From Chloroflexota bacterium (lineage in GTDB: Bacteria > Chloroflexota > Anaerolineae > Anaerolineales > Villigracilaceae), in contig JACRBL010000004.1 of NCBI GenBank assembly GCA_016234485.1, forward strand, positions 1 to 64,000: a stretch of 64,000 nt of DNA, written 5' to 3'. The number at the start of each line of letters is the position of its first letter. Positions within the stretch are counted from its first letter, which is position 1. The translations under genes were made by a program, and so were the position numbers. Positions 1-64,000 of the stretch are shown here, in pieces. The notes under the pieces were generated by a model. The model had not been told where the DNA came from. It did no database searches and was given only the letters and a program-made list of their open reading frames with translations.

Positions 1-2
1 AA

Positions 3-128
3 GAATTGGCTTGCGCAAACAAACTGCACGACTCGATGGATGAGGTACTGGCTTCTGCCGAATACATGCTGGCACAACAGAATAAACCAACCAGCACTTT
101 CCATTTGTCGTTTTCTAAACTTCTATGA
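3..128 (+). CDS. C-terminal end of an unidentified protein (5' end outside window)
   Basis: An open frame enters from the left edge and ends in TGA at 126-128. The 41 visible residues include charged helical sequence (LHDSMDEVLASAEYMLAQQ). The stop overlaps the next start as ATGA, which suggests translational coupling to the YtxH gene. No domain can be recognised from this fragment; a small partner of the YtxH protein is only a guess. Confidence 0.5.
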   Translation, partial: ELACANKLHDSMDEVLASAEYMLAQQNKPTSTFHLSFSKLL

Positions 129-433
129 ACGACTACTTAGCTGGTATGTTAGTCGGCAGTCTGGCCGGCGCTTTAACGATGCTGTTGCTGGCCCCGCAAT
201 CTGGAAAAGACACCAGAATGCAGATCAAGGATAGAAGCATTGAACTGCGGGACCGGGCCACCACGATCATGGAAGACACCGTGGCGCAATTACGCGTGAA
301 CCGGGACAAAATCACCATGGGTGGACGCCAGAAGGCCAAAGAGCTATTGCAAAAAGGTCAGGAGTTGGTGGTTGAACAATTGGAACGCGTGTCTGAATCC
401 GCACTAGCCATGGAAAAGGCGATCCAAAATTAA
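125..433 (+). CDS. YtxH domain-containing stress protein
   Basis: A 102-residue protein. It begins with a short hydrophobic Gly/Ala segment (about residues 5-24) ending in LLLAPQSGKDTR, the hallmark of the YtxH family, followed by a long charged amphipathic helix. YtxH proteins are small general-stress proteins of unknown biochemical role, probably membrane-associated. The start overlaps the stop of the preceding frame by four bases. The gene opens a run of stress and envelope genes, which fits the family. The family call is firm; the function is not known. Confidence 0.8.
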   Translation: MNDYLAGMLVGSLAGALTMLLLAPQSGKDTRMQIKDRSIELRDRATTIMEDTVAQLRVNRDKITMGGRQKAKELLQKGQELVVEQLERVSESALAMEKAIQN

Positions 434-508
434 AACGGTCGCCGGGGCGCGTTGGCTTTCGTGGAGCGTTGAACGATCAAATATGTTTCCAATCAAAGGA
501 GAATGAAA

Positions 509-661
509 ATGCACATGAATCAACTGAAATGGATCCTGCTTGGGATCTTTCTGGTGATCACCGGCCTGGGGCTTCTTGGTTTGGGCCTCGGCGCAATATT
601 CAACATCATCGCGGGAATCTGTGCGCTGATTGCGGGCATTTTGTTCATCATCAACCGCTAG
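509..661 (+). CDS. Small membrane protein, 50 aa
   Basis: A short frame with an AAGGA box at 496-500. The ATG at 509 sits at normal spacing from it, while the in-frame ATG at 503 is too close, so 509 is preferred. The product is almost entirely hydrophobic with two predicted membrane helices, a Gly/Leu-rich one (about 9-29) and an Ile/Ala-rich one (about 31-47), ending in Asn-Arg. It resembles the tiny membrane proteins common in stress operons, but no family can be named. Confidence 0.6.
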   Translation: MHMNQLKWILLGIFLVITGLGLLGLGLGAIFNIIAGICALIAGILFIINR

Positions 662-763
662 CCCGCCTCGATGTTTTTCTGGAGCACGGTCTCTTACCAG
701 GAGGCTGTGCTCCTTTTGGAATTTTATCCTAGTGAATTTCCCGGGCAGGGAGCAGGAATTGAA

Positions 764-2050
764 ATGCAAACTTCGATTGAGTTGCGTCCTCCTTCGCCGC
801 CATTTGAATGGACATTTCAGCGAGTCGCGTGGGCGACTCTGGCGCTCGCGTCTGTCATCCTTGGATTCTGGCTTCTCTATCGGTTTTACCAGGTTGTTTT
901 CATTTTGTTTATTGCTATTGTGATGGGCACAGTGGTCAGGCCTGTTGTTGCCTGGTTGCATCAGCGTGGATTGCCCAGGATGTTAGGGGTGCTCTTGATT
1001 TATTTCATCCTGCTTGCTCTACTCGTCGGTTTCATTCTATTGCTATTCCCACTCATGATCGAACAAGGCATCACGATTTCCGCCGCGGCGCCTGACTATT
1101 ATAAAAGCCTGCGTGAGTGGACGGGTAATTATCCCGACCAATTGATTGCGCGCCTGGGTGATTTTCTTCCCGCTGTATTGCCAAATCTAAAGCCGGTTTC
1201 ACAATCTGGACAGGAGATGATAGCCTCAGCCGGGCAGGTCATGGAGTACATTTCAGTGGCGGCAAAGGTCGGCTTTATTGCTGCGGTCATTCTGGTACTG
1301 GCGTATTACTGGACGTTGGATGGGCCACGTATCATCCAATCATTCCTACTCCTGGTCCCCCAACAAAAGCGCGAGAGCATTCGTGAACTGATCGCAGCCA
1401 TGGAGACCAAGGTTGGTTCCTACATTGTCGGACAAGGCGTCCTTTGCCTGGTCATCGGCATCGTGGCGTTGATCGCCTATCTACTCATTGGCCTGCCCAA
1501 TGCCCTCGTGCTGGCATTCCTGGCTGGCGCGCTGGAAGCTGTACCGATGATCGGACCACTGCTCGGAGCTATTCCCGCGGCTCTGGTTGGGCTGTCAATT
1601 GGTCCCGACAAAATGATTTGGGTCATTGTTGCGACGGTTGTCATTCAACAGCTGGAAAATTACCTGCTCGTGCCGCGCATCATGCGGAAGGCGGTGGGCG
1701 TCAATCCATTTGTCACGCTCCTGGCAATTTTTGCCTTTAGCACTCTGTTCGGCCTTGCCGGTACGCTCATGGCAATTCCCTTGGCGGCAATTATTCAACT
1801 CTTACTTGACCGCTTTGTCTTTCATGCAGAAGCAATGGAGCCGGAACCATCCCCTGGGCGCGATCATGCCAGCCGCCTGCGTTATGAAGCGCAGGATTTT
1901 GCCCAGGATTTGCGCAAGCAGGCGCGACTAAAGAAAGGCGGCTCGGACCTAAAAATCAAGCAGATCGACCAGGTGATGGACGAGATCGAGACGATCGCCA
2001 CCGACCTTGATGCGCTATTGCTCCAGGTCGACCCTTTGGATTCCTTATGA
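764..2050 (+). CDS. AI-2E family transporter (PerM-like permease), copy 1
   Basis: A 428-residue integral membrane protein. The start at 764 is chosen because AGGA lies at 754-757 and the frame upstream to 671 adds sequence atypical of the family. It has paired N-terminal helices, a large extracytoplasmic loop, several C-terminal helices, and the family motif AVPMIGPLLGAIPA. The C-terminal ~70 residues are charged and probably cytoplasmic. Family members include autoinducer-2 exporters and Na+/H+ antiporters, so the substrate cannot be inferred. The stop overlaps the next start by four bases, and the neighbour is a second member of the same family. Confidence 0.88.
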   Translation: MQTSIELRPPSPPFEWTFQRVAWATLALASVILGFWLLYRFYQVVFILFIAIVMGTVVRPVVAWLHQRGLPRMLGVLLIYFILLALLVGFILLLFPLMIEQGITISAAAPDYYKSLREWTGNYPDQLIARLGDFLPAVLPNLKPVSQSGQEMIASAGQVMEYISVAAKVGFIAAVILVLAYYWTLDGPRIIQSFLLLVPQQKRESIRELIAAMETKVGSYIVGQGVLCLVIGIVALIAYLLIGLPNALVLAFLAGALEAVPMIGPLLGAIPAALVGLSIGPDKMIWVIVATVVIQQLENYLLVPRIMRKAVGVNPFVTLLAIFAFSTLFGLAGTLMAIPLAAIIQLLLDRFVFHAEAMEPEPSPGRDHASRLRYEAQDFAQDLRKQARLKKGGSDLKIKQIDQVMDEIETIATDLDALLLQVDPLDSL

Positions 2051-3300
2051 CAAAGAAGGTGATCGTTTTTGGTACGGCAGTGATGACTACCTTGCTGGCG
2101 ATGATCGCGCTGTGGCAGTTTCGCAAGGCAGTCGTTTACGTTCTAACCTCACTTGCACTTGCGGCAACTGTCCGTCCCTTTTTTAAAGGTTGGACAAGAC
2201 ACAGTTGGGCGAAGCGTTTGGCTTTGATTTTGCTTTGCCTTGCTGGCCTGGGCGGTTTTGGTTTCGTATTATTTCTAGTTGGTAAATTCGTGATCGGTGA
2301 TATTCAACTATTAAGCCAAACTCTATCAGTGCATAATGCCTGGAAACTGCCCCCCTGGCTGGAGGGTGGTTCATTCCAACAATTGCTGACTACCTGGCTG
2401 CCTACGCCAGATAAGTTCTTTGAAGCATTAACAGGCGAACAAGGCCAGCTGGTGTTGCCCGCCATCCTGGGATTTACACAGGGCTTTGGGGGTATTGTGG
2501 CAGGCGTGCTCGTCATTGGGTTCTTGAGCCTCTATTGGAGCATTGATCAAATCCACTTTGAACGGCTTGGGCTCTCGTTACTTCCATCCGGACAAAGGAA
2601 ACAAGCGCGTGATACGTGGCGCACGATCGAGTCTGACATCGGAGCGTACATACGCAGCGAGATCATTCAAAGCATCCTGGCGGCGCTGCTATTGGGTATT
2701 GGTTACCGGATATTCGGGTCGCCCTATCCAACACTGCTTGCGCTGGTCGGCTCGCTGGTGTGGTTGATCCCCGTCGTGGGTGGGGCTATTGCAGTCCTTC
2801 CACCGCTCTTACTCGGAATGTTGACGGGCATTCCACTGAGCCTGTTTACAGCCATCTTTACCCTAGCCGTCTTAATTGGCCTGCAGGTATGGGTCGAGCC
2901 GCGCCTTCTAAAAAGGAAGTGGAGCAATCCTATTTTAACCCTGGTCATACTCCTGGCCATGGCGGATGCGTTTGGCCTGATCGGTATCCTTGTTGCTCCT
3001 CCTCTGTCAGCCATCTGTCAAATCATTTGGACTCTCCTGGTCAGCAACCGCCTCGTTGCAGGGACGGTAACGCGGGTTTCGGATCTCAAAGAACGGCAGG
3101 CCCGGCTGGAGGTTGCCATAAAGGCGATGAACGAGCCGCCGCCTCCTTTGGTGATCAGCAGTATGGAACGTCTCGCCAAACTAATTGAGAAGGCGGCCCC
3201 GATTCTGCAAGAGGCCCTTCCTCCTGAACCTCCTGATCTATTCCACGCACCCCATCCTTACATCAGCAAAGATGGACAATCTGCAACCGTAGAGCCATGA
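2047..3300 (+). CDS. AI-2E family transporter (PerM-like permease), copy 2
   Basis: A 417-residue polytopic membrane protein with the same architecture as its upstream neighbour, including WLIPVVGGAIAVLPP, the counterpart of the family PxxGxxxxxxPA motif, and a charged C-terminal tail (about 340-417). ATGA overlaps at both ends (2047-2050 and 3297-3300) tie it translationally to the first AI-2E gene and to the BrkB gene. The two copies are quite diverged, so the duplication is old or they form a heteromeric pair. The substrate is unknown. Confidence 0.86.
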   Translation: MTKKVIVFGTAVMTTLLAMIALWQFRKAVVYVLTSLALAATVRPFFKGWTRHSWAKRLALILLCLAGLGGFGFVLFLVGKFVIGDIQLLSQTLSVHNAWKLPPWLEGGSFQQLLTTWLPTPDKFFEALTGEQGQLVLPAILGFTQGFGGIVAGVLVIGFLSLYWSIDQIHFERLGLSLLPSGQRKQARDTWRTIESDIGAYIRSEIIQSILAALLLGIGYRIFGSPYPTLLALVGSLVWLIPVVGGAIAVLPPLLLGMLTGIPLSLFTAIFTLAVLIGLQVWVEPRLLKRKWSNPILTLVILLAMADAFGLIGILVAPPLSAICQIIWTLLVSNRLVAGTVTRVSDLKERQARLEVAIKAMNEPPPPLVISSMERLAKLIEKAAPILQEALPPEPPDLFHAPHPYISKDGQSATVEP

Positions 3301-4166
3301 AAGATCATTTTGAACAACTTGGACAACGGGCCACTCGCTACACAAAATGGATTGATGAGCGAACAGGAGGCTGGCTATGGATAATCACGAGCGCAGCAAA
3401 GGAGGCCCTAAAACCTGGAACGGCAATTACCGCCGCGGCCATTGCCTACTTTGCTCTTTTCTCCCTCTTTCCCATCATTATCTTAAGTATTTCCATTGCC
3501 AGTTTTAGCCTTGGCCCGGCAATGGATCGTCAGTTCATCATTCAAAAGCTGGAGTTTATTGCGCCAGCCATGGGTCAGTTGCTGGGGCAAAATATCGATG
3601 AAATTATTGAAGCACGCGGACCGGTAACTGGAATCGCTTTGGTTGGTTTAATCTGGTCTGCCTCGACAGTTTTTTACATATTCACGCACACCTTGAATGG
3701 AATCTGGGATGTTAAACGGCGCAGCGCGGTCTGGAAGCGACGCGGCCTGGCGATACTATTTGTCTTGACCTTCGTCGGTCCGGCCCTCTTTCTGTCTTCA
3801 TTTGTCGGAAGTCTGCTAGCCCACTTACGCATCTTGCTACCCGCCCCACTCATCAGTTGGATTGTGGCTATCCCGCTCGATATTGCCTTGTTTATGGCGC
3901 TTTACATGATTCTTCCGCATGGGGCTTCCACCTGGCGCGAGATTTTGCCTGGCGCCATTGGAGCTGGAATTTTGTGGGAGTTCGCCAAGATACTCTTCTT
4001 GTCTTTTGTTTCCTCCTATATCACCATCTCGAACCTCGTCTATGGTTCCGTGGCCGCCATTATCGCCTTTCTCGTCTGGGCATATCTGAGCAGCATTATT
4101 TTTCTCTTTGGCGCGTACTTAAGCGTTTCTTATTTCCAGTTAAAAGGCCATCCAAAGAGTCCATAG
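3297..4166 (+). CDS. YihY/BrkB family membrane protein
   Basis: A 289-residue protein with about six membrane helices. Family features are the N-terminal AAAIAYFALFSLFPIIIL segment, a central TLNGIWDVKRR stretch and GAIGAGILWEFAKILF. YihY/BrkB proteins are inner-membrane proteins of uncertain role; the old ribonuclease BN name is not applied. The gene overlaps the AI-2E gene by four bases and ends the three-gene membrane operon. Confidence 0.88.
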   Translation: MKDHFEQLGQRATRYTKWIDERTGGWLWIITSAAKEALKPGTAITAAAIAYFALFSLFPIIILSISIASFSLGPAMDRQFIIQKLEFIAPAMGQLLGQNIDEIIEARGPVTGIALVGLIWSASTVFYIFTHTLNGIWDVKRRSAVWKRRGLAILFVLTFVGPALFLSSFVGSLLAHLRILLPAPLISWIVAIPLDIALFMALYMILPHGASTWREILPGAIGAGILWEFAKILFLSFVSSYITISNLVYGSVAAIIAFLVWAYLSSIIFLFGAYLSVSYFQLKGHPKSP

Positions 4167-4215
4167 GCAAACCAAACCAGCAGGAGTTCGTTGGGCGAAA
4201 AGGATGGCGCCATCT

Positions 4216-4247
4216 TCTCCCCCAAGTAGCGGAGACAAACACTCCCC
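4216..4247 (+). repeat. 32-bp direct repeat, copy 1
   Basis: Thirty-two bases starting TCTCCCCCAAGT recur at 5378-5409 with a single mismatch. Both copies lie just downstream of a gene. In this copy the following hairpin half is poorly conserved, so it is probably a decayed terminator unit. Confidence 0.75.
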
Positions 4248-4398
4248 AGCCGGTGGATGCATCGGGATGATTTTTAGTTTAGGATGAGTCTACGACCGTG
4301 GCGTTCGGTTTAGCATCCTTGCGCCCAGCAAGACACTGAAGAATTTTTGTTGAACAAAACCCGTAAGGGATGAAAGATTATAAATAAGGAGATCGACC

Positions 4399-5349
4399 AT
4401 GAATAGCAAAAAAATATTTGCTGTTGTAATTTCTAGCTTGATGATCTTGCTACTAACAGCTTGCGCCGCCCTGAAACCAAAACCTGTGCCGACCCTGCCT
4501 GTCCAGATTCCGCCTCAAACAGGCGTCCAATATCATTACGTCGCCAACTCATTACTGATACCGACAACCAAGGAACAGGCCCAGGCTTATGCACTGAACC
4601 TAGATGGGGATCTGCAACAAAACCCCGACAATCTGGTTGGCGATCTGCTGACTTTGCTCGTGTCTACAGCACAGGGTATTGAAATACAGTCATCTGTTGA
4701 TCAAACAGTTAATGCCGGTCAATTGGTCATACTCCATGAAGTGAAGGCAGATGATCCCCTAAACGACCCAAGTGTTTCGTGGCTAATTTCCGTAGGGCAA
4801 AAGACAGAATCCCCACCCAGTTTTAATGGTTCTGACAAATTTACACTTGATTCCAATGCGCCTGTCAATTCGCCGATTATTGGTTCGCTTTCGAACGGTC
4901 ATTTCACGGGTGGCCCAGGAACCGCACGCGTCCAGATGTTTCTGTTAGGTCAAAAAGTAGATGTGGATTTGATCGGGGTACGCCTGGAAGCCGACGTAAG
5001 CGCGACGGGCTGCACTAACGGTAAACTGGGCGGCGGTATGGCTGTCGCTGAATTCCGCGCCAAGATTCTCCCGGCGATAACCGACGGATTGAATTTAATT
5101 ATTAACGCAAACACATCCGCGACAACTTCCATCCTAAAGGTCTTTGACGCAGACCAAAATGGAGTCATCACCATTCAAGAAGTCGAGAAAAACCCTGTGT
5201 TGATAATCGCGTTTTCTCCCGACCTTGACCTGTTGGATGTTTCCAACACGTTCAATCCGGGCCAGGATGGCGTGAAAGATTCGTATTCGATTGGCTTGGG
5301 ATTTACCTGTGTCCCTGCCAACTTTACAGGAACTGTGACGATTCCGTAG
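4399..5349 (+). CDS. Secreted lipoprotein with one EF-hand-like loop
   Basis: A 316-residue protein with a lipoprotein signal (hydrophobic stretch, then LLTACAA, Cys at about 22) and a Pro-rich linker. The middle is predicted beta-rich. Near residue 240 lies DADQNGVITIQE, which fits the calcium-binding EF-hand/dockerin pattern D-x-D-x-N-G-x-I-x-x-x-E. It is therefore predicted to be a lipid-anchored extracytoplasmic protein that may bind Ca2+. The AAGGAGATCGACC ribosome site precedes the ATG. No enzyme family is recognised. It has its own terminator at 5403-5433 and so appears to be a single-gene unit. Confidence 0.7.
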   Translation: MNSKKIFAVVISSLMILLLTACAALKPKPVPTLPVQIPPQTGVQYHYVANSLLIPTTKEQAQAYALNLDGDLQQNPDNLVGDLLTLLVSTAQGIEIQSSVDQTVNAGQLVILHEVKADDPLNDPSVSWLISVGQKTESPPSFNGSDKFTLDSNAPVNSPIIGSLSNGHFTGGPGTARVQMFLLGQKVDVDLIGVRLEADVSATGCTNGKLGGGMAVAEFRAKILPAITDGLNLIINANTSATTSILKVFDADQNGVITIQEVEKNPVLIIAFSPDLDLLDVSNTFNPGQDGVKDSYSIGLGFTCVPANFTGTVTIP

Positions 5350-5377
5350 ATTGAGTCCACTTACCTGCTTCTGATGG

Positions 5378-5409
5378 TCTCCCCCAAGTGGCGGAGACAA
5401 ACACTCCCC
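5378..5409 (+). repeat. 32-bp direct repeat, copy 2
   Basis: Second copy of the repeat at 4216-4247, with one mismatch. Here it runs into an intact hairpin and so is part of a functional-looking terminator. Confidence 0.75.
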
Positions 5410-5433
5410 GGACGATGGATGCGTCCGGGGAGT
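5403..5433 (+). terminator. Terminator hairpin after the EF-hand lipoprotein gene
   Basis: Perfect 12-bp arms ACTCCCCGGACG / CGTCCGGGGAGT with a 7-nt loop, followed by AGTTCTTG. The T-run is weak, but the stem is very stable and lies 53 bases after the stop. Confidence 0.65.
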
Positions 5434-5483
5434 AGTTCTTGTAGAATGAATATTGAGCCAATCGCTCAAAAAGGAGAAATCTA

Positions 5484-5642
5484 ATGTTGTGGACTATCGT
5501 GGTCGTTCTGATCGTTCTGTGGCTGCTCGGCTTTTTCGGCAGCAATATCAGCTCAAGTTTCCCGAAAACAGGTAGCTGGATTCACACTCTGCTTGTCATC
5601 GCGCTCATCCTCGTCGTATTAAACCTGTTGGGAATTATCTAG
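5484..5642 (+). CDS. lmo0937-family small membrane protein
   Basis: A 52-residue protein preceded by AAGGAG at 5471-5476. It starts MLWTIVVVLIVLWLLGFF and continues TGSWIHTLLVIALILVVLNLL, the two-helix pattern of the lmo0937 family of stress-associated membrane peptides. It is monocistronic, with a terminator at 5669-5691. The family resemblance is clear; the function is unknown. Confidence 0.75.
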   Translation: MLWTIVVVLIVLWLLGFFGSNISSSFPKTGSWIHTLLVIALILVVLNLLGII

Positions 5643-5668
5643 TTCCACTACGCGAGGTTGAACGTAGG

Positions 5669-5691
5669 AGGGTGGTCGGTTCGACCACCCT
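5669..5691 (+). terminator. Terminator after the lmo0937-type gene
   Basis: Arms AGGGTGGTCG / CGACCACCCT with a 3-nt loop, followed by TTATAGTTTT. Confidence 0.75.
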
Positions 5692-5721
5692 TTATAGTTT
5701 TCCAAGAAAGGAAACTTTCCA

Positions 5722-6264
5722 ATGGTTTATACCTTCCTGGTTGCTTTTCTAATATTCCTATTTTCGATCAGCGCTTTGTTATATAACCAAAAGCATAAAA
5801 ATTTCCGTTTTGCAGGAGTACCCCTTATGAAAACATGTAATGAAGTAATGACAAAATCCCTCGTTTGTTGCCTGCCCCATGACACGGCGGCAAAAGCCGC
5901 GCAGTTAATGAGGAGCGGAAACATCGGTTCAATCCCTGTGATCGAGAGCGAGCAGACTCAAAAATTGGTCGGTATCGTGACCGATCGAGACTTGGCTTTG
6001 AAGGTCGTTGCCGAAGGGCTTGACCCCAAATCCACAAAAGTGGAAGCGGCGATGACCATAAATGTGGTGACTTGTCAGCCTGAAGATGATCTGCAAAAAA
6101 CGCTGGATGCAATGTCTGAGCATCAATTGCGCCGCATTCCGGTCGTGGGAAACGGGAACAAGATCCTGGGGATCATCTCGCAGGCGGATGTAGCGACGCG
6201 CCTTAATCAGCCGGAAAAAACCGCCCAAATGGTTAAGAAAATTTCGCAATCCAACGCGAATTAA
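5722..6264 (+). CDS. CBS-domain pair protein, possibly with an optional membrane anchor
   Basis: A 180-residue protein. Residues 2-20 form a hydrophobic helix. Two CBS domains follow (about 36-100 and 105-165), with VGIVTDRDLALKV and ILGIISQADVATRL as their typical ends. CBS pairs bind adenosyl ligands and act as energy or stress sensors. There are two plausible starts: ATG 5722 (AAAGGA at 5708-5712) gives an anchored form, and in-frame ATG 5827 (AGGAG at 5814-5818) gives a soluble 145-residue form. Nearly all stand-alone CBS proteins begin like the shorter form. Confidence 0.85.
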   Translation: MVYTFLVAFLIFLFSISALLYNQKHKNFRFAGVPLMKTCNEVMTKSLVCCLPHDTAAKAAQLMRSGNIGSIPVIESEQTQKLVGIVTDRDLALKVVAEGLDPKSTKVEAAMTINVVTCQPEDDLQKTLDAMSEHQLRRIPVVGNGNKILGIISQADVATRLNQPEKTAQMVKKISQSNAN

Positions 6265-6307
6265 AAGACGGTCAAAAGAATGATGGTTCAAAAGAAAGGA
6301 AAATGAA

Positions 6308-6616
6308 ATGTCTAGCAAACGAATGACCAATTCCGAATTTTTGACGGACCTCGCCGAGAAAAGCGGCCTTAATAAGGATCAAACTAAATCCGCCCTTGAT
6401 GCGATCAATGTGATGATCGTCCAACAACTCGGCAAGAATGGACCGGGCGAGGTTCTGATCCCTGGCTTGCTTAGGCTGAAGGTGGTTGATAAACCCGCCA
6501 CACCCAAGCACGAAGGCGTCAACCCATTTACCAAGGAGCCAATGACATACAAGGCCAAACCAGCGCACAAAGTGATCAAGGTAATGATCCTCAAAGCCCT
6601 GAAAAATTCTGTATGA
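6308..6616 (+). CDS. HU/IHF-family DNA-binding protein
   Basis: A 102-residue histone-like protein. The N-terminal helices (residues 4-50) fit the HU dimerisation core, IPGLLRLKVVDK is the first beta strand region, and NPFTKEPMTYKAKPAHKVIK holds the flexible DNA-binding arm and returning strand. It is slightly longer than the usual ~90 residues. It would bind and bend DNA as a dimer. AAAGGAAAATGAA precedes the start. It lies alone between the CBS protein and a lipoprotein. Confidence 0.85.
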   Translation: MSSKRMTNSEFLTDLAEKSGLNKDQTKSALDAINVMIVQQLGKNGPGEVLIPGLLRLKVVDKPATPKHEGVNPFTKEPMTYKAKPAHKVIKVMILKALKNSV

Positions 6617-6693
6617 GATTTTCCCAGCTCCTCGGAAATTCTCACTCGTTTTGCGGCTGGTAACGTTTATCTAGCTGAACCGGAAAAATTGAT

Positions 6694-7635
6694 ATGAAAA
6701 CCATGCGCCATAGTCTACAACTTGCCGCTGTTTGGGGATTGGCATTTTTGATTCTGGCCGCATGTAGCGCTCAGCCAGAGGCTTCTTCTGCGGATGCAAT
6801 GTTATTGGCCACGCCAACGCAACCAAATGTGACCTGTGAGGCCTGCGCCCAGGCGACTCTGTCGGCGCTTCAGACCCAGGAAAAGAACGGGATGGACGCC
6901 CAGTTGGCGGCTACTGCTGAAATTATGCGTGCCAATGCCCAGGCGACGTTAAATTCAGCCAGTTCCACTCTGAGCGCGGCCCAAACCCAGGAGCAAAATA
7001 ATGCCAATATCATTGCCGCCCAAATTGCCGCCACGGCCGAGATTGAACGCGCGAACGCCCAGGCAACCCTGGTGGCGGCCGCTGCAACGCAGAACGCCGC
7101 GCTGACCCAGGACGCGATCCGCCAAACTCAAGTCGCGAACCTGGCGACATCAACTGCGCAGGCCCTGGTCACCCAACAAAATCAAGATAACCTGGTCGCG
7201 GGTACGCAAACGGACATCGCCAATACGATTGCCACGCAAACCCAGGCCGCCGCCGCAACATCGCAATGGTATGCCGATCAGGAACGTCAACGAAACGAGC
7301 AAAGGCAGGGGCCGATCTCCTTCCTGTGGATCCTGTGCCTCCCGGTCTTTGTAGTGATATTGGCGGGTCTGCTACTTTGGGGATTCTGGCGCTGGCTAAA
7401 GATTCAGCAGGCTAACCAACGTATTCTCGAAAAGCCCATCGAAAAATTGCCGATTATTGAAGCAGAAATCATAGAGCATGACCATCATGATTCAGCCCCC
7501 TATCTTGAAAGCGATGTTGTAGACAGCCGCTATCGAGCCACAAGGTTGGATGATCAGGTACGCGGCTGGATGGATGAGGTTAAGCGTAAATTGCTGAAGC
7601 GCGAAAAGGATAATTATGATAACCCAGACGACTAA
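6694..7635 (+). CDS. Lipoprotein-like, Ala/Gln-repeat protein with one internal membrane helix
   Basis: A 313-residue protein. An N-terminal signal ends in LILAACSAQ (Cys 24, lipobox-like). Residues 40-200 are Ala/Gln/Thr-rich and repetitive: AATAEI-x-RANAQATL occurs twice in a longer unit, predicted as a helical rod outside the membrane. A strong membrane helix follows (about 209-234), then an acidic cytosolic tail of ~80 residues. A lipidated N-terminus plus a transmembrane helix is unusual. The next gene overlaps it by 20 bases, so the pair is translationally linked and may signal together. No family is recognised. Confidence 0.65.
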   Translation: MKTMRHSLQLAAVWGLAFLILAACSAQPEASSADAMLLATPTQPNVTCEACAQATLSALQTQEKNGMDAQLAATAEIMRANAQATLNSASSTLSAAQTQEQNNANIIAAQIAATAEIERANAQATLVAAAATQNAALTQDAIRQTQVANLATSTAQALVTQQNQDNLVAGTQTDIANTIATQTQAAAATSQWYADQERQRNEQRQGPISFLWILCLPVFVVILAGLLLWGFWRWLKIQQANQRILEKPIEKLPIIEAEIIEHDHHDSAPYLESDVVDSRYRATRLDDQVRGWMDEVKRKLLKREKDNYDNPDD

Positions 7636-8302
7636 CCCGGATCATTTAAATCAGGAAGCGCGACAGATCCGAACCCGCGTCCCGGCCATTCTGTCGAAGT
7701 GGGGATTGCCGCCCAAATTTAATCGCTGGCGCCTGACGCAAGACCCGGAAACGGGATTGGCGGTTTTGTTTGCGGTGCTAAACAGTCAATATATTGCCGC
7801 ACACACTTCCATCCCTTTTAGCGATTATTTTGCTCCCCGCTTGTTGGACGACCTGACAAACGATCTACATGTGCAAGTAGTGTCCTGCTATACCGATGGC
7901 CTGCGCTATGCCTTCATCCTGGACCATGGATCACTTGGAAAATTGCCCACGCACATAGAATTTTCGATTCCGAAAGAAGATAGATTGGTGGTCGGCGTCA
8001 TTTACAAGGATGAACCCGCATCGGCTGGATGGATAAATTTGCCAGGCGCGCCTTCCCAACGGCCTGTTGAAGTCACAGCGGTTGACGATCACGCACTCGT
8101 CCATCAGGGTGTGGGAGCTTTCTTGAAGGTCTTTGACGATATTAAACAAAGAGATGATGCCGCCATCAAGCTCTCTCAACAAGCGCAAGATATTGTGATT
8201 ATTGACGAAGATGAATTCAAAAAACGCGTCATGGAATACGAGGCCGACCAACAGAGAATCAAGCATGTTAGGACATTACTTGATGATTCAGAGCATCGTT
8301 GA
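7616..8302 (+). CDS. Hypothetical soluble protein, partner of the repeat lipoprotein
   Basis: A 228-residue protein without signal or membrane segments. It has a mixed alpha/beta N-terminal two thirds (TGLAVLFAVLNSQYIAAH, HIEFSIPKEDRLVVGVIY) and a charged helical C-terminus (about 180-228) that could form a coiled coil. The start lies inside the upstream gene (20-base overlap). Since that protein has a cytosolic tail, this product is a natural candidate partner, but that is inference from position only. No motif was recognised. Confidence 0.6.
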   Translation: MITQTTNPDHLNQEARQIRTRVPAILSKWGLPPKFNRWRLTQDPETGLAVLFAVLNSQYIAAHTSIPFSDYFAPRLLDDLTNDLHVQVVSCYTDGLRYAFILDHGSLGKLPTHIEFSIPKEDRLVVGVIYKDEPASAGWINLPGAPSQRPVEVTAVDDHALVHQGVGAFLKVFDDIKQRDDAAIKLSQQAQDIVIIDEDEFKKRVMEYEADQQRIKHVRTLLDDSEHR

Positions 8303-8391
8303 TGGATGACCAATTACATATCGATTCGGTTGACCCAATTTACAAATGAAACCAAAGTGTATTTCGTCGAATTCAAAACAAGGAGAACAAC

Positions 8392-8589
8392 ATGGGACGC
8401 AGAGGTAAAAACATCCGTAAGCCAAAAAGGTCAAGGCCTTTCTCCAATGCCAACATTAAAGGCGTTGATACACGGTCAGGCGAAAGCTTGTCTGTGCAAG
8501 CCCTGGTGCAGGATAAGAGCGCGCCGTTTAACAGAGGTAGCGTGAAACCCTCCGCTGGATCGAACAAAAAACGCAATCCAGGGAATTGA
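8392..8589 (+). CDS. Small basic protein, 65 aa, unknown
   Basis: Preceded by AAGGAGAACAAC. The product begins MGRRGKNIRKPKRSRPFSN, is rich in Arg, Lys, Ser and Asn, has no hydrophobic core and is probably disordered; it could bind nucleic acid. It lies between small genes with similar spacing. There is no recognised family, and the case rests on a good ribosome site and position. Confidence 0.5.
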   Translation: MGRRGKNIRKPKRSRPFSNANIKGVDTRSGESLSVQALVQDKSAPFNRGSVKPSAGSNKKRNPGN

Positions 8590-8644
8590 GTGATCGGTCA
8601 ATCGTGTAATGTAGACTGAATTGAGAGATTCCAAGGAGAATAAA

Positions 8645-8767
8645 ATGAAATTGTATTTACTATGTTTAGCCATGGACGTGCTTACCCTGCTGGCATATCC
8701 GATCGTGTTCATGCGGAATATATTGGGATGGTTTCCAAAGGAAAGGTTGATCCTGGTGAAAGCATAA
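8645..8767 (+). CDS. Small membrane peptide, 40 aa
   Basis: AAGGAG at 8633-8638 sits at good spacing from ATG 8645. The peptide has one hydrophobic helix (LYLLCLAMDVLTLLAYPIVF) and an amphipathic basic end. It is another member of the set of tiny membrane proteins in this region; no family can be named. Confidence 0.5.
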   Translation: MKLYLLCLAMDVLTLLAYPIVFMRNILGWFPKERLILVKA

Positions 8768-9002
8768 TCTGAGAAATGCTTCCAAACTGCTTGGCATGCC
8801 TATGCCAGGCCAAGGAAAATGTAACTATGGATAACAGTCTTTGTAGAATAAAGTGGCGATTGAGGGCGGGCTTTTATCTTGTCCGAACATTGAGTGGGCG
8901 GTAATAAATACCAACGGTGGCGGGTTACAGTTCGCGCAGCCAGATGGTTTACATCCGTCAGGCGGTGGCCTGAGACAACCATGCATTGACCCAGGAGTTC
9001 AA
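8768..9002 (+). other. Intergenic stretch before mgsA
   Basis: About 235 bases without a supported gene. An open frame in phase with mgsA runs back to 8853, but it lacks a ribosome site and the family does not extend there. A short imperfect hairpin (CTTGGCATGCC / GGCCAAG) lies near 8788-8815. Nothing else stands out. Confidence 0.4.
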
Positions 9003-9464
9003 ATGGAACAAAATAAGATCACGATAGAGCGCGACAAGAAAGTTGCCCTGGTTGCGCACGATAATAAAAAGCGGGATTTGATCGAGTGGGCAAACTTCAA
9101 CAAAACTCTCCTGTCACATCACACGGTTTACGCAACCGGTACGACCGGCTTATTGTTGGAAGAGGAACTTGGTTTTCCGATTCACAAACTCGAAAGTGGG
9201 CCGCTTGGCGGCGATCAACAAATTGGCGCCAAGATCGTGGATGGCGATATAGATTTTCTGATTTTCTTTTGGGATCCGCTCGAGTCCCTGTCTCACGATC
9301 CCGACGTGAAGGCGCTTCTGCGTATGGCTGTCGTCTGGAATATTCCCATTGCCTGCAATCGCGCTACTGCCGACTTCATGATCTCATCGCCTCTGATGGA
9401 CGAGGAATATGACCGCTTGTTACCCAAATATGATGAATACAGGTATCGGATGAGGTCAGGTTAA
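9003..9464 (+). CDS. mgsA: Methylglyoxal synthase
   Basis: A 153-residue enzyme that converts dihydroxyacetone phosphate to methylglyoxal and phosphate, a bypass of lower glycolysis that relieves sugar-phosphate stress. Family motifs are all present: ALVAHDNKKRDLIEW, YATGTTG (phosphate binding), SGPLGGDQQIGAKI (holding the catalytic Asp), DFLIFFWDP and IPIACNRATADFMI. ATG 9003 is chosen because AGGAG lies at 8993-8997 and the protein then matches the usual ~150 residues. It stands among stress genes. Confidence 0.95.
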   Translation: MEQNKITIERDKKVALVAHDNKKRDLIEWANFNKTLLSHHTVYATGTTGLLLEEELGFPIHKLESGPLGGDQQIGAKIVDGDIDFLIFFWDPLESLSHDPDVKALLRMAVVWNIPIACNRATADFMISSPLMDEEYDRLLPKYDEYRYRMRSG

Positions 9465-9505
9465 ATATTTTCGCGAACCAAACTCAATCGTGAGAAGGAT
9501 TTCCC

Positions 9506-10984
9506 ATGAACTCAAATAAAAACCACCATCGCGCCATTTTACAAAGCATTGCACACCGGGCAATGCTTGAACGCGACCTGCTCCCCGACTTTTCTGCCGC
9601 AGCGCTCGCTGAGATTGACAGGATTCAAACCCCGACAGAAATGGACAATGGCCTGGTTCGTGACCAGCGTGAAGCGCTTTGGTGCTCGATTGATAACGAT
9701 GACTCACGCGACCTGGACCAACTGACGGTTGCCAAGTCTCTACCTGAAGGCAAAGTCATAATGAAGGTCGCCATTGCGGATGTCGCGGCATTTGTCAAAA
9801 AAGACTCTGCAATTGACGATCACGCCCGTATCAATACCACCTCGGTCTATACTGCGGCCGAGATGTTCCCCATGCTTCCCGAAAAACTTTCCACCGACCT
9901 GACCTCGCTGAACCCGAACGAGGATCGCCTTGCGCTTGTGGTCGAAATGGAAATTGCCGTTGATGGGTCTCTTCTAAATTCCGAGGTTTACGCGGCACGT
10001 GTCCGCAATCACGCCAAACTGGCCTACAACAGTATTGCCGCATGGCTGGATGGGAGTAGGACGATCCCCGACGCTGTCTCTGCCATACCCGGATTGGATG
10101 AAAACCTGCGTTTGCAGGATAAAACCGCGCAGAGCATGAAGACCCTTCGCCATAATCACGGGGCGCTGAGTTTGGAAACCATCCAGGCCAGGCCAGTCTT
10201 CGATGGCGATCAAATGCAGTCGCTCGAAATCGAGGAACCCAACCGCGCCAAGCAGATCATCGAAGATTTCATGATCGCCGCCAACGGCGTGACCGCGCGT
10301 TATCTCGCGGCCCGCAAGTTTCCGTCTATCCGCCGCGTGGTCCGGACGCCGAAGCGCTGGGAGCGGATCGTTGAAATCGCCGCCGACTATAAGTATAGCC
10401 TGCCGCCCGATCCAGATTCAAAAGCGTTGGAGGCGTTCCTTAGCAAGCAAAAGGACGCGGATCCGCTTCGCTTTCCCGACCTATCGCTGGCGGTGATCAA
10501 ACTTTTGGGAAATGGCGAGTACGTTGCCGAGCTTCCGAATGGAGATGCTCCAGGCCACTTTGGATTGGCGGTCAAAGATTATTCCCACTCCACTGCCCCA
10601 AATCGCCGCTATCCCGACCTGCTGACCCAGCGTTTGTTGAAAGCGGCCCTGAACGGCGAGCCTGCGCCCTACAGCAAAGATCAGTTGGATGAGTTGGCAA
10701 CCCATTGCACCGAAGCGGAAGACGCGGCCAATAAAGTGGAGCGACGCGTCGAAAAATCTGCCGCCGCGCTCCTTCTCGAATCCAAAATCGGACAGCAGTT
10801 CGATGCAATCGTCACCGGCGCTTCCGAAAAGGGTACGTGGGCGCGTCTCCTGACAATCCCCGTGGAAGGCAAACTCGTAAAAGGATTTGAAGGCATGGAT
10901 GTCGGCCAGCGACTACGCGTGCAGTTAATATCCGTTGACATTCAACAAGGATTTATTGATTTTAAAAATGTGAATAGATCATAG
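9506..10984 (+). CDS. RNB-domain 3'-5' exoribonuclease (RNase II family, short form)
   Basis: A 492-residue protein. The RNB catalytic domain spans about 50-380; its metal site is IDNDDSRDLDQLT, in which the last position of the acidic cluster is Gln, not Asp. NRRYPDLLTQRLL is the conserved RNB end. An S1-like beta segment closes the protein (about 430-490). The N-terminal cold-shock domains of full RNase II/R are missing, as in the short Deinococcus/cyanobacterial type. It is predicted to degrade single-stranded RNA processively. AGAAGGATTTCCC precedes the start. Confidence 0.88.
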   Translation: MNSNKNHHRAILQSIAHRAMLERDLLPDFSAAALAEIDRIQTPTEMDNGLVRDQREALWCSIDNDDSRDLDQLTVAKSLPEGKVIMKVAIADVAAFVKKDSAIDDHARINTTSVYTAAEMFPMLPEKLSTDLTSLNPNEDRLALVVEMEIAVDGSLLNSEVYAARVRNHAKLAYNSIAAWLDGSRTIPDAVSAIPGLDENLRLQDKTAQSMKTLRHNHGALSLETIQARPVFDGDQMQSLEIEEPNRAKQIIEDFMIAANGVTARYLAARKFPSIRRVVRTPKRWERIVEIAADYKYSLPPDPDSKALEAFLSKQKDADPLRFPDLSLAVIKLLGNGEYVAELPNGDAPGHFGLAVKDYSHSTAPNRRYPDLLTQRLLKAALNGEPAPYSKDQLDELATHCTEAEDAANKVERRVEKSAAALLLESKIGQQFDAIVTGASEKGTWARLLTIPVEGKLVKGFEGMDVGQRLRVQLISVDIQQGFIDFKNVNRS

Positions 10985-11014
10985 CAATAAAACCCACTTG
11001 AAAGGAGAAACATT

Positions 11015-11665
11015 ATGTTACCGATTGGTGATGATAATAGCGCCCGTAGGATATTCCCATTGGTTACCTACGCGTTGATCGCCCTGAATGTCCTGTTCTT
11101 CTTTGTGGAATTGGCTGGCGGAGACGCGTTTATCCAGGCATGGGCTTTCGTTCCCACCCGCTTCCTTGCCAACCCCATCGCAGATTTTCCAACGCTCTTC
11201 ACTTCCATGTTCATGCACGCCGGATGGCTCCACCTGGGAGGCAACATGCTTTACTTGTGGATTTTCGGCGACAATGTGGAAGACCGCTTTGGGCACGTTA
11301 AGTTCACAATCTTCTACCTGCTCTGTGGACTTGCCGCTACGTTTGCCCAGCTGGTGTTTAGCATGGGCTCAAATATTCCGAATTTAGGAGCCTCGGGCGC
11401 GATCGCGGGTGTGCTCGGCGCTTACATTTTACTGTTTCCCCAAGGCAGGGTTAGAGTATTACAAGGCCAACGAGTGATTCAAGTATCCGCGCTGATCGTT
11501 ATTGGGCTTTGGGTCATCCTGCAGTTATTTAGCAGCGTCGGTTCCATCGCCAATACAGCAGAGACAGGCGGCGTAGCCTACATGGCGCATGTCGGCGGAT
11601 TTGCCTCCGGTTTTGTTCTGACCTTTTTATTCAGAGGAAATGCACGGCCGCAGTTGGCAGGGTAA
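11015..11665 (+). CDS. Rhomboid-family intramembrane serine protease
   Basis: A 216-residue protein with six predicted membrane helices. Diagnostic sequences are HAGWLHLGGNMLYLWIFGDN (loop 1 and helix 2), GASGAIAGVLGAY with the nucleophilic Ser, and AHVGGFASGF with the catalytic His. It cleaves substrate helices within the membrane; the substrate is not evident. AAAGGAG precedes the start. It follows the RNB nuclease by 30 bases and could be cotranscribed with it. Confidence 0.92.
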   Translation: MLPIGDDNSARRIFPLVTYALIALNVLFFFVELAGGDAFIQAWAFVPTRFLANPIADFPTLFTSMFMHAGWLHLGGNMLYLWIFGDNVEDRFGHVKFTIFYLLCGLAATFAQLVFSMGSNIPNLGASGAIAGVLGAYILLFPQGRVRVLQGQRVIQVSALIVIGLWVILQLFSSVGSIANTAETGGVAYMAHVGGFASGFVLTFLFRGNARPQLAG

Positions 11666-11746
11666 ATCGCTGCGCCATCGTTGGCAATTGCGCGCTGAAT
11701 CGTTTCAAACGTGTCGGTTCGTCCAAATATAAATAAGGAGAAAATC

Positions 11747-12133
11747 ATGAAAAAGGAAATTGGTTTATGGATTGACCATCGAAAAGCCGTCATTGTGATC
11801 CTCAACAATGGTGAGGAGGAAGTAAAGGAAATTATTTCCCAAATGGAGAAGCATGTCCGCTACAAAGGGCATAACGACACGGAAAGAAGCGCGGGGGAAG
11901 ACGTGCGGGATCGCAGGTTTGGAAATCACCTAAATGGGTTTTACGATGAAGTGATCGAGGTCATTCGTGATGCGACCTCCATCCAGATATTTGGTCCGGG
12001 CGAGGCAAAAGGCGAACTGGAAAAACGCATTAAGCACGAAGGACTCAAAGCGCGCGTCTTTGCCGTCGAAACAACGGACAAGATGACCGATCGTCAGATC
12101 GCCGCAAAAGTTCGCGACTATCTTCCGGCGTAG
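11747..12133 (+). CDS. Conserved small protein, eRF1-domain-like (tentative)
   Basis: A 128-residue protein with AAGGAG at 11735-11740; the start at 11747 fits this, while the upstream in-frame ATG at 11711 does not. Sequence KKEIGLWIDHRKAVIVIL opens a beta hairpin, and IQIFGPGEAKGELEKRIK plus VETTDKMTDRQIAAKVRDYL form the second half. The pattern recalls the small peptide-release-factor-like/host-attachment proteins often called translational machinery protein. The similarity is from memory, so the functional label is weak. Confidence 0.6.
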   Translation: MKKEIGLWIDHRKAVIVILNNGEEEVKEIISQMEKHVRYKGHNDTERSAGEDVRDRRFGNHLNGFYDEVIEVIRDATSIQIFGPGEAKGELEKRIKHEGLKARVFAVETTDKMTDRQIAAKVRDYLPA

Positions 12134-12154
12134 AACGTGCCATCAATAAAGTCA

Positions 12155-12300
12155 GTAAATCACAGATTCATCCGTCTCTGTGAGGAGGGCGATCTCCCAA
12201 CGGCACTTGCCAGTAGCGTTTCTGTTAAACTGTGATTTACATGACTGATGTTACGCAGTACCGCAAGATAAATCTTGCGGTACTGCGTAAGGTGATTTAC
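12155..12300 (+). repeat. Perfect 40-bp palindrome with flanking 11-bp inverted repeat
   Basis: Bases 12251-12290 form 19-bp perfect arms (TTACGCAGTACCGCAAGAT and its complement) around AA. GTAAATCACAG at 12155-12165 is inverted as CTGTGATTTAC at 12230-12240, and GGTGATTTAC recurs at 12291-12300 directly after the palindrome. No gene is present, so it may be a mobile miniature element or a transcription stop for both strands. Confidence 0.8.
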
Positions 12301-12416
12301 AGAAATTGAGAGTGTCGTGTGCAATCGAGGTGAGTGAAGACGAAATTAAGTTCATGACTTTGTGAAGAGGTCTCTGGATGGGCGAAACAAAGTAGTGACA
12401 CTTGTAATATTGCCTC

Positions 12417-12444
12417 TTGACAAATGTCAGGATTTCGAGAAAAT
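12417..12444 (+). promoter_or_regulatory. Sigma-70-type promoter of the first secreted paralogue
   Basis: TTGACA at 12417-12422, 16-bp spacer, GAAAAT at 12439-12444. The same arrangement with near-identical spacer words occurs at 14420-14447 before the second paralogue. Conservation between two diverged leaders supports function. Confidence 0.7.
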
Positions 12445-12507
12445 AGGCCAAACCATATCAACGAGAGATACATACGAGCAATCTCAAGTTCCCCCCCTTT
12501 CTTTTTC

Positions 12508-12532
12508 AAACGTCCGCAACGGACGTTTTTTT
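12508..12532 (+). terminator. Leader hairpin with T-run (attenuator-like)
   Basis: AAACGTCCG / CGGACGTTT with CAA loop, running into TTTT. It lies between the promoter and the start of the 12643 gene and is therefore placed like an attenuator. The second paralogue has only a short CATCC-GCGA-GGATG stem at the matching place (14499-14512). Confidence 0.55.
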
Positions 12533-12642
12533 GGTTAAGGGTTTGGGATGGTCGGAGGAGGTGAACCAAACAAATTGACGAACTGCTTTCCCATAAGGTT
12601 TTCAAAAATTAGTTACGCCCAATCCAGAGGAGATTCCATATC

Positions 12643-14334
12643 ATGTCTAAGAAAATGATTCAGCGACTGGCGGCAATCGCCTTGATCGTTGTGATCGTGG
12701 CAGGTTCGTTCATGGCCTATGGCCGTAATTCGCAATATGCCTACGATGTCCCGCAGATGATGGGGATGGAAGGCAGTGAGGAAGTTTTCAGTATTGACGC
12801 TTCGGCGCCCTCCCGCGGCATTCGCGGACCATTCGTGGAGACTCACGCCAAAGCCGTTTCGCTGGACCGCGACCTGCGCCAAATTCCGCAGGTTGGCCCC
12901 GCCGAAAAGCGCCTCGCCCGCGAAATGGGACAGCGCCCCACCCGCGTCCAGAACCAGGAAGCGGATTCCGTGGTGCAGACCAATAAGGCCGTCGGCGGAC
13001 GTTTGATCGGCCCGGGCGCGGCTGTCGCTCCCGCTCCTGTCAACACCTTCAAGGGTCTCGATCTTCAAAACTGGGGCGCCGGCTGGCCGCCCGATACCCA
13101 TGGCGATGTTGGCCCCAGCCACTATATCCAGGCCGTTAACACCTCCATCGGCATCTTCGATAAAGCCACCGGAACTCGTCTGGCCGCGTTCACCTTCGAT
13201 AACTTCTTCATTGCCGCGGGCGGCTCTGGCGCGTGCACCACATTGAACTACGGCGACCCGATCGTGCTTTACGATCAGATCTCTGGCCGTTGGATCATCA
13301 CCGACTTTGCCTTCGCGGGCAACGGCACCACGCCTCCCTATTATGAATGTATCGCCGTCTCGAAGGGCGCCGACCCCGTGAGCGGCGGCTGGTGGCTTTA
13401 TGAACTCGTAGCCAGCACCACCGCGCTGAACGATTATCCCAAATTGGGCATTTGGAACGACGGCATTTACATGTCGGCCAATATGTTCACGGGCGGCGCT
13501 TCCTATGGCGGCGTGAAAGTTTGGAATCTCAACCGCGACGACATGATCAGCGGCGCGCCTCTCCGCACTGTGGCCTTCACCCTCGGCACGTCCTACTTCA
13601 GCCTACTTCCCGCCAACCTCAAGGGCGCGCTTGCCCCGGCTGGAACGCCCGAATACTTCATGTCAGACTACGGCTCGAACACCAGCATGAAGTTGTGGAA
13701 GTTCACCACCAACTGGACGACGCCCTCCGCGTCCACCTTCACCGGTCCCACCAGCTTCGCCGTGGCTTCGTTCACCCGCCCCTCTTCGAACTCGGTACGC
13801 CAACTGGGGTCCTCGATTCGTCTTGACACCCTCGGTGACCGCCTGATGTCGAACCTGCAATACCGCAACGTTGGCGGCGTCCAATCCTTGTGGGTCTCCC
13901 GCACCGCCAAGGTCTCAAACTCCAATTACGGCATCCGCTGGATGGAAGTCCGCAACATGAGCGCTACTCCCAGCGTGTACCAGCAAGGCACCTACGCGCC
14001 CAACGCTTCGTATCGCTGGATGCCTAGCCTGGCCGTGGACAAATTCGGCAACATGGCCGTCGGCTACAGCGTTTCCACATCCACGATGTATCCCGCCATC
14101 CGTTATGCGGGACGCCTCTCCACCGACGCCCTCGGCACCCTCGGCCAGACCGAGCAGATCATGTTCGCCGGCACCGGCGCGCAGACCTCGTACAACCGCT
14201 GGGGCGACTACGCCTCCATGTCCGTGGATCCGGTGGACGACTGCACCTTCTGGTTCACCACCGAATACTACGAGACCACCGGCACCAACTGGCAGACCCG
14301 CATCGGCTACTTCCGCTTCCCGGGCTGTCAATAA
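12643..14334 (+). CDS. Large secreted protein, tandem paralogue A
   Basis: A 563-residue protein with an N-terminal signal or anchor helix (about 7-25) and an extracytoplasmic domain of ~450 residues starting at NWGAGWPPDTHGDVGPSHYI. Aromatic/Gly motifs recur: GGWWLYE, DYPKLGIWNDGIYMSANMF, RWGDYASMSVDPVDDCTFW, with few Lys and many Ser, Thr and Asn, as in exported beta-rich folds (a propeller is plausible but unproven). The close paralogue follows directly at 14594. AGAGG precedes the ATG. No catalytic motif is recognised. Promoter at 12417 and terminator at 14356 make it a single-gene unit. Confidence 0.75.
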   Translation: MSKKMIQRLAAIALIVVIVAGSFMAYGRNSQYAYDVPQMMGMEGSEEVFSIDASAPSRGIRGPFVETHAKAVSLDRDLRQIPQVGPAEKRLAREMGQRPTRVQNQEADSVVQTNKAVGGRLIGPGAAVAPAPVNTFKGLDLQNWGAGWPPDTHGDVGPSHYIQAVNTSIGIFDKATGTRLAAFTFDNFFIAAGGSGACTTLNYGDPIVLYDQISGRWIITDFAFAGNGTTPPYYECIAVSKGADPVSGGWWLYELVASTTALNDYPKLGIWNDGIYMSANMFTGGASYGGVKVWNLNRDDMISGAPLRTVAFTLGTSYFSLLPANLKGALAPAGTPEYFMSDYGSNTSMKLWKFTTNWTTPSASTFTGPTSFAVASFTRPSSNSVRQLGSSIRLDTLGDRLMSNLQYRNVGGVQSLWVSRTAKVSNSNYGIRWMEVRNMSATPSVYQQGTYAPNASYRWMPSLAVDKFGNMAVGYSVSTSTMYPAIRYAGRLSTDALGTLGQTEQIMFAGTGAQTSYNRWGDYASMSVDPVDDCTFWFTTEYYETTGTNWQTRIGYFRFPGCQ

Positions 14335-14355
14335 ACTGTAATCTCAATCTCAACG

Positions 14356-14381
14356 ACTGGCGACCAGTAATGGTCGCCAGT
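14356..14381 (+). terminator. Terminator of paralogue A
   Basis: ACTGGCGACCA / TGGTCGCCAGT with a GTAA loop. The same stem is reused after paralogue B at 16288-16321 with a GAAA loop, so the terminator was duplicated with the gene. Confidence 0.8.
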
Positions 14382-14419
14382 TGCGTTTATTTATCTTCAA
14401 TTTCACTCTTTCGATTCAC

Positions 14420-14447
14420 TTGACAAACGCCTGATTTACGAGAAAAT
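14420..14447 (+). promoter_or_regulatory. Sigma-70-type promoter of the second secreted paralogue
   Basis: TTGACA at 14420-14425, 16-bp spacer, GAAAAT at 14442-14447. Spacer words GATTT and CGA match the promoter at 12417, while the leaders downstream differ. Confidence 0.7.
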
Positions 14448-14593
14448 ACTCGCGAGCGCCCACCAAAAAGAAGATTTCGCTCACCATTCATTTTCAACCA
14501 TCCGCGAGGATGCAAAAGGAGGCGCAACCTGAGATAGCGATTTTAGTCCTTAATAATTTCAACCATCGGCCTACATTACAAGGAGAAAATTCG

Positions 14594-16270
14594 ATGTCTA
14601 AGAAATTGATTCAACGATTGGCAGGGATCGCCCTGATTTTGATCATCCTCGCCAGCTCGTTCATGGCTTACAACCGCAAGTCGCAATATTCCTACAACGT
14701 CCCCCACCTGCTTGGCATGGAAAACGGCGAAACCGCGGTCCAACTTGACGGCCCGCGCACCACTACCACCGAAGGCCCGTTCGTGGAAAATCACGGCGCA
14801 CCCGAATCGCTCGATGTTGACTTGCGTACGCTTCCGCAGGTTGGCCCCACTGAAAAACGCATCATGCGCGAGATGGGACAATTCCCCACCGCCCAGCAGG
14901 AATCCAACGTTGAAGACGGAGCCCTGCAGGTGGAAAAGCCCTCCATCAACGCTCCTGCCCCCACCAAAAGCTTCAAAGGCCTCGACTCGAACAGCTGGGG
15001 CGCTGGCTGGCCTCCCGATACGCATGGCGATGTTGGCCCAACCCACTACGTTCAGGCTGTGAACACTTCCATCGGCATTTTCCGCAAATCCGATGGCGCT
15101 CGCCTGGCCGCCTTCACCTTCGATAACTTCTTCTCCGCAAATGGCGGAACGGGGATGTGTGCCACCAACAATAACGGCGATCCCATCGTGCTATACGATC
15201 AGGTCTCTGGCCGCTGGATCATCTCCGATTTCGCCTGGGCCGACATTCTGAACGGGCCGTATTACCAGTGCATTGCCGTCTCCAAGACCGGCAACCCGGT
15301 CAGCGGCGGCTGGTGGCTCTACACCTTCAAAGCCCACGATAACTGGTTGAACGACTATCCCAAGCTCGGCGTCTGGCGCGATGGCATTTACATGTCTGCC
15401 AATATGTTCGATTGCACAAGCCCGGGATGCGGAAGCGCCAGCTACAAAGGCGTGCGCGTTTGGGCGCTCAACCGCACCAACCTGATCAACGGCACGGCTC
15501 TTAAAAGCGTGGCCTTCAACCTGGGTTCAGCCTATGGCAGCCTCCTGCCCGCCAACGTGCGAGGAACGCTTCCCCCCGCCGGAACCAGGGAATATTTCCT
15601 CGCCGACGCCACCAGTAACAGCATGTATATGTGGAAATTCAAGGTTAATTGGGGAACCCCGTCTTCTTCCACTTTCACTGGCCCACAAACCTTCTCCGTC
15701 GCGGCTTTTACCTACCCAAATTGGAGCGCCGCCGTGCCTCAGAAAAACACTAGTCAAAAAGTGGATACCCTCGGCGACCGCCTGATGACCTGGTTGCAAT
15801 ACAGCAACGTCGGCGGAACGCAATCGCTGTGGGTTTCGCGCACCGTGCAAATTGGCGGACGCACAGGCATCCGCTGGTACGAGGTCCGCAACATGAGCGC
15901 CACGCCCAGCACCTTCCAACAGGGAACCTACGCTCCGAACGGCGCCTGGCGCTGGATGCCCAGCCTGGCCGTGGATAAACAAGGCAACATGGCTATGGTT
16001 TACAGCATGTCGTCTGGCAGTTTGTTCCCGTCCATTCGTTATGCAGGCCGCCTCGCCGGTAACGCGCTCAACACCATCGGCCAAGGCGAACGCGTCCTCA
16101 TCAACGGCACAGGCTCGCAAACCGGCATCAACCGCTGGGGCGACTACGCCTCCATCTCCGTGGATCCCGAGGATGGCTGCACCTTCTGGATGACCACCGA
16201 ATACTACGATGCGACAGGCTCCAACTGGCAAACGCGCATCGGCGCATTCAAATACCCGGGCTGCAATTAG
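14594..16270 (+). CDS. Large secreted protein, tandem paralogue B
   Basis: A 558-residue protein, alignable with paralogue A over its whole length, from MSKKLIQRLAGIAL through GWPPDTHGDVGPTHYVQAVN to RWGDYASISVDPEDGC and a C-terminal PGC. The start at 14594 is set by alignment with A and by AAGGAGAAAATTCG just before it; the open frame back to 14510 is leader. It has an N-terminal membrane/signal helix, then an exported domain. An extra CTSPGCGS insert near residue 280 adds a Cys pair not present in A. Function unknown; probably abundant and exported. Confidence 0.75.
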   Translation: MSKKLIQRLAGIALILIILASSFMAYNRKSQYSYNVPHLLGMENGETAVQLDGPRTTTTEGPFVENHGAPESLDVDLRTLPQVGPTEKRIMREMGQFPTAQQESNVEDGALQVEKPSINAPAPTKSFKGLDSNSWGAGWPPDTHGDVGPTHYVQAVNTSIGIFRKSDGARLAAFTFDNFFSANGGTGMCATNNNGDPIVLYDQVSGRWIISDFAWADILNGPYYQCIAVSKTGNPVSGGWWLYTFKAHDNWLNDYPKLGVWRDGIYMSANMFDCTSPGCGSASYKGVRVWALNRTNLINGTALKSVAFNLGSAYGSLLPANVRGTLPPAGTREYFLADATSNSMYMWKFKVNWGTPSSSTFTGPQTFSVAAFTYPNWSAAVPQKNTSQKVDTLGDRLMTWLQYSNVGGTQSLWVSRTVQIGGRTGIRWYEVRNMSATPSTFQQGTYAPNGAWRWMPSLAVDKQGNMAMVYSMSSGSLFPSIRYAGRLAGNALNTIGQGERVLINGTGSQTGINRWGDYASISVDPEDGCTFWMTTEYYDATGSNWQTRIGAFKYPGCN

Positions 16271-16287
16271 TAGCCCATACGCAACAA

Positions 16288-16321
16288 AAAAACTGGCGAC
16301 CAGAAATGGTCGCCAGTTTTT
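16288..16321 (+). terminator. Terminator of paralogue B
   Basis: AAAAACTGGCGACCA / TGGTCGCCAGTTTTT with a GAAA tetraloop; a long A/T-flanked stem that would work on both strands, facing the broken minus-strand gene. Confidence 0.85.
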
Positions 16322-16386
16322 GATAGTGGGTCGCGCTACATGATGAGCAAGGTGAAAAAACGCTTGCTATCATTTATCCAAATCCA

Positions 16387-17071
16387 CTACCAAAACTTCG
16401 TCAAGGGAAAAACTTGCACGGAAAGCAGGTCAACGCCTGCAATGGCCGCCCCAATGCCATATCGCAATACAGAAAAACTCAATCCGATCAATACCATCAC
16501 GAAATACAAAGCAAAGAAGAATCTGAAATTCCCATTCAGCATACGAATTCCCTGAATCGCGTTTTTGAACGACCCATCTCCACTGTCGAGAAGAATTCGT
16601 GGCCGAGCGAGACCGATCCAAGGCCAAGAAATCCGCTGATGAAAAGCCATAAAGGATATACCGTCAAATAAAAGGGCGTATTTTCGAGCGCTATCGAATA
16701 CAAAACCAGGAACAAGAAAGGGAATGAGTATAAAAGCGTCAAGAACAGGCCAGCGAGTTCTTGGCGAAAGAAACTCCAAAAGAATTTTCTGTTGACGTGA
16801 AGTATTCCGCGAGGAGCATTACCTTCCTCTATCTGCAAAATCATCAAAATTAAAGCCAATGGGATTCCCACATGCAAAATAACGCCAACAATGAAGTCAA
16901 CCCAATTCAAGGCGACAACCAATCCAAGCGATGTAAACCCTTTGCCCATGCGGTTAAGGAATTAATCGCGAAATAATATAGATGATTGACCAAGTATAAA
17001 ATCCAAATCAGGGGATATTGGAATATCATCCGCAACGAGCGCGAGTAAAGATTCCCAACTTCGCGAAGCAT
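16387..17071 (-). pseudogene. Integral membrane protein gene broken by two frameshifts
   Basis: Read on the minus strand, a good start at 17071 (AGGAGAGG just upstream) gives MLREVGNLYSRSLRMIFQYP and a first helix. That frame stops soon after. A second frame (from about 16949) gives helices IVGVILHVGIPLALILMIL and LAGLFLTLLYSFPFLFLVLY, then turns to charged junk near 16580. The third frame continues GSFKNAIQGIRMLNGNFRFF and VMVLIGLSFSVLRYGIGAAI to the stop at 16387. Spliced together the three make one plausible ~228-residue protein with about six helices. It is either a recent pseudogene or a region of assembly errors. Confidence 0.65.
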
Positions 17072-17085
17072 GGTTTCCTCTCCTA

Positions 17086-17559
17086 TTACTTCCCCAACGC
17101 CTTCTTCAAATCGCGGTAATGGATTTGGTTGTGCAAGTACAACATCTTGATCATCTCGCGCATGGTCGTCTGTTTAAGAAATGGGTGACGGCCAATTGTT
17201 TCGAGATCGGATTCCCGCAAACCCAAAACCCACGTCACCGATTCGGCGCGCACGGATTTGTACTGCTCCAGCAGTTCGAGCGGAGTCAACTCTTTGGTCT
17301 TTTCCTGCTGGCTGGCATTGTAACGATCAATCGAGAAATCGTCCGCCGCCCCCGCGCCGCCTAGGCGGACTTGCTCGAACAGTTTCACCAGTCCACGCTC
17401 GGAGGTGACGAAATGCGAAAGCACGTTACGCACCGTCCAAACCGTCCCTTCGGTGTAGACGTCTGCCTGCCACTGCGCGTCGGTCAACGCGGAGAAGATG
17501 GCGGCAAAGCGCTCGCCTTCGGATTTGAGTTTTTCAGCAAGGTCGGTGAGTTCGGACAT
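17086..17559 (-). CDS. DinB-family putative metal-dependent protein
   Basis: A 157-residue four-helix-bundle protein. The DinB/YfiT pattern is present: a His in VLSHFVTSERGL (about 50) and a C-terminal His pair in LYLHNQIHYRDL (about 143-147), the usual three metal ligands. Members include bacillithiol and mycothiol S-transferases and maleylpyruvate isomerase; the reaction here is unknown. GAGGAGAATTCC precedes the start. It ends just before the frameshifted membrane gene, in the same direction. Confidence 0.8.
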   Translation of the reverse strand: MSELTDLAEKLKSEGERFAAIFSALTDAQWQADVYTEGTVWTVRNVLSHFVTSERGLVKLFEQVRLGGAGAADDFSIDRYNASQQEKTKELTPLELLEQYKSVRAESVTWVLGLRESDLETIGRHPFLKQTTMREMIKMLYLHNQIHYRDLKKALGK

Positions 17560-17581
17560 GGAATTCTCCTCAATAAAATTC

Positions 17582-17680
17582 GGCGGGGGATTGAAATCCC
17601 CGCCTCAGTACATGGAAGCCCTACGGGGCTGGCGCCAGCCCGAAGGGCTTTCACGAACTGAGCAGGGACTTTAGTCCCGC
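17582..17680 (+). repeat. Composite palindromic repeat (cruciform-like)
   Basis: Three nested palindromes lie between the DinB and SDR genes: GGCGGGG...CCCCGCC at 17582-17604; a long imperfect inverted repeat 17605-17622 / 17644-17661 whose centre GGCTGGCGCCAGCC (17627-17640) is perfect; and GGGACT-TT-AGTCCC at 17665-17678. The last belongs with the elements at 32415-32455. Confidence 0.75.
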
Positions 17681-17684
17681 TCGG

Positions 17685-18404
17685 TTACACCAACGAATAT
17701 CCCCCATCCACCACGATCGTCTGGCCTGTGACATATTCATTCTTGACCAAAAACTCCAGCGCGGACGCGATCTCCTCGGGTCGCGCGGGACGTTTGAGGG
17801 GCAGCCGCTCGATTAGCCGATCCCACTCTTCGGGTGTCACCACGTCCGATTTCAAGACGAAGCCAGGCGCGATGGCGTTGACGCGAATGGACGGGGCGAG
17901 CGAACGCGCCAACACCTTGGTCAACGTCTCCAGGCCAGATTTGCTCACCACATACGAAGAGTAGCGGCTCCACGCCTTGCTCGCGCCGACGTCGCTCACG
18001 TTGACGATCAGTCCGCCCTCGGGCATCAACTTCACGGCCTCCTGCGCCATCAGGAACGGGGCGCGCAAGTTCAGGTCGAGAGCCACGTCCCAATTTTCGA
18101 GCGACAACTCGCGCGGATTTCCCACAGGCATCACCGCCGCCGAGTTGACCAAGACCTTGAGCGGCTCATTGAACTCGCGGACAATGTCGAACAGGCGCGC
18201 GATGCGCTCAGGCTTCGAGAGATCTGCGCGCAAGAGGTACGCGGGGACGCCCAAGGCCTCGATCTCTTTCTTCGTCCAGTCTGCTTCGTGGGCGGAGTTT
18301 AGATAATGAAGGCCGATGGCGTATCCCATGCGGGCAAGCGCGAGGGCAAAGGCTTTGCCAAGTCTCTGCGCGCCGCCAGTGACGAGGGCGAGGGGTTGGG
18401 TCAT
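17685..18404 (-). CDS. SDR-family oxidoreductase, pteridine reductase-like
   Basis: A 239-residue Rossmann enzyme. TGGAQRLGKAFA is the dinucleotide loop, with the Arg typical of NADPH-dependent pteridine reductases; VLVNSAAVMP is the NAG-like motif; NVSDVGAS...YSSYVVSKSG carries Ser, Tyr and Lys of the active site; IRVNAIAPGFV and TGQTIVVDGGYS close the fold. PTR1/FolM relatives reduce dihydrobiopterin or folate. The start at 18404 (MTQPLALVTGG) is chosen because the frame further upstream translates repeat DNA. Exact substrate unproven. Confidence 0.8.
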   Translation of the reverse strand: MTQPLALVTGGAQRLGKAFALALARMGYAIGLHYLNSAHEADWTKKEIEALGVPAYLLRADLSKPERIARLFDIVREFNEPLKVLVNSAAVMPVGNPRELSLENWDVALDLNLRAPFLMAQEAVKLMPEGGLIVNVSDVGASKAWSRYSSYVVSKSGLETLTKVLARSLAPSIRVNAIAPGFVLKSDVVTPEEWDRLIERLPLKRPARPEEIASALEFLVKNEYVTGQTIVVDGGYSLV

Positions 18405-18416
18405 GGGTCGATTATA

Positions 18417-18516
18417 AAGTAGACAAGTAAACACGTACACACGGAAACAGGGAAAAGAAAACGGGTACACAAGTTTTCACCTGTGTACCCGTCTACTTTA
18501 TGTACCTGTGTACTTC
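18417..18516 (+). repeat. Intergenic word repeat (GTAGACA/GTACAC type)
   Basis: Short related words such as GTAGACAAG, AAACACGTACAC and GGGTACAC, followed by their complements GTGTACCCGTCTAC and GTACCTGTGTAC, make an imperfect foldback. AAAGTAGAC (18417-18425) mirrors GTCTACTTT (18491-18499). The same vocabulary occurs at 25896-25978. Confidence 0.65.
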
Positions 18517-18517
18517 T

Positions 18518-19480
18518 CTATCCCCGAAAGAAATTCGACACAAAGAACCAAATATTCGCAGGCCGCTCCGCCAGGCGACGCATGAAGTACGGATACCAAT
18601 GCGTCCCAAACGGGACGTAAACGCGCACGGGGTAGCCTTCTTTTACAAGTTTTTCCTGCAAGTCGCGGCGGATGCCGTAAAGCATCTGGAATTCCAGTCC
18701 GTTCTTGGGCAGGCCAACTTTGGCGGCATAGGTTTTCGCGAACTCGATGCGCTTCTCATCGTGACTCGCAATGGCGGGGATGGGCGGGAGGCGTCCATCT
18801 TCGCTCAACTTCGAGCTTTCGGCCAGCGACGCGTCGATCATCAATTTCGTCAGCAGGTCGTAATTCGCGTCCACGTCGGCTTTCTTGGGGAAGGCTTTAT
18901 CGGGCGGTTCCTTGTACGCGCCTTTGACGAGACGGATGGTGGTCTTATTCGCGAGCAAAGACTTTGTATCCGCTTCGGCGCGGTAGAGGTAGGACTGTAC
19001 CGCCATGCCAAAATGACGATTGGTGAAGCCGCGCTCGAGCATGGCCTTGTAGATGGCGATGGTAGTATCGGTGTAGGGCGTGTCTTCGATGTCCACGCGC
19101 ACGAAGTTCTGGTGTTCCTTTGCCCGCTGGAGAATCCGCCCGAGGTTGTCGCGACACACCGACTCGTCCAGCCCCATGCCGATCTGCGTCAGCTTAATGG
19201 AGACGTTGGCGCGCACGCCCGCGCGGTCAATCTCGTCCAGAGCGGCCAGAATGTCGCCTGTGGCCTGTGAGGCTTCCTCCATCGTGGACGTATGTTCGCC
19301 CAGATGATCAAGCGTCACGTTGATGCCTTTTTCGTTCAACTCACGGATGGCTCTTATGGCGTCTTCCGCCTTTGTCCCCGCAACAAAACGGGAGGCCGCC
19401 TTCCAGGCGAACGACCAACCCGTTACGATCCTCTGCGCCCATTGCGCCTTGGAAAGATAGATCAAAAAGGAGCGAAGCAT
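18518..19480 (-). CDS. Proline dehydrogenase (monofunctional, FAD)
   Basis: A 320-residue TIM-barrel flavoenzyme that oxidises proline to pyrroline-5-carboxylate and passes electrons to the quinone pool. Recognisable motifs are GINVTLDHLGEHT, ANVSIKLTQIGM, VRVDIEDTPYTDTT, LVKGAYKEP, AIASHDEKRIE, LEFQMLYGIR and RVYVPFGTHWYPYFMRRLAERP, the last holding the proline-binding Arg pair. There is no P5C dehydrogenase domain and none next door, so the second step is encoded elsewhere. GGAATGAAAC upstream is a modest ribosome site. Confidence 0.93.
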   Translation of the reverse strand: MLRSFLIYLSKAQWAQRIVTGWSFAWKAASRFVAGTKAEDAIRAIRELNEKGINVTLDHLGEHTSTMEEASQATGDILAALDEIDRAGVRANVSIKLTQIGMGLDESVCRDNLGRILQRAKEHQNFVRVDIEDTPYTDTTIAIYKAMLERGFTNRHFGMAVQSYLYRAEADTKSLLANKTTIRLVKGAYKEPPDKAFPKKADVDANYDLLTKLMIDASLAESSKLSEDGRLPPIPAIASHDEKRIEFAKTYAAKVGLPKNGLEFQMLYGIRRDLQEKLVKEGYPVRVYVPFGTHWYPYFMRRLAERPANIWFFVSNFFRG

Positions 19481-19574
19481 GTTTCATTCCTAATTTTTGA
19501 TTTTTCGTGCCTTGGTCTGCCTTCCGCATCCAGCAAACCGCCCCCATTCTACCGCCAACTGCCATTCTCGAATA

Positions 19575-19583
19575 TGTTATACT
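19575..19583 (+). promoter_or_regulatory. Extended -10 promoter of the serine hydrolase gene
   Basis: TGTTATACT is an extended -10 (TGn-TATACT) about 30 bases before ATG 19613. No convincing -35 is visible, as is usual for extended -10 promoters. Confidence 0.5.
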
Positions 19584-19612
19584 TTTTATGACATTCATCA
19601 CTTTCGGTAAAA

Positions 19613-21109
19613 ATGAACAATCGAAACACATCCTTAATTCTCCGCTTCGTGGCTGTACTCTTTCTGAGCGCGGCCATTATTTTAACCATCCTCGCCCTGG
19701 TCGGATACAGCCGCCAGCGCAACAACTACCCCGCGGGCATGACCATCGCGGGCGTTTCCGTCGGCGGCGTGGATCCGCAGACAGCCTCCCAGCGCGTCTT
19801 GCAGGTCTATTCCTCGCCCGTGGAATTGCAGTACGCGGGATCGAGCATCCTCCTGACTCCCAGCCTGATCGGTTTTCAATTGGACATTGACGCCATGCTC
19901 GCCGCGGCAGACCTGACCCGAACGGGCGCGTCCTTCTGGGGCGGATTCTGGAATTATTTGTGGAACCAGGCTCCCGCCGCGGACAATGTCCCGCTCGTCG
20001 CTTCGATCTCCGCGGAACGCCTGCGCGAGTTCCTCGTCAACGAGATCGCCACGCGCTACGATACGCCACCCGCGCCCGCACAACCCATCCCGGGGACGGT
20101 CAACTTCGTCCCCGGCGAACCAGGCCAGACGTTGGACGTGGACCGCGCCATCGTCCTGATCGAAGACGCGCTGCGCTCGCCCACCAACCGCGTCGTCGCG
20201 TTGACATCCGTCCGCACGACGGCCTCGCGTCCCGCGCCCGCCAGCCTCGAGATACTGCTCAAGCAGGTTATCCAACTGTCCAAGTTCGACGGCGTGGTCG
20301 GCCTTTACATGCTCGACCTGCAAACGGGAGGGGAGATTCACTTCGCGCAAAATAACGGCCAACCGCTTTCCGTCCAACCCGACGTGGCTTTCACCGCTTC
20401 GAGCGTGGCAAAGATTCCCATCATGGTTTCGTATTACAGCGAATACGGCGCGGACGGCTTGAGCGAGCAGACCATCAACGCGATGATAGACATGATCCGC
20501 CGCTCCGAAAATCCGCCCGCCGATAAATTCATGTCCGCGCTCAACGAGAACCGCGGCCCGCTGGTCGTCACCGACCGAATGAAAGCGCTCGGCCTGAGCA
20601 ACACTTTCATGGCGGGCTACTTCTACGTCGGCGCGCCGCTCTTGCAGACGATCAAGACACCATCCAATGAGCGCGCGGACGTCGTCACCAATCCCGACTC
20701 GTACAACCAGACCACGCCCTCCGATATCGGCATGTTGCTCGAAGACTTGTATCAATGCGAGCAATCGGGCGGCGGCGCGTTGGTGGCCGTCTTCCCGCAG
20801 AAGATCAACCAGCAGATCTGCCAGCAAATGGTGGATGTTCTCGTGCAGGATAAACTCGGCGCGCTCCTGCAAGCGGGCGTTCCCGAAGGCACGCGCATCG
20901 CTCACAAACACGGCTGGATCACAAACTCCGCCACGGGCGTGATTGACAACGTCAGCGACGCGGCCATCGTCTACTCGCCTGGCGGAAATTATGTCCTCGT
21001 CGTCTTCGCCTATCATCCCGTCCAGATCATTTGGGATACGATGGCAAACCCGCTCTTCGCGCAAATTTCGCAAGCCGTTTATAACTTTTTCAACGTCCCA
21101 ACACAGTAA
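19613..21109 (+). CDS. Membrane-anchored class A beta-lactamase-like serine hydrolase with YoaR-type domain
   Basis: A 498-residue protein. One N-terminal membrane helix (about 12-32) is followed by a peptidoglycan-binding-4/YoaR-like segment (NYPAGMTIAGVSVGGVDP, about 40-190). The penicillin-binding-like domain (about 220-495) has FTASSVAKIPIMVSYY with the SxxK nucleophile, a helical insert, and KHGWITNSATGVIDNVSDAA at the place of the KTG triad. It is probably a cell-wall-active hydrolase or carboxypeptidase, not a resistance enzyme. It is monocistronic, with a hairpin just downstream. Confidence 0.83.
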   Translation: MNNRNTSLILRFVAVLFLSAAIILTILALVGYSRQRNNYPAGMTIAGVSVGGVDPQTASQRVLQVYSSPVELQYAGSSILLTPSLIGFQLDIDAMLAAADLTRTGASFWGGFWNYLWNQAPAADNVPLVASISAERLREFLVNEIATRYDTPPAPAQPIPGTVNFVPGEPGQTLDVDRAIVLIEDALRSPTNRVVALTSVRTTASRPAPASLEILLKQVIQLSKFDGVVGLYMLDLQTGGEIHFAQNNGQPLSVQPDVAFTASSVAKIPIMVSYYSEYGADGLSEQTINAMIDMIRRSENPPADKFMSALNENRGPLVVTDRMKALGLSNTFMAGYFYVGAPLLQTIKTPSNERADVVTNPDSYNQTTPSDIGMLLEDLYQCEQSGGGALVAVFPQKINQQICQQMVDVLVQDKLGALLQAGVPEGTRIAHKHGWITNSATGVIDNVSDAAIVYSPGGNYVLVVFAYHPVQIIWDTMANPLFAQISQAVYNFFNVPTQ

Positions 21110-21110
21110 C

Positions 21111-21177
21111 ACAACCCGTTGTCCTGCAGTTGAACTGTGTGACAACGGGTTGTAACGCAAATTGCCAATTTGCGTTT
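21111..21177 (+). repeat. Two consecutive palindromes between divergent-function genes
   Basis: First: ACAACCCGTTGTC / GACAACGGGTTGT (21111-21123, 21141-21153), with the inner palindrome CAGTTGAACTG in its loop. Second: AACGCAAATTG-C-CAATTTGCGTT (21155-21177). Neither has a T-run. They probably end the serine hydrolase transcript and shape the 5' end of the next. Confidence 0.75.
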
Positions 21178-21189
21178 ACAATCGCCCCC

Positions 21190-21891
21190 ATGAGCGCTGC
21201 CCTCGGACTTTACCGCCTCCAGCAAATAGACACGCAACTCGATCACGCGCGCGTCCGCCTGGAGGCGATTCGCGCCACGCTCGAGAATGACGTGGAGTTG
21301 CGCGCCGCGCTGGATCGCGCCGCCGAAGCGGAGAAAACGCATCAGGAAGCTGAGCGCGCCCAACGTCAGGCCGAAGCGGAAGTGCAGGCGCAGAAGATCA
21401 AGATCGAGATGGCCGAGTCCAGTTTGTATGGCGGCAACGTTCGTAACCCGAAAGAACTTCAGGATCTGCAACATGACGTGGCCTCGCTCAAAAAATATTT
21501 TGCCACACTGGAAGACCGACTGCTCGAATCCATGCTGAAGACCGAAGCAACCGCCTCAACCCTGACCGAGGCGCGGGGCGCGCTGACCCGAACCGAATCC
21601 ACCCGCGGCGACCAAACCCGCGCGTTGACCTCCGAGCAGGCGACCCTCATCCACACGCTCGAACGATTTGACTCCGAGCGCAAAGCCGCCACCGCTCCCA
21701 TTGACGCGAAGGCGCTCGAACAATACGAATCCCTCCGACGCGACAAACGCGGCCTGGCAGTGACCACCGTCAGCGACGGCGCCTGCGCGGCCTGCGGAAC
21801 CACGCTCACGCCTGGGCATCAACAATCGGCCCGTTCCAGCGCGGCGATCGCGCGTTGCCCCACCTGCGCTCGAATCCTTTTTGCAGGTTAA
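21190..21891 (+). CDS. Coiled-coil protein with C4 zinc ribbon (CT398-like)
   Basis: A 233-residue protein. Residues 1-180 form a long antiparallel coiled coil, including the conserved turn MAESSLYGGNVRNPKELQDLQ that marks the CT398/zf-RING_7 family. The C-terminus has CAACGTTLTPG and CPTCARIL, a four-cysteine zinc ribbon. Family members are nucleic-acid or secretion associated and poorly defined. The ATG at 21190 is the one that gives the family N-terminus (LGLYRLQQIDTQLD); the frame upstream translates palindromes. Confidence 0.88.
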   Translation: MSAALGLYRLQQIDTQLDHARVRLEAIRATLENDVELRAALDRAAEAEKTHQEAERAQRQAEAEVQAQKIKIEMAESSLYGGNVRNPKELQDLQHDVASLKKYFATLEDRLLESMLKTEATASTLTEARGALTRTESTRGDQTRALTSEQATLIHTLERFDSERKAATAPIDAKALEQYESLRRDKRGLAVTTVSDGACAACGTTLTPGHQQSARSSAAIARCPTCARILFAG

Positions 21892-21920
21892 GTAATAATC
21901 AACAAATCACCAAACTTTCC

Positions 21921-21964
21921 GTCATTGCGAGGAGCGATAGCGACGAAGCAATCCCCTCGCAAAG
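21921..21964 (+). repeat. Dispersed CGTCATTGCGAGG repeat, copy 1
   Basis: CGTCATTGCGAGGAGCG...GACGAAGCAATC with inverted ends TTGCGAGG / CCTCGCAA. This is a repeat type known from many genomes; a longer copy is at 36881-36966. Confidence 0.8.
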
Positions 21965-22006
21965 ATGAAATAAGTTTACGAAGAACTTTCTGACCCTACT
22001 TAATCC

Positions 22007-24550
22007 ATGCCTTTCACCCTGCCCTTCGAGATTGACCCCCTCTCTTTTGGAATCGGCTTCGTAGCCGCCAGCCTGTTCTGGCTACTCGTCAGCCGAATGC
22101 GCCCCGCGCTGAAAGAATGGCGCGAGGGACGGGTTGTGCGTCGAGAGACAGCACAGGCGAAACGCGCTTCGGGCGTGGAGGAGAATCACCGCCGCATCAC
22201 CTTGCGCCGCGCGCAGGGCATGCACCTGGCCGCGCCGCTCTTCGCGTTGGATGAGATTCTCATCCCGCCGCTTCTCATGGCCCCGCCGCCGCGCGTGGAA
22301 CCGAACGGCCCGATCGCCACCGATGAAATTGTTACGCAGACCGTACCATACCTGCCCGCCTGGCCCGAAGTGGGGACAGCCTACCACGCGCCCACCATGA
22401 CGTTGGAGCGCGCGCTCTCGGGCGGAAGTCACCTCGTCATCATCGGCCAGGACGGGATCGGCAAGACCGTGGCTCTCGCGCACCTGGCCTCCCTGCTGGC
22501 GAATCAAGATATCAGCCTCGGCGCGCTCAGCCAAAACGTCCCGTTCCTCATCCACGTGGCGGACTTGTCGCTACCCGTGAAGGATGAGAAGGCCGTCCTC
22601 GACCCGATCATCGTTGCCGCCTCGGAACAAATCTCCTTCCTCGATAAAGGCCGCATGGAAGATTTCATCCACCTCGTTTTCAAAAGTGGACGCGCCATGC
22701 TCCTGCTCGATGGCTTCGACGAACTCGCGCAGGATGGTCAAAAAGCAGTCGTCGAATATTTGACCCTTCTATTTAAAACGTATCCATTGCCGCGCGTCGT
22801 CGCCACCGCCCTGCCCGAACAAACCGAAGGCTTGTTGGAAATGGGATTCGCGGCCATGACGTTGCTCGGCTGGAACGAAAACCGCCAGGCCGAATTTGCG
22901 CGCAAATGGGGCGAGCATTGGACGAACTTCGTCAGCCGCGAGGCCTGGGCGCAGACATCTTTCGAATCCATTGACCCGCTCTTGCTGGAAGCCTGGCTGG
23001 AATTTGGCAACCAGCGCCTCACGCCGCTCGAATTCACGCTCAAACTTTGGGGCGGATTTGCGGGCGACAGCCTCGGTCCGCGCGCCAGCGACGCGATCGC
23101 CACCCACATCCGACGCGTCGCGCCCGTGGACACGCCCGCCGCCGCGCTTGAGACGCTTGCCCTGCAAGCCGTCATCAGCACGCAACCCGTCTTCGACACC
23201 CGCAAGGCGCGCGATTGGGTGCGCAAGTTTGAACCCGCTGAAGAGAAAACCGCCGAGGGAGTCATCGCCAGCGAGGACGGGGAACCGTCCAAGACGGGTC
23301 CGCTCGGGCAGAAAAAAGAGACGACCACCGTCCAAACGCCCACCAGCGGCCTGCTCGGAAAAATGGCAACCAGCGGACTTTTGCTCACGCATCAAAATAA
23401 TCACATGCGCTTCCTGCATCCCATTTTGATGGGATACCTGGCAGGCCGCGCCATGACCGCCTTCAACGCCGAAGAAACTTTGCTTAGCCAGCCCAACTGG
23501 AGCGGCAAACTGCTCGCCATGCGAAACCTGGCCGCCCACGGCGACGCCACACGCCTGGCCGAGAATCTTTTGAAGAACGAAGATCGCATTCTCGAACGTC
23601 CGTTACTCACCGTGGCGCGCTGGTTGCGCGAAGCCCCGCGCGAATCACAATGGCGCGGAAAAGTGATGGCGGGGCTGGCACGCGTCATGCAAGCCGAAGA
23701 CCTTCCCCGCGGCCTGCGCGGACAGGCGATGGCGGCCTTCGCCCTGAGCGGAGACCCAGGCGCGGCGGCCTTTTTCCGTCAGTCTCTGCAATCGCATTCG
23801 TTTGAACTCATCACGCTGGCCGCGCTCGGAAGCGGCTTGATGCGCGACGTCAAAGCGGTGGACTTGCTCGCGACCTCGCTGGACGCTCCCAGCGGCGCGA
23901 CGCGACGCGCCGCCTGTCTCGCGCTGGTGGCGATCGGCTCCCAGTCCGCGCTCGAAGCGGTGGCAAACGCCCTGATGGTTGGCGATGACGATCTCCGTCG
24001 CGCCGCGGCCGAAGCGCTCGCCAATGACACACACGCAGGCTACGAAACTCTGAAAGATGGCGCCACCTTGCCCGACATCATCGTCCGCCGCGCGGTGGCG
24101 TATGGACTCGGACGCGTCCCCGAAACCTGGGCTCTGGAAATTTTACAAAACCTGCAAGTGCAAGACGACCAGTGGATCGTCCGCACCGCGGCCACAGAGG
24201 TGCTGGACAGCCGCGCGCCCGCCAACGATCCGCGCGTGCCGCGCGCGTTCGCGGCCCCGTCGGAAACGCCGTGGCTGATCGAGTTCGCGGGCAAGCAGGG
24301 AGTGGGCATCACGCCCGGCGCGCCCGCCACCGACATTTTGTTGACCGCGCTCAGAAACGGCACATCGGAAGAACGCCTGGCCGCGCTGGCCTATCTCAAA
24401 CGCACGCCAAACGAAGGCGTGATCAAAGCCCTGTACGAATCCCTGCACAACGACGACGCGGACATCCGCGAAGCCAGTTACCAAACCTTGTGGGAGATCG
24501 CGTCCGACGGAGCGAGTCTCCCCAATCCCATTCAATTCGGACTAGCCTGA
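22007..24550 (+). CDS. Membrane-anchored NACHT/STAND-type NTPase with HEAT repeats
   Basis: An 847-residue protein. An N-terminal membrane helix (about 9-28) is followed by a linker and an NTPase core: Walker A GQDGIGKT (147-154), Walker B MLLLDGFDEL (231-240) with the NACHT-like DGFDEL form, then a helical winged segment. A Pro/Lys-rich insert sits near 410-450. Residues ~560-840 are HEAT-like helical pairs (ATRRAACLALVAIGSQSALE, DLRRAAAEALANDTHAGYE). STAND ATPases act as ligand-gated switches, often in defence or signalling. No effector domain (nuclease, TIR, protease) is fused, so the role is open. Its stop shares one base with the next start. Confidence 0.78.
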   Translation: MPFTLPFEIDPLSFGIGFVAASLFWLLVSRMRPALKEWREGRVVRRETAQAKRASGVEENHRRITLRRAQGMHLAAPLFALDEILIPPLLMAPPPRVEPNGPIATDEIVTQTVPYLPAWPEVGTAYHAPTMTLERALSGGSHLVIIGQDGIGKTVALAHLASLLANQDISLGALSQNVPFLIHVADLSLPVKDEKAVLDPIIVAASEQISFLDKGRMEDFIHLVFKSGRAMLLLDGFDELAQDGQKAVVEYLTLLFKTYPLPRVVATALPEQTEGLLEMGFAAMTLLGWNENRQAEFARKWGEHWTNFVSREAWAQTSFESIDPLLLEAWLEFGNQRLTPLEFTLKLWGGFAGDSLGPRASDAIATHIRRVAPVDTPAAALETLALQAVISTQPVFDTRKARDWVRKFEPAEEKTAEGVIASEDGEPSKTGPLGQKKETTTVQTPTSGLLGKMATSGLLLTHQNNHMRFLHPILMGYLAGRAMTAFNAEETLLSQPNWSGKLLAMRNLAAHGDATRLAENLLKNEDRILERPLLTVARWLREAPRESQWRGKVMAGLARVMQAEDLPRGLRGQAMAAFALSGDPGAAAFFRQSLQSHSFELITLAALGSGLMRDVKAVDLLATSLDAPSGATRRAACLALVAIGSQSALEAVANALMVGDDDLRRAAAEALANDTHAGYETLKDGATLPDIIVRRAVAYGLGRVPETWALEILQNLQVQDDQWIVRTAATEVLDSRAPANDPRVPRAFAAPSETPWLIEFAGKQGVGITPGAPATDILLTALRNGTSEERLAALAYLKRTPNEGVIKALYESLHNDDADIREASYQTLWEIASDGASLPNPIQFGLA

Positions 24551-25893
24551 TGCTGATCACAAACGCCACCCTCGTCACTTGGGAAAGTCCTAATCGCATC
24601 CTCGCCAGCCACGCCCTCTTCATCGAGGGCGGCATCATCCGCGAGATCGGCAAAAGCGCGCAGTTGGAAAAGAAATATCCCAACGAAGAAAAGTTGGATG
24701 CGCGCGACCAACTCGTGATGCCCGGCAATATCTGCGCGCACACGCATTTCTACGGCGCGTTCGCGCGCGGCATGGCCATCCCCGGCGAAGCGCCCGAAGA
24801 CTTTAAACAAATTCTCGAAAAACTTTGGTGGCCGCTCGATAAATCGCTGGACGAGGAAGCCGTCCGCTATTCCGCGTTGACCTGTCTCGTGGACGCGGTC
24901 AAGCACGGCACGACGACTCTCATTGACCATCACGCCTCCCCCAACTTCATTGACGGGTCGCTGGACGTGATCGAAGAAACCGTCGTTCGCGCGGGACTTC
25001 GGGCCTGTCTCTGCTACGAAGTGACCGACCGCGACGGGACAGAGAAAATGCGCGCCGGCGTCCGCGAAAACGTCCGCTTCCTCACGAAGGCGAAGAGTCC
25101 GCTTCTCGCCGCCACCTTCGGCCTGCACGCCCCGCTCACGCTTTCCGACGCGACCCTCGCAGAATGTCGCGTTGCCGCGCCCGAAGGGACGGGCTATCAC
25201 ATCCACGTTTCGGAATCCGAAGACGACAAGTATTCTATTTTCGATGGAATCAAATCTGGCGGAGGCGGCTGGCCCGTGGACTGGCTAAATGCTCATGGCA
25301 TTCTCGGCCCGCGCACCATCCTCGCGCACGGCGTCCATCTCGACGAGCACGAAATGGCTCAACTCGCCGACACGCAGACCTGGGTCACGCATCAGCCACG
25401 CTCGAACATGAACAACGCTGTCGGCGTGGCAGACGTGGAAGCCATGTTTGAAAAGGGCATCAAAGTCTGTCTCGGCAACGACGGATTCTCCAACGCCATG
25501 TGGGACGAGTGGAAGGCAACCTATCTGCTCCACAAAATCCACGCCCTCGACCCGCGCAAGATGAACGGCATGACCGTGACGCAGATGGCGATCTACCACA
25601 ACGCTGCGCTCGCGGACGTCTTCTTCCCCGAAGCGCGGGTCGGCCAACTCACCGTTGGCGCGACCGCGGACATCATCTTCGTGGACTACCACTCGCCCAC
25701 CGAACTGACCGCCGGCAACCTGCCCTGGCATATCCTCTTCGGCTTCCAATCGGATTTGGTCACGACAACGATTGTCGCGGGCAACGTCCTGATGAAAGAC
25801 CGTCAACTCGTCACTCTCGATGAAAAAGAGATTGCGGCTAAATCGCGCGAGTCTGCGGCGAAGGTTTGGAAACGGTACAACGCTTTGTTTTAG
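24550..25893 (+). CDS. Amidohydrolase, S-adenosylhomocysteine/methylthioadenosine deaminase-like
   Basis: A 447-residue metal-dependent TIM-barrel enzyme of the TrzA/AtzA/MtaD group. Metal ligands are visible in CAHTHFYGAF (HxH), HIHVSESEDD and LAHGVHLDEHEM, with the catalytic Asp in CLGNDGFSNAMW. Members deaminate SAH, MTA or guanine-like substrates; the best guess is nucleoside salvage. ATG 24550 overlaps the previous TGA by one base, so it is translationally linked to the NACHT gene, although a functional link is unclear. The length is normal for the family. Confidence 0.85.
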   Translation: MLITNATLVTWESPNRILASHALFIEGGIIREIGKSAQLEKKYPNEEKLDARDQLVMPGNICAHTHFYGAFARGMAIPGEAPEDFKQILEKLWWPLDKSLDEEAVRYSALTCLVDAVKHGTTTLIDHHASPNFIDGSLDVIEETVVRAGLRACLCYEVTDRDGTEKMRAGVRENVRFLTKAKSPLLAATFGLHAPLTLSDATLAECRVAAPEGTGYHIHVSESEDDKYSIFDGIKSGGGGWPVDWLNAHGILGPRTILAHGVHLDEHEMAQLADTQTWVTHQPRSNMNNAVGVADVEAMFEKGIKVCLGNDGFSNAMWDEWKATYLLHKIHALDPRKMNGMTVTQMAIYHNAALADVFFPEARVGQLTVGATADIIFVDYHSPTELTAGNLPWHILFGFQSDLVTTTIVAGNVLMKDRQLVTLDEKEIAAKSRESAAKVWKRYNALF

Positions 25894-25895
25894 TA

Positions 25896-25978
25896 AATAC
25901 GTAGACAGAGTACACAGGTAGACACGTGCACACGCACATAGGTTCTGATAATTGATCACTGAAAACTGATCACTGGAG
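25896..25978 (+). repeat. Intergenic word repeat (GTAGACA/GTACAC and TGATCACTGA types)
   Basis: Contains ACGTAGACAGAGTACACAGGTAGACACG, then GATAATTGATCACTGAAAACTGATCACTGG: two different vocabularies of near-tandem words. It fills the gap before the F420 reductase gene and supplies no gene. Confidence 0.65.
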
Positions 25979-25982
25979 TTCC

Positions 25983-26660
25983 ATGACCGAACAATCCCTC
26001 CTCCTAAAAATCGCCGTGCTTGGCGGAACTGGCAAAGAAGGCAAAGGACTGGCCTATCGCTGGGCGAAGGCTGGTTATCACGTCCACATCGGATCACGCG
26101 AAGCGTCCAAAGCGGAAGCCGCCGCGTCCGAATTGATGGGCTTGCTCGAAGGCGAAGCCCGCGTGGACGGGATGGCGAATCTCGAAGCCGCCCAACAATC
26201 GGACATCGTGGTGGTGAGCGTCCCGTATGCCGCGCACAAGTCCACGCTGGAATCGGTGAAGGACGCGCTCATAGGGAAGATTCTCGTTGACGTGACTGTG
26301 CCCCTCGTCCCGCCGAAAGTGGCGACGGTGCAGATGCCCGCCGCAGGGTCCGCCGCGCAGGAAGCGAAGCAAATCCTCGGCGCGGAGGCGCAAGTCTGCG
26401 CCGCGTTCCAAAACATCTCGCACGAACATTTGCTCGAAGATGGCGAAGTGGAATGTGACGTGCTGGTGACTGGCACATCCAAGGAAGCCCGCGCCGAAAC
26501 GATCAAACTCGTGGAAGCCGCAGGACTCACAGGCTGGGACGCGGGTCCGCTCGAAAACTCGGTCGTGGTCGAAGGCCTCACCAGCGTGCTGATCGGTATC
26601 AACAAGAAGTACGGAAGCACGCACGCGGGGATTAAGATCACGGGCGTTGAGAAGAAGTAA
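25983..26660 (+). CDS. npdG: NADPH-dependent F420 reductase (F420H2:NADP+ oxidoreductase)
   Basis: A 225-residue Rossmann protein exchanging hydride between F420 and NADP. Motifs: IAVLGGTGKEGKGLAYRWAK (NADP loop in the family-specific GTGxxGxGL form), GSREASKAE after beta 2 for the 2'-phosphate, VVVSVPYAAH and AFQNISHEHL near the deazaflavin site. It is the first gene of the F420 locus and would supply F420H2 to the reductases encoded downstream. Length is standard. The start has TGGAGTTCC before it. Confidence 0.9.
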   Translation: MTEQSLLLKIAVLGGTGKEGKGLAYRWAKAGYHVHIGSREASKAEAAASELMGLLEGEARVDGMANLEAAQQSDIVVVSVPYAAHKSTLESVKDALIGKILVDVTVPLVPPKVATVQMPAAGSAAQEAKQILGAEAQVCAAFQNISHEHLLEDGEVECDVLVTGTSKEARAETIKLVEAAGLTGWDAGPLENSVVVEGLTSVLIGINKKYGSTHAGIKITGVEKK

Positions 26661-26663
26661 TGA

Positions 26664-26727
26664 AGCCCGCCTACTGCGTATTGCGTACTGCGTACGCCTA
26701 AGGCAATACGCAATACGAAACACGCAA
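26664..26727 (+). repeat. Intergenic word repeat (GCGTATTGCGTA type)
   Basis: TGCGTATTGCGTACTGCGTACGCC followed by its rough complement GGCAATACGCAATACGAAACACGCAATA: a foldback made of seven-to-nine-base words. It spans the whole gap between npdG and cofE, leaving no ordinary ribosome site for cofE. Confidence 0.7.
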
Positions 26728-26728
26728 T

Positions 26729-27529
26729 ATGCCTCTCACCCTCACTCCCCTGCACGGAATCCCCCTCATCCGCCAAGACGACGACTTGGCGGATATTCTT
26801 GTCGCGGGACTCAACGCATCGAGCATCGCGCTTGAAGATGGCGACATCCTCGTCGTCACGTCCAAGATCGTCAGCAAAGCCGAAGGGCGGATGGTGGACC
26901 TCGCGACCGTCACGCCCAGCGAGCGCGCGCAGGAACTCGCCCGTCAGGCAGACAAAGACCCGCGCGTCGTTGAATTGCTCCTGCAAGAAAGCGCCGAAAT
27001 TCTGCGCGTGCGCGTTGGCACGATCATCGTCGAGCATCGGCTCGGCTTCGTCTGCGCGAACGCGGGGATTGACCATTCCAATGTTTCCCCCACCCCAGAT
27101 TCCCCTCCCCAAATGTACCCATTTGGGGAGGGGCTAGGGGAGGGGCTTGTTCTCCTCCTCCCCCTTGACCCCGACGCGTCAGCTCGCGCAATCCGCGAAA
27201 AAATTGAATCCAAAACGGGCAAGCGCATCGGCGTGATGATCATTGATTCGCACGGACGCGCCTGGCGCATCGGGACGGTCGGCGTGTGCATCGGCCTGAG
27301 CGGCATCCCCGCGCTCGTGGATGAACGCGGCTGGAAAGACCTCTTCGGCTATGAATTGAAGATCACCGTCGTCGGCGCGGCGGACGAATTGGCCGCGGCC
27401 GCCTCGCTCGTCATGGGTCAGGCCGCGGAAGGGACTCCCGCCGCGCACGTGCGCGGCTTCCCGTATCCCCTGCGCGAAGGCTCGATGAAAGAATTACTCC
27501 GTCCCAAAGATCAGGACATGTTCCGATGA
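26729..27529 (+). CDS. cofE: Coenzyme F420:L-glutamate ligase, carrying a repeat-derived insert
   Basis: A 266-residue GTP-dependent ligase that adds gamma-glutamates to F420-0. Motifs: DDLADILVAGL, VVTSKIVSKAEGR, RLGFVCANAGIDHSNV, LLLPLDPDASARAIREKI, GVMIIDSHGRAWR and GVCIGLSG. Between DHSNV and LLLPLDPD, where the family has a short turn, about 18 extra residues (SPTPDSPPQMYPFGEGLGE) are encoded by a palindromic repeat at 27091-27150. The insert sits at a loop and the rest is intact, so the enzyme may still fold. The stop overlaps the next start by four bases. Confidence 0.92.
   Translation: MPLTLTPLHGIPLIRQDDDLADILVAGLNASSIALEDGDILVVTSKIVSKAEGRMVDLATVTPSERAQELARQADKDPRVVELLLQESAEILRVRVGTIIVEHRLGFVCANAGIDHSNVSPTPDSPPQMYPFGEGLGEGLVLLLPLDPDASARAIREKIESKTGKRIGVMIIDSHGRAWRIGTVGVCIGLSGIPALVDERGWKDLFGYELKITVVGAADELAAAASLVMGQAAEGTPAAHVRGFPYPLREGSMKELLRPKDQDMFR
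27091..27150 (+). repeat. Palindromic repeat translated inside cofE
   Basis: Arms CCCCTCCCCAAAT (27102-27114) and ATTTGGGGAGGGG (27121-27133), then CTAGGGGAGGGGCT. It belongs to the CCCTC/GAGGGG family also present in cofD (30410-30465) and between genes (38254-38294). It is read in the same phase in both genes, giving GEGLG. Confidence 0.9.
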
Positions 27530-27918
27530 AAACCATTCCTCCCGAATTCCACGATCTCCTCAAAGACGAAACCAAAGCATTCCTTTTTCTCGCCACCACC
27601 ATGCCCGACGGCTCGCCCCAAGTCACGCCCGTTTGGTTCAACACGGACGGCGAATATATCCTCATCAACTCCGCCAAAGGCCGCGTGAAAGATAAAAACA
27701 TGCGCGCCCGTCCCAACGTGGCCTTCGTCATCCAAGACCCCAGCGATCCCTACCGCTTCGTTCACATCCGCGGACGCGTCGTCGAGATCACCGAAGAGGG
27801 CGGTTTCGAACACATCCAGGCGCTGTCCATGATCTACTACGGACGCCCGCTGAAAAACCTGGAAGGCCAGACGCGCGTCATCTACAAGATTTTGCCCGAA
27901 CATGTCAATGCCCACTAG
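27526..27918 (+). CDS. PPOX-class F420-dependent protein
   Basis: A 130-residue split-barrel protein of the pyridoxamine-phosphate-oxidase-like superfamily, in the F420-binding branch: AFLFLATTMPDGSPQVTPVWF, ILINSAKGRVKDKNMRARPNV and VIQDPSDPYRFVHIRGRVVE are the characteristic blocks. Such dimers bind F420 or flavins and reduce diverse substrates. It overlaps cofE by four bases and the nitroreductase by 17, and so is plainly in the operon. The physiological substrate is unknown. Confidence 0.88.
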   Translation: MKTIPPEFHDLLKDETKAFLFLATTMPDGSPQVTPVWFNTDGEYILINSAKGRVKDKNMRARPNVAFVIQDPSDPYRFVHIRGRVVEITEEGGFEHIQALSMIYYGRPLKNLEGQTRVIYKILPEHVNAH

Positions 27919-28549
27919 CGCAGACGACTTCCACGCCTTCCTGCGGACGCGGCGCTCGATCCGCCGCTTCAAACCCGACCCCCTAGCGGACGAGGTCGTG
28001 ACGCGCGTTCTCGCCACCGCCATCCACGCCCCGTCCGCGCACAACACCCAGCCCTGGAGATTTGCCGTCGTGGGGCGGAATGGCATTCCGCCAAAAGAAG
28101 AGCGGATTGCCAATCCGCTCCACAATACTCGCACCCGCCTCGCCCACGCCCTCACCTCCTCCATGCGCGCCGACATGACCGCCGAAGGCGCGCCCGAACC
28201 CGAAATCGAAAAGCGCGTCGCCACCTCCATCCGTCGAATCAACGAAGCGCCCGTCATCATTCTCCTCTGCCGCGACGTGACCGCCGTCCGCGAGCACAAG
28301 CGCGAAGATGAGATCATGGCAATCCAATCTGTCGCGAACGCGGCCACCTATCTCCTGCTCGCCGCACATGCCGAGGGACTGGGCGGAAATTGGATCTGCT
28401 GGCCGCTATACGCACAAGAAGAATCGCGCCAGGCGCTGGATTTGCCAGAAACCTGGGAACCGCAGGCGATGGTGTTTTTGGGATATCCTAATGAAACCCC
28501 TGGCTCAAAGGCGCAAAAGAATCTCGAACAGGTAATAAAAACTGTATGA
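27902..28549 (+). CDS. FMN nitroreductase-family protein, FbiB C-terminal-domain-like
   Basis: A 215-residue protein. RTRRSIRRFKPDP and HAPSAHNTQPWRFAVV bind FMN, and GLGGNWICWPLYAQEESRQ plus PQAMVFLGYPNE match the C-terminal domain of actinobacterial FbiB, which reduces dehydro-F420-0. Next to cofE this looks like an FbiB split into two proteins. After PWRFAVV the sequence GRNGIPPKEERIANPLHN is unlike the family and is encoded by two palindromes at 28075-28119, a second in-frame repeat insertion in this locus. Function is inferred from context and motif. Confidence 0.82.
   Translation: MSMPTSADDFHAFLRTRRSIRRFKPDPLADEVVTRVLATAIHAPSAHNTQPWRFAVVGRNGIPPKEERIANPLHNTRTRLAHALTSSMRADMTAEGAPEPEIEKRVATSIRRINEAPVIILLCRDVTAVREHKREDEIMAIQSVANAATYLLLAAHAEGLGGNWICWPLYAQEESRQALDLPETWEPQAMVFLGYPNETPGSKAQKNLEQVIKTV
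28075..28119 (+). repeat. Two palindromes translated inside the nitroreductase gene
   Basis: GCGGAAT-GGC-ATTCCGC (28075-28091) and AGCGGATTG-C-CAATCCGCT (28101-28119). The second is read as R-I-A-N-P; a sister palindrome in the TIR gene (41180-41196) is read as R-I-G-N-P. Confidence 0.85.
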
Positions 28550-29070
28550 CCACCACTTCAGATCAGACTTCAAGTTTTGAAACCTGGAATTCCCAATTCC
28601 TTGCCAACAAGATTGAGTATGGAAACTCTATTTGGGAGAATATTGGAAAACACCCACAAGATATTCTGTTCCTTGATCTAGGAGAAATATATATCACGGC
28701 AAGTTCAGAATTGAGAATGAAGATAAAAGGTCTGTTTGAAAAACGTCCTGAACAAACTTGGCAATTGGTTCTGTTTATCAGACGAATTGCGAAAATGATT
28801 AACTTCGATACTCAAACGAAGTTAGTAAAAATTGGATTAGCGATTGCCGACATTGTCATGGAGAATGAAGATTATAGAGATATTTCTATTTCGGTGGCAA
28901 TTCTAAAATATGGTTCAGAAAAAGTTGGCATTAATGTGACCGAACTAATTGAAAACGAAATTTCGAATTATTCCGCTGAATTAAGCACTCTGCTTAATAA
29001 TTTGATGAAATGGTCGAAAAACGATATGAAGTTATCACTTTTATGGTTCGGCCCACCTGAGTGGCGTTAA
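28546..29070 (+). CDS. Orphan helical protein, A/T-rich gene
   Basis: A 174-residue protein predicted largely helical (LFIRRIAKMINFDTQTKLVK, IGLAIADIVMENEDYRD), soluble, with no recognised motif. Codon choice is visibly more A/T-rich than in the neighbours (frequent AAA, ATT, GAA, TTA), suggesting recent acquisition. The ATG overlaps the nitroreductase stop as ATGA, so it is coupled to the F420 operon despite its foreign look. Immunity-type or small regulatory proteins can look like this, but nothing supports a specific guess. Confidence 0.6.
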   Translation: MTTTSDQTSSFETWNSQFLANKIEYGNSIWENIGKHPQDILFLDLGEIYITASSELRMKIKGLFEKRPEQTWQLVLFIRRIAKMINFDTQTKLVKIGLAIADIVMENEDYRDISISVAILKYGSEKVGINVTELIENEISNYSAELSTLLNNLMKWSKNDMKLSLLWFGPPEWR

Positions 29071-29124
29071 GATACACAAACTTCCCGCCAAGTTACTGCA
29101 TCCACCAAAACAGAGTATTAACCT

Positions 29125-29781
29125 ATGCCTCCCAAGAAAAAGGTTCTAACCGAGTCCGAAAAGGCTTCAAAAACGCGGCAGACAAAATCAACCAGCGACG
29201 ATTCCACCCTCCCCATCCTCCTCGCCGAACTGAACATCATCGCCGCGCGGACGGAGCATGCCGACCAGATCGCCGAATCGCGGCTCAACATTCTCCTCAC
29301 GAGCGCCACAGGCGCGGGGGCGATTTTGATTTTGCTGGATCAACTCGGCGTTTCCCCCAACAACCTGCTCGAAGTAAGCGCGATCGTTTTCCTTGTTCTC
29401 TGGATGCTGGGATTGCTCACCTTCATCCGCATGTTGGAACGCAACATCATCACGATCCACTCCAACCGCTCCATGAGCCGCATTCGCAAATATTTTGTCA
29501 AGAACCAACCCGAACTCTCGGCCTACATTAACCTTCCCAAAGAAGAGACGCTTCGGAATCCGCATGACCACAAGCCCGCGCTCATCCGCTTTTGGGGATC
29601 GCGCACGCTGGCGGCGGTGGTGTCCAGCGCGGCCATCGGTTTGCTGATTGGGACAGTCATCGGGTTGTTCTCGAATCAAATTATCGCGCAAAGCATAAAT
29701 GCCGCGCTCTCGTTTGGATTCGGCCTCGTCCATTTGGTGGGTTTGGAATGGTATGCCATCAACCAACTGAAAAGGTTGTAA
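29125..29781 (+). CDS. Four-helix membrane protein, unknown
   Basis: A 218-residue protein: a basic disordered N-terminus (MPPKKKVLTESEKASKTRQ), then two helix pairs, about 55-100 (LNILLTSATGAGAILILLDQ, VFLVLWMLGLLTFIRML) and 155-205 (AAVVSSAAIGLLIGTVIGLF, ALSFGFGLVHLVGLEWY). The layout of charged helix plus two hairpins recalls SLATT-like proteins, but this is only an impression. It stands five bases before cofD and is probably cotranscribed with the F420 genes. Confidence 0.6.
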   Translation: MPPKKKVLTESEKASKTRQTKSTSDDSTLPILLAELNIIAARTEHADQIAESRLNILLTSATGAGAILILLDQLGVSPNNLLEVSAIVFLVLWMLGLLTFIRMLERNIITIHSNRSMSRIRKYFVKNQPELSAYINLPKEETLRNPHDHKPALIRFWGSRTLAAVVSSAAIGLLIGTVIGLFSNQIIAQSINAALSFGFGLVHLVGLEWYAINQLKRL

Positions 29782-29785
29782 GAAA

Positions 29786-30736
29786 ATGAAAATCGTCGCT
29801 CTCGCAGGCGGGGTTGGCGGCGCGAAACTCGCGCATGGCCTCGCCCAAATTCTCCCTCCTGAAGACCTCACCGTTATCGTCAACACGGGCGATGATTTCG
29901 AGCATCTCGGCCTCGCCATTTGTCCCGACCTCGATACGGTCTGCTATACGCTCGCGGGACTCGCGAATCCCGAAACAGGCTGGGGGCGCGCGGGCGAGAC
30001 GTGGCAGGCGATGACGAATCTCAAACGCCTCGGCGCGTCGGACTGGTTTAATCTCGGCGATCAGGATTTGGCGACTCACCTCGAGCGGACGCGGCGCCTC
30101 AAAGCGGGTCAGCCCCTCTCTCGCGTCACGCGTGACTTTTGCGCGGCCTGGGGCATCCGACACGCAGTCCTGCCGATGAGCGACAATCCTGTGCGGACGA
30201 TGGTGGACACGGACGAGGGCGAGTTGCCCTTTCAGGAATATTTCGTCCACCGCCGCTGTGAGCCGCGCGTGAAAGGCTTTCGGTTCGCGGGAGTCGAAGT
30301 CGCCGCGCCCGCCGCGGGGACGCGCGAAGCGATCCTGTCGGCCGACGCGGTCGTCATCTGCCCGTCGAATCCCTGGGTCAGCATTGACCCGATCTTGCAC
30401 GTCCTCTCCCTCACCCCGCCTTCGGCTCCCCTCTCCCGAAATTCGGGAGAGGGGTTGGGGGTGAGGGCAGTCGCGGTCTCTCCCATCATCGCAGGCAAAA
30501 CCGTCAAAGGCCCCGCCGCGAAAATGTTTGCCGAGTTGGGCATCGAGCCTTCTGCGTTGGCGGTGGCAAGCCATTATGAAAAATTTCTCAGCGGAATCGT
30601 AGTGGATTCGTTGGACTCAGAACTCGCAAAACAGATTAGAATCCCCACGCTCGTTACCAACACATTGATGACGTCCGACGCAGAACGCGCCCGACTGGCG
30701 CAGGAAACTATAAATTTCATCGGAAAACTTCCATGA
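29786..30736 (+). CDS. cofD: 2-phospho-L-lactate (or phosphoenolpyruvyl) transferase CofD/FbiA, with a repeat in a loop
   Basis: A 316-residue enzyme joining the activated GDP intermediate to the deazaflavin Fo. Motifs: ALAGGVGGAKLAHGLAQIL, VNTGDDFEHLGLAICPDLDT, DWFNLGDQDLATHLERTRRL, MSDNPVRTMVDTDEGELPFQ, CPSNPWVSIDPIL and VSPIIAGKTVKGPAAKM. Between SIDPIL and AVSPIIAGK the linker HVLSLTPPSAPLSRNSGEGL is encoded by a palindrome (30410-30465). Catalytic motifs are untouched. It overlaps cofC by four bases. Whether the donor carries lactate or enolpyruvate cannot be read directly; the FbiB-like reductase favours the latter. Confidence 0.94.
   Translation: MKIVALAGGVGGAKLAHGLAQILPPEDLTVIVNTGDDFEHLGLAICPDLDTVCYTLAGLANPETGWGRAGETWQAMTNLKRLGASDWFNLGDQDLATHLERTRRLKAGQPLSRVTRDFCAAWGIRHAVLPMSDNPVRTMVDTDEGELPFQEYFVHRRCEPRVKGFRFAGVEVAAPAAGTREAILSADAVVICPSNPWVSIDPILHVLSLTPPSAPLSRNSGEGLGVRAVAVSPIIAGKTVKGPAAKMFAELGIEPSALAVASHYEKFLSGIVVDSLDSELAKQIRIPTLVTNTLMTSDAERARLAQETINFIGKLP
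30410..30465 (+). repeat. Palindromic repeat translated inside cofD
   Basis: Inner arms CCCCTCTCCCGAA / TTCGGGAGAGGGG (30428-30440, 30442-30454) and outer CTCACCCC / GGGGTGAG (30410-30417, 30458-30465). Same family and same reading phase (GEGLG) as the copy in cofE. Confidence 0.9.
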
Positions 30737-31356
30737 CACTTTGGGCGATTGTCCCTGTAAAACCTTTACGGCGCGGAAAATCCCGTTTAGCGGGAACTTT
30801 GACGGATGACGAACGCGCCCACCTGAACGAACTTCTGCTCGAACATACGCTGAAAACGCTGGCCGACTTGAAAGAGTTGGAAGAGGCGCTGGTGGTGAGT
30901 CGCGACCCGCACGCGTTGACGCTGGCGCGCAAATACGGCGCCCGCACCGTGCGCGAAGATGGACAGCCGCACCTCAACACCGCGTTGACGCGCGCGACCG
31001 TGGTAGCAAAACTCCACGCGACAAGCGGCGTGTTGATCCTGCCCGCGGATTTGCCATTGCTCACTCCCGAAGACGTGTTGACGTTAATCGAGCGCGCATC
31101 CAACCCACCCGTGGTGGTTATCGCGCCAGACAGACATCACCGCGGCACCAACGCCCTGCTCATGTCGCCGACAGGATTGATCGAATATGACTTCGGCGAA
31201 GACTCGTTCCAACGCCACTGCGAGCGCGCAAAAAAAGCAGGCGCACGCCTCGAGATCGTAGACCTGCCCTCGCTCGGCCTCGACCTTGACCTGCCTGCCG
31301 ATCTGGAACTCTTGCGCGATCAGATTGAAAGTTGGGATCTGAAGGTTGAAATGTAA
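30733..31356 (+). CDS. cofC: Phospholactate/phosphoenolpyruvate guanylyltransferase CofC/FbiD
   Basis: A 207-residue nucleotidyltransferase that makes the GDP-activated three-carbon donor used by CofD. Motifs: [69 protein letters not shown] and [14 protein letters not shown]. Coupled to cofD by an ATGA overlap (30733-30736). No repeat insert is present here. After the stop a short foldback of ATTTACGTTAAATGTTAAACG words (31358-31385) precedes the next gene. Confidence 0.93.
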
Positions 31357-31403
31357 CATTTACGTTAAATGTTAAACGTTTAACGCCCACAAGGAGAATA
31401 CCC

Positions 31404-32402
<999 letters not shown>

Positions 32403-32414
32403 ACAAAGTGGAAC

Positions 32415-32455
32415 GCGGACTTGCGTCCGCAACTCGTGGCGGACTTAAAGTCCGC
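32415..32455 (+). repeat. Two GCGGACTT palindromes
   Basis: GCGGAC-TTGC-GTCCGC (32415-32430) and GCGGACTT-A-AAGTCCGC (32439-32455), the same type as 17665-17678 and the stem at 34255-34282. Confidence 0.75.
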
Positions 32456-32468
32456 GCTCCGAAATTCG

Positions 32469-32505
32469 AAATGACAGTCACAATCGTGACTGTCATTTTT
32501 TATTT
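32469..32505 (+). terminator. Terminator of the F420 locus
   Basis: AAATGACAGTCAC / GTGACTGTCATTT with AATC loop, then TTTATTT. The core TGACAGTC...GACTGTCA reappears in the large hairpin at 39871-39917. Confidence 0.85.
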
Positions 32506-32560
32506 AAGAGCCATGTCACTTGACGCGACTTCGTCCGTCCGTTATCTTTCGGCGCTATAG

Positions 32561-32574
32561 ACCGACCAGTCGGT
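32561..32574 (+). promoter_or_regulatory. Likely TetR-type operator
   Basis: ACCGACCAGTCGGT is a perfect palindrome of the GACC-x-GTC class bound by many TetR repressors. It lies 11 bases before the regulator start, suggesting autorepression. Confidence 0.7.
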
Positions 32575-32585
32575 TTGGAGAATCC

Positions 32586-33194
32586 ATGACCAGCCAAGAC
32601 CACGCACAGGAGACGCGCACCCGCATTCTCGAAGCGGCCGTGAAGGTATTTGCCACAAAAGGCTATCACAATGCCAAAGTGGACGATATCGTCAGCGAAT
32701 CGCACACGTCCAAAGGGGCGTTTTACTTCCACTTCCCCAGCAAGCAGGATATTTTCCTCGCGCTGAGCGATACCTTCTCTGACCTGCTCGAAAACCGCCT
32801 GACCGAATCGATGCAGGGACAAACCCACGGCCTCGAACAGATGGACGCCGCGTTGACTTCAATCCTTGGCTTGTTCAGTCAGTATCGCGGCTTGGCCAAG
32901 GTCGCGCTTGTGCAGGCGGTGGGACTGGGCGCGGTCTTCGAGGAGAGGCGGCGCGCCATCAACGACAAGTTGACGCGTCTCGTAAAGATGCGGCTCGATC
33001 AGGCCGTCTGCGCGGGCAGTGTTCCGCGTCAGAATACCGAGATCGCGGCGCGGGCGTGGGTCGGCGCGTTGGGCGAGGTCGTCACACATTGGATCTACGC
33101 GGGTGAACAGCCCCTGGAAGAGTCATTGCCCGCCTTGCGTCAATTTTTGGCGCGCTCGGTCGGCATCCCCGAAGAACGGATTCCGTCTCTCTAG
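32586..33194 (+). CDS. TetR/AcrR-family transcriptional regulator
   Basis: A 202-residue repressor. The N-terminal HTH is clear (ILEAAVKVFATKGYHNAKVD, then TSKGAFYFHFPSKQDIF), followed by a helical ligand domain. ATG 32586 is chosen on TTGGAG upstream and the family N-terminus; the frame further upstream crosses the operator. It precedes, in the same direction, an NMT1-type ABC transporter which it may control. The effector is unknown. Confidence 0.9.
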   Translation: MTSQDHAQETRTRILEAAVKVFATKGYHNAKVDDIVSESHTSKGAFYFHFPSKQDIFLALSDTFSDLLENRLTESMQGQTHGLEQMDAALTSILGLFSQYRGLAKVALVQAVGLGAVFEERRRAINDKLTRLVKMRLDQAVCAGSVPRQNTEIAARAWVGALGEVVTHWIYAGEQPLEESLPALRQFLARSVGIPEERIPSL

Positions 33195-33242
33195 CATTCG
33201 CGACTTTTGTCGTCATTTCACAATTCACACTGGAGATACTAC

Positions 33243-34217
33243 ATGCGCATTTTACGCTCGCTCGTCTTGTTCGTCCTCGTCGCTGGCTTAACGCTCTCGG
33301 CCTGCGCGCCCGCCACAGAGATCCCGACTGAAGCGCCCGTCGCGGAGACGGTCACGCTGAAACTCGCGGTTCTGCCCATCATTGATACGCTTCCGATGTA
33401 TGTCGCGCAACAGGAAGGCCTGTTCGCCAAACATGGCGTCAACGTGGAATTCGTGCCTGTCGCGTCCGCGCCCGAGCGCGATCAACTGCTCGCCGCGGGT
33501 CAGGCTGACGGCGCGGTCAACGAAACGCTGGCTGTGATGAACTTCAACAAAGAGACCGTGCAAATGCAAGCCGTGCGTTACGCGCTCGTGCCCACCGAAG
33601 GCCACGGACACTTTTTCATTCTCGCCTCCGCGCAGAGCGGCATCACCACACCCGATGGATTGAAAGGGGTTGAGATCGGCGTCTCGCAAGGGACAGTAAT
33701 CGAATACGTGACCGAGCGCCTGTTGCAAGCCTCGGGGCTGAGCAAGGATGAGATCAAGACCATCGCCGTACCGAAGATCCCCGACCGTATGGCTCTGCTC
33801 GCCTCGGGCGAACTCAAGGCAGGCGTGATGCCCGATCCGCTCGCGTCGCTCTCGATGCAACAGGGCGCGGTCAACGTGTTGGATGACTCGGCGCATCCTG
33901 AATATGGTTTCAGCGTGATCTCGTTCCGCAAGGCCGTGATCGATGCAAACCCCGAAGCCATTCAGGCCTTCCTCGCAGCCATCGAAGAAGCGACGGCGCT
34001 CGTCAACGCCGACCCATCCAAATACAACAACCTGTTGAGCGAGCAGAAGCTCGTCCCCGAACCGTTGATCGGCAAATTCGCCGTGCCGCCCTTCCCGACT
34101 GCGGGCGTCCCCACCGAAGCTGAATGGGCGGACGCGCTGGCCTGGGCGAAGGAAAAAGGGATGCTGACTGTGGACGTTTCGTACGCGGACTCAGTGAACG
34201 GCTCGTTCCTTCCCTGA
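33243..34217 (+). CDS. ABC transporter substrate-binding lipoprotein, NMT1/THI5/SsuA-like
   Basis: A 324-residue protein with a lipoprotein signal (LFVLVAGLTLSACAP, Cys at about 21), then a two-lobed periplasmic-binding fold: LKLAVLPIIDTLPMYVAQQE, AAGQADGAVNETLAVMNFN, GVEIGVSQGTVIEYVTERLL and ALLASGELKAGVMPDPLA. Relatives bind pyrimidine thiamine precursors, sulfonates or nitrate; motifs do not decide. The start at 33243 follows TGGAGATACT. ATPase and permease genes follow. Confidence 0.87.
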   Translation: MRILRSLVLFVLVAGLTLSACAPATEIPTEAPVAETVTLKLAVLPIIDTLPMYVAQQEGLFAKHGVNVEFVPVASAPERDQLLAAGQADGAVNETLAVMNFNKETVQMQAVRYALVPTEGHGHFFILASAQSGITTPDGLKGVEIGVSQGTVIEYVTERLLQASGLSKDEIKTIAVPKIPDRMALLASGELKAGVMPDPLASLSMQQGAVNVLDDSAHPEYGFSVISFRKAVIDANPEAIQAFLAAIEEATALVNADPSKYNNLLSEQKLVPEPLIGKFAVPPFPTAGVPTEAEWADALAWAKEKGMLTVDVSYADSVNGSFLP

Positions 34218-34254
34218 CGTTTGGGCGGCTACCGTTATAATCGGCGTCACCTAC

Positions 34255-34289
34255 GGGACGCGGACTTCCTCGTCCGCGTTCCTTTTTTT
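34255..34289 (+). terminator. Terminator between binding protein and ATPase genes
   Basis: GGGACGCGGAC / GTCCGCGTTCC (one mismatch) with a 6-nt loop and TTTTTTT. It would lower ATPase/permease expression relative to the binding protein. Confidence 0.75.
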
Positions 34290-34302
34290 AGAGGATGTTC
34301 TT

Positions 34303-34359
34303 CGGCAGTTCGATTTGCTTGGCAAATCGTGCCGACGCCCAGCAGTCCAACTGCTGGGG
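34303..34359 (+). repeat. Double-hairpin REP-like repeat, copy 1 (full)
   Basis: CGGCA-GTT-CGATTTGC / GCAAATCG-TGCCG followed by CCCAGCAGT-CCA-ACTGCTGGG. Near-copies occur at 59089-59143 (full) and 46536-46556 (second hairpin only). Confidence 0.85.
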
Positions 34360-34374
34360 AAACAAACACAAAAC

Positions 34375-35142
34375 ATGATCCGCCTCTCATCCATCACCTT
34401 CGGCTACTCACACGCTTCTCCCCTTTTCCAGAATTTCAACTGGGAGATTGAGCGCGGCGAGACGTGGGCGATTCTCGGTTCCTCGGGTTGCGGCAAGACG
34501 ACTCTGCTCTACCTTTTGGCGGGACTGCGCGCCGCGAACGCGGGACAAATTTTCGTGGACGGCGAATCGCTCACGCGTCCGCGTCCGCGCACGGGACTCA
34601 TTTTGCAAGATTATGGTCTGCTCCCCTGGGCGACGGTTCGCGAGAACGCCGAGTTGGGATTGCGCGTGCGCGGCTTTTACGGTCCCGATGGCAAACACAC
34701 GCCGAAGGATTTCCAAACCGAGAACCGCGTCCCGTATTGGCTGGAGCGGCTTGGTCTCGCGGAAGTGGCAGATAAATTCCCATCGCAAATTTCGGGCGGA
34801 CAACGCCAGCGCACGGCCATCACACGCACGTTAGCCGTCTCGCCGGATTTGCTGTTGATGGATGAACCGTTCTCGTCCCTCGACGCCATCACCCGCGAAG
34901 ACCTGCAAAACCTGACGCTGTCGTTGTGTGAGGAGCAAAGGTTGACGCTGGTCATCGTCACGCACGCCATTGAGGAAGCCGCGTCATTGGGACGGAAGAT
35001 TCTACTTTTGGGCGACACGCCGAATCGGCAAGCGCGGGTGTTCGAGAATCCAAACGCGGGGGTGGAGGGGCATCGTAATTCGCGGGAGTATCGTGAGTTG
35101 TGCGAGTTGTTGTGGAGGGAGATGAGAAATGAAACGGAGTGA
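34375..35142 (+). CDS. ABC transporter ATP-binding protein (SsuB/TauB-type)
   Basis: A 255-residue ATPase: Walker A GSSGCGKTTLL, Q-loop LILQDYGLLPWATV, signature ISGGQRQRTAI, Walker B LLLMDEPFSSLDA and switch VTHAIEEA. The LLPW Q-loop is typical of the nitrate/sulfonate/taurine importers. The start at 34375 avoids the REP repeat just upstream; no strong ribosome site is visible. It overlaps the permease by 14 bases. Confidence 0.9.
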   Translation: MIRLSSITFGYSHASPLFQNFNWEIERGETWAILGSSGCGKTTLLYLLAGLRAANAGQIFVDGESLTRPRPRTGLILQDYGLLPWATVRENAELGLRVRGFYGPDGKHTPKDFQTENRVPYWLERLGLAEVADKFPSQISGGQRQRTAITRTLAVSPDLLLMDEPFSSLDAITREDLQNLTLSLCEEQRLTLVIVTHAIEEAASLGRKILLLGDTPNRQARVFENPNAGVEGHRNSREYRELCELLWREMRNETE

Positions 35143-35869
35143 CGTATTACTCGCTGCGCTTGGACTGGTCTTCGTCTGGCAGATCGCGGCGATGTTGATC
35201 CAACGTCCCATCTTGCCCGCGCCGTGGGTGGTGATGACCGTCTTCTTTCAAGAAATGGGAGAGAATCTTGTCATCCATTTTGGAGTCAGTTTGTGGCGCG
35301 TCAGCGCGGGGATGTTCTTATCTGTGCTGGCCGCGGCTCCTGCGGGTCTGGCAATCGGCGGCTCGAAGACGTGGAATCGAATCCTGTCGCCCGTCATCTA
35401 TCTGCTATACCCCATCCCGAAAGTGGTGCTGGTCCCGATCGTCTTTTTGTTTTTGGGAATCGGCGATACCGCCAAAATTGCCATCATCTTTCTGATTTTA
35501 TTTTTTCAAATCGTTGTGCTTGTTCGTGACCAGGCCGCGGGGATTCCGCCGCAACTTCTGCAAAGCCTCCGCAGTCTCGGCGCGGGACGGCGCGCGTTGT
35601 TTCGCTTCGTCTATCTCCCCGCGAGTCTGCCCGCCATCTTGACCGCCCTGCGCCAGTCCATTGGCACGGCGGTGGCGGTGCTGTACGTGACCGAGTTATT
35701 CGCGACGAAATATGGATTGGGCTATTACATTTACTATCAAGGCAGTACGCTCTTCAATTATCCCGCCATGTACGCGGGCGTCGTCGCCATGTCTTTGTTG
35801 GGGTTGGGAATGTATTTCGCGGTGGATTGGTTGGAACGCAAACTTTGTCGGTGGAAGTTTGTCAGTTAG
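35129..35869 (+). CDS. ABC transporter permease (SsuC/TauC-type)
   Basis: A 246-residue membrane protein with six helices. The ATPase-contact loop is GIPPQLLQSLRSLGAGRRAL and the remainder FRFVYLPASLPAILTALRQS is typical of binding-protein-dependent permeases. It completes the importer with the preceding ATPase and the lipoprotein at 33243. The substrate is set by the binding protein and remains unknown. Confidence 0.9.
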   Translation: MKRSDVLLAALGLVFVWQIAAMLIQRPILPAPWVVMTVFFQEMGENLVIHFGVSLWRVSAGMFLSVLAAAPAGLAIGGSKTWNRILSPVIYLLYPIPKVVLVPIVFLFLGIGDTAKIAIIFLILFFQIVVLVRDQAAGIPPQLLQSLRSLGAGRRALFRFVYLPASLPAILTALRQSIGTAVAVLYVTELFATKYGLGYYIYYQGSTLFNYPAMYAGVVAMSLLGLGMYFAVDWLERKLCRWKFVS

Positions 35870-35965
35870 TCTGGTAGTCGCGTAGTCTGATGGTCGAATG
35901 GTTACATAATCTCACTCAGGCAATTGACCACCCGACTATTCAACTACGAGACTACAAGACCAACC
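35868..35965 (+). repeat. Intergenic word repeat (GTAGTCTGG type) reaching into menA
   Basis: AGTCTGGTAGTCGCGTAGTC words (35868-35887) are mirrored by CAACTACGAGACTACAAGAC (35940-35959). The right arm encodes the last residues and stop of menA on the minus strand, so the repeat has replaced the original gene end. Confidence 0.65.
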
Positions 35966-36843
35966 CCAAACAACAAACTAAATGACAACGCGACCTGTCC
36001 CGTCCCTGCCAGCGCGGCGTTGAGCGGACGGCCTGCCTGCGTGAACACCGTCCGCGCGGTTTTGATCGCGAGCGGAAGGGAGAGCCACGCGAGCAATCCC
36101 GCCCACGGGATCAGCCCTAGCGCCGCGGCAAGCGGGACAATCAAGTACGCGCCAACCATGCACAGCAAATATTCCACGCGCGTCCCGCGTACGCCCAGGC
36201 GGACGGCCAGCGTCAACTTGTTTCCCTTGCGATCGTTTTCGATATCGCGTAAATTGTTCACCACCAAAATCGCGGTGATGATGAGTCCCACCGGCAAAGA
36301 CATCCACCACGCCGCGGCGCTGACCGAACCCGCCTGCACAAAATATGTCCCTGCCACAGCCGCGACGCCGAAAAAGATAAAGACGAAGAGATCGCCGAGT
36401 CCATAATAACCAAGTGGGAACGGCCCGCCCGTGTACGCGATGGCCGAGAGGATCGCCGCCAGCCCAATCGCGATCACCACCCAGCCGCGCAAGAATGCGA
36501 GATACAAACCCAGCCCAGCCGCCAGCGCGAAGATGATCCACATGCCGCGCTTCACCTGCGCGGGCGTCAACAGTCCCGCCTGTGTCACGCGCAACGGCCC
36601 CTGCCGCTCGGATGTATCCGTACCGCGCTCGAAATCGTAAACGTCGTTCGCCACGTTGCTTCCGATTTGTAAAAGGAGCGCAACCGCCAACGCGGCCAGC
36701 GCGGGCAAAAGTTGAAAATGTCCATCGCGCCACGCCAGCGCGCTTCCCATCAACACGCCCGAAGCCGCGGCGGGCAACGTCTTGGGGCGCATTGCCATCC
36801 ACCAGATTTGTAAGAGAGTCGGTTTTTCCATAAGTCGCCGCAT
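35944..36843 (-). CDS. menA: 1,4-dihydroxy-2-naphthoate polyprenyltransferase
   Basis: A 299-residue UbiA-family membrane enzyme that prenylates DHNA to demethylmenaquinone. Motifs: MAMRPKTLPAAASGVLMGSA, NVANDVYDFERGTDT (first Asp-rich, Mg2+-prenyl-diphosphate site), RQGPLRVTQAGLLT, AYTGGPFPLGYYGLGD, and NNLRDIENDRKGNKLTLAV (second Asp-rich). About eight helices. ATG 36843 or ATG 36831 could be the start; there is no Shine-Dalgarno, but a minus-strand TATAAA just upstream suggests a leaderless message. It diverges from the methyltransferase of the next menaquinone step. Confidence 0.93.
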   Translation of the reverse strand: MRRLMEKPTLLQIWWMAMRPKTLPAAASGVLMGSALAWRDGHFQLLPALAALAVALLLQIGSNVANDVYDFERGTDTSERQGPLRVTQAGLLTPAQVKRGMWIIFALAAGLGLYLAFLRGWVVIAIGLAAILSAIAYTGGPFPLGYYGLGDLFVFIFFGVAAVAGTYFVQAGSVSAAAWWMSLPVGLIITAILVVNNLRDIENDRKGNKLTLAVRLGVRGTRVEYLLCMVGAYLIVPLAAALGLIPWAGLLAWLSLPLAIKTARTVFTQAGRPLNAALAGTGQVALSFSLLFGVGLVVS

Positions 36844-36880
36844 TGTAACATGCGTTTATAATTGGCCGAGTTTTACGCCC

Positions 36881-36966
36881 GTCATTGCGAGGAGGGCGTT
36901 CTCCCCGACGAAGCAATCCCCGCGTCGTGGAGGAGATTGCTTCGGGAAGATCGCCCTCGCAACGAC
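36881..36966 (+). repeat. Dispersed CGTCATTGCGAGG repeat, copy 2 (long form)
   Basis: GTCATTGCGAGGAGGGCG...CGCCCTCGCAACGAC with the inner inverted pair GAAGCAATC / GATTGCTTC. It occupies the leader of the ubiE/menG gene. Confidence 0.8.
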
Positions 36967-36986
36967 GACATAAACACAGGAGACCG

Positions 36987-37679
36987 ATGACCCAATTGAC
37001 AGGACAAGAACGCGCGACATACGTTCAAAACATGTTCACCCGCATCGCCCGACGTTATGATTTAATGAACCGCCTGATGACGGGATTTCAAGACGTGCGC
37101 TGGCGCCGACTCGTGATTCAACTCGCGGGACTCAAACCCAACGCGTCCATGCTGGACCTCGGGGCGGGCACCGGCGACTTGGCGCGCGAGGCCCTTCGAC
37201 AGTTCCCCGCCACGCGCGTCGCCGCCGCGGACTTCACCCTCGAGATGATGCGTGCTGGACAGCGCCTCGCCCGCCTCGATTTCTCCGCCGCCGACGCGCT
37301 CCATCTCCCGTTCGCGAACGCGTCGTTCGACGCGTCCGTTTCGGGGTTCCTGATGCGAAACGTCATAGACTTGCACAAAGTGCTGGAGGAGCAGTATCGC
37401 GTCCTCAAGCGCGGCGGTCGGATCGTCATCCTCGACACCACGCGCCCGAAGAAAAATATCCTTTCGCCGTTCATCTGGATCCACATGCACTTCATCATCC
37501 CCACGCTGGGGCGACTCATTTCTGGCGAGAGCGACGCGTACAACTACCTGCCCGACACCACCGAAAATTTCGTCACCGCCGAAAAGATGAGCGCGCTGAT
37601 GGCCGCCGTCGGATTCAAGAAGGTCGGATTCGAGCGATTGATGTTCGGAACCATCGCCATCCACTGGGCGGAAAAATAA
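36987..37679 (+). CDS. ubiE: Demethylmenaquinone methyltransferase (UbiE/MenG)
   Basis: A 230-residue SAM-dependent methyltransferase for the last menaquinone step. Motifs: FTRIARRYDLMNRLMTGFQD, MLDLGAGTGDLAREAL (SAM loop), ADALHLPFANASFD, VLKRGGRIVILDTTRP, and YNYLPDTTENFVTAEKMSAL. ATG 36987 with ACAGGAG just upstream gives the family N-terminus; the open frame back to 36885 is repeat DNA. It is divergent to menA, and together they imply menaquinone-based respiration. Confidence 0.92.
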   Translation: MTQLTGQERATYVQNMFTRIARRYDLMNRLMTGFQDVRWRRLVIQLAGLKPNASMLDLGAGTGDLAREALRQFPATRVAAADFTLEMMRAGQRLARLDFSAADALHLPFANASFDASVSGFLMRNVIDLHKVLEEQYRVLKRGGRIVILDTTRPKKNILSPFIWIHMHFIIPTLGRLISGESDAYNYLPDTTENFVTAEKMSALMAAVGFKKVGFERLMFGTIAIHWAEK

Positions 37680-37685
37680 TCTCTC

Positions 37686-37769
37686 ACCACAAAGGACGCA
37701 AAGTGCACAAAGGAATAAAAGGCAGTAAAAACATGCGTTTGCCTTCGTGACCTTGGTGTACTTTGTGGT
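37686..37769 (+). repeat. ACCACAAAG...CTTTGTGGT inverted repeat
   Basis: ACCACAAAGGACGCAAAGTG at the left is mirrored imperfectly by CTTGGTGTACTTTGTGGT at the right. It fills the gap between ubiE and the thioesterase gene; no other signal is seen. Confidence 0.75.
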
Positions 37770-37782
37770 AAAAAAATCACCC

Positions 37783-38250
37783 ATGAAAACCAAACAACCC
37801 AACTCCCGCCATTGCTTCGTATGCGGACTCGAAAACCCCATCGGCCTGCACATGCACTTCTACGAAACCGCGCCCGATGAAGTGACCGCCGAATACACCG
37901 CGCCCGAAAATTACCAGGGTTACCCAGGCATCTTGCACGGAGGCATCACCGCCGCAATTTTAGACGAAGCCACGGGCCGCGCCTTCATGGGAAGCGACCC
38001 GAAGACGTCCAATTTTATGTACACTGCGGAATTGAAAGTGAAATATAAAAAGAAAGTGCCTATCGGACAGCCGCTCAAAATTGTGGGCAAACGCGGCAGG
38101 CGCATGCGCTGGACCGCCGAAGCGACAGGCGCCATCTACGACATGAACGGAACTTTGCTTGCAGAGGCATCCGCCACCCTCGTGGATTTGCCCGAACAAC
38201 TCCCCGCCGATGATTTGGATCAATTAGGGTGGAAGGTTTATCCTGATTAA
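37783..38250 (+). CDS. PaaI-family hotdog thioesterase
   Basis: A 155-residue hotdog protein. N-terminal HCFVCGLENPIGLHMHF is the Cys-containing motif of the 4HBT/PaaI-like group, and GYPGILHGGITAAILDEATG holds the catalytic HGG and Asp/Glu. It hydrolyses acyl-CoA thioesters; in a menaquinone neighbourhood a DHNA-CoA thioesterase role is possible but not shown. ATG 37783 is used; the upstream frame is repeat sequence. Confidence 0.85.
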   Translation: MKTKQPNSRHCFVCGLENPIGLHMHFYETAPDEVTAEYTAPENYQGYPGILHGGITAAILDEATGRAFMGSDPKTSNFMYTAELKVKYKKKVPIGQPLKIVGKRGRRMRWTAEATGAIYDMNGTLLAEASATLVDLPEQLPADDLDQLGWKVYPD

Positions 38251-38253
38251 ACC

Positions 38254-38294
38254 CCTCACCCGACCCTCTCCCAAAGGGAGAGGGTCGGGTGAGG
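38254..38294 (+). terminator. CCTCACCC palindrome acting as bidirectional terminator
   Basis: Perfect 19-bp arms CCTCACCCGACCCTCTCCC (38254-38272) and its complement (38276-38294) with AAA loop, between converging genes. It belongs to the same family as the in-frame repeats in cofE and cofD. Confidence 0.75.
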
Positions 38295-38319
38295 AAATAG
38301 ATGGGGTTCAGGTTTTTAA

Positions 38320-39132
38320 CTAATTGCCCAACAGTTTTCCCCGATACTTCGCAAACACAAATAGCAACGGGATTCCCACTCCCAGATACGCGCCGAAATA
38401 TAATAACCCGCCTGGGCGCGCGGAGAAGTCAAACAGGTTGAGGTAGGCGAACGCGGCGATGGTGATGAAGAAGATCAGTCCATACGACGCGATGCTGTGA
38501 TGCAGAAGCGCGTAGAGATTTTTATCGCGCAGATACGGAGTCACTGCCAACGCGATGGCGAAATAAAACACGCCGAAACTCCGCAGGGTGAACGGGGACA
38601 TGAGTTCGGGGAAAATTCCGCCGTTCGTACCGACCGCGCCGCTTTGCGCGATCATCCCGTAGAAGCCAAGAAACCCGACGAACAAAACAAAGAGAACCAC
38701 CGCCACGTTATGGCCTGTTCCCAACTGCGGGCCGAAATGTTCGCGCGCGGGGCGAAGTCGTAACCAGTCCACGAAGCCGACCAACGCGGTCAACACATTG
38801 ACAAGCAAGGTGGCAAGATACAGCCAGGCGATGGGATGCGAAAGGTTGAGTTTGTCGCGGAACAGAAATAGGACGGCGATCTCGAAAATGCCGAACAGCC
38901 ACAGATAGATCAGTGTGGAGTAAACCACCTTCCAGTCCCAGCGACGCGCAGAGAGGAAGGCCAGCCATGCGTTGCCGAGGCACCATCCGCCGATGGTCAT
39001 CGTCATGAAGGCGGTCACTTTCCACGCAAAGACGGGGGCGAGGGATGCCGGCAGGAGGAAGAGCGCTCCCCCAAGAACGAAGTAGAGAACGGCACAAGCG
39101 TAAGTCAATAAACGGGAGGTTTGGCTGAGCAT
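38320..39132 (-). CDS. Polytopic membrane protein, unknown
   Basis: A 270-residue protein with about eight membrane helices, short charged loops, and no recognised active-site motif. The first half has LLTYACAVLYFVLGGALFLL and WKVTAFMTMTIGGWCLGNAW, the second LRSFGVFYFAIALAVTPYLRDK. It might be a small transporter or a DoxX-like protein, but neither fits well. AGGAAAAAA lies upstream of the start. It stands alone, convergent with the thioesterase. Confidence 0.65.
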   Translation of the reverse strand: MLSQTSRLLTYACAVLYFVLGGALFLLPASLAPVFAWKVTAFMTMTIGGWCLGNAWLAFLSARRWDWKVVYSTLIYLWLFGIFEIAVLFLFRDKLNLSHPIAWLYLATLLVNVLTALVGFVDWLRLRPAREHFGPQLGTGHNVAVVLFVLFVGFLGFYGMIAQSGAVGTNGGIFPELMSPFTLRSFGVFYFAIALAVTPYLRDKNLYALLHHSIASYGLIFFITIAAFAYLNLFDFSARPGGLLYFGAYLGVGIPLLFVFAKYRGKLLGN

Positions 39133-39206
39133 ATTTTTTCCTTTACCGGTAAGATGTGATTAAGAACACTCAAACGCTTCTTTGGTGGCGAAAAATACTC
39201 GCCATG

Positions 39207-39593
39207 TTAGCTCGTCGGATTCCACAATCCCGTCACCTCAAAGGCCTCTCCCGTTCCGGGCCAGGGCGGCATGGTGACAGCCACCGCTTTGAGCGAATCT
39301 GGCCCAAGCGAGCGGAACTGGAAATGCGTCCCGCACGGGATGGTGATGCACACGCCCGCCTCCACGCGGACCGTCTCTTCGTGTGCGTCCAATTTGCGCC
39401 ACATCACGCCGAGGCCTTCGATGAAGTACCAGATCTCGTCCACGGTTTTGTGGGCTACGGGTTTCGAAATTCCGCCCGCGGTCAATTCAAAATGCGCCAT
39501 ACTCCCGCCTTTCAGCGAAAGCAAAACGCGCACGTCGGAGCCGTCCGGCGCGGTCACATCGGGACGATCGGGAAGCAATTTGATCTGGAACAT
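39207..39593 (-). CDS. Cupin-domain protein
   Basis: A 128-residue single-domain beta-barrel. KPVAHKTVDEIWYFIEGLG is the first cupin motif in diverged form (His and Glu present) and GVCITIPCGTHFQFRS the second with its His. It would bind a metal; the enzymatic or binding role is unknown. AGGAGGACTC lies directly upstream of the start on the minus strand. Confidence 0.8.
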   Translation of the reverse strand: MFQIKLLPDRPDVTAPDGSDVRVLLSLKGGSMAHFELTAGGISKPVAHKTVDEIWYFIEGLGVMWRKLDAHEETVRVEAGVCITIPCGTHFQFRSLGPDSLKAVAVTMPPWPGTGEAFEVTGLWNPTS

Positions 39594-39722
39594 GCGGGAG
39601 TCCTCCTAACCTTCTACGAATAATGCTGGCGAAACCGTGGCTTCCATTTTCCTAGTTCAATTGTAGGAAAGAACGCGCAGAAAAGCAAGCGCCAGCACGG
39701 ACTCGAAAGTCTCCGACTTTCG
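39594..39722 (+). other. Intergenic, only short hairpins
   Basis: This part of the ~375-base gap between the cupin and TIR genes shows a GCTGGCG...CGCCAGC inverted pair (about 39625-39700) and the left end of a CGACTTTCG element. No gene. Confidence 0.4.
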
Positions 39723-39875
39723 GGGCGACTAGCCCCACAGGGGTGCATCGCGAAAGTCGCACCAACATTTGCAAAGCCGACCTTCGTCGGCTATGGAAGC
39801 AAAGTGGATGTCATCGCCGTGGAGGGAGAGACGGGCGAGGCGAAGGTGGTGCATTTTGAGAATGTAACTGGATAG
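39723..39875 (+). pseudogene. Remnant of a gene 3' end fused to palindromes
   Basis: In one frame, the last ~30 codons before TAG 39873-39875 read like real protein: FVGYGSKVDVIAVEGETGEA then KVVHFENVTG. Upstream, the same frame only translates hairpin DNA (GCGAAAGTCGC, AGCCGACCTTCGTCGGCT) and there is no start codon. The likely explanation is a truncated gene whose 5' part was lost or replaced by repeats. The family is not recognisable. Confidence 0.4.
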
Positions 39876-39917
39876 CAAAGTGACAGTCATCTTGGAGATG
39901 ACTGTCACTTTGCTATC
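39871..39917 (+). terminator. 22-bp-arm perfect hairpin
   Basis: GATAGCAAAGTGACAGTCAT... arms (39871-39892 and 39896-39917) with TGG loop. It overlaps the end of the gene remnant and faces the stop of the TIR gene; the core is shared with the terminator at 32469. Confidence 0.8.
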
Positions 39918-39968
39918 AGGGCTGGCGCGATTCAGAATTTCAGAACAAAAGGGAACAGAATTCCAGAA

Positions 39969-41642
39969 TCAAGGAAGCGAGCGGGCGCAACGGAAACCAA
40001 TGTCGTAGTAGGTAACGACAGGAGAGTACCAGTTCCGAACCGAGGAGCGAATGTCGCTACCGTCGTTGCCCAACGATCCACCCCGCAGCACGCGATCACC
40101 ACTCACAGATAAATCCTCACGCCCGTCACTTGAATTATAAGGATACGTTTGGTAAAGGCTGCCCACCCACTCCCAAACATTGCCTGTCATGTCCAGCAGA
40201 CCGTAAAAACTAGCGCCAGAGGGATAATTTCCAACGGGAGATGTATCAGCGTACCCATCGTCTGCACTGCTATCCCTCCACAAATAAAACGAACAGTTCT
40301 CATCACAAAAATTGAGTGAAGAACGAACAAAGGTATTTCCCCACGGATAAATTCGTTTCTCCTGTCTGTCAGCATCCCAACTGGCGGCCTTTTCCCATTC
40401 GGCCTCTGTGGGCAGGCGCGTCTCGTCGCCGCGCCAACCGCAATAATTTTTTGCATCATCCCAGGAAACGTAAATCACAGGAAAATCATCAAACTCAGAA
40501 TTGCCATAATAACTTTGCCGAGTATACGAACTCGTTGGGTTTGGCGCATCGCATTGCCCTGCCTCTACGCATTTGGCATACATCGCGTTAGTCACTTCGA
40601 TTTTGTCTATCCAATAGGAATCGAGAGTTACATCGTGAACGGGTTTTTCATCGTCAGAACCGCTATCGCTTCCCATCGAGAATTTGCCCGCTGGCACGAA
40701 CATCATTACCATGCCATCTTTGGGGGAAGTCCAAGTACTGCCAACACCAAGATTGGAAGCGGGAGGATTTGTCGGCGATTCGGTAGGCAAAAGGCGTGTG
40801 GGTGCGACCAATGAGACTTCCGAGGTCTCGGAGACTTCGGAAGTTGGAGTAGAAGCGGGAATTGTCGGTAAATTCTCAATCACAAACCTGCCGACAAAAA
40901 ACAAGGCAACACAAGCACCGATAATTCCACCAATGGCAAATAAACGCTTGAAATTGATCTTGCGAAAAGCATCGGCAATTGCTTTTCTGCGTTCCTCGGC
41001 TTTCTGGAGCGTGAGTCGATCGCGTTCGGCTTTGGCCTTACGCTCTGCCTCGGCCTTTTCTCGGGCAATGCGCTCGTCTTCGGCTTTTTGGGTGGCAAGG
41101 CGCACACTTCGTTCGCGTTCTTCCTTTGCTTTGCGCTCCCGCTCGGCTTTGACGGTTTCATTTTCATCAGGCTCGTCAATCGGATTGCCAATCCGACCTA
41201 CGGAAATTCCAATTTTCCCCGCACGGAGTTTCAGACTTTCGAGCAAACGCGCATAAGCCCGTTTTTGATTGGCCTTCGGGAAGTAGTCCACATATTGCCA
41301 GGCACGGATTCGGCGCGGCACCTGGCAATCATCCAAGCGCAGGGGAACCACAAAGATCGTCCCCTCAGGTTTTTCATCGGCAATGTTCAGAACGAAGCGA
41401 ATTTCTTTTTGAACGTATCCCTCTTTGCTCACCGAAAAGGACGAAAGGCAAACGATCACCACGTCCGCCGCTTCCACGGCTTTCTCGATCTCCATGTCCC
41501 ATTCCTGGCCAGGGAAGAGATTCTCCTCGTCCAGCCAAACGTCCATCCAGCCTTCGGCGGTCAACTGGCGATACAGTTCGCGCACCGTCGGCTTGTCTTC
41601 TTTGGCGTGGCAGAGGAATACGTTGAGTCTACGATTGGGCAT
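39969..41642 (-). CDS. TIR domain - coiled coil - membrane helix - formylglycine-generating-enzyme-like domain protein
   Basis: A 557-residue protein. A TIR domain (about 4-140) has LNVFLCHAKEDKPTVRELYR, VDVVIVCLSSFS-like strand D (seen as ADVVIVCLSSFSVSKEGYVQ) and KEIRFVL. Then comes a Glu/Lys/Arg-rich coiled coil (about 160-235), one membrane helix (LFAIGGIIGACVALFFVGRF), a Ser/Thr/Pro linker and an FGE-sulfatase domain (about 310-555) with MVMMFVPAGKFSMGSDSGSD, RLPTEAEWEKAASWDA, GLLDMTGNVWEWV and VLRGGSLGND. The TIR end is cytosolic and the FGE-like end outside, as in a receptor. ATG 41642 is preferred over 41684 because TIR homologues begin there. The linker after the TIR domain contains an in-frame palindrome (RIGNP). 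Confidence 0.85.
   Translation of the reverse strand: MPNRRLNVFLCHAKEDKPTVRELYRQLTAEGWMDVWLDEENLFPGQEWDMEIEKAVEAADVVIVCLSSFSVSKEGYVQKEIRFVLNIADEKPEGTIFVVPLRLDDCQVPRRIRAWQYVDYFPKANQKRAYARLLESLKLRAGKIGISVGRIGNPIDEPDENETVKAERERKAKEERERSVRLATQKAEDERIAREKAEAERKAKAERDRLTLQKAEERRKAIADAFRKINFKRLFAIGGIIGACVALFFVGRFVIENLPTIPASTPTSEVSETSEVSLVAPTRLLPTESPTNPPASNLGVGSTWTSPKDGMVMMFVPAGKFSMGSDSGSDDEKPVHDVTLDSYWIDKIEVTNAMYAKCVEAGQCDAPNPTSSYTRQSYYGNSEFDDFPVIYVSWDDAKNYCGWRGDETRLPTEAEWEKAASWDADRQEKRIYPWGNTFVRSSLNFCDENCSFYLWRDSSADDGYADTSPVGNYPSGASFYGLLDMTGNVWEWVGSLYQTYPYNSSDGREDLSVSGDRVLRGGSLGNDGSDIRSSVRNWYSPVVTYYDIGFRCARSLP
41180..41196 (+). repeat. Palindrome translated inside the TIR-FGE gene
   Basis: TCGGATTG-C-CAATCCGA. 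On the minus coding strand it is read R-I-G-N-P, the same phase as the related palindrome in the nitroreductase gene (28101-28119). Confidence 0.8.
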
Positions 41643-41697
41643 GGGGGCTTTCCCGCGAAATGGATTGAGGAGATTATACGTCAAATATTTTGAATGG

Positions 41698-41703
41698 GTA
41701 TAA
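41698..41703 (+). promoter_or_regulatory. -10 box of miaA, leaderless or nearly so
   Basis: TATAAT ends ten bases before ATG 41714, so the transcript probably starts at or next to the start codon. No ribosome site is visible, which agrees. Confidence 0.5.
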
Positions 41704-41713
41704 TCAGATTGAT

Positions 41714-42643
41714 ATGCCCCTTCCTCCCCTCATCCTCATCATCGGCCCAACCGCGGTTGGCAAGACCGAGTTCGCGATTCAATTAGCGGAACGTCTCAAC
41801 GGCGAGATCGTCAGCGCGGATTCGCGGTTGTTTTACCGCGGCATGGATATTGGCACGGCCAAGCCCACGCGCGCGGAGCAGGCGCGCGTCCCGCATCATT
41901 TGATTGACGTGGCGAATCCCGACGAGACCTGGTCGCTGGCGCAGTTTCAGCAGGAGGCGCGCAGGATCATCGCGGAGATCCACGCGCGCGGGAAACTCCC
42001 CTTTTTGGTGGGCGGCACGGGTCAATATGTGCGCGCGGTGACGGAGGGATGGAGTCCGCCAGAAGTGAAGGCAGATGAACGGCTCAGGGATGAATTAGGG
42101 AGGATCGCTTTGCGGGATGAACGAGGGATATACTGGCTACACGATAAACTCGCATCTCTCGACCCCGAAGCGGCCGCGAAAATCGACGCGCGCAATGTGC
42201 GGCGGACGATTCGCGCGCTGGAAGTGATTTTGACGACGGGGCGGAAATTCTCCGAGCAACGCGGGCAGGTAGAGTCTCCTTATCGGTTGGCGACGATTGG
42301 GTTGACGCGGCCGCGCGAGGAGTTGTACGCGCGGGTGGACGCGCGCATCGAGGCGATGTTCGCGACGGGCTTTGTGGACGAGGTGCGCGGCTTGCTCGAA
42401 AGTGGCTACTCACCCGATTTGCCGTCCATGACCGGGATCGGGTATCGCGAATGCGTCGGCGTGGTGAAAGGCCAAATGACGGAGGACGCGGCCAAGGTCC
42501 AGATTAGACGCGCCACGCGGGTTTTCGTCCGCAGGCAGGCGAATTGGTTCAAACCGTCGAATGAGGCGATCCGCTGGTTCGTCGTTCGCGAAAATACGGC
42601 GAATGAGATTTTTGATTTTCTCCATAAACTTGTTGACTTTTGA
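41714..42643 (+). CDS. miaA: tRNA dimethylallyltransferase
   Basis: A 309-residue enzyme that prenylates A37 of tRNAs reading UNN codons, using DMAPP. Motifs: IIGPTAVGKTEFAIQLAERL (P-loop), SADSRLFYRGMDIGTAKP, PHHLIDVANPDE, FLVGGTGQYVRAV, NVRRTIRALEV, IGYREC and RRATRVFVRRQANWF. ATG 41714 gives the standard N-terminus and lies just after a TATAAT box; the earlier in-frame ATG at 41690 would precede that box. Confidence 0.95.
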   Translation: MPLPPLILIIGPTAVGKTEFAIQLAERLNGEIVSADSRLFYRGMDIGTAKPTRAEQARVPHHLIDVANPDETWSLAQFQQEARRIIAEIHARGKLPFLVGGTGQYVRAVTEGWSPPEVKADERLRDELGRIALRDERGIYWLHDKLASLDPEAAAKIDARNVRRTIRALEVILTTGRKFSEQRGQVESPYRLATIGLTRPREELYARVDARIEAMFATGFVDEVRGLLESGYSPDLPSMTGIGYRECVGVVKGQMTEDAAKVQIRRATRVFVRRQANWFKPSNEAIRWFVVRENTANEIFDFLHKLVDF

Positions 42644-42702
42644 AATTATCGTGTATATACTAAGACATCAATCCACCTAACCCAAAGTGAGGAGAGGCCG
42701 TA

Positions 42703-44409
42703 ATGAATGAGAAACCCTGGATCAAGAATTATGATAAGGGAGTGCCAGCCACAATTGAATACCCTGCGGGGCCTGTGTTCCAATTTTTGGATAACGCGGC
42801 CCAAAAGTATCCTGACCGCGCCTGCACGATCTTTAAGGGCGCGGCCATTTCGTACAAGGAGATGAACGAAATTTCGGATCGCGTCGCGGGCGCGCTGGTT
42901 GCGATGGGGGTGAAAAAGGGCGACCGCGTGGGCATCTTCATGCCGAACACGCCACAGTTCGTGATGGCCTATTTCGGAATTTTGAAAGCGGGCGGCGTGG
43001 TGGTGGCGACGAATCCGCTTTACACGCCTCCCGAAATCGAGCATCAAGCCAACGACTCGGGCATCGAAGTGATGTTCGTGATGACCAACTTCTACAAGAC
43101 GATCAAGGCTGCGCAACCCAAGACCAAGATCAAAAAGTTGATCGTGACCAATTTGAAAGAGACCCTGCCTCCGCTCCTGCGCTTCCTGTTTACACTGGCG
43201 AAGGAAAAGAAAGGCGGATTCCGCATCGAGGGCGGACTGGCGGATGGCGATATCTGGTTCCAGGATATGCTCGCCAAACACGCGAACACGCCTCGTCCCA
43301 AAGTGGACATCGGCTCGGACGACCTGGCGCTCTTCCAATATAGCGGCGGCACCACGGGCGTGGCAAAGGCCGCAATGGCAATGCACAAGAACATCGTGGC
43401 CGATACGCTCCAGATCAAAGCCTGGATGACGAATCTGAACGAAGGTAAAGAGGTGGTGCTGATGGCGATTCCGCTCTTCCATGTTTATGGCATGGTGGCG
43501 GGATTGCTGTTCGCGATGGCGGCTGGTTCCACGATGGTAATGGTTCCCAATCCACGCGACTTGAAGGATGTTTTGGATAACATCTCGAAATACAAAGCCA
43601 CCCTCTTCCCGGGCGTGCCAGCGCTTTACAACGGCATCAACAATCATCCCGACGTGAAGGCGGGCAAGTACGATCTGTCATCGGTCAAAGCCTGCATCTC
43701 TGGCTCGGCTCCGCTCCTGCGCGAAACAAAAGAGACCTTTGAAAAATTGAGCGGCGGAAAAGTGTTCGAGGGCTTTGGCCTTTCGGAAGCGCCGACCGCC
43801 ACGCATTGCAATCCGCTCAACGGCGTGAACAAGACTGGCTCGATCGGCATGCCGCTCCCCGACGTGGACTGTCAGATCATCAGCCTGGACGACGGCGAGA
43901 CCATTTTGCCGCAGGGCGAGATCGGCGAAATCATCATCAACGGCCCGCAGGTGATGAAGGGCTATCACAACATGCCCACCGAAACGGCCAACACCATCCG
44001 CACCATGAAGGATGGCAAAATCTGGTTGTTCACAGGCGACATTGGCCGCATGGATGAGGACGGCTATTTCTACATTGTGGATCGCAAGAAGGAACTCATC
44101 AAGCCGGGCGGATTCCAGGTTTGGCCGCGCGAGGTGGAGGAAGTCCTCATCACGCATCCCAAGGTGATGGACGTGGGCGTGGCTGGCATCCCCGATCCAT
44201 ATCGCGGCGAGACGGTGAAGGCCTGGATCGTGTTCAAACCAGGCGAAACCGCCACCGAGGAGGAACTGAAATCCTTCTGCAAAGAACGTCTGGCCGCCTA
44301 CAAAGTGCCCACCCACTTTGAGTTCCGCGCTGAATTGCCCAAGACCACGGTCGGAAAGATCCTCCGCCGCGAGTTGGTGAGACAGCATAAGGAAGCAAAT
44401 CCATCGTAG
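42703..44409 (+). CDS. Long-chain acyl-CoA ligase (AMP-binding)
   Basis: A 568-residue ANL-family enzyme that activates fatty acids to acyl-CoA via acyl-AMP. Motifs: YSGGTTGVAKAAMAMHKN (P-loop, A3), KVFEGFGLSEAPTATHCNP (A5), FTGDIGRMDEDGYFYIVDRK (A7/A8) and LPKTTVGKILRRELV with the catalytic Lys (A10). GAGGAGAGGCCGTA precedes the ATG, and a terminator at 44461 follows. A FadD-type role is probable; the chain length is not deducible. Confidence 0.92.
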   Translation: MNEKPWIKNYDKGVPATIEYPAGPVFQFLDNAAQKYPDRACTIFKGAAISYKEMNEISDRVAGALVAMGVKKGDRVGIFMPNTPQFVMAYFGILKAGGVVVATNPLYTPPEIEHQANDSGIEVMFVMTNFYKTIKAAQPKTKIKKLIVTNLKETLPPLLRFLFTLAKEKKGGFRIEGGLADGDIWFQDMLAKHANTPRPKVDIGSDDLALFQYSGGTTGVAKAAMAMHKNIVADTLQIKAWMTNLNEGKEVVLMAIPLFHVYGMVAGLLFAMAAGSTMVMVPNPRDLKDVLDNISKYKATLFPGVPALYNGINNHPDVKAGKYDLSSVKACISGSAPLLRETKETFEKLSGGKVFEGFGLSEAPTATHCNPLNGVNKTGSIGMPLPDVDCQIISLDDGETILPQGEIGEIIINGPQVMKGYHNMPTETANTIRTMKDGKIWLFTGDIGRMDEDGYFYIVDRKKELIKPGGFQVWPREVEEVLITHPKVMDVGVAGIPDPYRGETVKAWIVFKPGETATEEELKSFCKERLAAYKVPTHFEFRAELPKTTVGKILRRELVRQHKEANPS

Positions 44410-44460
44410 TCGGCGGGTTGGTTAGTTTATTGGTCGCGTGGTTCCTGCGAAGTTAAAGAA

Positions 44461-44490
44461 TAAAGCCTCCTGATGTTTCAGGAGGCTTTA
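44461..44490 (+). terminator. Terminator of the acyl-CoA ligase gene
   Basis: TAAAGCCTCCTGA / TCAGGAGGCTTTA with TGTT loop then TTTTC; works in both directions, also serving ftsH on the opposite strand. Confidence 0.85.
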
Positions 44491-44541
44491 TTTTCAATTT
44501 ATTCCAAACCTGCGTGGCTAACCGACCAGCAGGCCAGGAGA

Positions 44542-46428
44542 CTAACCAGCAACTTGCGGCGTGCCGCTCTTCTTTCCAAACGGCGGCGGGAAGATGGATT
44601 CAAACTCTTCGCGGGTGATCGTTTCCACTTCGAGCAGTTTCTTGGCAACGGCATCTAACTCGGCGCGATACTTTTTGAGCGTGACTTTCGACTGCTTGTA
44701 GGCCTCGTCCACGATCCTGCGGACTTCGCGGTCAATTTGTTCGGCGATGGATTCGGAGTAATCGCGCTGTTCCGAAATCTCGCGGCCGAGGAAGATCAAC
44801 TCTTCCTTTTGGCCGTACACCATCGGGCCAAGTTCGTTGGACATGCCGAGGCGGGTGACCATGGCGCGGGCCATGCGCGTCACCTGCTCGATGTCGTTGG
44901 ACGCGCCCGAGGTGATGTCGTCAAATACCAATTCCTCGGCGGCGCGTCCGCCCAGGGCGTAGGCCAGCGTGGCGACCATCTTCTTGCGCGAGGCCAGGAT
45001 GCGATCCTCTTCGGGGCGGAACCACGTCACGCCACCGGCCTGTCCACGACCGACGATGGTCACTTTCTGGACAGGGTCCGCTTCGGGAATGGCATTCGCT
45101 ACCACCGCGTGACCCGCCTCGTGGTAGGCGATGATGCGCTTCTCTTCGTCCGAGATGAGGCGCGACTTGCGTTCCGGTCCCATCACCACGCGCTCGATGG
45201 CTTCTTCCAAATCGGGCTGGGTGATGGATTTTTTGTTGCGGCGGGCGGCGAGAATGGCGCCCTCATTGACGAGGTTTTCCAAATCCGCGCCCACGAAACC
45301 AGGCGTGCCGCGCGCCAGCGTGCCAAGATCCACAGACGGATCGAGCGGCTTGCCTTTGACGTGAACTTTCAGGATGGCCTCGCGTCCCTTCACATCCGGA
45401 CGGTCGAGCGTGACGCGGCGGTCGAAGCGGCCCGGGCGCAGAAGCGCGGGGTCCAGCACATCGGGACGGTTGGTGGCCGCCATGATGATGATGTTGGTGT
45501 CGGTGTCGAAACCGTCCATCTCCACGAGCATCTGATTCAACGTCTGCTCGCGCTCATCGTGCGAACCGCCGAGGCCCGCCCCGCGTTGACGTCCGACCGC
45601 GTCGATCTCATCCACGAAGATGATGCAGGGCGAGTGGCGCTTGGCCTGATCGAACAGGTCGCGCACGCGGCTCGCGCCGACACCCACGAACATTTCCACA
45701 AATTCCGAGCCAGAGATGGAGAAGAACGGCACGCCCGCCTCGCCCGAAACGGCCTTGGCGAGAAGCGTCTTACCTGTTCCAGGAGGGCCGACCAGCAAAA
45801 CGCCCTTCGGGATGCGCGCGCCCAACTGGATGAACTTCTGCGGCTCTTTCAGGAACTCGACCACTTCCTTCAGCTCGTCTTTCGACTCTTCCACACCCGC
45901 CACGTCATTGAATGTGACAGTTGGATGATCGCCGCTGAACATGCGGGCGCGGCTCTTGCCAAACGACATGGCCGCGTTGTTCGATCCCTGCGCCTGACGG
46001 AAGATGAACCACAAGACGCCGCCCATCAGCAACACCGGCAGGACAAAGGCCAGCGAACCTAAAAAGCCCGTCCACGCGGAGGGCGGCTTCTGCTCGATCT
46101 TCACATTTTCAGGGGAAAGTTTTTCGGGAGAAACGCCCAACTTAAGGAGTTGATCCACAAGCGTGGCGTCCGGCTCTTTGTGGGAAGGTTGTTCCAAAGC
46201 CTCGGCAGAAAACTCGCCGCCTTCCTTATAGACCACGATGAGGCGATTGTCGCTTTCAATGGAGATACGCTCCACTTCGCCGTTCTGAACGGCTTGCGCC
46301 ACTTCATTAATTGTCTTTGGCGTGCTGGCAGCGCTCGCTTCGTTTTGAAAGGCCATGTAGATCATAGCTGCAATTGCCACGACAAGAATAAATGTGACTA
46401 AAAATGATTGACCGCGTTGTTGATTCAA
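44542..46428 (-). CDS. ftsH: ATP-dependent zinc metalloprotease FtsH
   Basis: A 628-residue membrane AAA+ protease. N-terminal helix ([20 protein letters not shown]), a periplasmic domain, second helix ([20 protein letters not shown]), AAA module with [14 protein letters not shown] (Walker A), [16 protein letters not shown] (Walker B) and [20 protein letters not shown] (SRH), then the protease domain with HEAGH zinc site and a distal Asp-containing region. It degrades misfolded membrane and some cytosolic proteins. CAGGAGG-like CTGGAGGTTCC precedes the start. It is a housekeeping gene in its own transcript. Confidence 0.97.
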
Positions 46429-46535
46429 AGGAACCTCCAGGTAACGTCGCCATTATACAACCGCGGATGGTTTAATGACGGCGATTCGTAAATTCTTATA
46501 TGATTCTCTAACGAAATGCACATATGAATGTTCCG

Positions 46536-46556
46536 TCGGCAGTACAACTGCTGGGG
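46536..46556 (+). repeat. REP-like repeat, copy 3 (partial)
   Basis: CGGCAGTACAACTGCTGGGG: the left end of the full unit at 34303 joined to its second hairpin, i.e. a deletion derivative, between ftsH and xth. Confidence 0.65.
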
Positions 46557-46569
46557 AACGCCAAAACTT

Positions 46570-47331
46570 TTACTCGATCACCAATTCCACAGGGCAGTGA
46601 TCCGAACCCATCACTTCGTCATAAACCACAACATCCTTCACGCGCGGGAACAGCGCCTCGCTGACGAGGAAATAGTCCAACCGCCAGCCAATGCCGCGCT
46701 CGCGGGCCGAGAAGCGATACGTCCACCAGGTATATTGTTCCTTTTCGGGGTAAAGCCTGCGATACGCATCCACGAATCCATGATCGAGAAATTTCTGCAC
46801 CCACTCGCGCTCCTCGGGCAAAAATCCCGAAGTCTTTTCATTCTCTTTGGGATTCCTCAAATCAATGGGCATGTGCGAAGTGTTAAAATCGCCCGTGATG
46901 ATGATATTCTCGCCTTTGGCATGGAGTTCATCGCAAATCTCCAAAAGGCGCGCGTAGAATTCGAGTTTGTAATCCACGCGATCCTGTCCACGCTGACCGT
47001 TGGGGAAATAGATGTTAAACAGCAGGAAGTCGGGATGGCGGGTTCGAAGAACGCGGCCCTCGATGTCGAAGCGCTCCACGGACAGACCCGGCTGAACGTC
47101 GAGGGGCGAAGCGGAATAATAGGAAGCAACGCCGCTATACCCTGGACGTTGGGCGGGATTCCACGTCACATCGTAGCCCGCGCGCGTCCGCTGGGCTTCG
47201 GTCAACTGCTCGGGACGCGCTTTGATCTCTTGCAGGCACAACACGTCGGGGTGGCGGTCAAAAGCCCAATCCAGCGCGCCTTTGCCGAGCGCGGCGCGAA
47301 TGCCATTTACGTTCCAGGTGATGATTTTCAT
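46570..47331 (-). CDS. xth: Exodeoxyribonuclease III
   Basis: A 253-residue AP endonuclease/3'-5' exonuclease of base-excision repair. Motifs: TWNVNGIRAALGKGALDW, VLCLQEIKARPEQL (metal Glu), GYSGVASYYS, IITGDFNTSHMPIDLRNP (Asp-x-Asn), GWRLDYFLVSEALFPRV and GSDHCPVELVIE (catalytic Asp-His). Start 47331 gives MKIITWNVNG. Divergent from the response regulator gene by about 40 bases. Confidence 0.95.
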   Translation of the reverse strand: MKIITWNVNGIRAALGKGALDWAFDRHPDVLCLQEIKARPEQLTEAQRTRAGYDVTWNPAQRPGYSGVASYYSASPLDVQPGLSVERFDIEGRVLRTRHPDFLLFNIYFPNGQRGQDRVDYKLEFYARLLEICDELHAKGENIIITGDFNTSHMPIDLRNPKENEKTSGFLPEEREWVQKFLDHGFVDAYRRLYPEKEQYTWWTYRFSARERGIGWRLDYFLVSEALFPRVKDVVVYDEVMGSDHCPVELVIE

Positions 47332-47374
47332 TGTTAAATCGCTTTATATGGTAAACTTAATTTGGCAGGTATCT

Positions 47375-47761
47375 ATGACTGAAAAGAATAAATTCATTTT
47401 ATGTATCGAAGATGAACCAGAGATGATTGACTTGATCCGTCTCATCCTGGAGCGACGCGGATTCAACGTGTTGGGCGCGGCAGGCGGCACAGAAGGGATC
47501 AAGAAAGTTCGCGAACTTCATCCCGACCTGGTATTGCTCGACCTGATGATGCCCGACTTGGACGGCTGGGAAGTATACCAGCAAATGAAAGCCGATGAAG
47601 GCACACGCAACATTCCCGTCATCGTGGTCACGGCCAAGGCGCAAAGCATTGACAAAGTGCTGGGCCTGCACATCGCCAAGGTGGACGATTACATCGCCAA
47701 ACCGTTCAGCCCGCAAGACCTGCTCGCCTCCGTGGAAAAAGTTCTCGGCAAACACTCCTAA
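47375..47761 (+). CDS. Single-domain response regulator (CheY-like receiver)
   Basis: A 128-residue receiver with no output domain. FILCIEDEPEMIDLIRLIL supplies the acidic pocket, LVLLDLMMPDLDGWEVYQQM the phospho-acceptor Asp, VVTAKAQ the Thr, and DDYIAKPFSPQDLL the Lys. It would act through protein contacts or as a phosphate relay. No histidine kinase is next to it. ATG 47375 follows CAGGTATCT; an ATG at 47348 is also in frame but gives an unusual extension. Confidence 0.9.
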   Translation: MTEKNKFILCIEDEPEMIDLIRLILERRGFNVLGAAGGTEGIKKVRELHPDLVLLDLMMPDLDGWEVYQQMKADEGTRNIPVIVVTAKAQSIDKVLGLHIAKVDDYIAKPFSPQDLLASVEKVLGKHS

Positions 47762-47780
47762 ACACGGCCAACCAAGTTTG

Positions 47781-47816
47781 GGGCGTCCCTTTCACCAAGC
47801 AGGGCCGCCCTTTTTT
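47781..47816 (+). terminator. Terminator of the response regulator gene
   Basis: GGGCGTCCCT / AGGGCCGCCC (one mismatch), 10-nt loop, TTTTTT. Confidence 0.85.
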
Positions 47817-47824
47817 CATACCTT

Positions 47825-48199
47825 ATGACGACCCATCGAATCATTTTCATACAACCTCAAAACGGGATGACCGACCCGCCGCGCGCCAAATGGTGTGAAT
47901 CGTTCCTCTGCCGCCTGCGCGGCCTCACCTTCCGCCCTGCGCTCACGCGTGACGAGGGCTTGCTTCTGGCATTCGGACGCGATAGCCGCGTCGATTCGTC
48001 CATTCACATGCTGGGCGTCAAATTCGACCTGGCGGTTTTTTGGATCAACGAAAAAATGCAAGTGGTGGATAAAGTTGTGGCGCGCGCTGGCAAGCCTGCC
48101 TACATTTCAAAAGAACCTGCCCGTTATGTGTTGGAAGTCCATGCCAGCCGCATTGACGATCTCGCGCTCGGCCAAACCGTTCAATTCCAAAATGCGTAA
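47825..48199 (+). CDS. DUF192-family protein
   Basis: A 124-residue protein; LCRLRGLTFRPALTRDEGLL, SSIHMLGVKFDLAVFWINEK and YVLEVHASRIDDLALGQTVQ match the DUF192 core (CxxxxRGLM...IHMxFxxxPxDVxFLD), here without an export signal. Function unknown. No clear ribosome site; it starts nine bases after the regulator terminator. It overlaps the LysM-M23 gene by eight bases and so is coupled to it, suggesting an envelope role. Confidence 0.82.
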   Translation: MTTHRIIFIQPQNGMTDPPRAKWCESFLCRLRGLTFRPALTRDEGLLLAFGRDSRVDSSIHMLGVKFDLAVFWINEKMQVVDKVVARAGKPAYISKEPARYVLEVHASRIDDLALGQTVQFQNA

Positions 48200-49580
48200 A
48201 ACCATCATCATCACGCTCATCATCCTTGCCCTGCTCACGCCGCGTGTCGTCGCCGCGCAGGCTGGCGGGCCAGTGTACATCGTTCAAGAGGGCGATACGC
48301 TCTGGTCCATCGCGTCCCGCTTCAACGTCAGTCTGGATGCGTTAATGGCGGCCAATGGTCTCACCAACGGGAATTTACAGGTCGGCCAACAACTCGTCAT
48401 CCCAGGTCTCGAAGGCTTGACGGGCATCCTCGACACCGAGGTCGTCGGCTTCGGCGATTCACTGCGCGGGCTGGCGCGTCGCAGTCAGGTGGATATTGCC
48501 CTTCTGCAAAGGCTCAACCACATCATCAGCCCATCCGAATTATATGTAGGCGTCTCTCTAATCGTGCCGCAACAAAACGGAACCGCCTCGTTGCCCGCCT
48601 CAACCACCGCCGCCAAAGGCGAGACGTTGCTCGAGCTGGCCGTCAAACAGGATTCGGATGCGTGGACGCTTTCGGCCCTCAACGGTCTCGCGGGGACCTG
48701 GTCCGCTCTGCCCGGCGACACGCTCTACTCGCCGACAGGTTCCGCGGCCGCGTTTGCGAGCGGACTCCCATCTGCCTTCCAAAGCGCGTCGGTCAAAGCG
48801 CTTCCGCTCAAACAGGGCGGCACCGCCGAAATCATCGTTAAACCCGCGAATGGCGCGATAATTAGCGGGTTTCTCGCGGATCGCTCCTTGCACTTTTTCG
48901 ACATGGGCGACGGCAATCAGGCCGCCTTGCAGGGAGTCCACGCCATGCTGGAGCCGGGCGTCTATCCCCTGCATTTGGACGCGACACTCCTCGACGGAAG
49001 CATCCAATCGTACGAACAAATGGTTTTAGTAGCATCAGGAAATTATCCACTCTATTCTATTACTGTGAACGATGTCACCACGCTCGACCCGGCTGTCATT
49101 GAACCGGAATATCAACAGATTCTCAATGTGGTCACGCCAGTCAACCCGCAGAGATATTGGCAGGAGCCCTTCCGCTCCCCTGTGGACGATGTTCCGAACA
49201 ACATTACTGCGTGGTTTGGAGACCGGCGTTCTTATAATAATGGAGTGTACAGCAATTTCCATTCCGGCGTTGATTATTGCGTCTGCTCGGAGGCCAAGCC
49301 CTACGACATCTATGCGCCCGCGCCGGGGATGGTTGTCCTTAGCGAGAAACTATTCGTGCGCGGCAACGCGACCCTCATTGACCATGGTCACGGTATTTAC
49401 AGCGGCTTTTGGCACCAGGAGGAGACCTACGTCACAGTTGGGCAAATGGTGGCGGCAGGCCAGTTGATCGGCAAAATTGGCGGGACAGGACGCGTGACAG
49501 GCCCGCACCTCCATTGGGAGATCTGGGTCAACGGCGTGCAGGTGGATCCGCTCGATTGGCTGGATGTTCTCATTCCCTAA
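48192..49580 (+). CDS. Secreted LysM - M23 peptidase
   Basis: A 462-residue exported protein. Signal peptide (about 1-22, ending VVAAQA), LysM domain (IVQEGDTLWSIASRFNVSLD), a second LysM-like repeat (about 80-125), a third diverged unit (GETLLELAVKQDSDAW), a beta-rich middle, and a C-terminal M23/lysostaphin-like domain with NFHSGVDYCV (first His-x3-Asp) and GPHLHWEIWVNG (HxH). It would bind and trim peptidoglycan. ATG 48192 overlaps the DUF192 gene. Zinc ligands are complete, so it is probably active. Confidence 0.9.
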   Translation: MRKTIIITLIILALLTPRVVAAQAGGPVYIVQEGDTLWSIASRFNVSLDALMAANGLTNGNLQVGQQLVIPGLEGLTGILDTEVVGFGDSLRGLARRSQVDIALLQRLNHIISPSELYVGVSLIVPQQNGTASLPASTTAAKGETLLELAVKQDSDAWTLSALNGLAGTWSALPGDTLYSPTGSAAAFASGLPSAFQSASVKALPLKQGGTAEIIVKPANGAIISGFLADRSLHFFDMGDGNQAALQGVHAMLEPGVYPLHLDATLLDGSIQSYEQMVLVASGNYPLYSITVNDVTTLDPAVIEPEYQQILNVVTPVNPQRYWQEPFRSPVDDVPNNITAWFGDRRSYNNGVYSNFHSGVDYCVCSEAKPYDIYAPAPGMVVLSEKLFVRGNATLIDHGHGIYSGFWHQEETYVTVGQMVAAGQLIGKIGGTGRVTGPHLHWEIWVNGVQVDPLDWLDVLIP

Positions 49581-49665
49581 CTTGGACGACGACTAACCCA
49601 CAGGGCGCTACGCGGAGTCGTCACTACATGGACAGAGCGAACGAAAAAGATTCGACGAGGCAAAA

Positions 49666-50169
49666 ATGGCTCCAACCACGATCATCAATTTTCTGAAACA
49701 AAGCGACATCTTCTACATGTTCACGTCCACGCAATTGGAATTAATGGCCAATTTGTGTCAGGAGGTTGTTTACCAGGAGGGCGAGACGATCTTTCGCGAA
49801 AACAGTGAAGGCAAGGAACTTTACGTGATCGCACAGGGCGAGGTGGATATTCTGATCAACCCCGCGCTGGTCGGAGGTCCCTCGAACGGTGAGCAAAAAG
49901 AGACACGCATCGCCACGCTCCGCCGCGGACAATCATTCGGCGAGGTCGCGCTCGTGGACGAGGGCTTGCGCTCCGCCACCGCGCGCGCCTTGCAAAAGGA
50001 TACGCGCTTACTTGTCATTCCGCGAGACAAGATCATCATGTTATGCGAGACTTATCCACAGCTCGGCTATCGCCTCATGTACAATCTGGCGGCGGACCTG
50101 GCAATGAAGATCCGTAACACAGATTTACGCATCCGCGAACAATTGCTATACAAGCCCGCCTCAAAGTAA
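49666..50169 (+). CDS. Stand-alone cyclic nucleotide-binding-domain protein
   Basis: A 167-residue protein with one CRP-like effector domain (FLKQSDIFYMFTSTQLELMA, VVYQEGETIFRENSEGKELY, then RRGQSFGEVALVDEGLRSAT in place of the phosphate-binding cassette; the usual RS-A signature is RSATARA). The HTH domain of true CRP proteins is missing; only a short amphipathic helix follows. It is probably a sensor or regulatory subunit for another protein. Immediately upstream of the liv promoter; same direction. Confidence 0.87.
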   Translation: MAPTTIINFLKQSDIFYMFTSTQLELMANLCQEVVYQEGETIFRENSEGKELYVIAQGEVDILINPALVGGPSNGEQKETRIATLRRGQSFGEVALVDEGLRSATARALQKDTRLLVIPRDKIIMLCETYPQLGYRLMYNLAADLAMKIRNTDLRIREQLLYKPASK

Positions 50170-50190
50170 AAATTTAAGGGAATCCTCCTC

Positions 50191-50219
50191 TTGACCTGAA
50201 AGGCGATTTCCCGTAATAT
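50191..50219 (+). promoter_or_regulatory. Promoter of the liv operon
   Basis: TTGACC at 50191-50196, 17-bp spacer, TAATAT at 50214-50219, followed by a leader of about 190 bases. Confidence 0.7.
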
Positions 50220-50317
50220 TGCGAGAAACTTGTCAGACATTCCCGCATGAAGGGTATTAACGGCCGTGAGAACTTGCTTTTCGCATTTTTCTCCGGCTTT
50301 CTTTAAAACCCTTCCCA

Positions 50318-50387
50318 TAAGGAGGTGATGCCGACACCAATCCGCTTTGTCAGCCGCTTCGTCAGACCCGCGATCGGGTCATTTTGA
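50318..50387 (+). promoter_or_regulatory. Leader with perfect anti-SD match and possible 19-codon leader peptide
   Basis: TAAGGAGGTGAT (50318-50329) is complementary to the conserved 3' tail of 16S rRNA. ATG 50328 opens a short frame ending TGA 50387 (MPTPIRFVSRFVRPAIGSF). GACCCG-CGAT-CGGGTC at 50365-50380 is a hairpin within it. The spacing of SD to ATG is too short for efficient initiation, so a ribosome-docking or attenuation role is equally possible. Confidence 0.4.
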
Positions 50388-50414
50388 ACCACCTACCAAT
50401 TCGGAGGAGAAAGA

Positions 50415-51731
50415 ATGTCTAAACGTCTGTTCGCTGTACTATCCCTGCTGGTTATCGCCAGCGTCCTCGCCGCCTGCGGTGGCGGAGGCGCCACTGAGGC
50501 CCCCGCGACCGAAGCTCCCGCGACCGAAGCTCCGATGACCGAAGCCCCCGCGACTGAAGCGGGTCCCGTGGGCACCCTCAAGATCGTCTCCAGCCTGCCC
50601 ATGACCGGTTCGTCCCTGACCCAGACCCAGACCATCGTCAACGCCATGCAGTTGCGCCTCGAACAGGCCAACTACAGCGCCTGCGGTGGCAAGTACACCC
50701 TCGAATACGAAGCCTGGGACGATGCCTCTGCCGCTCTCGGCAAGTGGGATCCCGCTGTTGAAACCGAAAACGCCAACAAGGCCGCCGCCGATCCCGCGAT
50801 CGTTGCCTACCTCGGCACGTTCAACTCCGGCGCCGCCAAGCTTTCGATCCCGATCCTCAACGCCGCTGGCCCGCTGGTCATGATCTCCCCGGCCAACACC
50901 AACCCTGGTTTGACCAAGGCTGACAAAGACCTGCCCGGCGTGACCGATTCCTACTACCCGACCGGCACCCGCTCCTATGCTCGCGTCGTCGCCGCTGACG
51001 ACATCCAGGGCAAGGTTGCGGCCAACTTCGTGAAATCCCTCGGCGCCACCACCGTCTACATCCTGGATGATCAGGAACTCTACGGTAAGGGCGTTGCCGA
51101 TGTGTTCGAAGCCACCGCCAAAGAAATCGGCCTGACCGTTGTCGGTCACGAAGGCATTGACCCGAAGGCCGCCGACTACAAAGCCCTCATGACCAAGATC
51201 TCCACCAGCAACGCTGGCGGCCCGCCCGATGCCATCTACGTTGGCATGGTGGTGGACAACAACGCCTCCCAGCTGTTGAAGGACAAGGTCGCGATCATGG
51301 GCGACAACGAGACCGTTAAGTTCGTCGGTCCCGATGGCATCCAGACCCAGGCCTTCATTGACGGCGCTGGCGCGGATGTGGCCGAAGGCGTGTATGCGTC
51401 CGTCGCTGGCGTCCCGCTCTCCGAGCTTCCCGATTCTGGCAAGCAGTTCGTCAAGGACTACGAAGCCAAGTTCGGCCCGCTCACCGAGCCCTACGCTGTG
51501 TACGGTTACGAGGCCATGAACGTGGCCTTGCGCGCGATTGAAGACGTGTGCGCCGCTGGTGGCGATCCCACCGACCGCGCCGCCATCAACGCCGCCGTGT
51601 TCGCGATCAAGGACTTCGCTGGCGCTCTCGGCACCTGGTCGTTCGATGCCAATGGCGACACCAGCTTGACCGACATGACCTTCTACCAGGTCAAGGGCGG
51701 CAAGTACGAGTCTGTTGGTACCTTCAAGTAA
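50415..51731 (+). CDS. livK: Branched-chain amino acid-type ABC transporter substrate-binding lipoprotein
   Basis: A 438-residue protein: signal ending VLAACGG (Cys about 17), a flexible linker of ATEAP repeats, then a type I periplasmic-binding fold (LKIVSSLPMTGSSLTQTQTI, VAYLGTFNSGAAKLSIPILN, TTVYILDDQELYGKGVADVF). It binds an amino acid or similar small polar ligand for the LivHMGF importer downstream. A GGAGGAGAAAGA site precedes the start, and G/C-ending codons predominate, consistent with high expression. Ligand identity is not decided by sequence. Confidence 0.9.
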   Translation: MSKRLFAVLSLLVIASVLAACGGGGATEAPATEAPATEAPMTEAPATEAGPVGTLKIVSSLPMTGSSLTQTQTIVNAMQLRLEQANYSACGGKYTLEYEAWDDASAALGKWDPAVETENANKAAADPAIVAYLGTFNSGAAKLSIPILNAAGPLVMISPANTNPGLTKADKDLPGVTDSYYPTGTRSYARVVAADDIQGKVAANFVKSLGATTVYILDDQELYGKGVADVFEATAKEIGLTVVGHEGIDPKAADYKALMTKISTSNAGGPPDAIYVGMVVDNNASQLLKDKVAIMGDNETVKFVGPDGIQTQAFIDGAGADVAEGVYASVAGVPLSELPDSGKQFVKDYEAKFGPLTEPYAVYGYEAMNVALRAIEDVCAAGGDPTDRAAINAAVFAIKDFAGALGTWSFDANGDTSLTDMTFYQVKGGKYESVGTFK

Positions 51732-51750
51732 GTCGCGCGTTGCGCGAATG

Positions 51751-51776
51751 GGGGCGGCATCTTCGGATGCCGCCCC
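51751..51776 (+). terminator. UUCG hairpin between binding protein and permease genes
   Basis: GGGGCGGCATC / GATGCCGCCCC with a TTCG tetraloop and TTCATTTCTT. It is very stable and would end most transcripts after livK, giving an excess of binding protein. Confidence 0.85.
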
Positions 51777-51815
51777 TTCATTTCTTCCAAGCAACTGGAT
51801 GGTAATGAGGAATTC

Positions 51816-52940
51816 ATGGAAAGCATAAAAAAGAAAATCAATTTGCGACGTCTTGGCACGCTGGCAATCACTCTTTATATCGTTTTCCTGATCGGACCGA
51901 TAGCCGGTTTAGACGTCCCCGCCATTGCGGCCGCAATCAAGGCCAACCCATTACAGTTAGTTCAATTCCTCATTATTGGCATATCCAACGGAGCGATCAT
52001 TGCCATCATTGCATTGGGGTATACGATGGTATATGGCATTATTGAACTGATCAACTTTGCCCACGGCGATGTATACATGATTGGCGTCTTCACATCGCTT
52101 ACCGTATTATCTGTGACTGGGACGCTGGATAGCAAAGATCCCGTAAAAATTATTCTTGGCCTAATTCTTGCCCTGGTTATCGCAGTTGCATTCTGCGCGG
52201 CGTTGAACGCCAGCATTGAGCGTCTCGCTTATCGGCGGCTTCGCAACGCCCCGCGTCTTGCTCCGCTAATTTCTGCCATCGGCATGTCCTTCATTGTCGA
52301 AAATGTTGGTTTGATGTGGGCCGCCCAGGCCTGGCTCGTTCCTTCCTTTGGAACGACAGGTGGAGCTTCTCAAAAAGTATTTCCAGATATGATCGGCGCC
52401 CTTTTTAAAGCCACTGGTTTTAATGGCGGAGATGTAAATCTCTTTGCATCCACAGATATTGCCTTGCGCCTGACGGCAAAGGATGTATTGGTCATTGTAC
52501 TTGCCGTAGCGTTGATGATCGGCCTATATCTTTTCGTCCAGCGCACAACGCTTGGCAAGGCCATGCGCGCCACTGCCCAAAATCGTGACGCCGCCAAGAT
52601 GCTTGGCATCAATATTGACTGGGTCATTACGGCCACTTTCCTGATCGGCGGCGGACTGGCCGGCGCGGCAGGATTAATGGCGGGTCTTTATAACAACACA
52701 GCCTGGTGGTTCATGGGCTTTCGCGCGGGTTTGCAATCGTTCACCGCGGCGGTGCTGGGCGGCATCGGCAACATCACCGGGGCCATGCTTGGCGGATTTT
52801 TGATCGGACTGCTGGCTTCCTTCAGCGACGGCTACTTAAACGCCCGCTGGACGAACGCCTGGGTGTTTGCCACGCTCGTTCTGATCCTGCTCTTCCGCCC
52901 GACTGGTTTGCTCGGCGAGCAAACGGGTCAGAAGGCTTAG
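51816..52940 (+). CDS. livH: Branched-chain amino acid-type ABC permease LivH
   Basis: A 374-residue membrane protein with 8-9 helices. IALGYTMVYGIIELINFAHG is the diagnostic LivH segment and GKAMRATAQNRDAAKMLGIN the ATPase-contact loop. It is longer than the usual ~290-300 residues because of an N-terminal extra helix and an insert near 150-220 (VPSFGTTGGASQKVFPDMIG). An AATGAGGAATTC site precedes ATG 51816. Confidence 0.92.
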   Translation: MESIKKKINLRRLGTLAITLYIVFLIGPIAGLDVPAIAAAIKANPLQLVQFLIIGISNGAIIAIIALGYTMVYGIIELINFAHGDVYMIGVFTSLTVLSVTGTLDSKDPVKIILGLILALVIAVAFCAALNASIERLAYRRLRNAPRLAPLISAIGMSFIVENVGLMWAAQAWLVPSFGTTGGASQKVFPDMIGALFKATGFNGGDVNLFASTDIALRLTAKDVLVIVLAVALMIGLYLFVQRTTLGKAMRATAQNRDAAKMLGINIDWVITATFLIGGGLAGAAGLMAGLYNNTAWWFMGFRAGLQSFTAAVLGGIGNITGAMLGGFLIGLLASFSDGYLNARWTNAWVFATLVLILLFRPTGLLGEQTGQKA

Positions 52941-52950
52941 GAGGCGTCCC

Positions 52951-54699
52951 GTGATAAAAAATATCAGAACTGGCCTTTCGTTTGGTATCGTCGCCGGCTT
53001 GATGACCTTCCTCTTCGGCGGATGGTCGGTGGCAGTCTTAGGTACGTTGATGGGCGTCGGCCTGGGGCTGGGACTTGGAGGAAGGTTCCCGCGCAAGGAC
53101 CCGCTCAAAATCGCCGCGGCCGCTTTCCCGTCTGGTTTGGTGGCGGCGGTGGTACTTATCCTGCTGAGTCTCTATCAGAATAGCAATGTGATGGATGCGA
53201 TCGGAAAGAAACCGTTCGCGGAAGATCTCGCCTTGAAGGCCAATTTGTTGGGCTTTTTCGGCACGGTCATTTTCACATCCCTGCTGGCGGCGTTGCATGG
53301 ACTGCCCGAAAAGCAGGAGCGTTTCTATAAGATGATCCTGCTGGCGATCCTCGTCGTCGCGTTCCCGTTTGTAGACCAGGCGACTTCCCTGCGTTGGACG
53401 GCGCAGATCATCTTTGCGCTTATCTTCGTAATCCTGGGCCTCGGTTTGAATATCGTGGTTGGATACGCGGGTCTGTTGGACTTGGGATATGCCGCGTTCT
53501 TCGCCATTGGCGCTTACACCACAGGCATCCTGTCCTCCCCTGTTCATAGCATCGAGCTGAATTTCTGGCTGGTGATATGGATCGCGGCGGCAATGGCGGC
53601 TATTTGGGGTCTTTTCCTCGGCGCGCCAACACTCCCGTTACGCGGCGATTATCTCGCCATCGTCACATTGGGCTTCGGTGAGATCGTCCCCGTGCTGTTC
53701 AAGAATTTGATTGACGTCACGATCAAGGAACCTCTCACCTGCTGGATTTTGCCCCTCTTCCGCATCCAGACGAAATGTATCATCCTGGTGGAACATGAGG
53801 ATCTGACACTCGGCGAAAAAGGCATCAGCCCAATCGGCCGCCCGTCGCTTCCACTACTTGAACTGGGCGAACCGATGGGAAGCGCGTATCTCATCAAACT
53901 GGCGCTGATGGGCCTGGCCCTCGCGCTGGTGGTCTTCCTGCTTGTCCGTTCCATTCGAAGCGGCAATAAGAGCATTTCGAGTCTCATCGGCTACGGCGTT
54001 GCGCTCGTTGGCATCCTGCTCGTGTTCATCCCCATTCCGCTCACTGGCGTCAAATTCATCGATTCGCTCCTGGGCGTTCTTCAGCCTGGCGAGTTTGAAT
54101 CCAGCCGGCCTGTGACGTGGTACTTCCTGATCATCGGCCTGATCCTGCTTTCGATCTTCATCATCAGCCGCCTGCGCGACAGCCGACTCGGACGCGCGTG
54201 GATGGCGATCCGAGAGGACGAATTGGCCGCGGCCCAAATGGGCATTGACCCGGTCAAGACCAAACTGGCGGCTTTCGCCATGGGCGCGACCTTCTCGGGT
54301 TTCGCGGGAGCGTTTTACGCCGCGTACATCCGAGGCATCTTCCCCAGCGTGTTCGACTTCAGCGCATCCATCATCATCCTGTGCGTGGTCATTCTCGGCG
54401 GCATTGGCAACATCAACGGCGTGATCGTTGGCGGCCTGGTGTTGATGATGGCCGACCGTCTTTTCCTGCCCGCGCTCAAGGACTTCCTTTCGCTGTTGTT
54501 GACGCATACCGTTCTGCCTTCCATCAACGATCCTGTCGTTCAAATGGCCGTCAAAGACAACGCTAATCCAATACTTTACAGGTTCCTGTTGTTTGGCCTA
54601 ACGCTGGTCATCATGATGGCGGTTCGCCCCGAAGGCTTGATTCCAAACGCGCAGGTGCGCGCGGAATTGCACGCGGCCGACGAGGAAAAGAAAGGTTAA
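52951..54699 (+). CDS. livM: Branched-chain amino acid-type ABC permease LivM (long form)
   Basis: A 582-residue membrane protein. The LivM core starts about residue 150 (LNIVVGYAGLLDLGYAAFFA) and includes GDYLAIVTLGFGEIVPVLFK and GRAWMAIREDELAAAQMGID, the coupling loop. It has ~130 extra N-terminal residues with four helices, and an insert of ~90 between 260 and 390. Only 10 bases separate it from livH. The long form is common in Chloroflexi-type transporters. Confidence 0.9.
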   Translation: MIKNIRTGLSFGIVAGLMTFLFGGWSVAVLGTLMGVGLGLGLGGRFPRKDPLKIAAAAFPSGLVAAVVLILLSLYQNSNVMDAIGKKPFAEDLALKANLLGFFGTVIFTSLLAALHGLPEKQERFYKMILLAILVVAFPFVDQATSLRWTAQIIFALIFVILGLGLNIVVGYAGLLDLGYAAFFAIGAYTTGILSSPVHSIELNFWLVIWIAAAMAAIWGLFLGAPTLPLRGDYLAIVTLGFGEIVPVLFKNLIDVTIKEPLTCWILPLFRIQTKCIILVEHEDLTLGEKGISPIGRPSLPLLELGEPMGSAYLIKLALMGLALALVVFLLVRSIRSGNKSISSLIGYGVALVGILLVFIPIPLTGVKFIDSLLGVLQPGEFESSRPVTWYFLIIGLILLSIFIISRLRDSRLGRAWMAIREDELAAAQMGIDPVKTKLAAFAMGATFSGFAGAFYAAYIRGIFPSVFDFSASIIILCVVILGGIGNINGVIVGGLVLMMADRLFLPALKDFLSLLLTHTVLPSINDPVVQMAVKDNANPILYRFLLFGLTLVIMMAVRPEGLIPNAQVRAELHAADEEKKG

Positions 54700-54703
54700 T
54701 GCC

Positions 54704-55480
54704 ATGAGTTTCTTCGAAGCAAAAGCCATCACCATGGTATTCGGCGGTTTGACCGCGGTCAACAAAGTCGATTTCGAGATGGAAAAAGGCATGATCGCCA
54801 GCGTCATCGGACCAAACGGCGCGGGCAAAACCACCTTCTTCAACACCATCACCCGCGTCTACAACCCGACCAGCGGAGATATGTCCTTTGATGGACGCAG
54901 TCTGACAGGCCTCAAACCCTTCCAGGTAACGGCGCTTGGAATCGCCCGCACCTTCCAGAACATTCGTCTCTTCGCGAATATGTCTGCCATGGAAAACATC
55001 CTGGTGGGCGAGCATTGCCGCATGAAGTCCAACCTGATCGGGCAGATTCTGCACACTGCCGCGACCATGAAAGAGGAAGCCGACGCCCGCGCCCGCGCGC
55101 TCGAGCTGCTGGAATACGTGGGCCTCAAACGCAGCGACGCGAACGTCACGGCCAAGAATCTTCCCTACGGCTTACAGCGCCGCCTCGAGATCGCCCGCGC
55201 GCTGGCATCCCAACCGAAAATGCTCCTACTGGACGAACCCACCGCCGGTATGAACCCCAACGAGACTATTGACCTGACCAACTTCATCCAGCGCCTGCGC
55301 TCGGAACTTGGCTTGAGCATCCTGCTGATCGAACATCACATGCGCGTGGTCATGGCAATTTCGGACCGCGTTTCGGTGTTGGATTACGGCGAAAAGATCG
55401 CCGAAGGAACGCCCGCCGAGGTGCAAAAGAACGAGCGCGTGATCGAAGCGTATCTTGGCAAAGGCAAAGACACCAAATAA
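54704..55480 (+). CDS. livG: Branched-chain amino acid-type ABC ATPase LivG
   Basis: A 258-residue ATPase: GPNGAGKTTFFNTITRVYNP (Walker A), GIARTFQNIRLFANMSAMEN (Q-loop), a signature altered to NLPYGLQRRLEIARAL, MLLLDEPTAGMNPNE (Walker B) and LLIEHHMRVVMAISD. The LPYGxQRRLE signature is normal for LivG. It starts four bases after livM. AGG at 54693 is a modest ribosome site. Confidence 0.93.
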   Translation: MSFFEAKAITMVFGGLTAVNKVDFEMEKGMIASVIGPNGAGKTTFFNTITRVYNPTSGDMSFDGRSLTGLKPFQVTALGIARTFQNIRLFANMSAMENILVGEHCRMKSNLIGQILHTAATMKEEADARARALELLEYVGLKRSDANVTAKNLPYGLQRRLEIARALASQPKMLLLDEPTAGMNPNETIDLTNFIQRLRSELGLSILLIEHHMRVVMAISDRVSVLDYGEKIAEGTPAEVQKNERVIEAYLGKGKDTK

Positions 55481-55494
55481 GAGGCGAGGATAAA

Positions 55495-56202
55495 ATGCTT
55501 GAATTAAAAGATGTACACACCTACTACGGCAACATCCACGCCTTGAAGGGCATCTCCATCACCGTCAACGATGGAGAAATCGTCACCCTAATCGGATCGA
55601 ACGGCGCGGGCAAAAGCACCACCCTGCGCACCATTCAGGGATTGATCCGCCCGCGCTCCGGCTCCATCGTCCTCGACGGGATCGCGCTCGACAAAGTCGC
55701 GCCGCATAAAGTGGCCGAACTCGGCGTGGCGCAAAGCCCCGAAGGCCGCATGATCTTCCCGCGCATGACCGTGCTGGAAAATTTGGAAATGGGCGCGTAT
55801 GCCCGTAAAGAAAAATCGGGCTTCCAGCAGGATTTGGATCGCGTCTTCTCGCTCTTCCCCCGCCTCAAGGAACGCATTACGCAAAAAGGCGGCACACTCT
55901 CCGGCGGCGAACAGCAGATGCTCGCGATGGGACGCGCCCTCATGGCCCACCCGAAGATCCTCCTGCTCGACGAACCTTCGATGGGCCTGGCGCCCATCCT
56001 GGTGGAATTGATCTTCGACACCATCGTCGCCATTAACAAGGAAGGCACGACCATCCTGCTGGTGGAGCAGAACGCGCTCATGGCGCTCTCCATCGCCAAT
56101 CGCGGCTACGTCATCCAGACCGGCGAGATCATTATGAGCGATAGCGCCGCCAGCCTGAAAAGCAACGAAATGGTACAGAAAGCCTACCTCGGCATCGAGT
56201 AG
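55495..56202 (+). CDS. livF: Branched-chain amino acid-type ABC ATPase LivF
   Basis: A 235-residue ATPase: GSNGAGKSTTLRTIQGLIRP, GVAQSPEGRMIFPRMTVLEN, GTLSGGEQQMLAMGRALM, ILLLDEPSMGLAPILVELIF and LLVEQNALMALSIANRGYVI. All motifs typical of LivF. Last gene of the operon, ended by the terminator at 56221. Confidence 0.94.
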   Translation: MLELKDVHTYYGNIHALKGISITVNDGEIVTLIGSNGAGKSTTLRTIQGLIRPRSGSIVLDGIALDKVAPHKVAELGVAQSPEGRMIFPRMTVLENLEMGAYARKEKSGFQQDLDRVFSLFPRLKERITQKGGTLSGGEQQMLAMGRALMAHPKILLLDEPSMGLAPILVELIFDTIVAINKEGTTILLVEQNALMALSIANRGYVIQTGEIIMSDSAASLKSNEMVQKAYLGIE

Positions 56203-56220
56203 GAGCGCCCACTCACGATC

Positions 56221-56252
56221 AACGCAGAGGACGCGCGTCCTCTGCGTTTTTT
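56221..56252 (+). terminator. Terminator of the liv operon
   Basis: AACGCAGAGGACG / CGCGTCCTCTGCGTT region with CG loop, then TTTT. The next start codon is five bases beyond, so the FAD-oxidoreductase ribosome site is effectively inside the terminator tail. Confidence 0.85.
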
Positions 56253-56256
56253 AATT

Positions 56257-57414
56257 ATGACTGACTTACCAACCACAGCGGACATTGTCATCATCGGCGG
56301 AGGCGTGATGGGGGCCAGCGCGCTCTACCATCTCGCTTCACGCGGACATCGGAGCGTGGTCCTGCTTGAACGGGAGGAAGCCTTCGGGACAGGCGCCACG
56401 GGCCGCTGCGCGGGCGGCGTGCGCTACCAATTTTCCACCGAGATCAACGTTAAACTTTCACAGGCCAGCCTGCCGATGATCGAGCGCTTCAAAGACGAGA
56501 TCGGGCAGGAAGTCAACTACCGTCAGTGCGGATACCTGCTGGTCGCGACGAACGAAGCGGACGCATCGGCCTTCCAGCGAAACGTGAAATTGCAAAACAG
56601 CCTCGGCGTGGGGACGGAATTGTTGAGCGGAGACGAAGTCCGCGCGCGCCTGCCGCAGATGCGCTTCGACGACGCGCTGGCGGGAACCTTTCACCAGAAA
56701 GATGGCTTGGTGGACCCCAACAGCGTGGTGATGGGATACGTCTCCGCCGCGCAGAGATTGGGCGCGAAAGCGCTGACGAATGCGGCGGTGACGGGGATAC
56801 GCGTCCGCGAGGGAAAGGTCGAAGAGGTCGCGACCCGCGCGGGGTCCATAAAGACGCGGACGGTCATTAATGCCGCGGGGCCGTGGGCGGGTGTCGTCAG
56901 CCAAATGGCAGGAGTCCACCTCCCCATTGTCCCGATCCGCAGGCAGATGTTTACGACGACGGCCATGCCAGATGTCCCGCGTGATTTTCCGTTCGTGATT
57001 GATTTTTCGCAATCGCTATATTTCCACCGCGATGGCGAGGGCTTGCTGGTGGGCATGTCGAACCAGAACGAGAAACCCGGCTTTGACCAAAACGTGGACG
57101 AAGATTTTGAATTGGTGAATTTGGAAGCGGCGATTCAGCGACTGCCGATGCTGGAGCGCGCCGGACGCGCCGCGCATTGGGCCGGCCTCTATGAAGTGAC
57201 GCCCGACGCTCATCCGATTTTTGGGCATACACACGTGGACGGATTTCATGTGGTCGCGGGCTTTTCAGGACACGGTTTCATGCACGGCCCCGTGGCAGGA
57301 AAGTTGATGGCCGAATTTATTTTGGACGGCGCGTTCAAAACTGTGGATGTCTCGGCTCTCGATCTGGCAAGGTTCGAGGAAGGGCGGTTGATACGAGAGT
57401 ACAACGTCGTCTGA
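56257..57414 (+). CDS. FAD-dependent oxidoreductase (DAO / sarcosine oxidase-like)
   Basis: A 385-residue flavoprotein. ADIVIIGGGVMGASALYHLA is the FAD-binding fold, GTGATGRCAGGVRYQF the second contact, NAAGPWAGVVSQMAG the third, and FHVVAGFSGHGFMHGPVAGK the C-terminal FAD motif. Members oxidise secondary or D-amino acids (sarcosine, glycine, proline). A role in using amines imported by the adjacent transporter is possible. No ribosome site is visible since the liv terminator abuts the start; read-through expression is likely. Confidence 0.88.
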   Translation: MTDLPTTADIVIIGGGVMGASALYHLASRGHRSVVLLEREEAFGTGATGRCAGGVRYQFSTEINVKLSQASLPMIERFKDEIGQEVNYRQCGYLLVATNEADASAFQRNVKLQNSLGVGTELLSGDEVRARLPQMRFDDALAGTFHQKDGLVDPNSVVMGYVSAAQRLGAKALTNAAVTGIRVREGKVEEVATRAGSIKTRTVINAAGPWAGVVSQMAGVHLPIVPIRRQMFTTTAMPDVPRDFPFVIDFSQSLYFHRDGEGLLVGMSNQNEKPGFDQNVDEDFELVNLEAAIQRLPMLERAGRAAHWAGLYEVTPDAHPIFGHTHVDGFHVVAGFSGHGFMHGPVAGKLMAEFILDGAFKTVDVSALDLARFEEGRLIREYNVV

Positions 57415-57459
57415 AAACGTCGCAAACGATTTAACGCCAAAAAAATTAGAAGGAATGCA

Positions 57460-58098
57460 ATGGAAGTTTTGACCCCGGATATCATCAAACTTGGCATCGC
57501 CGTTCTTGTGGGCGGAGCGATCGGGTTGGAACGCGAAGTGCAATACAAAGCGGCGGGATTCCGCACGATTATTTTGATCACGCTTGGCTCCACCTTGTTC
57601 ACTTTATTTTCCATCGCCCTCGAGCCAGATGTCAGCCCGTCGCGCGTCGCATCGAACATTGTGACGGGCATTGGCTTCCTCGGCGCGGGGACAATTTTGC
57701 GCGAGGGCGGGCGCATCGGCGGGCTGACCACCGCGGCCACCATCTGGCTGGCCGCGGCGCTTGGCATGGGCATCGCCGTGGGACAGATTGATTTTGTGCT
57801 GGCCGCCACTGCCGTCACGCTGATCGTGTTGGTCTTCTTCCCCATCTTCGGCGGCTGGGTGGATCGCATGCGTGAAGCGCGCACGTACAAGATCGTGATC
57901 TGCTCGGGCGACATCACCCGCATCGAAGACTTGCGAAAAATCTTCAAGGATTGCCGCCTGCGTGTGGCCGAGGATCATTTCGAGATCACAGAGGATTCCG
58001 TCACCAGCACGTGGCGCACCATCGGAAAGCCGCGCAACCAGAAAAAATTCATCGCGCTGATGGCGCAAGACAAGAGTATTTGCAGATTGGAATATTAA
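57460..58098 (+). CDS. MgtC/SapB-family membrane protein
   Basis: A 212-residue protein. Five helices with GAIGLEREVQYKAAGFRTII (family motif GxERExxxKxAGxRT), GIGFLGAGTILREGGRIGGLTTA and AALGMGIAVG; a C-terminal ACT-like cytosolic domain (about 145-212). MgtC proteins aid growth at low Mg2+ and modulate membrane ATPases. AGAAGGAATGCA precedes the start. Its stop overlaps that of the convergent dehydrogenase. Confidence 0.9.
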   Translation: MEVLTPDIIKLGIAVLVGGAIGLEREVQYKAAGFRTIILITLGSTLFTLFSIALEPDVSPSRVASNIVTGIGFLGAGTILREGGRIGGLTTAATIWLAAALGMGIAVGQIDFVLAATAVTLIVLVFFPIFGGWVDRMREARTYKIVICSGDITRIEDLRKIFKDCRLRVAEDHFEITEDSVTSTWRTIGKPRNQKKFIALMAQDKSICRLEY

Positions 58099-59069
58099 GG
58101 CTTGTAAATTTCGGGGTTGACGCAATTCGGCAAACGCTCGCCGCGCAAACCCGCCAGCAAATTTTCGCAAGCCATTTCGGCCATGCGTTTGCGAGCGCCG
58201 TGCGTGGCCGAGCCGATGTGCGGCACGATGAAGCAATTCGGCAATGAAAACAAAGGATGGCTGGGCGGCAGGGGTTCGGGGTCGGTCACGTCGAGCGCGG
58301 CGGAGGCGATCCAATTTTCCGATAACGCGCGCGTCAACGCGGAGGTGTCCACCACGGGGCCGCGCGCGGCGTTGACCAAGATGGCGGAGGGTTTCATTTT
58401 TCGCAACGCGGATTCGTCAATGAGTCCGCGCGTGGATTCGTTGAGGGGGCAATGCAAGGTGACAAAATCGCTGGACGACAACAACGCCTCGAACGGGACA
58501 TATTCCGCGCCGCCCGCCTCCCCCTCTGGACTTTGGTGGGGTTGCCAATAGCGGACGCGGAGTCCAAACCCGCGCGCCCGCTCTGCCACCGCCCGGCCGA
58601 TCTTCCCCAGGCCGATGATGCCGAGGGTCGCGCCGCGCAAGTCCGCGCCGAGCCAGCCGGTAGGAGACCATGTTTGCCAGCGGCCTTCGCGCGCGTCGCG
58701 CGAGGATTCGGGCAAGCGCCGCGCGGCCGCGAGGAGGAGCGACATGGCGAGGTCGGCGGTCGCGTCGGTCATCGCGCCCGGCGTGTTGCCGACGGGGATG
58801 CCGCGACGCGTGCAGGCTTTCACGTCAATATTGTCCACGCCAACGGCCATGTTGCTGACTATACGCAGACGGCTTGCCTTTTCGAGAATCGCCTCGTCAA
58901 CGCGGGCGGTGAGGAGGGAGAGGATGCCTTCGGCTTGCGGGAGAGCCTGCAGGAGGTTGTCTCGCCAGCCTGGTGTCTCTTCCTGCCCAATGATGAGGGT
59001 CACTTGGCCTTCGAGGGAGGCGATCCAATCGGGGGGAAGCGGATGTGTGAGGAGGACGGTGGGTTTCAT
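58095..59069 (-). CDS. D-2-hydroxyacid dehydrogenase (glyoxylate/hydroxypyruvate reductase-like)
   Basis: A 324-residue NAD(P)-dependent enzyme. GATLGIIGLGKIGRAVAERA binds the dinucleotide; the active site has Arg in NAARGPVVDTSAL, Glu in DVTDPEPLPPSHPL and His in PHIGSATHGAR. It reduces glyoxylate/hydroxypyruvate or oxidises D-glycerate. No Shine-Dalgarno precedes ATG 59069; a REP-like repeat lies just upstream. Convergent with the MgtC gene, stops overlapping. Confidence 0.92.
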   Translation of the reverse strand: MKPTVLLTHPLPPDWIASLEGQVTLIIGQEETPGWRDNLLQALPQAEGILSLLTARVDEAILEKASRLRIVSNMAVGVDNIDVKACTRRGIPVGNTPGAMTDATADLAMSLLLAAARRLPESSRDAREGRWQTWSPTGWLGADLRGATLGIIGLGKIGRAVAERARGFGLRVRYWQPHQSPEGEAGGAEYVPFEALLSSSDFVTLHCPLNESTRGLIDESALRKMKPSAILVNAARGPVVDTSALTRALSENWIASAALDVTDPEPLPPSHPLFSLPNCFIVPHIGSATHGARKRMAEMACENLLAGLRGERLPNCVNPEIYKP

Positions 59070-59088
59070 GGTTTGGTTTGGGTTATTT

Positions 59089-59143
59089 GGCAGTTCAATT
59101 TGCTTGGCAAATCGTGCGGAGCATCCAGCAGTGCAACTGCTGG
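59089..59143 (+). repeat. REP-like repeat, copy 2 (full)
   Basis: GGCAGTTCAATTTGC / GGCAAATCGTGC, then CCAGCAGTGCAACTGCTGG, matching 34303-34359 with a few changes that mostly preserve pairing. Confidence 0.85.
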
Positions 59144-59326
59144 TGGAACAATTCGGGTCGGAATGCCATCACCGCACTGGCGTTCGGCGCCGGTGTCCGA
59201 CCTATAAATAGGCGTCCCGAAGGAAAAGGATCGGGGCGAGGCGGCCCGCCAAAGGTCAAGGATGAAGCGAGGGGTTTTTTCAGAGTATATCAGCGTCTGT
59301 AATTTTTATGATATTTATCTATATTA

Positions 59327-59355
59327 TTGACAAGGGGAAGAGGCGAGGGTATACT
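59327..59355 (+). promoter_or_regulatory. Promoter of the SufR-like gene, leaderless
   Basis: TTGACA at 59327-59332, 17-bp spacer, TATACT at 59350-59355. ATG 59363 lies where transcription should begin, so the mRNA is probably leaderless. It also rules out the in-frame start at 59327. Confidence 0.75.
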
Positions 59356-59362
59356 GCCAATC

Positions 59363-59974
59363 ATGAAAAGTACGAGAGACAAGATTTTACAGACGCTCCT
59401 GCGCCAGCCACGCTCCACCATTAATGAATTGGCCGAGGCAGTGGGAATCAATCCGATTTCGGTGCGGCATCATTTGAGCAACCTCCAAATGGAAGGCTTG
59501 GTGGACGCGCACGAGGAACGCCATGGCGTTGGCCGGCCGCGCCTCGTTTATGTGTTGACCGAGGATGGCATGGAGCGCTTCCCCACGCGTTATCTGCGGC
59601 TGACGACGCGCCTGCTGACACAGATGAAAGAATCCATGTCGGGGCCGATGGTGACGAAATTGTTTTCGCAGGTGGCCGAAGACCTGGCCGCGGATTATGC
59701 AAAGCAACTTAAGGGAATGAGTATGGAAGAGCGGCTCGATACCGTCAAGGAATTGCTGGCGGACGAAGGCTTTACTGTGGAATGGGAAAAGTCTGACGAC
59801 GGCTATCGCATCCACGAGATTACCTGCCCGTATTACCAGATTGGGCAAAGTCATCCTGAAGTCTGCACGGTGGATCAAACGTTGATCTCAAGAATGTTGG
59901 CCGTGCCTGCCAATAAGGTGCAGTGCATTTTGGAAGGCGGCGCGCATTGCACGTATCTGGTGCAACCGAAGTAG
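59363..59974 (+). CDS. SufR-like winged-helix regulator with Cys cluster
   Basis: A 203-residue protein. N-terminal HTH (ILQTLLRQPRSTINELAEAV, ISVRHHLSNLQMEGLVDAHE), a helical linker, and a C-terminal domain with Cys in EITCPYYQIG, PEVCTVDQTL, KVQCILEGGAHCTYLV, the arrangement of the Fe-S cluster-sensing SufR group. It would sense Fe-S status and control suf-type genes. The next gene is a MIP18-family Fe-S protein, supporting this. Confidence 0.85.
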   Translation: MKSTRDKILQTLLRQPRSTINELAEAVGINPISVRHHLSNLQMEGLVDAHEERHGVGRPRLVYVLTEDGMERFPTRYLRLTTRLLTQMKESMSGPMVTKLFSQVAEDLAADYAKQLKGMSMEERLDTVKELLADEGFTVEWEKSDDGYRIHEITCPYYQIGQSHPEVCTVDQTLISRMLAVPANKVQCILEGGAHCTYLVQPK

Positions 59975-59977
59975 GCA

Positions 59978-60045
59978 GGGAGCAGTTAGCAATTTGCGAT
60001 TAGCGATTAGCAATTACCAGTAATTGGTAATTGGCGCGGCGAGTT
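59978..60045 (+). repeat. Intergenic word repeat (TTAGCAATT type)
   Basis: GCAGTTAGCAATTTGCGATTAGCGATTAGCAATTACC, then CCAGTAATTGGTAATTGGC: near-tandem 7-9-base words with a foldback, between the regulator and the MIP18 gene. Confidence 0.65.
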
Positions 60046-60077
60046 TTTGAAATTTTGAAAGGAAATATTGAGTAGCT

Positions 60078-60428
60078 ATGAGCGAGAATTCTGAGGTGAA
60101 ACCGATTCAGTGGACGATCCATACCACCCACCCCGATAAGGTGGATGCGGCGCGCGCGGCGTTGTGCGAGGTGGTGGATCCTGAAATTGGAATGAATATC
60201 GTCCAGTTGGGGCTGGTGCGCGATATTCAGATCGAAAACGATATTGCGCGTTTGAAGATGATTCTGACAACGCCGTTCTGTCCATATGGCCCGGCGATGA
60301 TCGAGATGACGAAGGCAAAAGCAGTGGAAGGATTGGGGATGCCGGTCACGATTGAGATGGGAATGGAGATGTGGGATTTCTCAATGATGGAGGATCCCTC
60401 GGCTTTGGACTGGGGAATGTACGCGTAG
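60078..60428 (+). CDS. MIP18/DUF59-family Fe-S assembly protein (SufT/PaaD-like)
   Basis: A 116-residue protein. DKVDAARAALCEVVDPEIGM, VQLGLVRDIQIENDIARLKM and TPFCPYGPAMIEM are the family blocks; Cys in TPFCP is the likely cluster ligand. Members help build or deliver Fe-S clusters. The C-terminal Met-rich tail (EMGMEMWDFSMMED) is unusual. Follows the SufR-like regulator by about 100 bases, filled with the repeat at 59978. Terminator at 60459. Confidence 0.88.
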   Translation: MSENSEVKPIQWTIHTTHPDKVDAARAALCEVVDPEIGMNIVQLGLVRDIQIENDIARLKMILTTPFCPYGPAMIEMTKAKAVEGLGMPVTIEMGMEMWDFSMMEDPSALDWGMYA

Positions 60429-60458
60429 CCTCAGATTATGACAATTTAGTCCAAGTTT

Positions 60459-60488
60459 AGCCCGTTGTAATAATCAACGGGCTTTTTT
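60459..60488 (+). terminator. Terminator of the MIP18 gene
   Basis: AGCCCGTTG / CAACGGGCT with a 7-nt loop and TTTTTT. Confidence 0.88.
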
Positions 60489-60526
60489 GCGCTTTTGGGT
60501 GGAACAACACAATATGACAACGCGCC

Positions 60527-60580
60527 TTGTGAAAGATGACACATGTCACAACCCCAAAAATCGGATTCTGTTGTAATATT
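60527..60580 (+). promoter_or_regulatory. Putative CRP/FNR-like operator and -10 upstream of the cytochrome genes
   Basis: TTGTGA (60527-60532) and TCACAA (60546-60551) are inverted, with the palindrome TGACACATGTCA inside (60537-60548). TAATAT follows at 60575-60580. The spacing is not that of a textbook CRP site, so the regulator is uncertain. The long leader (about 110 bases) ends in GGAGAATCAAA. Confidence 0.45.
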
Positions 60581-60691
60581 AGCCCTGTATTAATAACAAG
60601 ACTATGTTAGTCTTTATTACAGAATTCGGAGGTGCCAGCCACGAATATGTATTAGGAATTTCAACTGTCAAACCCAAATAGGAGAATCAAA

Positions 60692-61729
60692 ATGTTTAAC
60701 AAGAAAATGCTCGTTCTAGTCGGTCTGCTCGTACTGACTGCGTTTGCCATGACCGCTTGCGCCGGCCCCGTCGGCCCTGCCGGCCCCGAAGGTCCTCAAG
60801 GCCCTGCCGGCCCGCAAGGTGAGCCCGGCCAGATGCCCGCTGTCACCGATTTGTCCTGCGCCGAATGCCACAACGACACAGGCACGATCGCCGTCAAACG
60901 CGCTGGATGGGAAATTTCCAAGCACGGTAGCGGCATCGCCATGATCGAAGAGTACAATCGCAACTCCTGCACGTTCTGCCACTCCGGCAATTCGTTCCGT
61001 GCCGCTGTTGCCGCTGGCCAGAACTTCAGCCAGGTTGAAAACGGCGCGACCGAACCCGGCCGCCAAGATTGCTACACCTGCCACCAGATCCACACCACCT
61101 ACACTGGTGAAGACTGGGCTCTTCGCACCACCGATGCTGTGACCATGGTCGTCAACGGCGCCACTTTCGATGGTGGCTTGGGCAACCTGTGCGTGAACTG
61201 CCATCAGGCCCGCCGCTACATGGCGAACTTCGTTGACAAGACCGATCCCACCAAGTATGCCGCCAACGTCCGCTTCAACACCCACCTTAGCCCGCAGGCT
61301 GACAGCCTCATGGGCACCGTTGATGTTGCCGCCGTACTCGGCATTGAAGGCAAACCCGGCGCGCACTACAACATGGTTGAGAACACCTGCGTGGGCTGCC
61401 ACTTCGGTGACGGCAAGAACCACTCCTTCAAACCGCAGCTTTCCACCTGCGTGGCGTGCCATGCTGATGCCACCAACTATGATGTGAATGGCTTCCGAAC
61501 CGCCTTCGAAGAGAAGTTCCTGAAACTCGAAGAGGCTTTGGTAGCCAAGGGCATGCTCATCCATAACGAGGATGGCACCTTCTCCTCGGTTCCTGGCACT
61601 TACGACGCACAGGCCGCCGCCGCTCTGTTCGCCTGGGGCTACATTGAAGAAGATGCAAGCATGGGTATTCACAACCCCAATTACTTCAATGCCCTGATTG
61701 ACGCCGCTCTTGCCGCGATCGGTGAGTAA
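60692..61729 (+). CDS. Hexahaem c-type cytochrome lipoprotein with collagen-like linker
   Basis: A 345-residue protein. Lipoprotein signal ending FAMTACAG (Cys about 22), then Gly-x-Pro repeats (GPVGPAGPEGPQGPAGPQGE), then six CXXCH sites: CAECH, CTFCH, CYTCH, CVNCH, CVGCH and CVACH. The final ~80 residues lack haems and are helical. It would sit outside the membrane on a stiff collagen-like stalk and pass electrons. It is followed by a membrane cytochrome and has its own terminator between. The haem order resembles cytochromes of the multihaem c552 type, but no catalytic residue is evident. Confidence 0.88.
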   Translation: MFNKKMLVLVGLLVLTAFAMTACAGPVGPAGPEGPQGPAGPQGEPGQMPAVTDLSCAECHNDTGTIAVKRAGWEISKHGSGIAMIEEYNRNSCTFCHSGNSFRAAVAAGQNFSQVENGATEPGRQDCYTCHQIHTTYTGEDWALRTTDAVTMVVNGATFDGGLGNLCVNCHQARRYMANFVDKTDPTKYAANVRFNTHLSPQADSLMGTVDVAAVLGIEGKPGAHYNMVENTCVGCHFGDGKNHSFKPQLSTCVACHADATNYDVNGFRTAFEEKFLKLEEALVAKGMLIHNEDGTFSSVPGTYDAQAAAALFAWGYIEEDASMGIHNPNYFNALIDAALAAIGE

Positions 61730-61758
61730 TTCTGCCCCCGAAGGCAAGTAACAAAAAA

Positions 61759-61790
61759 ACAGGGCTGTCGCAAGGCAGCCCTGTCTCGTA
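61759..61790 (+). terminator. Hairpin between the two cytochrome genes
   Basis: ACAGGGCTG / CAGCCCTGT with an 8-nt loop, preceded by A-run and followed by CTCGTATTT; a moderate stop allowing some read-through. Confidence 0.7.
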
Positions 61791-61877
61791 TTTATAAAGT
61801 ACAATTTCTACGCATAAAAAAACAAACGGCAACGCCAAAGATTTATCGAGAAACGCCGCCAATTGAGGAGTTACAGA

Positions 61878-63563
61878 ATGACCATTAAAGATTCTATCCG
61901 AAAGTTTTTCTTCCCTCCGCCTGGTTCGCCGCGCTGGAAGATCATCCTTCCGCTCGTTACTCTGGGAGTCGTTATCCTGCTGGCCTTGATGGGCGGAACC
62001 TACGGCTGGGAATACTCCAATTCCCCTGAATTTTGCGGCGGGGCCTGCCATACCATGCCGCCACAAGACGCGGTCTATGTGGAATCGCCGCACGCCAACG
62101 TCACCTGCGAGGAATGTCATATCGGGCGCACATCCTTCGTCAATCAGGTGGCTCGCAAGTCGCAAGGACTCAAGGAACTTTATTATCAGACCTTCAATCT
62201 TTACGAACTGCCCATCCGCGCCCAGGCTTTGCGCCCCGCGGTGGATACCTGCGAAAAGTGCCATCGTCCCGAAACCTTTTCAGACGACAGCCTGCGGACG
62301 ATCCATCATTATGGAACCGACGTTGAGAACCAGCATACCGCCACCTACCTTGTTATGAAAACGGGCGGAGGCACAAAGCGCGAAGGGCTGGGATTCGGAA
62401 TCCACTGGCACATTGAAAACCCCGTCTACTATTACGCGACGGACGAACTCAGCCAGGAAATTCCGTACGTACGCGTGATGAACGAGGACGGGACATTCAC
62501 CGAATACGTAGACGTGGAATCCGACTTCGACAAGTCCACGCTGGACGAGAGCCTGCTCAAGCCCATGGACTGTATCACCTGCCACAACCGCGTCACCCAC
62601 GACTTTCAGCCGCCCTCCGTTTCGATAGATGAATCCATGGCCCGCGGGCTGATCAGCCCAGCCATCCCCGAAATCCGCAAGCGCGCCGCCAGCGTCCTTG
62701 AAACCGTCTATCCCGGCCGCGAGGAGGCCTTCCAGGCGATAGAAGCGATCGTCGGCGATTATTATCGCGGGACTGATTATTACAACGGGCATGAAACCGA
62801 AGTGGAAGCCGCCATCCAAGAGATCAAAGACATCTACGATCACACGGTTTTCCCTGAACAAAAAATAGACTGGACGACGCACCCCAACAATCTCGGCCAC
62901 ATCAACTCGCCGGGCTGTTTCCGCTGTCACGATGGCAAACATCTCAATGACCAGGATCAGGCCGTGCGCCTCGAATGTAATCTCTGTCACTCCATTCCCG
63001 TCGTTGCGGGCCGGCAGGATTTCACCGTCAATATCGAGATCAGCCGCGGACCCGAACCCGAATTACATCTCAACGCGAACTGGATCAGCCTGCACAACCA
63101 GGCCATTGATTCCACTTGCGCCAACTGCCACACCACCGCAGACGCTGGCGGGACGAGCAACACCTCGTTCTGCTCCAACTCGGCCTGTCACGGAAGCGTC
63201 TTCACCTTCGCGGGGTTCGACGCGCCCAAGTTGCGCGAAATTCTCCTATCGCAACTTCCTCCGCCGCCTCCATCCACCGAGTTGCCGCCCGCGCCCGCCG
63301 ACCCCACCTACGACAACTATATCGGTATGTTGTTCGCCGCGCGCTGTTCGGAATGTCACGGCGCGACCCCGTCCGCGGGGCTGGACTTCTCCACGTACGC
63401 GACCGCCATGAAGGGAAGCGAGAACGGAGCCGTCATCCTGGCGGGCGATAGCGCCAGCAGTCGCATCGTCATCGTGCAGAGCGGCGATCACTTTGCGCTC
63501 TTTTCCCCCGATGAGTTGGCCGCCCTAATCGCATGGATCGAGGCTGGCGCTCCAGAAAAATAG
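61878..63563 (+). CDS. Membrane-anchored multiheme cytochrome, NapC/NirT-type N-terminus
   Basis: A 561-residue protein with GAGGAG upstream of ATG 61878. One membrane helix (about 22-41) is followed by SNSPEFCGGACHTMPPQD, the NapC/NirT/NrfH pattern but with C-x3-CH, then CEECH, CEKCH, CITCH, CFRCH, CNLCH, CANCH, CSNSACH (C-x4-CH) and CSECH: nine haem sites, two of them atypical. A cytochrome-c-like end (CSECHGATPSAGLDFSTYAT) resembles planctomycete-type domains. It could take electrons from menaquinol and hand them to the hexahaem lipoprotein. Terminal acceptor unknown. Confidence 0.88.
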   Translation: MTIKDSIRKFFFPPPGSPRWKIILPLVTLGVVILLALMGGTYGWEYSNSPEFCGGACHTMPPQDAVYVESPHANVTCEECHIGRTSFVNQVARKSQGLKELYYQTFNLYELPIRAQALRPAVDTCEKCHRPETFSDDSLRTIHHYGTDVENQHTATYLVMKTGGGTKREGLGFGIHWHIENPVYYYATDELSQEIPYVRVMNEDGTFTEYVDVESDFDKSTLDESLLKPMDCITCHNRVTHDFQPPSVSIDESMARGLISPAIPEIRKRAASVLETVYPGREEAFQAIEAIVGDYYRGTDYYNGHETEVEAAIQEIKDIYDHTVFPEQKIDWTTHPNNLGHINSPGCFRCHDGKHLNDQDQAVRLECNLCHSIPVVAGRQDFTVNIEISRGPEPELHLNANWISLHNQAIDSTCANCHTTADAGGTSNTSFCSNSACHGSVFTFAGFDAPKLREILLSQLPPPPPSTELPPAPADPTYDNYIGMLFAARCSECHGATPSAGLDFSTYATAMKGSENGAVILAGDSASSRIVIVQSGDHFALFSPDELAALIAWIEAGAPEK

Positions 63564-63575
63564 ATCGAAGCAAGC

Positions 63576-63607
63576 AAAACGGCGGACGAAATGTCCGCCG
63601 TTTTTTT
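63576..63607 (+). terminator. Terminator of the cytochrome operon
   Basis: AAAACGGCGGAC / GTCCGCCGTTTT with GAAAT loop and a T-run; also overlaps the stop of the convergent gene. Confidence 0.88.
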
Positions 63608-64000
63608 ATTCCTGCGTCTCGTGATGCGCCGTCAGGCCGCGTTCTAATTCCGAAAAATCTGCCAGCATGATCAGCGCGTTGACCACCGTATTGCCTGGGT
63701 TGCGCCATCTGTGACGGAGGCGCGCCGCGAAGATCAGGCTATCTCCAGGTTCCAACAAGAAAGTTTGTTTTTCAACCTGATATTCCAGCGTGCCGCGCAG
63801 ACAGAAGACAAACTCGTGTCCTGTATGCACCATGGAATGGGGGCCGCTTCCACCGCCGTTTTCCAGTGTGAGAATGAACGGCTCCATACGGCCAATAAAG
63901 TGCGAGCCGCCCAAATCCTCCCACATGCCGCGCTGAAACGAAACACGCGGACGCTCCGAAGCCTTCATAAAAACGACCGGTTGCCTTTCGAGTGGTTCGC
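63606..64000 (-). CDS. Cupin-containing transcriptional regulator, C-terminal part (5' end outside window)
   Basis: Visible are about 131 residues. The frame stays open beyond ATG 63968 to the window edge (EPLERQPVVFMKASERPRVS), the usual linker of XRE-HTH/cupin regulators, so the start probably lies outside. The cupin has GGGSGPHSMVHTGHEFVFCL (metal His/His/Glu site) and LLEPGDSLIFAARLRHRWRN. Ligand unknown. If ATG 63968 were the true start, it would be a lone cupin of 120 residues. Confidence 0.72.
   Translation of the reverse strand, partial: EPLERQPVVFMKASERPRVSFQRGMWEDLGGSHFIGRMEPFILTLENGGGSGPHSMVHTGHEFVFCLRGTLEYQVEKQTFLLEPGDSLIFAARLRHRWRNPGNTVVNALIMLADFSELERGLTAHHETQE

Follow-up and report, generated by a model that had tools for sequence, protein, structure and literature searches.

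The G/C-rich palindromes that are read in frame within cofE and cofD of this Chloroflexota genome belong to a REP-like family of 40–60 bp elements of the CCCTC...GAGGG type, which is found across Anaerolineales genomes, is mostly extragenic and often occurs right after a stop codon. A minority of its copies lies in frame within genes and probably persists there in permissive loops that are colonised, emptied and colonised again, also by other repeats. Five such loops, in CofE, CofD, CinA, TatD and a transglycosylase (“PBP”), are recurrent sites, and what is found in a given loop varies: the element may be turned around, read in a different phase or nested, or its place may be taken by an unrelated repeat.

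Palindromes of the F420 gene cluster

The window, i.e. the whole stretch of 64,000 nucleotides that was analysed, contains the following features.

26729..27529, + strand: cofE, coenzyme F420-0:L-glutamate ligase (TIGR01916, E 1.5e-85), open frame of 266 aa, in-frame host of a palindrome
~27087..27146, + strand: type B palindrome, located in the loop of cofE that separates DHSNV from VLLLP; the loop reads SPTPDSPPQMYPFGEGLGEGL
29786..30736, + strand: cofD, 2-phospho-L-lactate transferase (TIGR01819, E 1.5e-90), in-frame host of a palindrome
~30408..30467, + strand: type A palindrome, located in the loop of cofD that separates WVSIDPIL from AVSPIIAGK; it is read as SLTPPSAPLSRNSGEGLGVRA
38254..38294, no strand assigned: free type A copy with perfect 19-bp arms (38254-38272/38276-38294)

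According to the family search, cofE and cofD are neighboured in an F420 gene cluster by npdG, cofC and a relative of LLM-type F420-dependent oxidoreductases. The original prediction that both genes contain a palindrome and keep their frame is borne out by the open frames together with the TIGR01916 and TIGR01819 matches, and the translations confirm GEGLG as the reading of both coding copies. The free-standing family member was also located correctly, and starts three bases past the stop codon of the ORF 37747-38250. The two genes do not share the same repeat, as had been supposed: the cofD and free copies are of type A, the cofE copy is of type B, and the core alone is in common. Core arms of the cofE palindrome (27102-27115/27120-27133) are supplemented with outer arms, and the left spacer of the cofD palindrome contains a small GCCTTCGGC hairpin. 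Predicted RNA hairpins have energies of −43.6 kcal/mol (z −4.32) for cofE, −49.5 (z −6.43) for cofD and −44.0 (z −9.09) for the free copy. Pattern matches in the window, five in number and nested, fall at these three places, while their mean number in 60 first-order Markov windows was 0.0. AlphaFold2 models reached a mean pLDDT of 85.2 for CofE (44 sequences) and 90.8 for CofD (40 sequences). In CofE two segments fall below 50, residues 128-137 of the insert and residues 178-183 elsewhere in the protein; in CofD a single one does, residues 211-222, and it too belongs to the insert. Thus, the low confidence predicted for both inserts is compatible with a floppy loop in either enzyme.

Genome-wide distribution and reading phase

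Two subfamilies, A and B, were distinguished, having only the CCCTC/GAGGG core in common. Type A is arranged as CCCTCACCC-spacer-CCCTCTCCC-loop and then back, and type B has longer stems, for instance CCCTCCCCAAATG. The draft genome searched (4.46 Mb, 68 contigs) yielded 48 type A cores and 17 type B matches against 1 and 0, respectively, for reversed-pattern controls, and with a less stringent pattern the numbers were 98 and 5. A 30-mer of the cofE element has an identical second copy in the same genome (G000:C39:88100-88129). With the strict core pattern, copies were registered in 49 of 61 genomes (our own and 60 relatives), from 0 to 128 in each versus 0 to 14 for the reversed pattern, and the distribution is patchy even inside the bacterial family.

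The position of copies relative to genes was estimated in 58 stretches around them, using an in-frame hexamer score trained on long ORFs, i.e. a home-made coding test applied without a gene finder. The 68 copies classified in this way are fewer than the full census, since the imperfect copy C31:115484 was left out and degenerate copies are outside the set. Fifteen of them are internal and in frame, which by definition of the class means an open frame through the copy; 5 lie in the same frame with a stop, 7 separate two coding stretches that use different frames of one strand, 2 are flanked by coding sequence on opposite strands, 25 have it on one side only and 14 are intergenic. As the same rule assigned 326 of 600 random sites in these sequences to the internal class against 15 of 68 copies, the elements are under-represented inside genes. 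In 11 of the 12 copies with coding sequence on both sides in one strand, the upstream frame ends 12–22 nt before the core and is followed by a possible start codon, which in L103 lies 6 nt before the core; in the twelfth (L095) the stop codon comes from the element itself. Frameshifted host genes were considered for these 12 candidates and rejected, because the positions of stops and possible starts, inspected by eye and without homology, look like the borders of two adjacent genes. No disrupted gene was seen among these 12 copies, to which the check was confined.

The 15 in-frame copies reside in 14 genes, and their GAGGG-anchored phases 0 (GEG), 1 (GRG) and 2 are distributed as 7:7:1. The one fixed phase noted for the two F420 genes is thus no genome-wide rule. 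The chance for two random in-frame copies to share a phase is 40%, and with phases distributed in this way the common phase of cofE and cofD is unremarkable. Hence the genome-wide check proposed in the original prediction gave a divided answer: no frameshift was found in the 12 informative copies, but neither of the two main phases is preferred. The sequence also shows that in one phase a complete right arm of type A can meet a stop, the TGA within GGTGAGG. The family search assigned the hosts to cofE, cofD, an MrfA-like helicase, a Zn-alcohol dehydrogenase, TatD, an amidohydrolase, an APH-like kinase, CinA, a heavy-metal P-type ATPase, an ABC exporter, an Eco57I-type methylase (two copies), the transglycosylase named here PBP and two proteins without a Pfam match (L101 and one in L102), some of these everyday names being interpretations of domains. 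None of the 12 genes besides cofE and cofD is a recognised F420 gene. A special link to F420 is not supported, and an F420-specific role was dismissed, as the loops of CinA, TatD and PBP are likewise recurrent sites.

Orthologous loops

Matches to cofE and cofD were found in 53 and 55 of the 61 genomes, respectively, and a further scan of named genomes retained the best 80 of 478 relatives, for the most part MAGs labelled as Anaerolineales, Anaerolineae or Chloroflexi. Loop anchors were missing in 16 of 132 cofE and 24 of 121 cofD genes, and after merging of identical loops 98 cofE and 84 cofD loops were compared, the cofE of G001, split over two contigs, not being among the 98. The cofE loop has 21 aa here and 6–10 aa in many relatives, and the PDB chain 2g9i, a solved CofE, is shorter by ~17 residues at exactly the insert site. 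The cofD loop comprises 25 aa versus 11–17 aa in most element-free relatives. Orthologues without the DNA repeat are also without the peptide, and judging from these alignments, which had been proposed as a check, both segments are insertions.

By the simple pattern the element is present in 18 of 98 cofE loops against 4 matches in 74,832 nt of the remainder of the same genes, and in 14 of 84 cofD loops against 1 match in 77,586 nt. The match in one cofE row with a 10-aa loop (L261) may be due to chance. In the best-80 loci (835,361 bases) 27 of 49 matches fall inside the two loops, which total 5,820 bases, and 7 of 8 other in-frame matches look like chance in ordinary codons, only L203:10475 looking real. 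The mirror pattern CTCCC...GGGAG was tried as a control and abandoned: with 20 of 41 matches in the two loops it came near the real 27 of 49, the string itself being part of the palindrome. Position within the gene and the reversed pattern were relied on instead.

Of the other 12 host genes three were followed, CinA and TatD first, and PBP chosen after those two had been seen, each in the 30 best loci among the genomes that gave a match (59, 57 and 59 in number). The element occupies the cinA loop in 10 of 30 loci (1 match in 34,860 nt elsewhere in the genes), the tatD loop in 3 of 30 (0 matches in 22,989 nt) and the pbp loop in 7 of 30 (3 matches in 75,636 nt). One of the ten cinA rows, G018, is possibly a chance match. 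An empty site is exemplified by CinA of G005. The PBP loop is read in two phases among genomes, 5 and 2 in number, for instance as GEG in G005 and G010 and as GRG in G000 and G012.

The history of the two F420 loops was traced with a tree built from the 75 cofE+cofD rows in which both loops were anchored; it was inferred by a quick search with the loops removed, and 29 of its 72 inner branches are open. Under a filling rule laxer than the simple loop pattern (12 cofE and 16 cofD rows filled), element presence requires at least 11 changes for cofE and at least 12 for cofD, gain and loss being indistinguishable from these counts. Two pairs of sister rows are discordant in the cofD loop, which is filled in L229 and L208 but empty in their respective sisters L236 and L214. 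In cofE, G001 carries the element of G000 in reverse-complemented form, with loop and spacers exchanged: the inverted alignment scores 47 (55/63 letters) versus 32 (51/68) for the direct one. For G005 the score prefers the inverted orientation (37 vs 30.5) but the identical letters do not (46/64 vs 48/66), and its core loop AAATGGGTATATTT differs by one letter from that of G001. Other repeat-like strings were registered in the cofE loop, namely GTAGTGACGACTTTAGTCGTC (L270), GAGACCTCCGAGGTCT (G012) and CCACGAAGGACACGAAGG (G019), and in the cofD loop, namely TCCACCGTCC repeats (G012, L240) and GCTTCGACAAGCTCAGC (L252), while the TatD loop of G029 holds a string resembling that of L270 cofE. Several of these strings look like known repeats.

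Explanations considered

Since the loops recur in CinA, TatD and PBP and their contents vary, we regard the element as a REP-like palindrome tolerated in permissive loops, for which F420 genes are not special. Copies may arrive by transposition-like insertion or by template-switch copying from other copies, their peptides would be neutral, and disruptive insertions would be purged. Where a copy falls in a permissive loop it could persist, and as loops gain, lose and regain such elements, other repeat families included, the loop peptide would turn over between species. The palindromes may be “selfish”, and the idea that such a repeat survives as in-frame peptides agrees with how this element behaves. 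Points against this explanation are that several cofD fillings are almost length-neutral, resembling overwriting more than plain insertion, that no target-site duplication was seen and that no transposase could be linked to the family. A bolder version, possible though rather doubtful, is that the loops are true exchange sites, in which unrelated small palindromes would be swapped in, out or over at nearly fixed codons by a trans-acting mechanism, the selfish pool thus continuing to make new peptides of core enzymes.

One ancestral insertion per loop, inherited, then overwritten through gene conversion from copies elsewhere in the genome and lost in many lineages, would need no new insertions. 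Most copies at one site do share a phase (17:2:1 in cofE, 9:3:2 in cofD), which counts against repeated insertion because shared descent predicts the same; the cofD insertion point is nearly constant, and the cofE elements of G000, G001 and G005 are of one subtype. However, this scenario requires many losses that restored short loops and left no visible scar, and the same loops hold other repeat types, the G001 element is inverted and the PBP loop is read in two phases, so that we consider it unlikely. Still less can be said for immobile palindromes that arise locally when G/C-rich loops undergo template switching or slippage, which seems very improbable. Template switching perfects quasi-palindromes, and the arms are indeed often perfect with variable loops, but the same arms occur genome-wide, one 30-mer has an exact copy far away in the genome and reversed-pattern controls gave 0, 1 and 0. 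Selection for the hairpin or the peptide, for instance for tuning translation of F420 genes or forming an interaction surface, could be invoked on the basis of the very high stability predicted for the hairpins (−43.6 and −49.5 kcal/mol) and of two genes of one pathway being hit in this genome. It is hardly credible, however, in view of the element being absent by pattern from 80 of 98 cofE and 70 of 84 cofD loops, of the other repeats occupying these loops and of CinA, TatD and PBP showing the same. Tolerance in permissive loops remains our preferred explanation and the likely one.

Relation to known repeats

The original prediction cited Rickettsia palindromic elements (RPE) as precedent. 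They are cited in PMC3733652 as in-frame peptide insertions in unrelated proteins, and in-frame insertion into unrelated protein genes occurs here as well (15 copies, 14 genes). The precedent is valid but proved to be wider, including intragenic REPs (PMC3733652) and RU elements (PMC2759123). RPE-1 is longer according to PMC3733652, and the host here is an environmental Chloroflexota lineage, unlike Rickettsia. Di Nocera (2013, PMC3733652) reports intragenic GTAG/CGTC REPs in many species; these elements are mostly intergenic and near gene ends, and both families are short palindromes with a minority of copies inside genes. The paper also gives one case of different REPs at approximately the same site, recB of X. 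campestris and X. oryzae, whereas in Anaerolineales each of the five loops studied is occupied repeatedly, in many genomes. No GTAG/CGTC tag was found at the ends of the cofE, cofD and free copies, type B contexts being checked by eye. The 1.5-kb flanks of three Y1_Tnp (PF01797) matches in the genome contained no full copy that would link the family to a RAYT, only isolated half motifs in L281, and next to one Y1_Tnp gene there is another kind of palindrome, AAGTGACAGTCAC. When filled orthologous sites were compared by eye with empty ones, no obvious target-site duplication was seen, the relatives being too diverged for a clean test.

TMECO, a G/C-rich intrastrand triplex motif counted in proteobacterial genomes (Holder 2015, PMC4666352), and the Enterobacter 638 repeat CCCTCTCCCXX(X)GGGAGAGGG (PMC2869309) have the arms CCCTCNCCC/GGGNGAGGG in common with our family. 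The strict TMECO pattern, CCCTCNCCC N3-6 GGGNGAGGG N3 GGGNGAGGG, fits 5 of 68 copies and its relaxed form 38 of 68; the strict fit is absent from the cofE, cofD and free copies of the window. TMECO is reported to be always intergenic in E. coli MG1655, whereas 15 of 68 copies here are in frame within genes. Enterobacterial RU elements, small mobile repeats that keep the frame inside annotated genes (Delihas 2007, PMC2759123), are MITE-like units of 103–168 bp, unlike this family. Among titles and abstracts of the open-access papers searched we found neither palindromes in F420 genes nor a CCCTC...GAGGG family inside Anaerolineae genes. In-frame REPs outside Rickettsia are thus already known (PMC3733652); the CCCTC...GAGGG family inside genes and its repeated turnover at fixed loops are new.

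In-frame REP insertion has so far been described mostly per gene and per genome (PMC3733652). Orthologous loops of related genomes provide a natural series of empty, filled, inverted, nested, decayed and other-repeat-filled states, which makes the entry of palindromes into proteins, and its acceptance by loops, directly testable. For annotators it means that GEGLGVR or LTPxPLP in such proteins may originate in DNA repeats; such elements are also places where assemblies may break, as that of G001 does in cofE. With readable repeats in the same few enzyme loops, these enzymes would therefore carry small extra peptides that depend on the species.

Copies of the CCCTC/GAGGG family inside genes or at their ends

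Two copies of type B, the variant found in cofE, are located in one Eco57I-type methylase gene of the window's own draft genome (contig C62, stretch L138):

L138 2290-2324, type B copy, in frame
L138 2524-2554, type B copy, in frame

The spacer of the second copy contains a CCTTCGG mini-hairpin, as does that of the cofD copy. Another copy, at 2470-2492 of stretch L095, provides the stop codon for the preceding frame, to which it adds the tail GSALTPSPSPK. In stretch L233 both cofE and cofD of one genome carry nested or double elements, and both loops read identically to those of the relative G031. In the close relative G001 the palindrome in cofE coincides with a break in the assembly. The gene runs off the ends of contigs C89 (L174) and C136 (L173), which overlap by roughly 100 bases containing part of the palindrome.

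Other repeats and a second palindrome family

A tandem duplication of about 1.9 kb occupies window positions 12643-16321, with several blocks at 73-78% identity, and each of its copies is followed by the palindrome ACTGGCGACCAGNAATGGTCGCCAGTT. A 39-nt repeat is present at 34297-34335 and 59082-59120 (90% identity), and within the first copy CGATTTGC and GCAAATCG form the arms of a short hairpin.

Distinct from CCCTC/GAGGG is another family of palindromes, GTGACAGTCA...TGACTGTCAC, which lies at two places in the window:

39871-39917, perfect palindrome
32456-32511, imperfect palindrome

Palindromes of this family also flank a Y1_Tnp gene at position 34005 of contig C32 in the same draft genome (L283, around 1223-2148). 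This family and that gene are a candidate for a true REP-RAYT pair.
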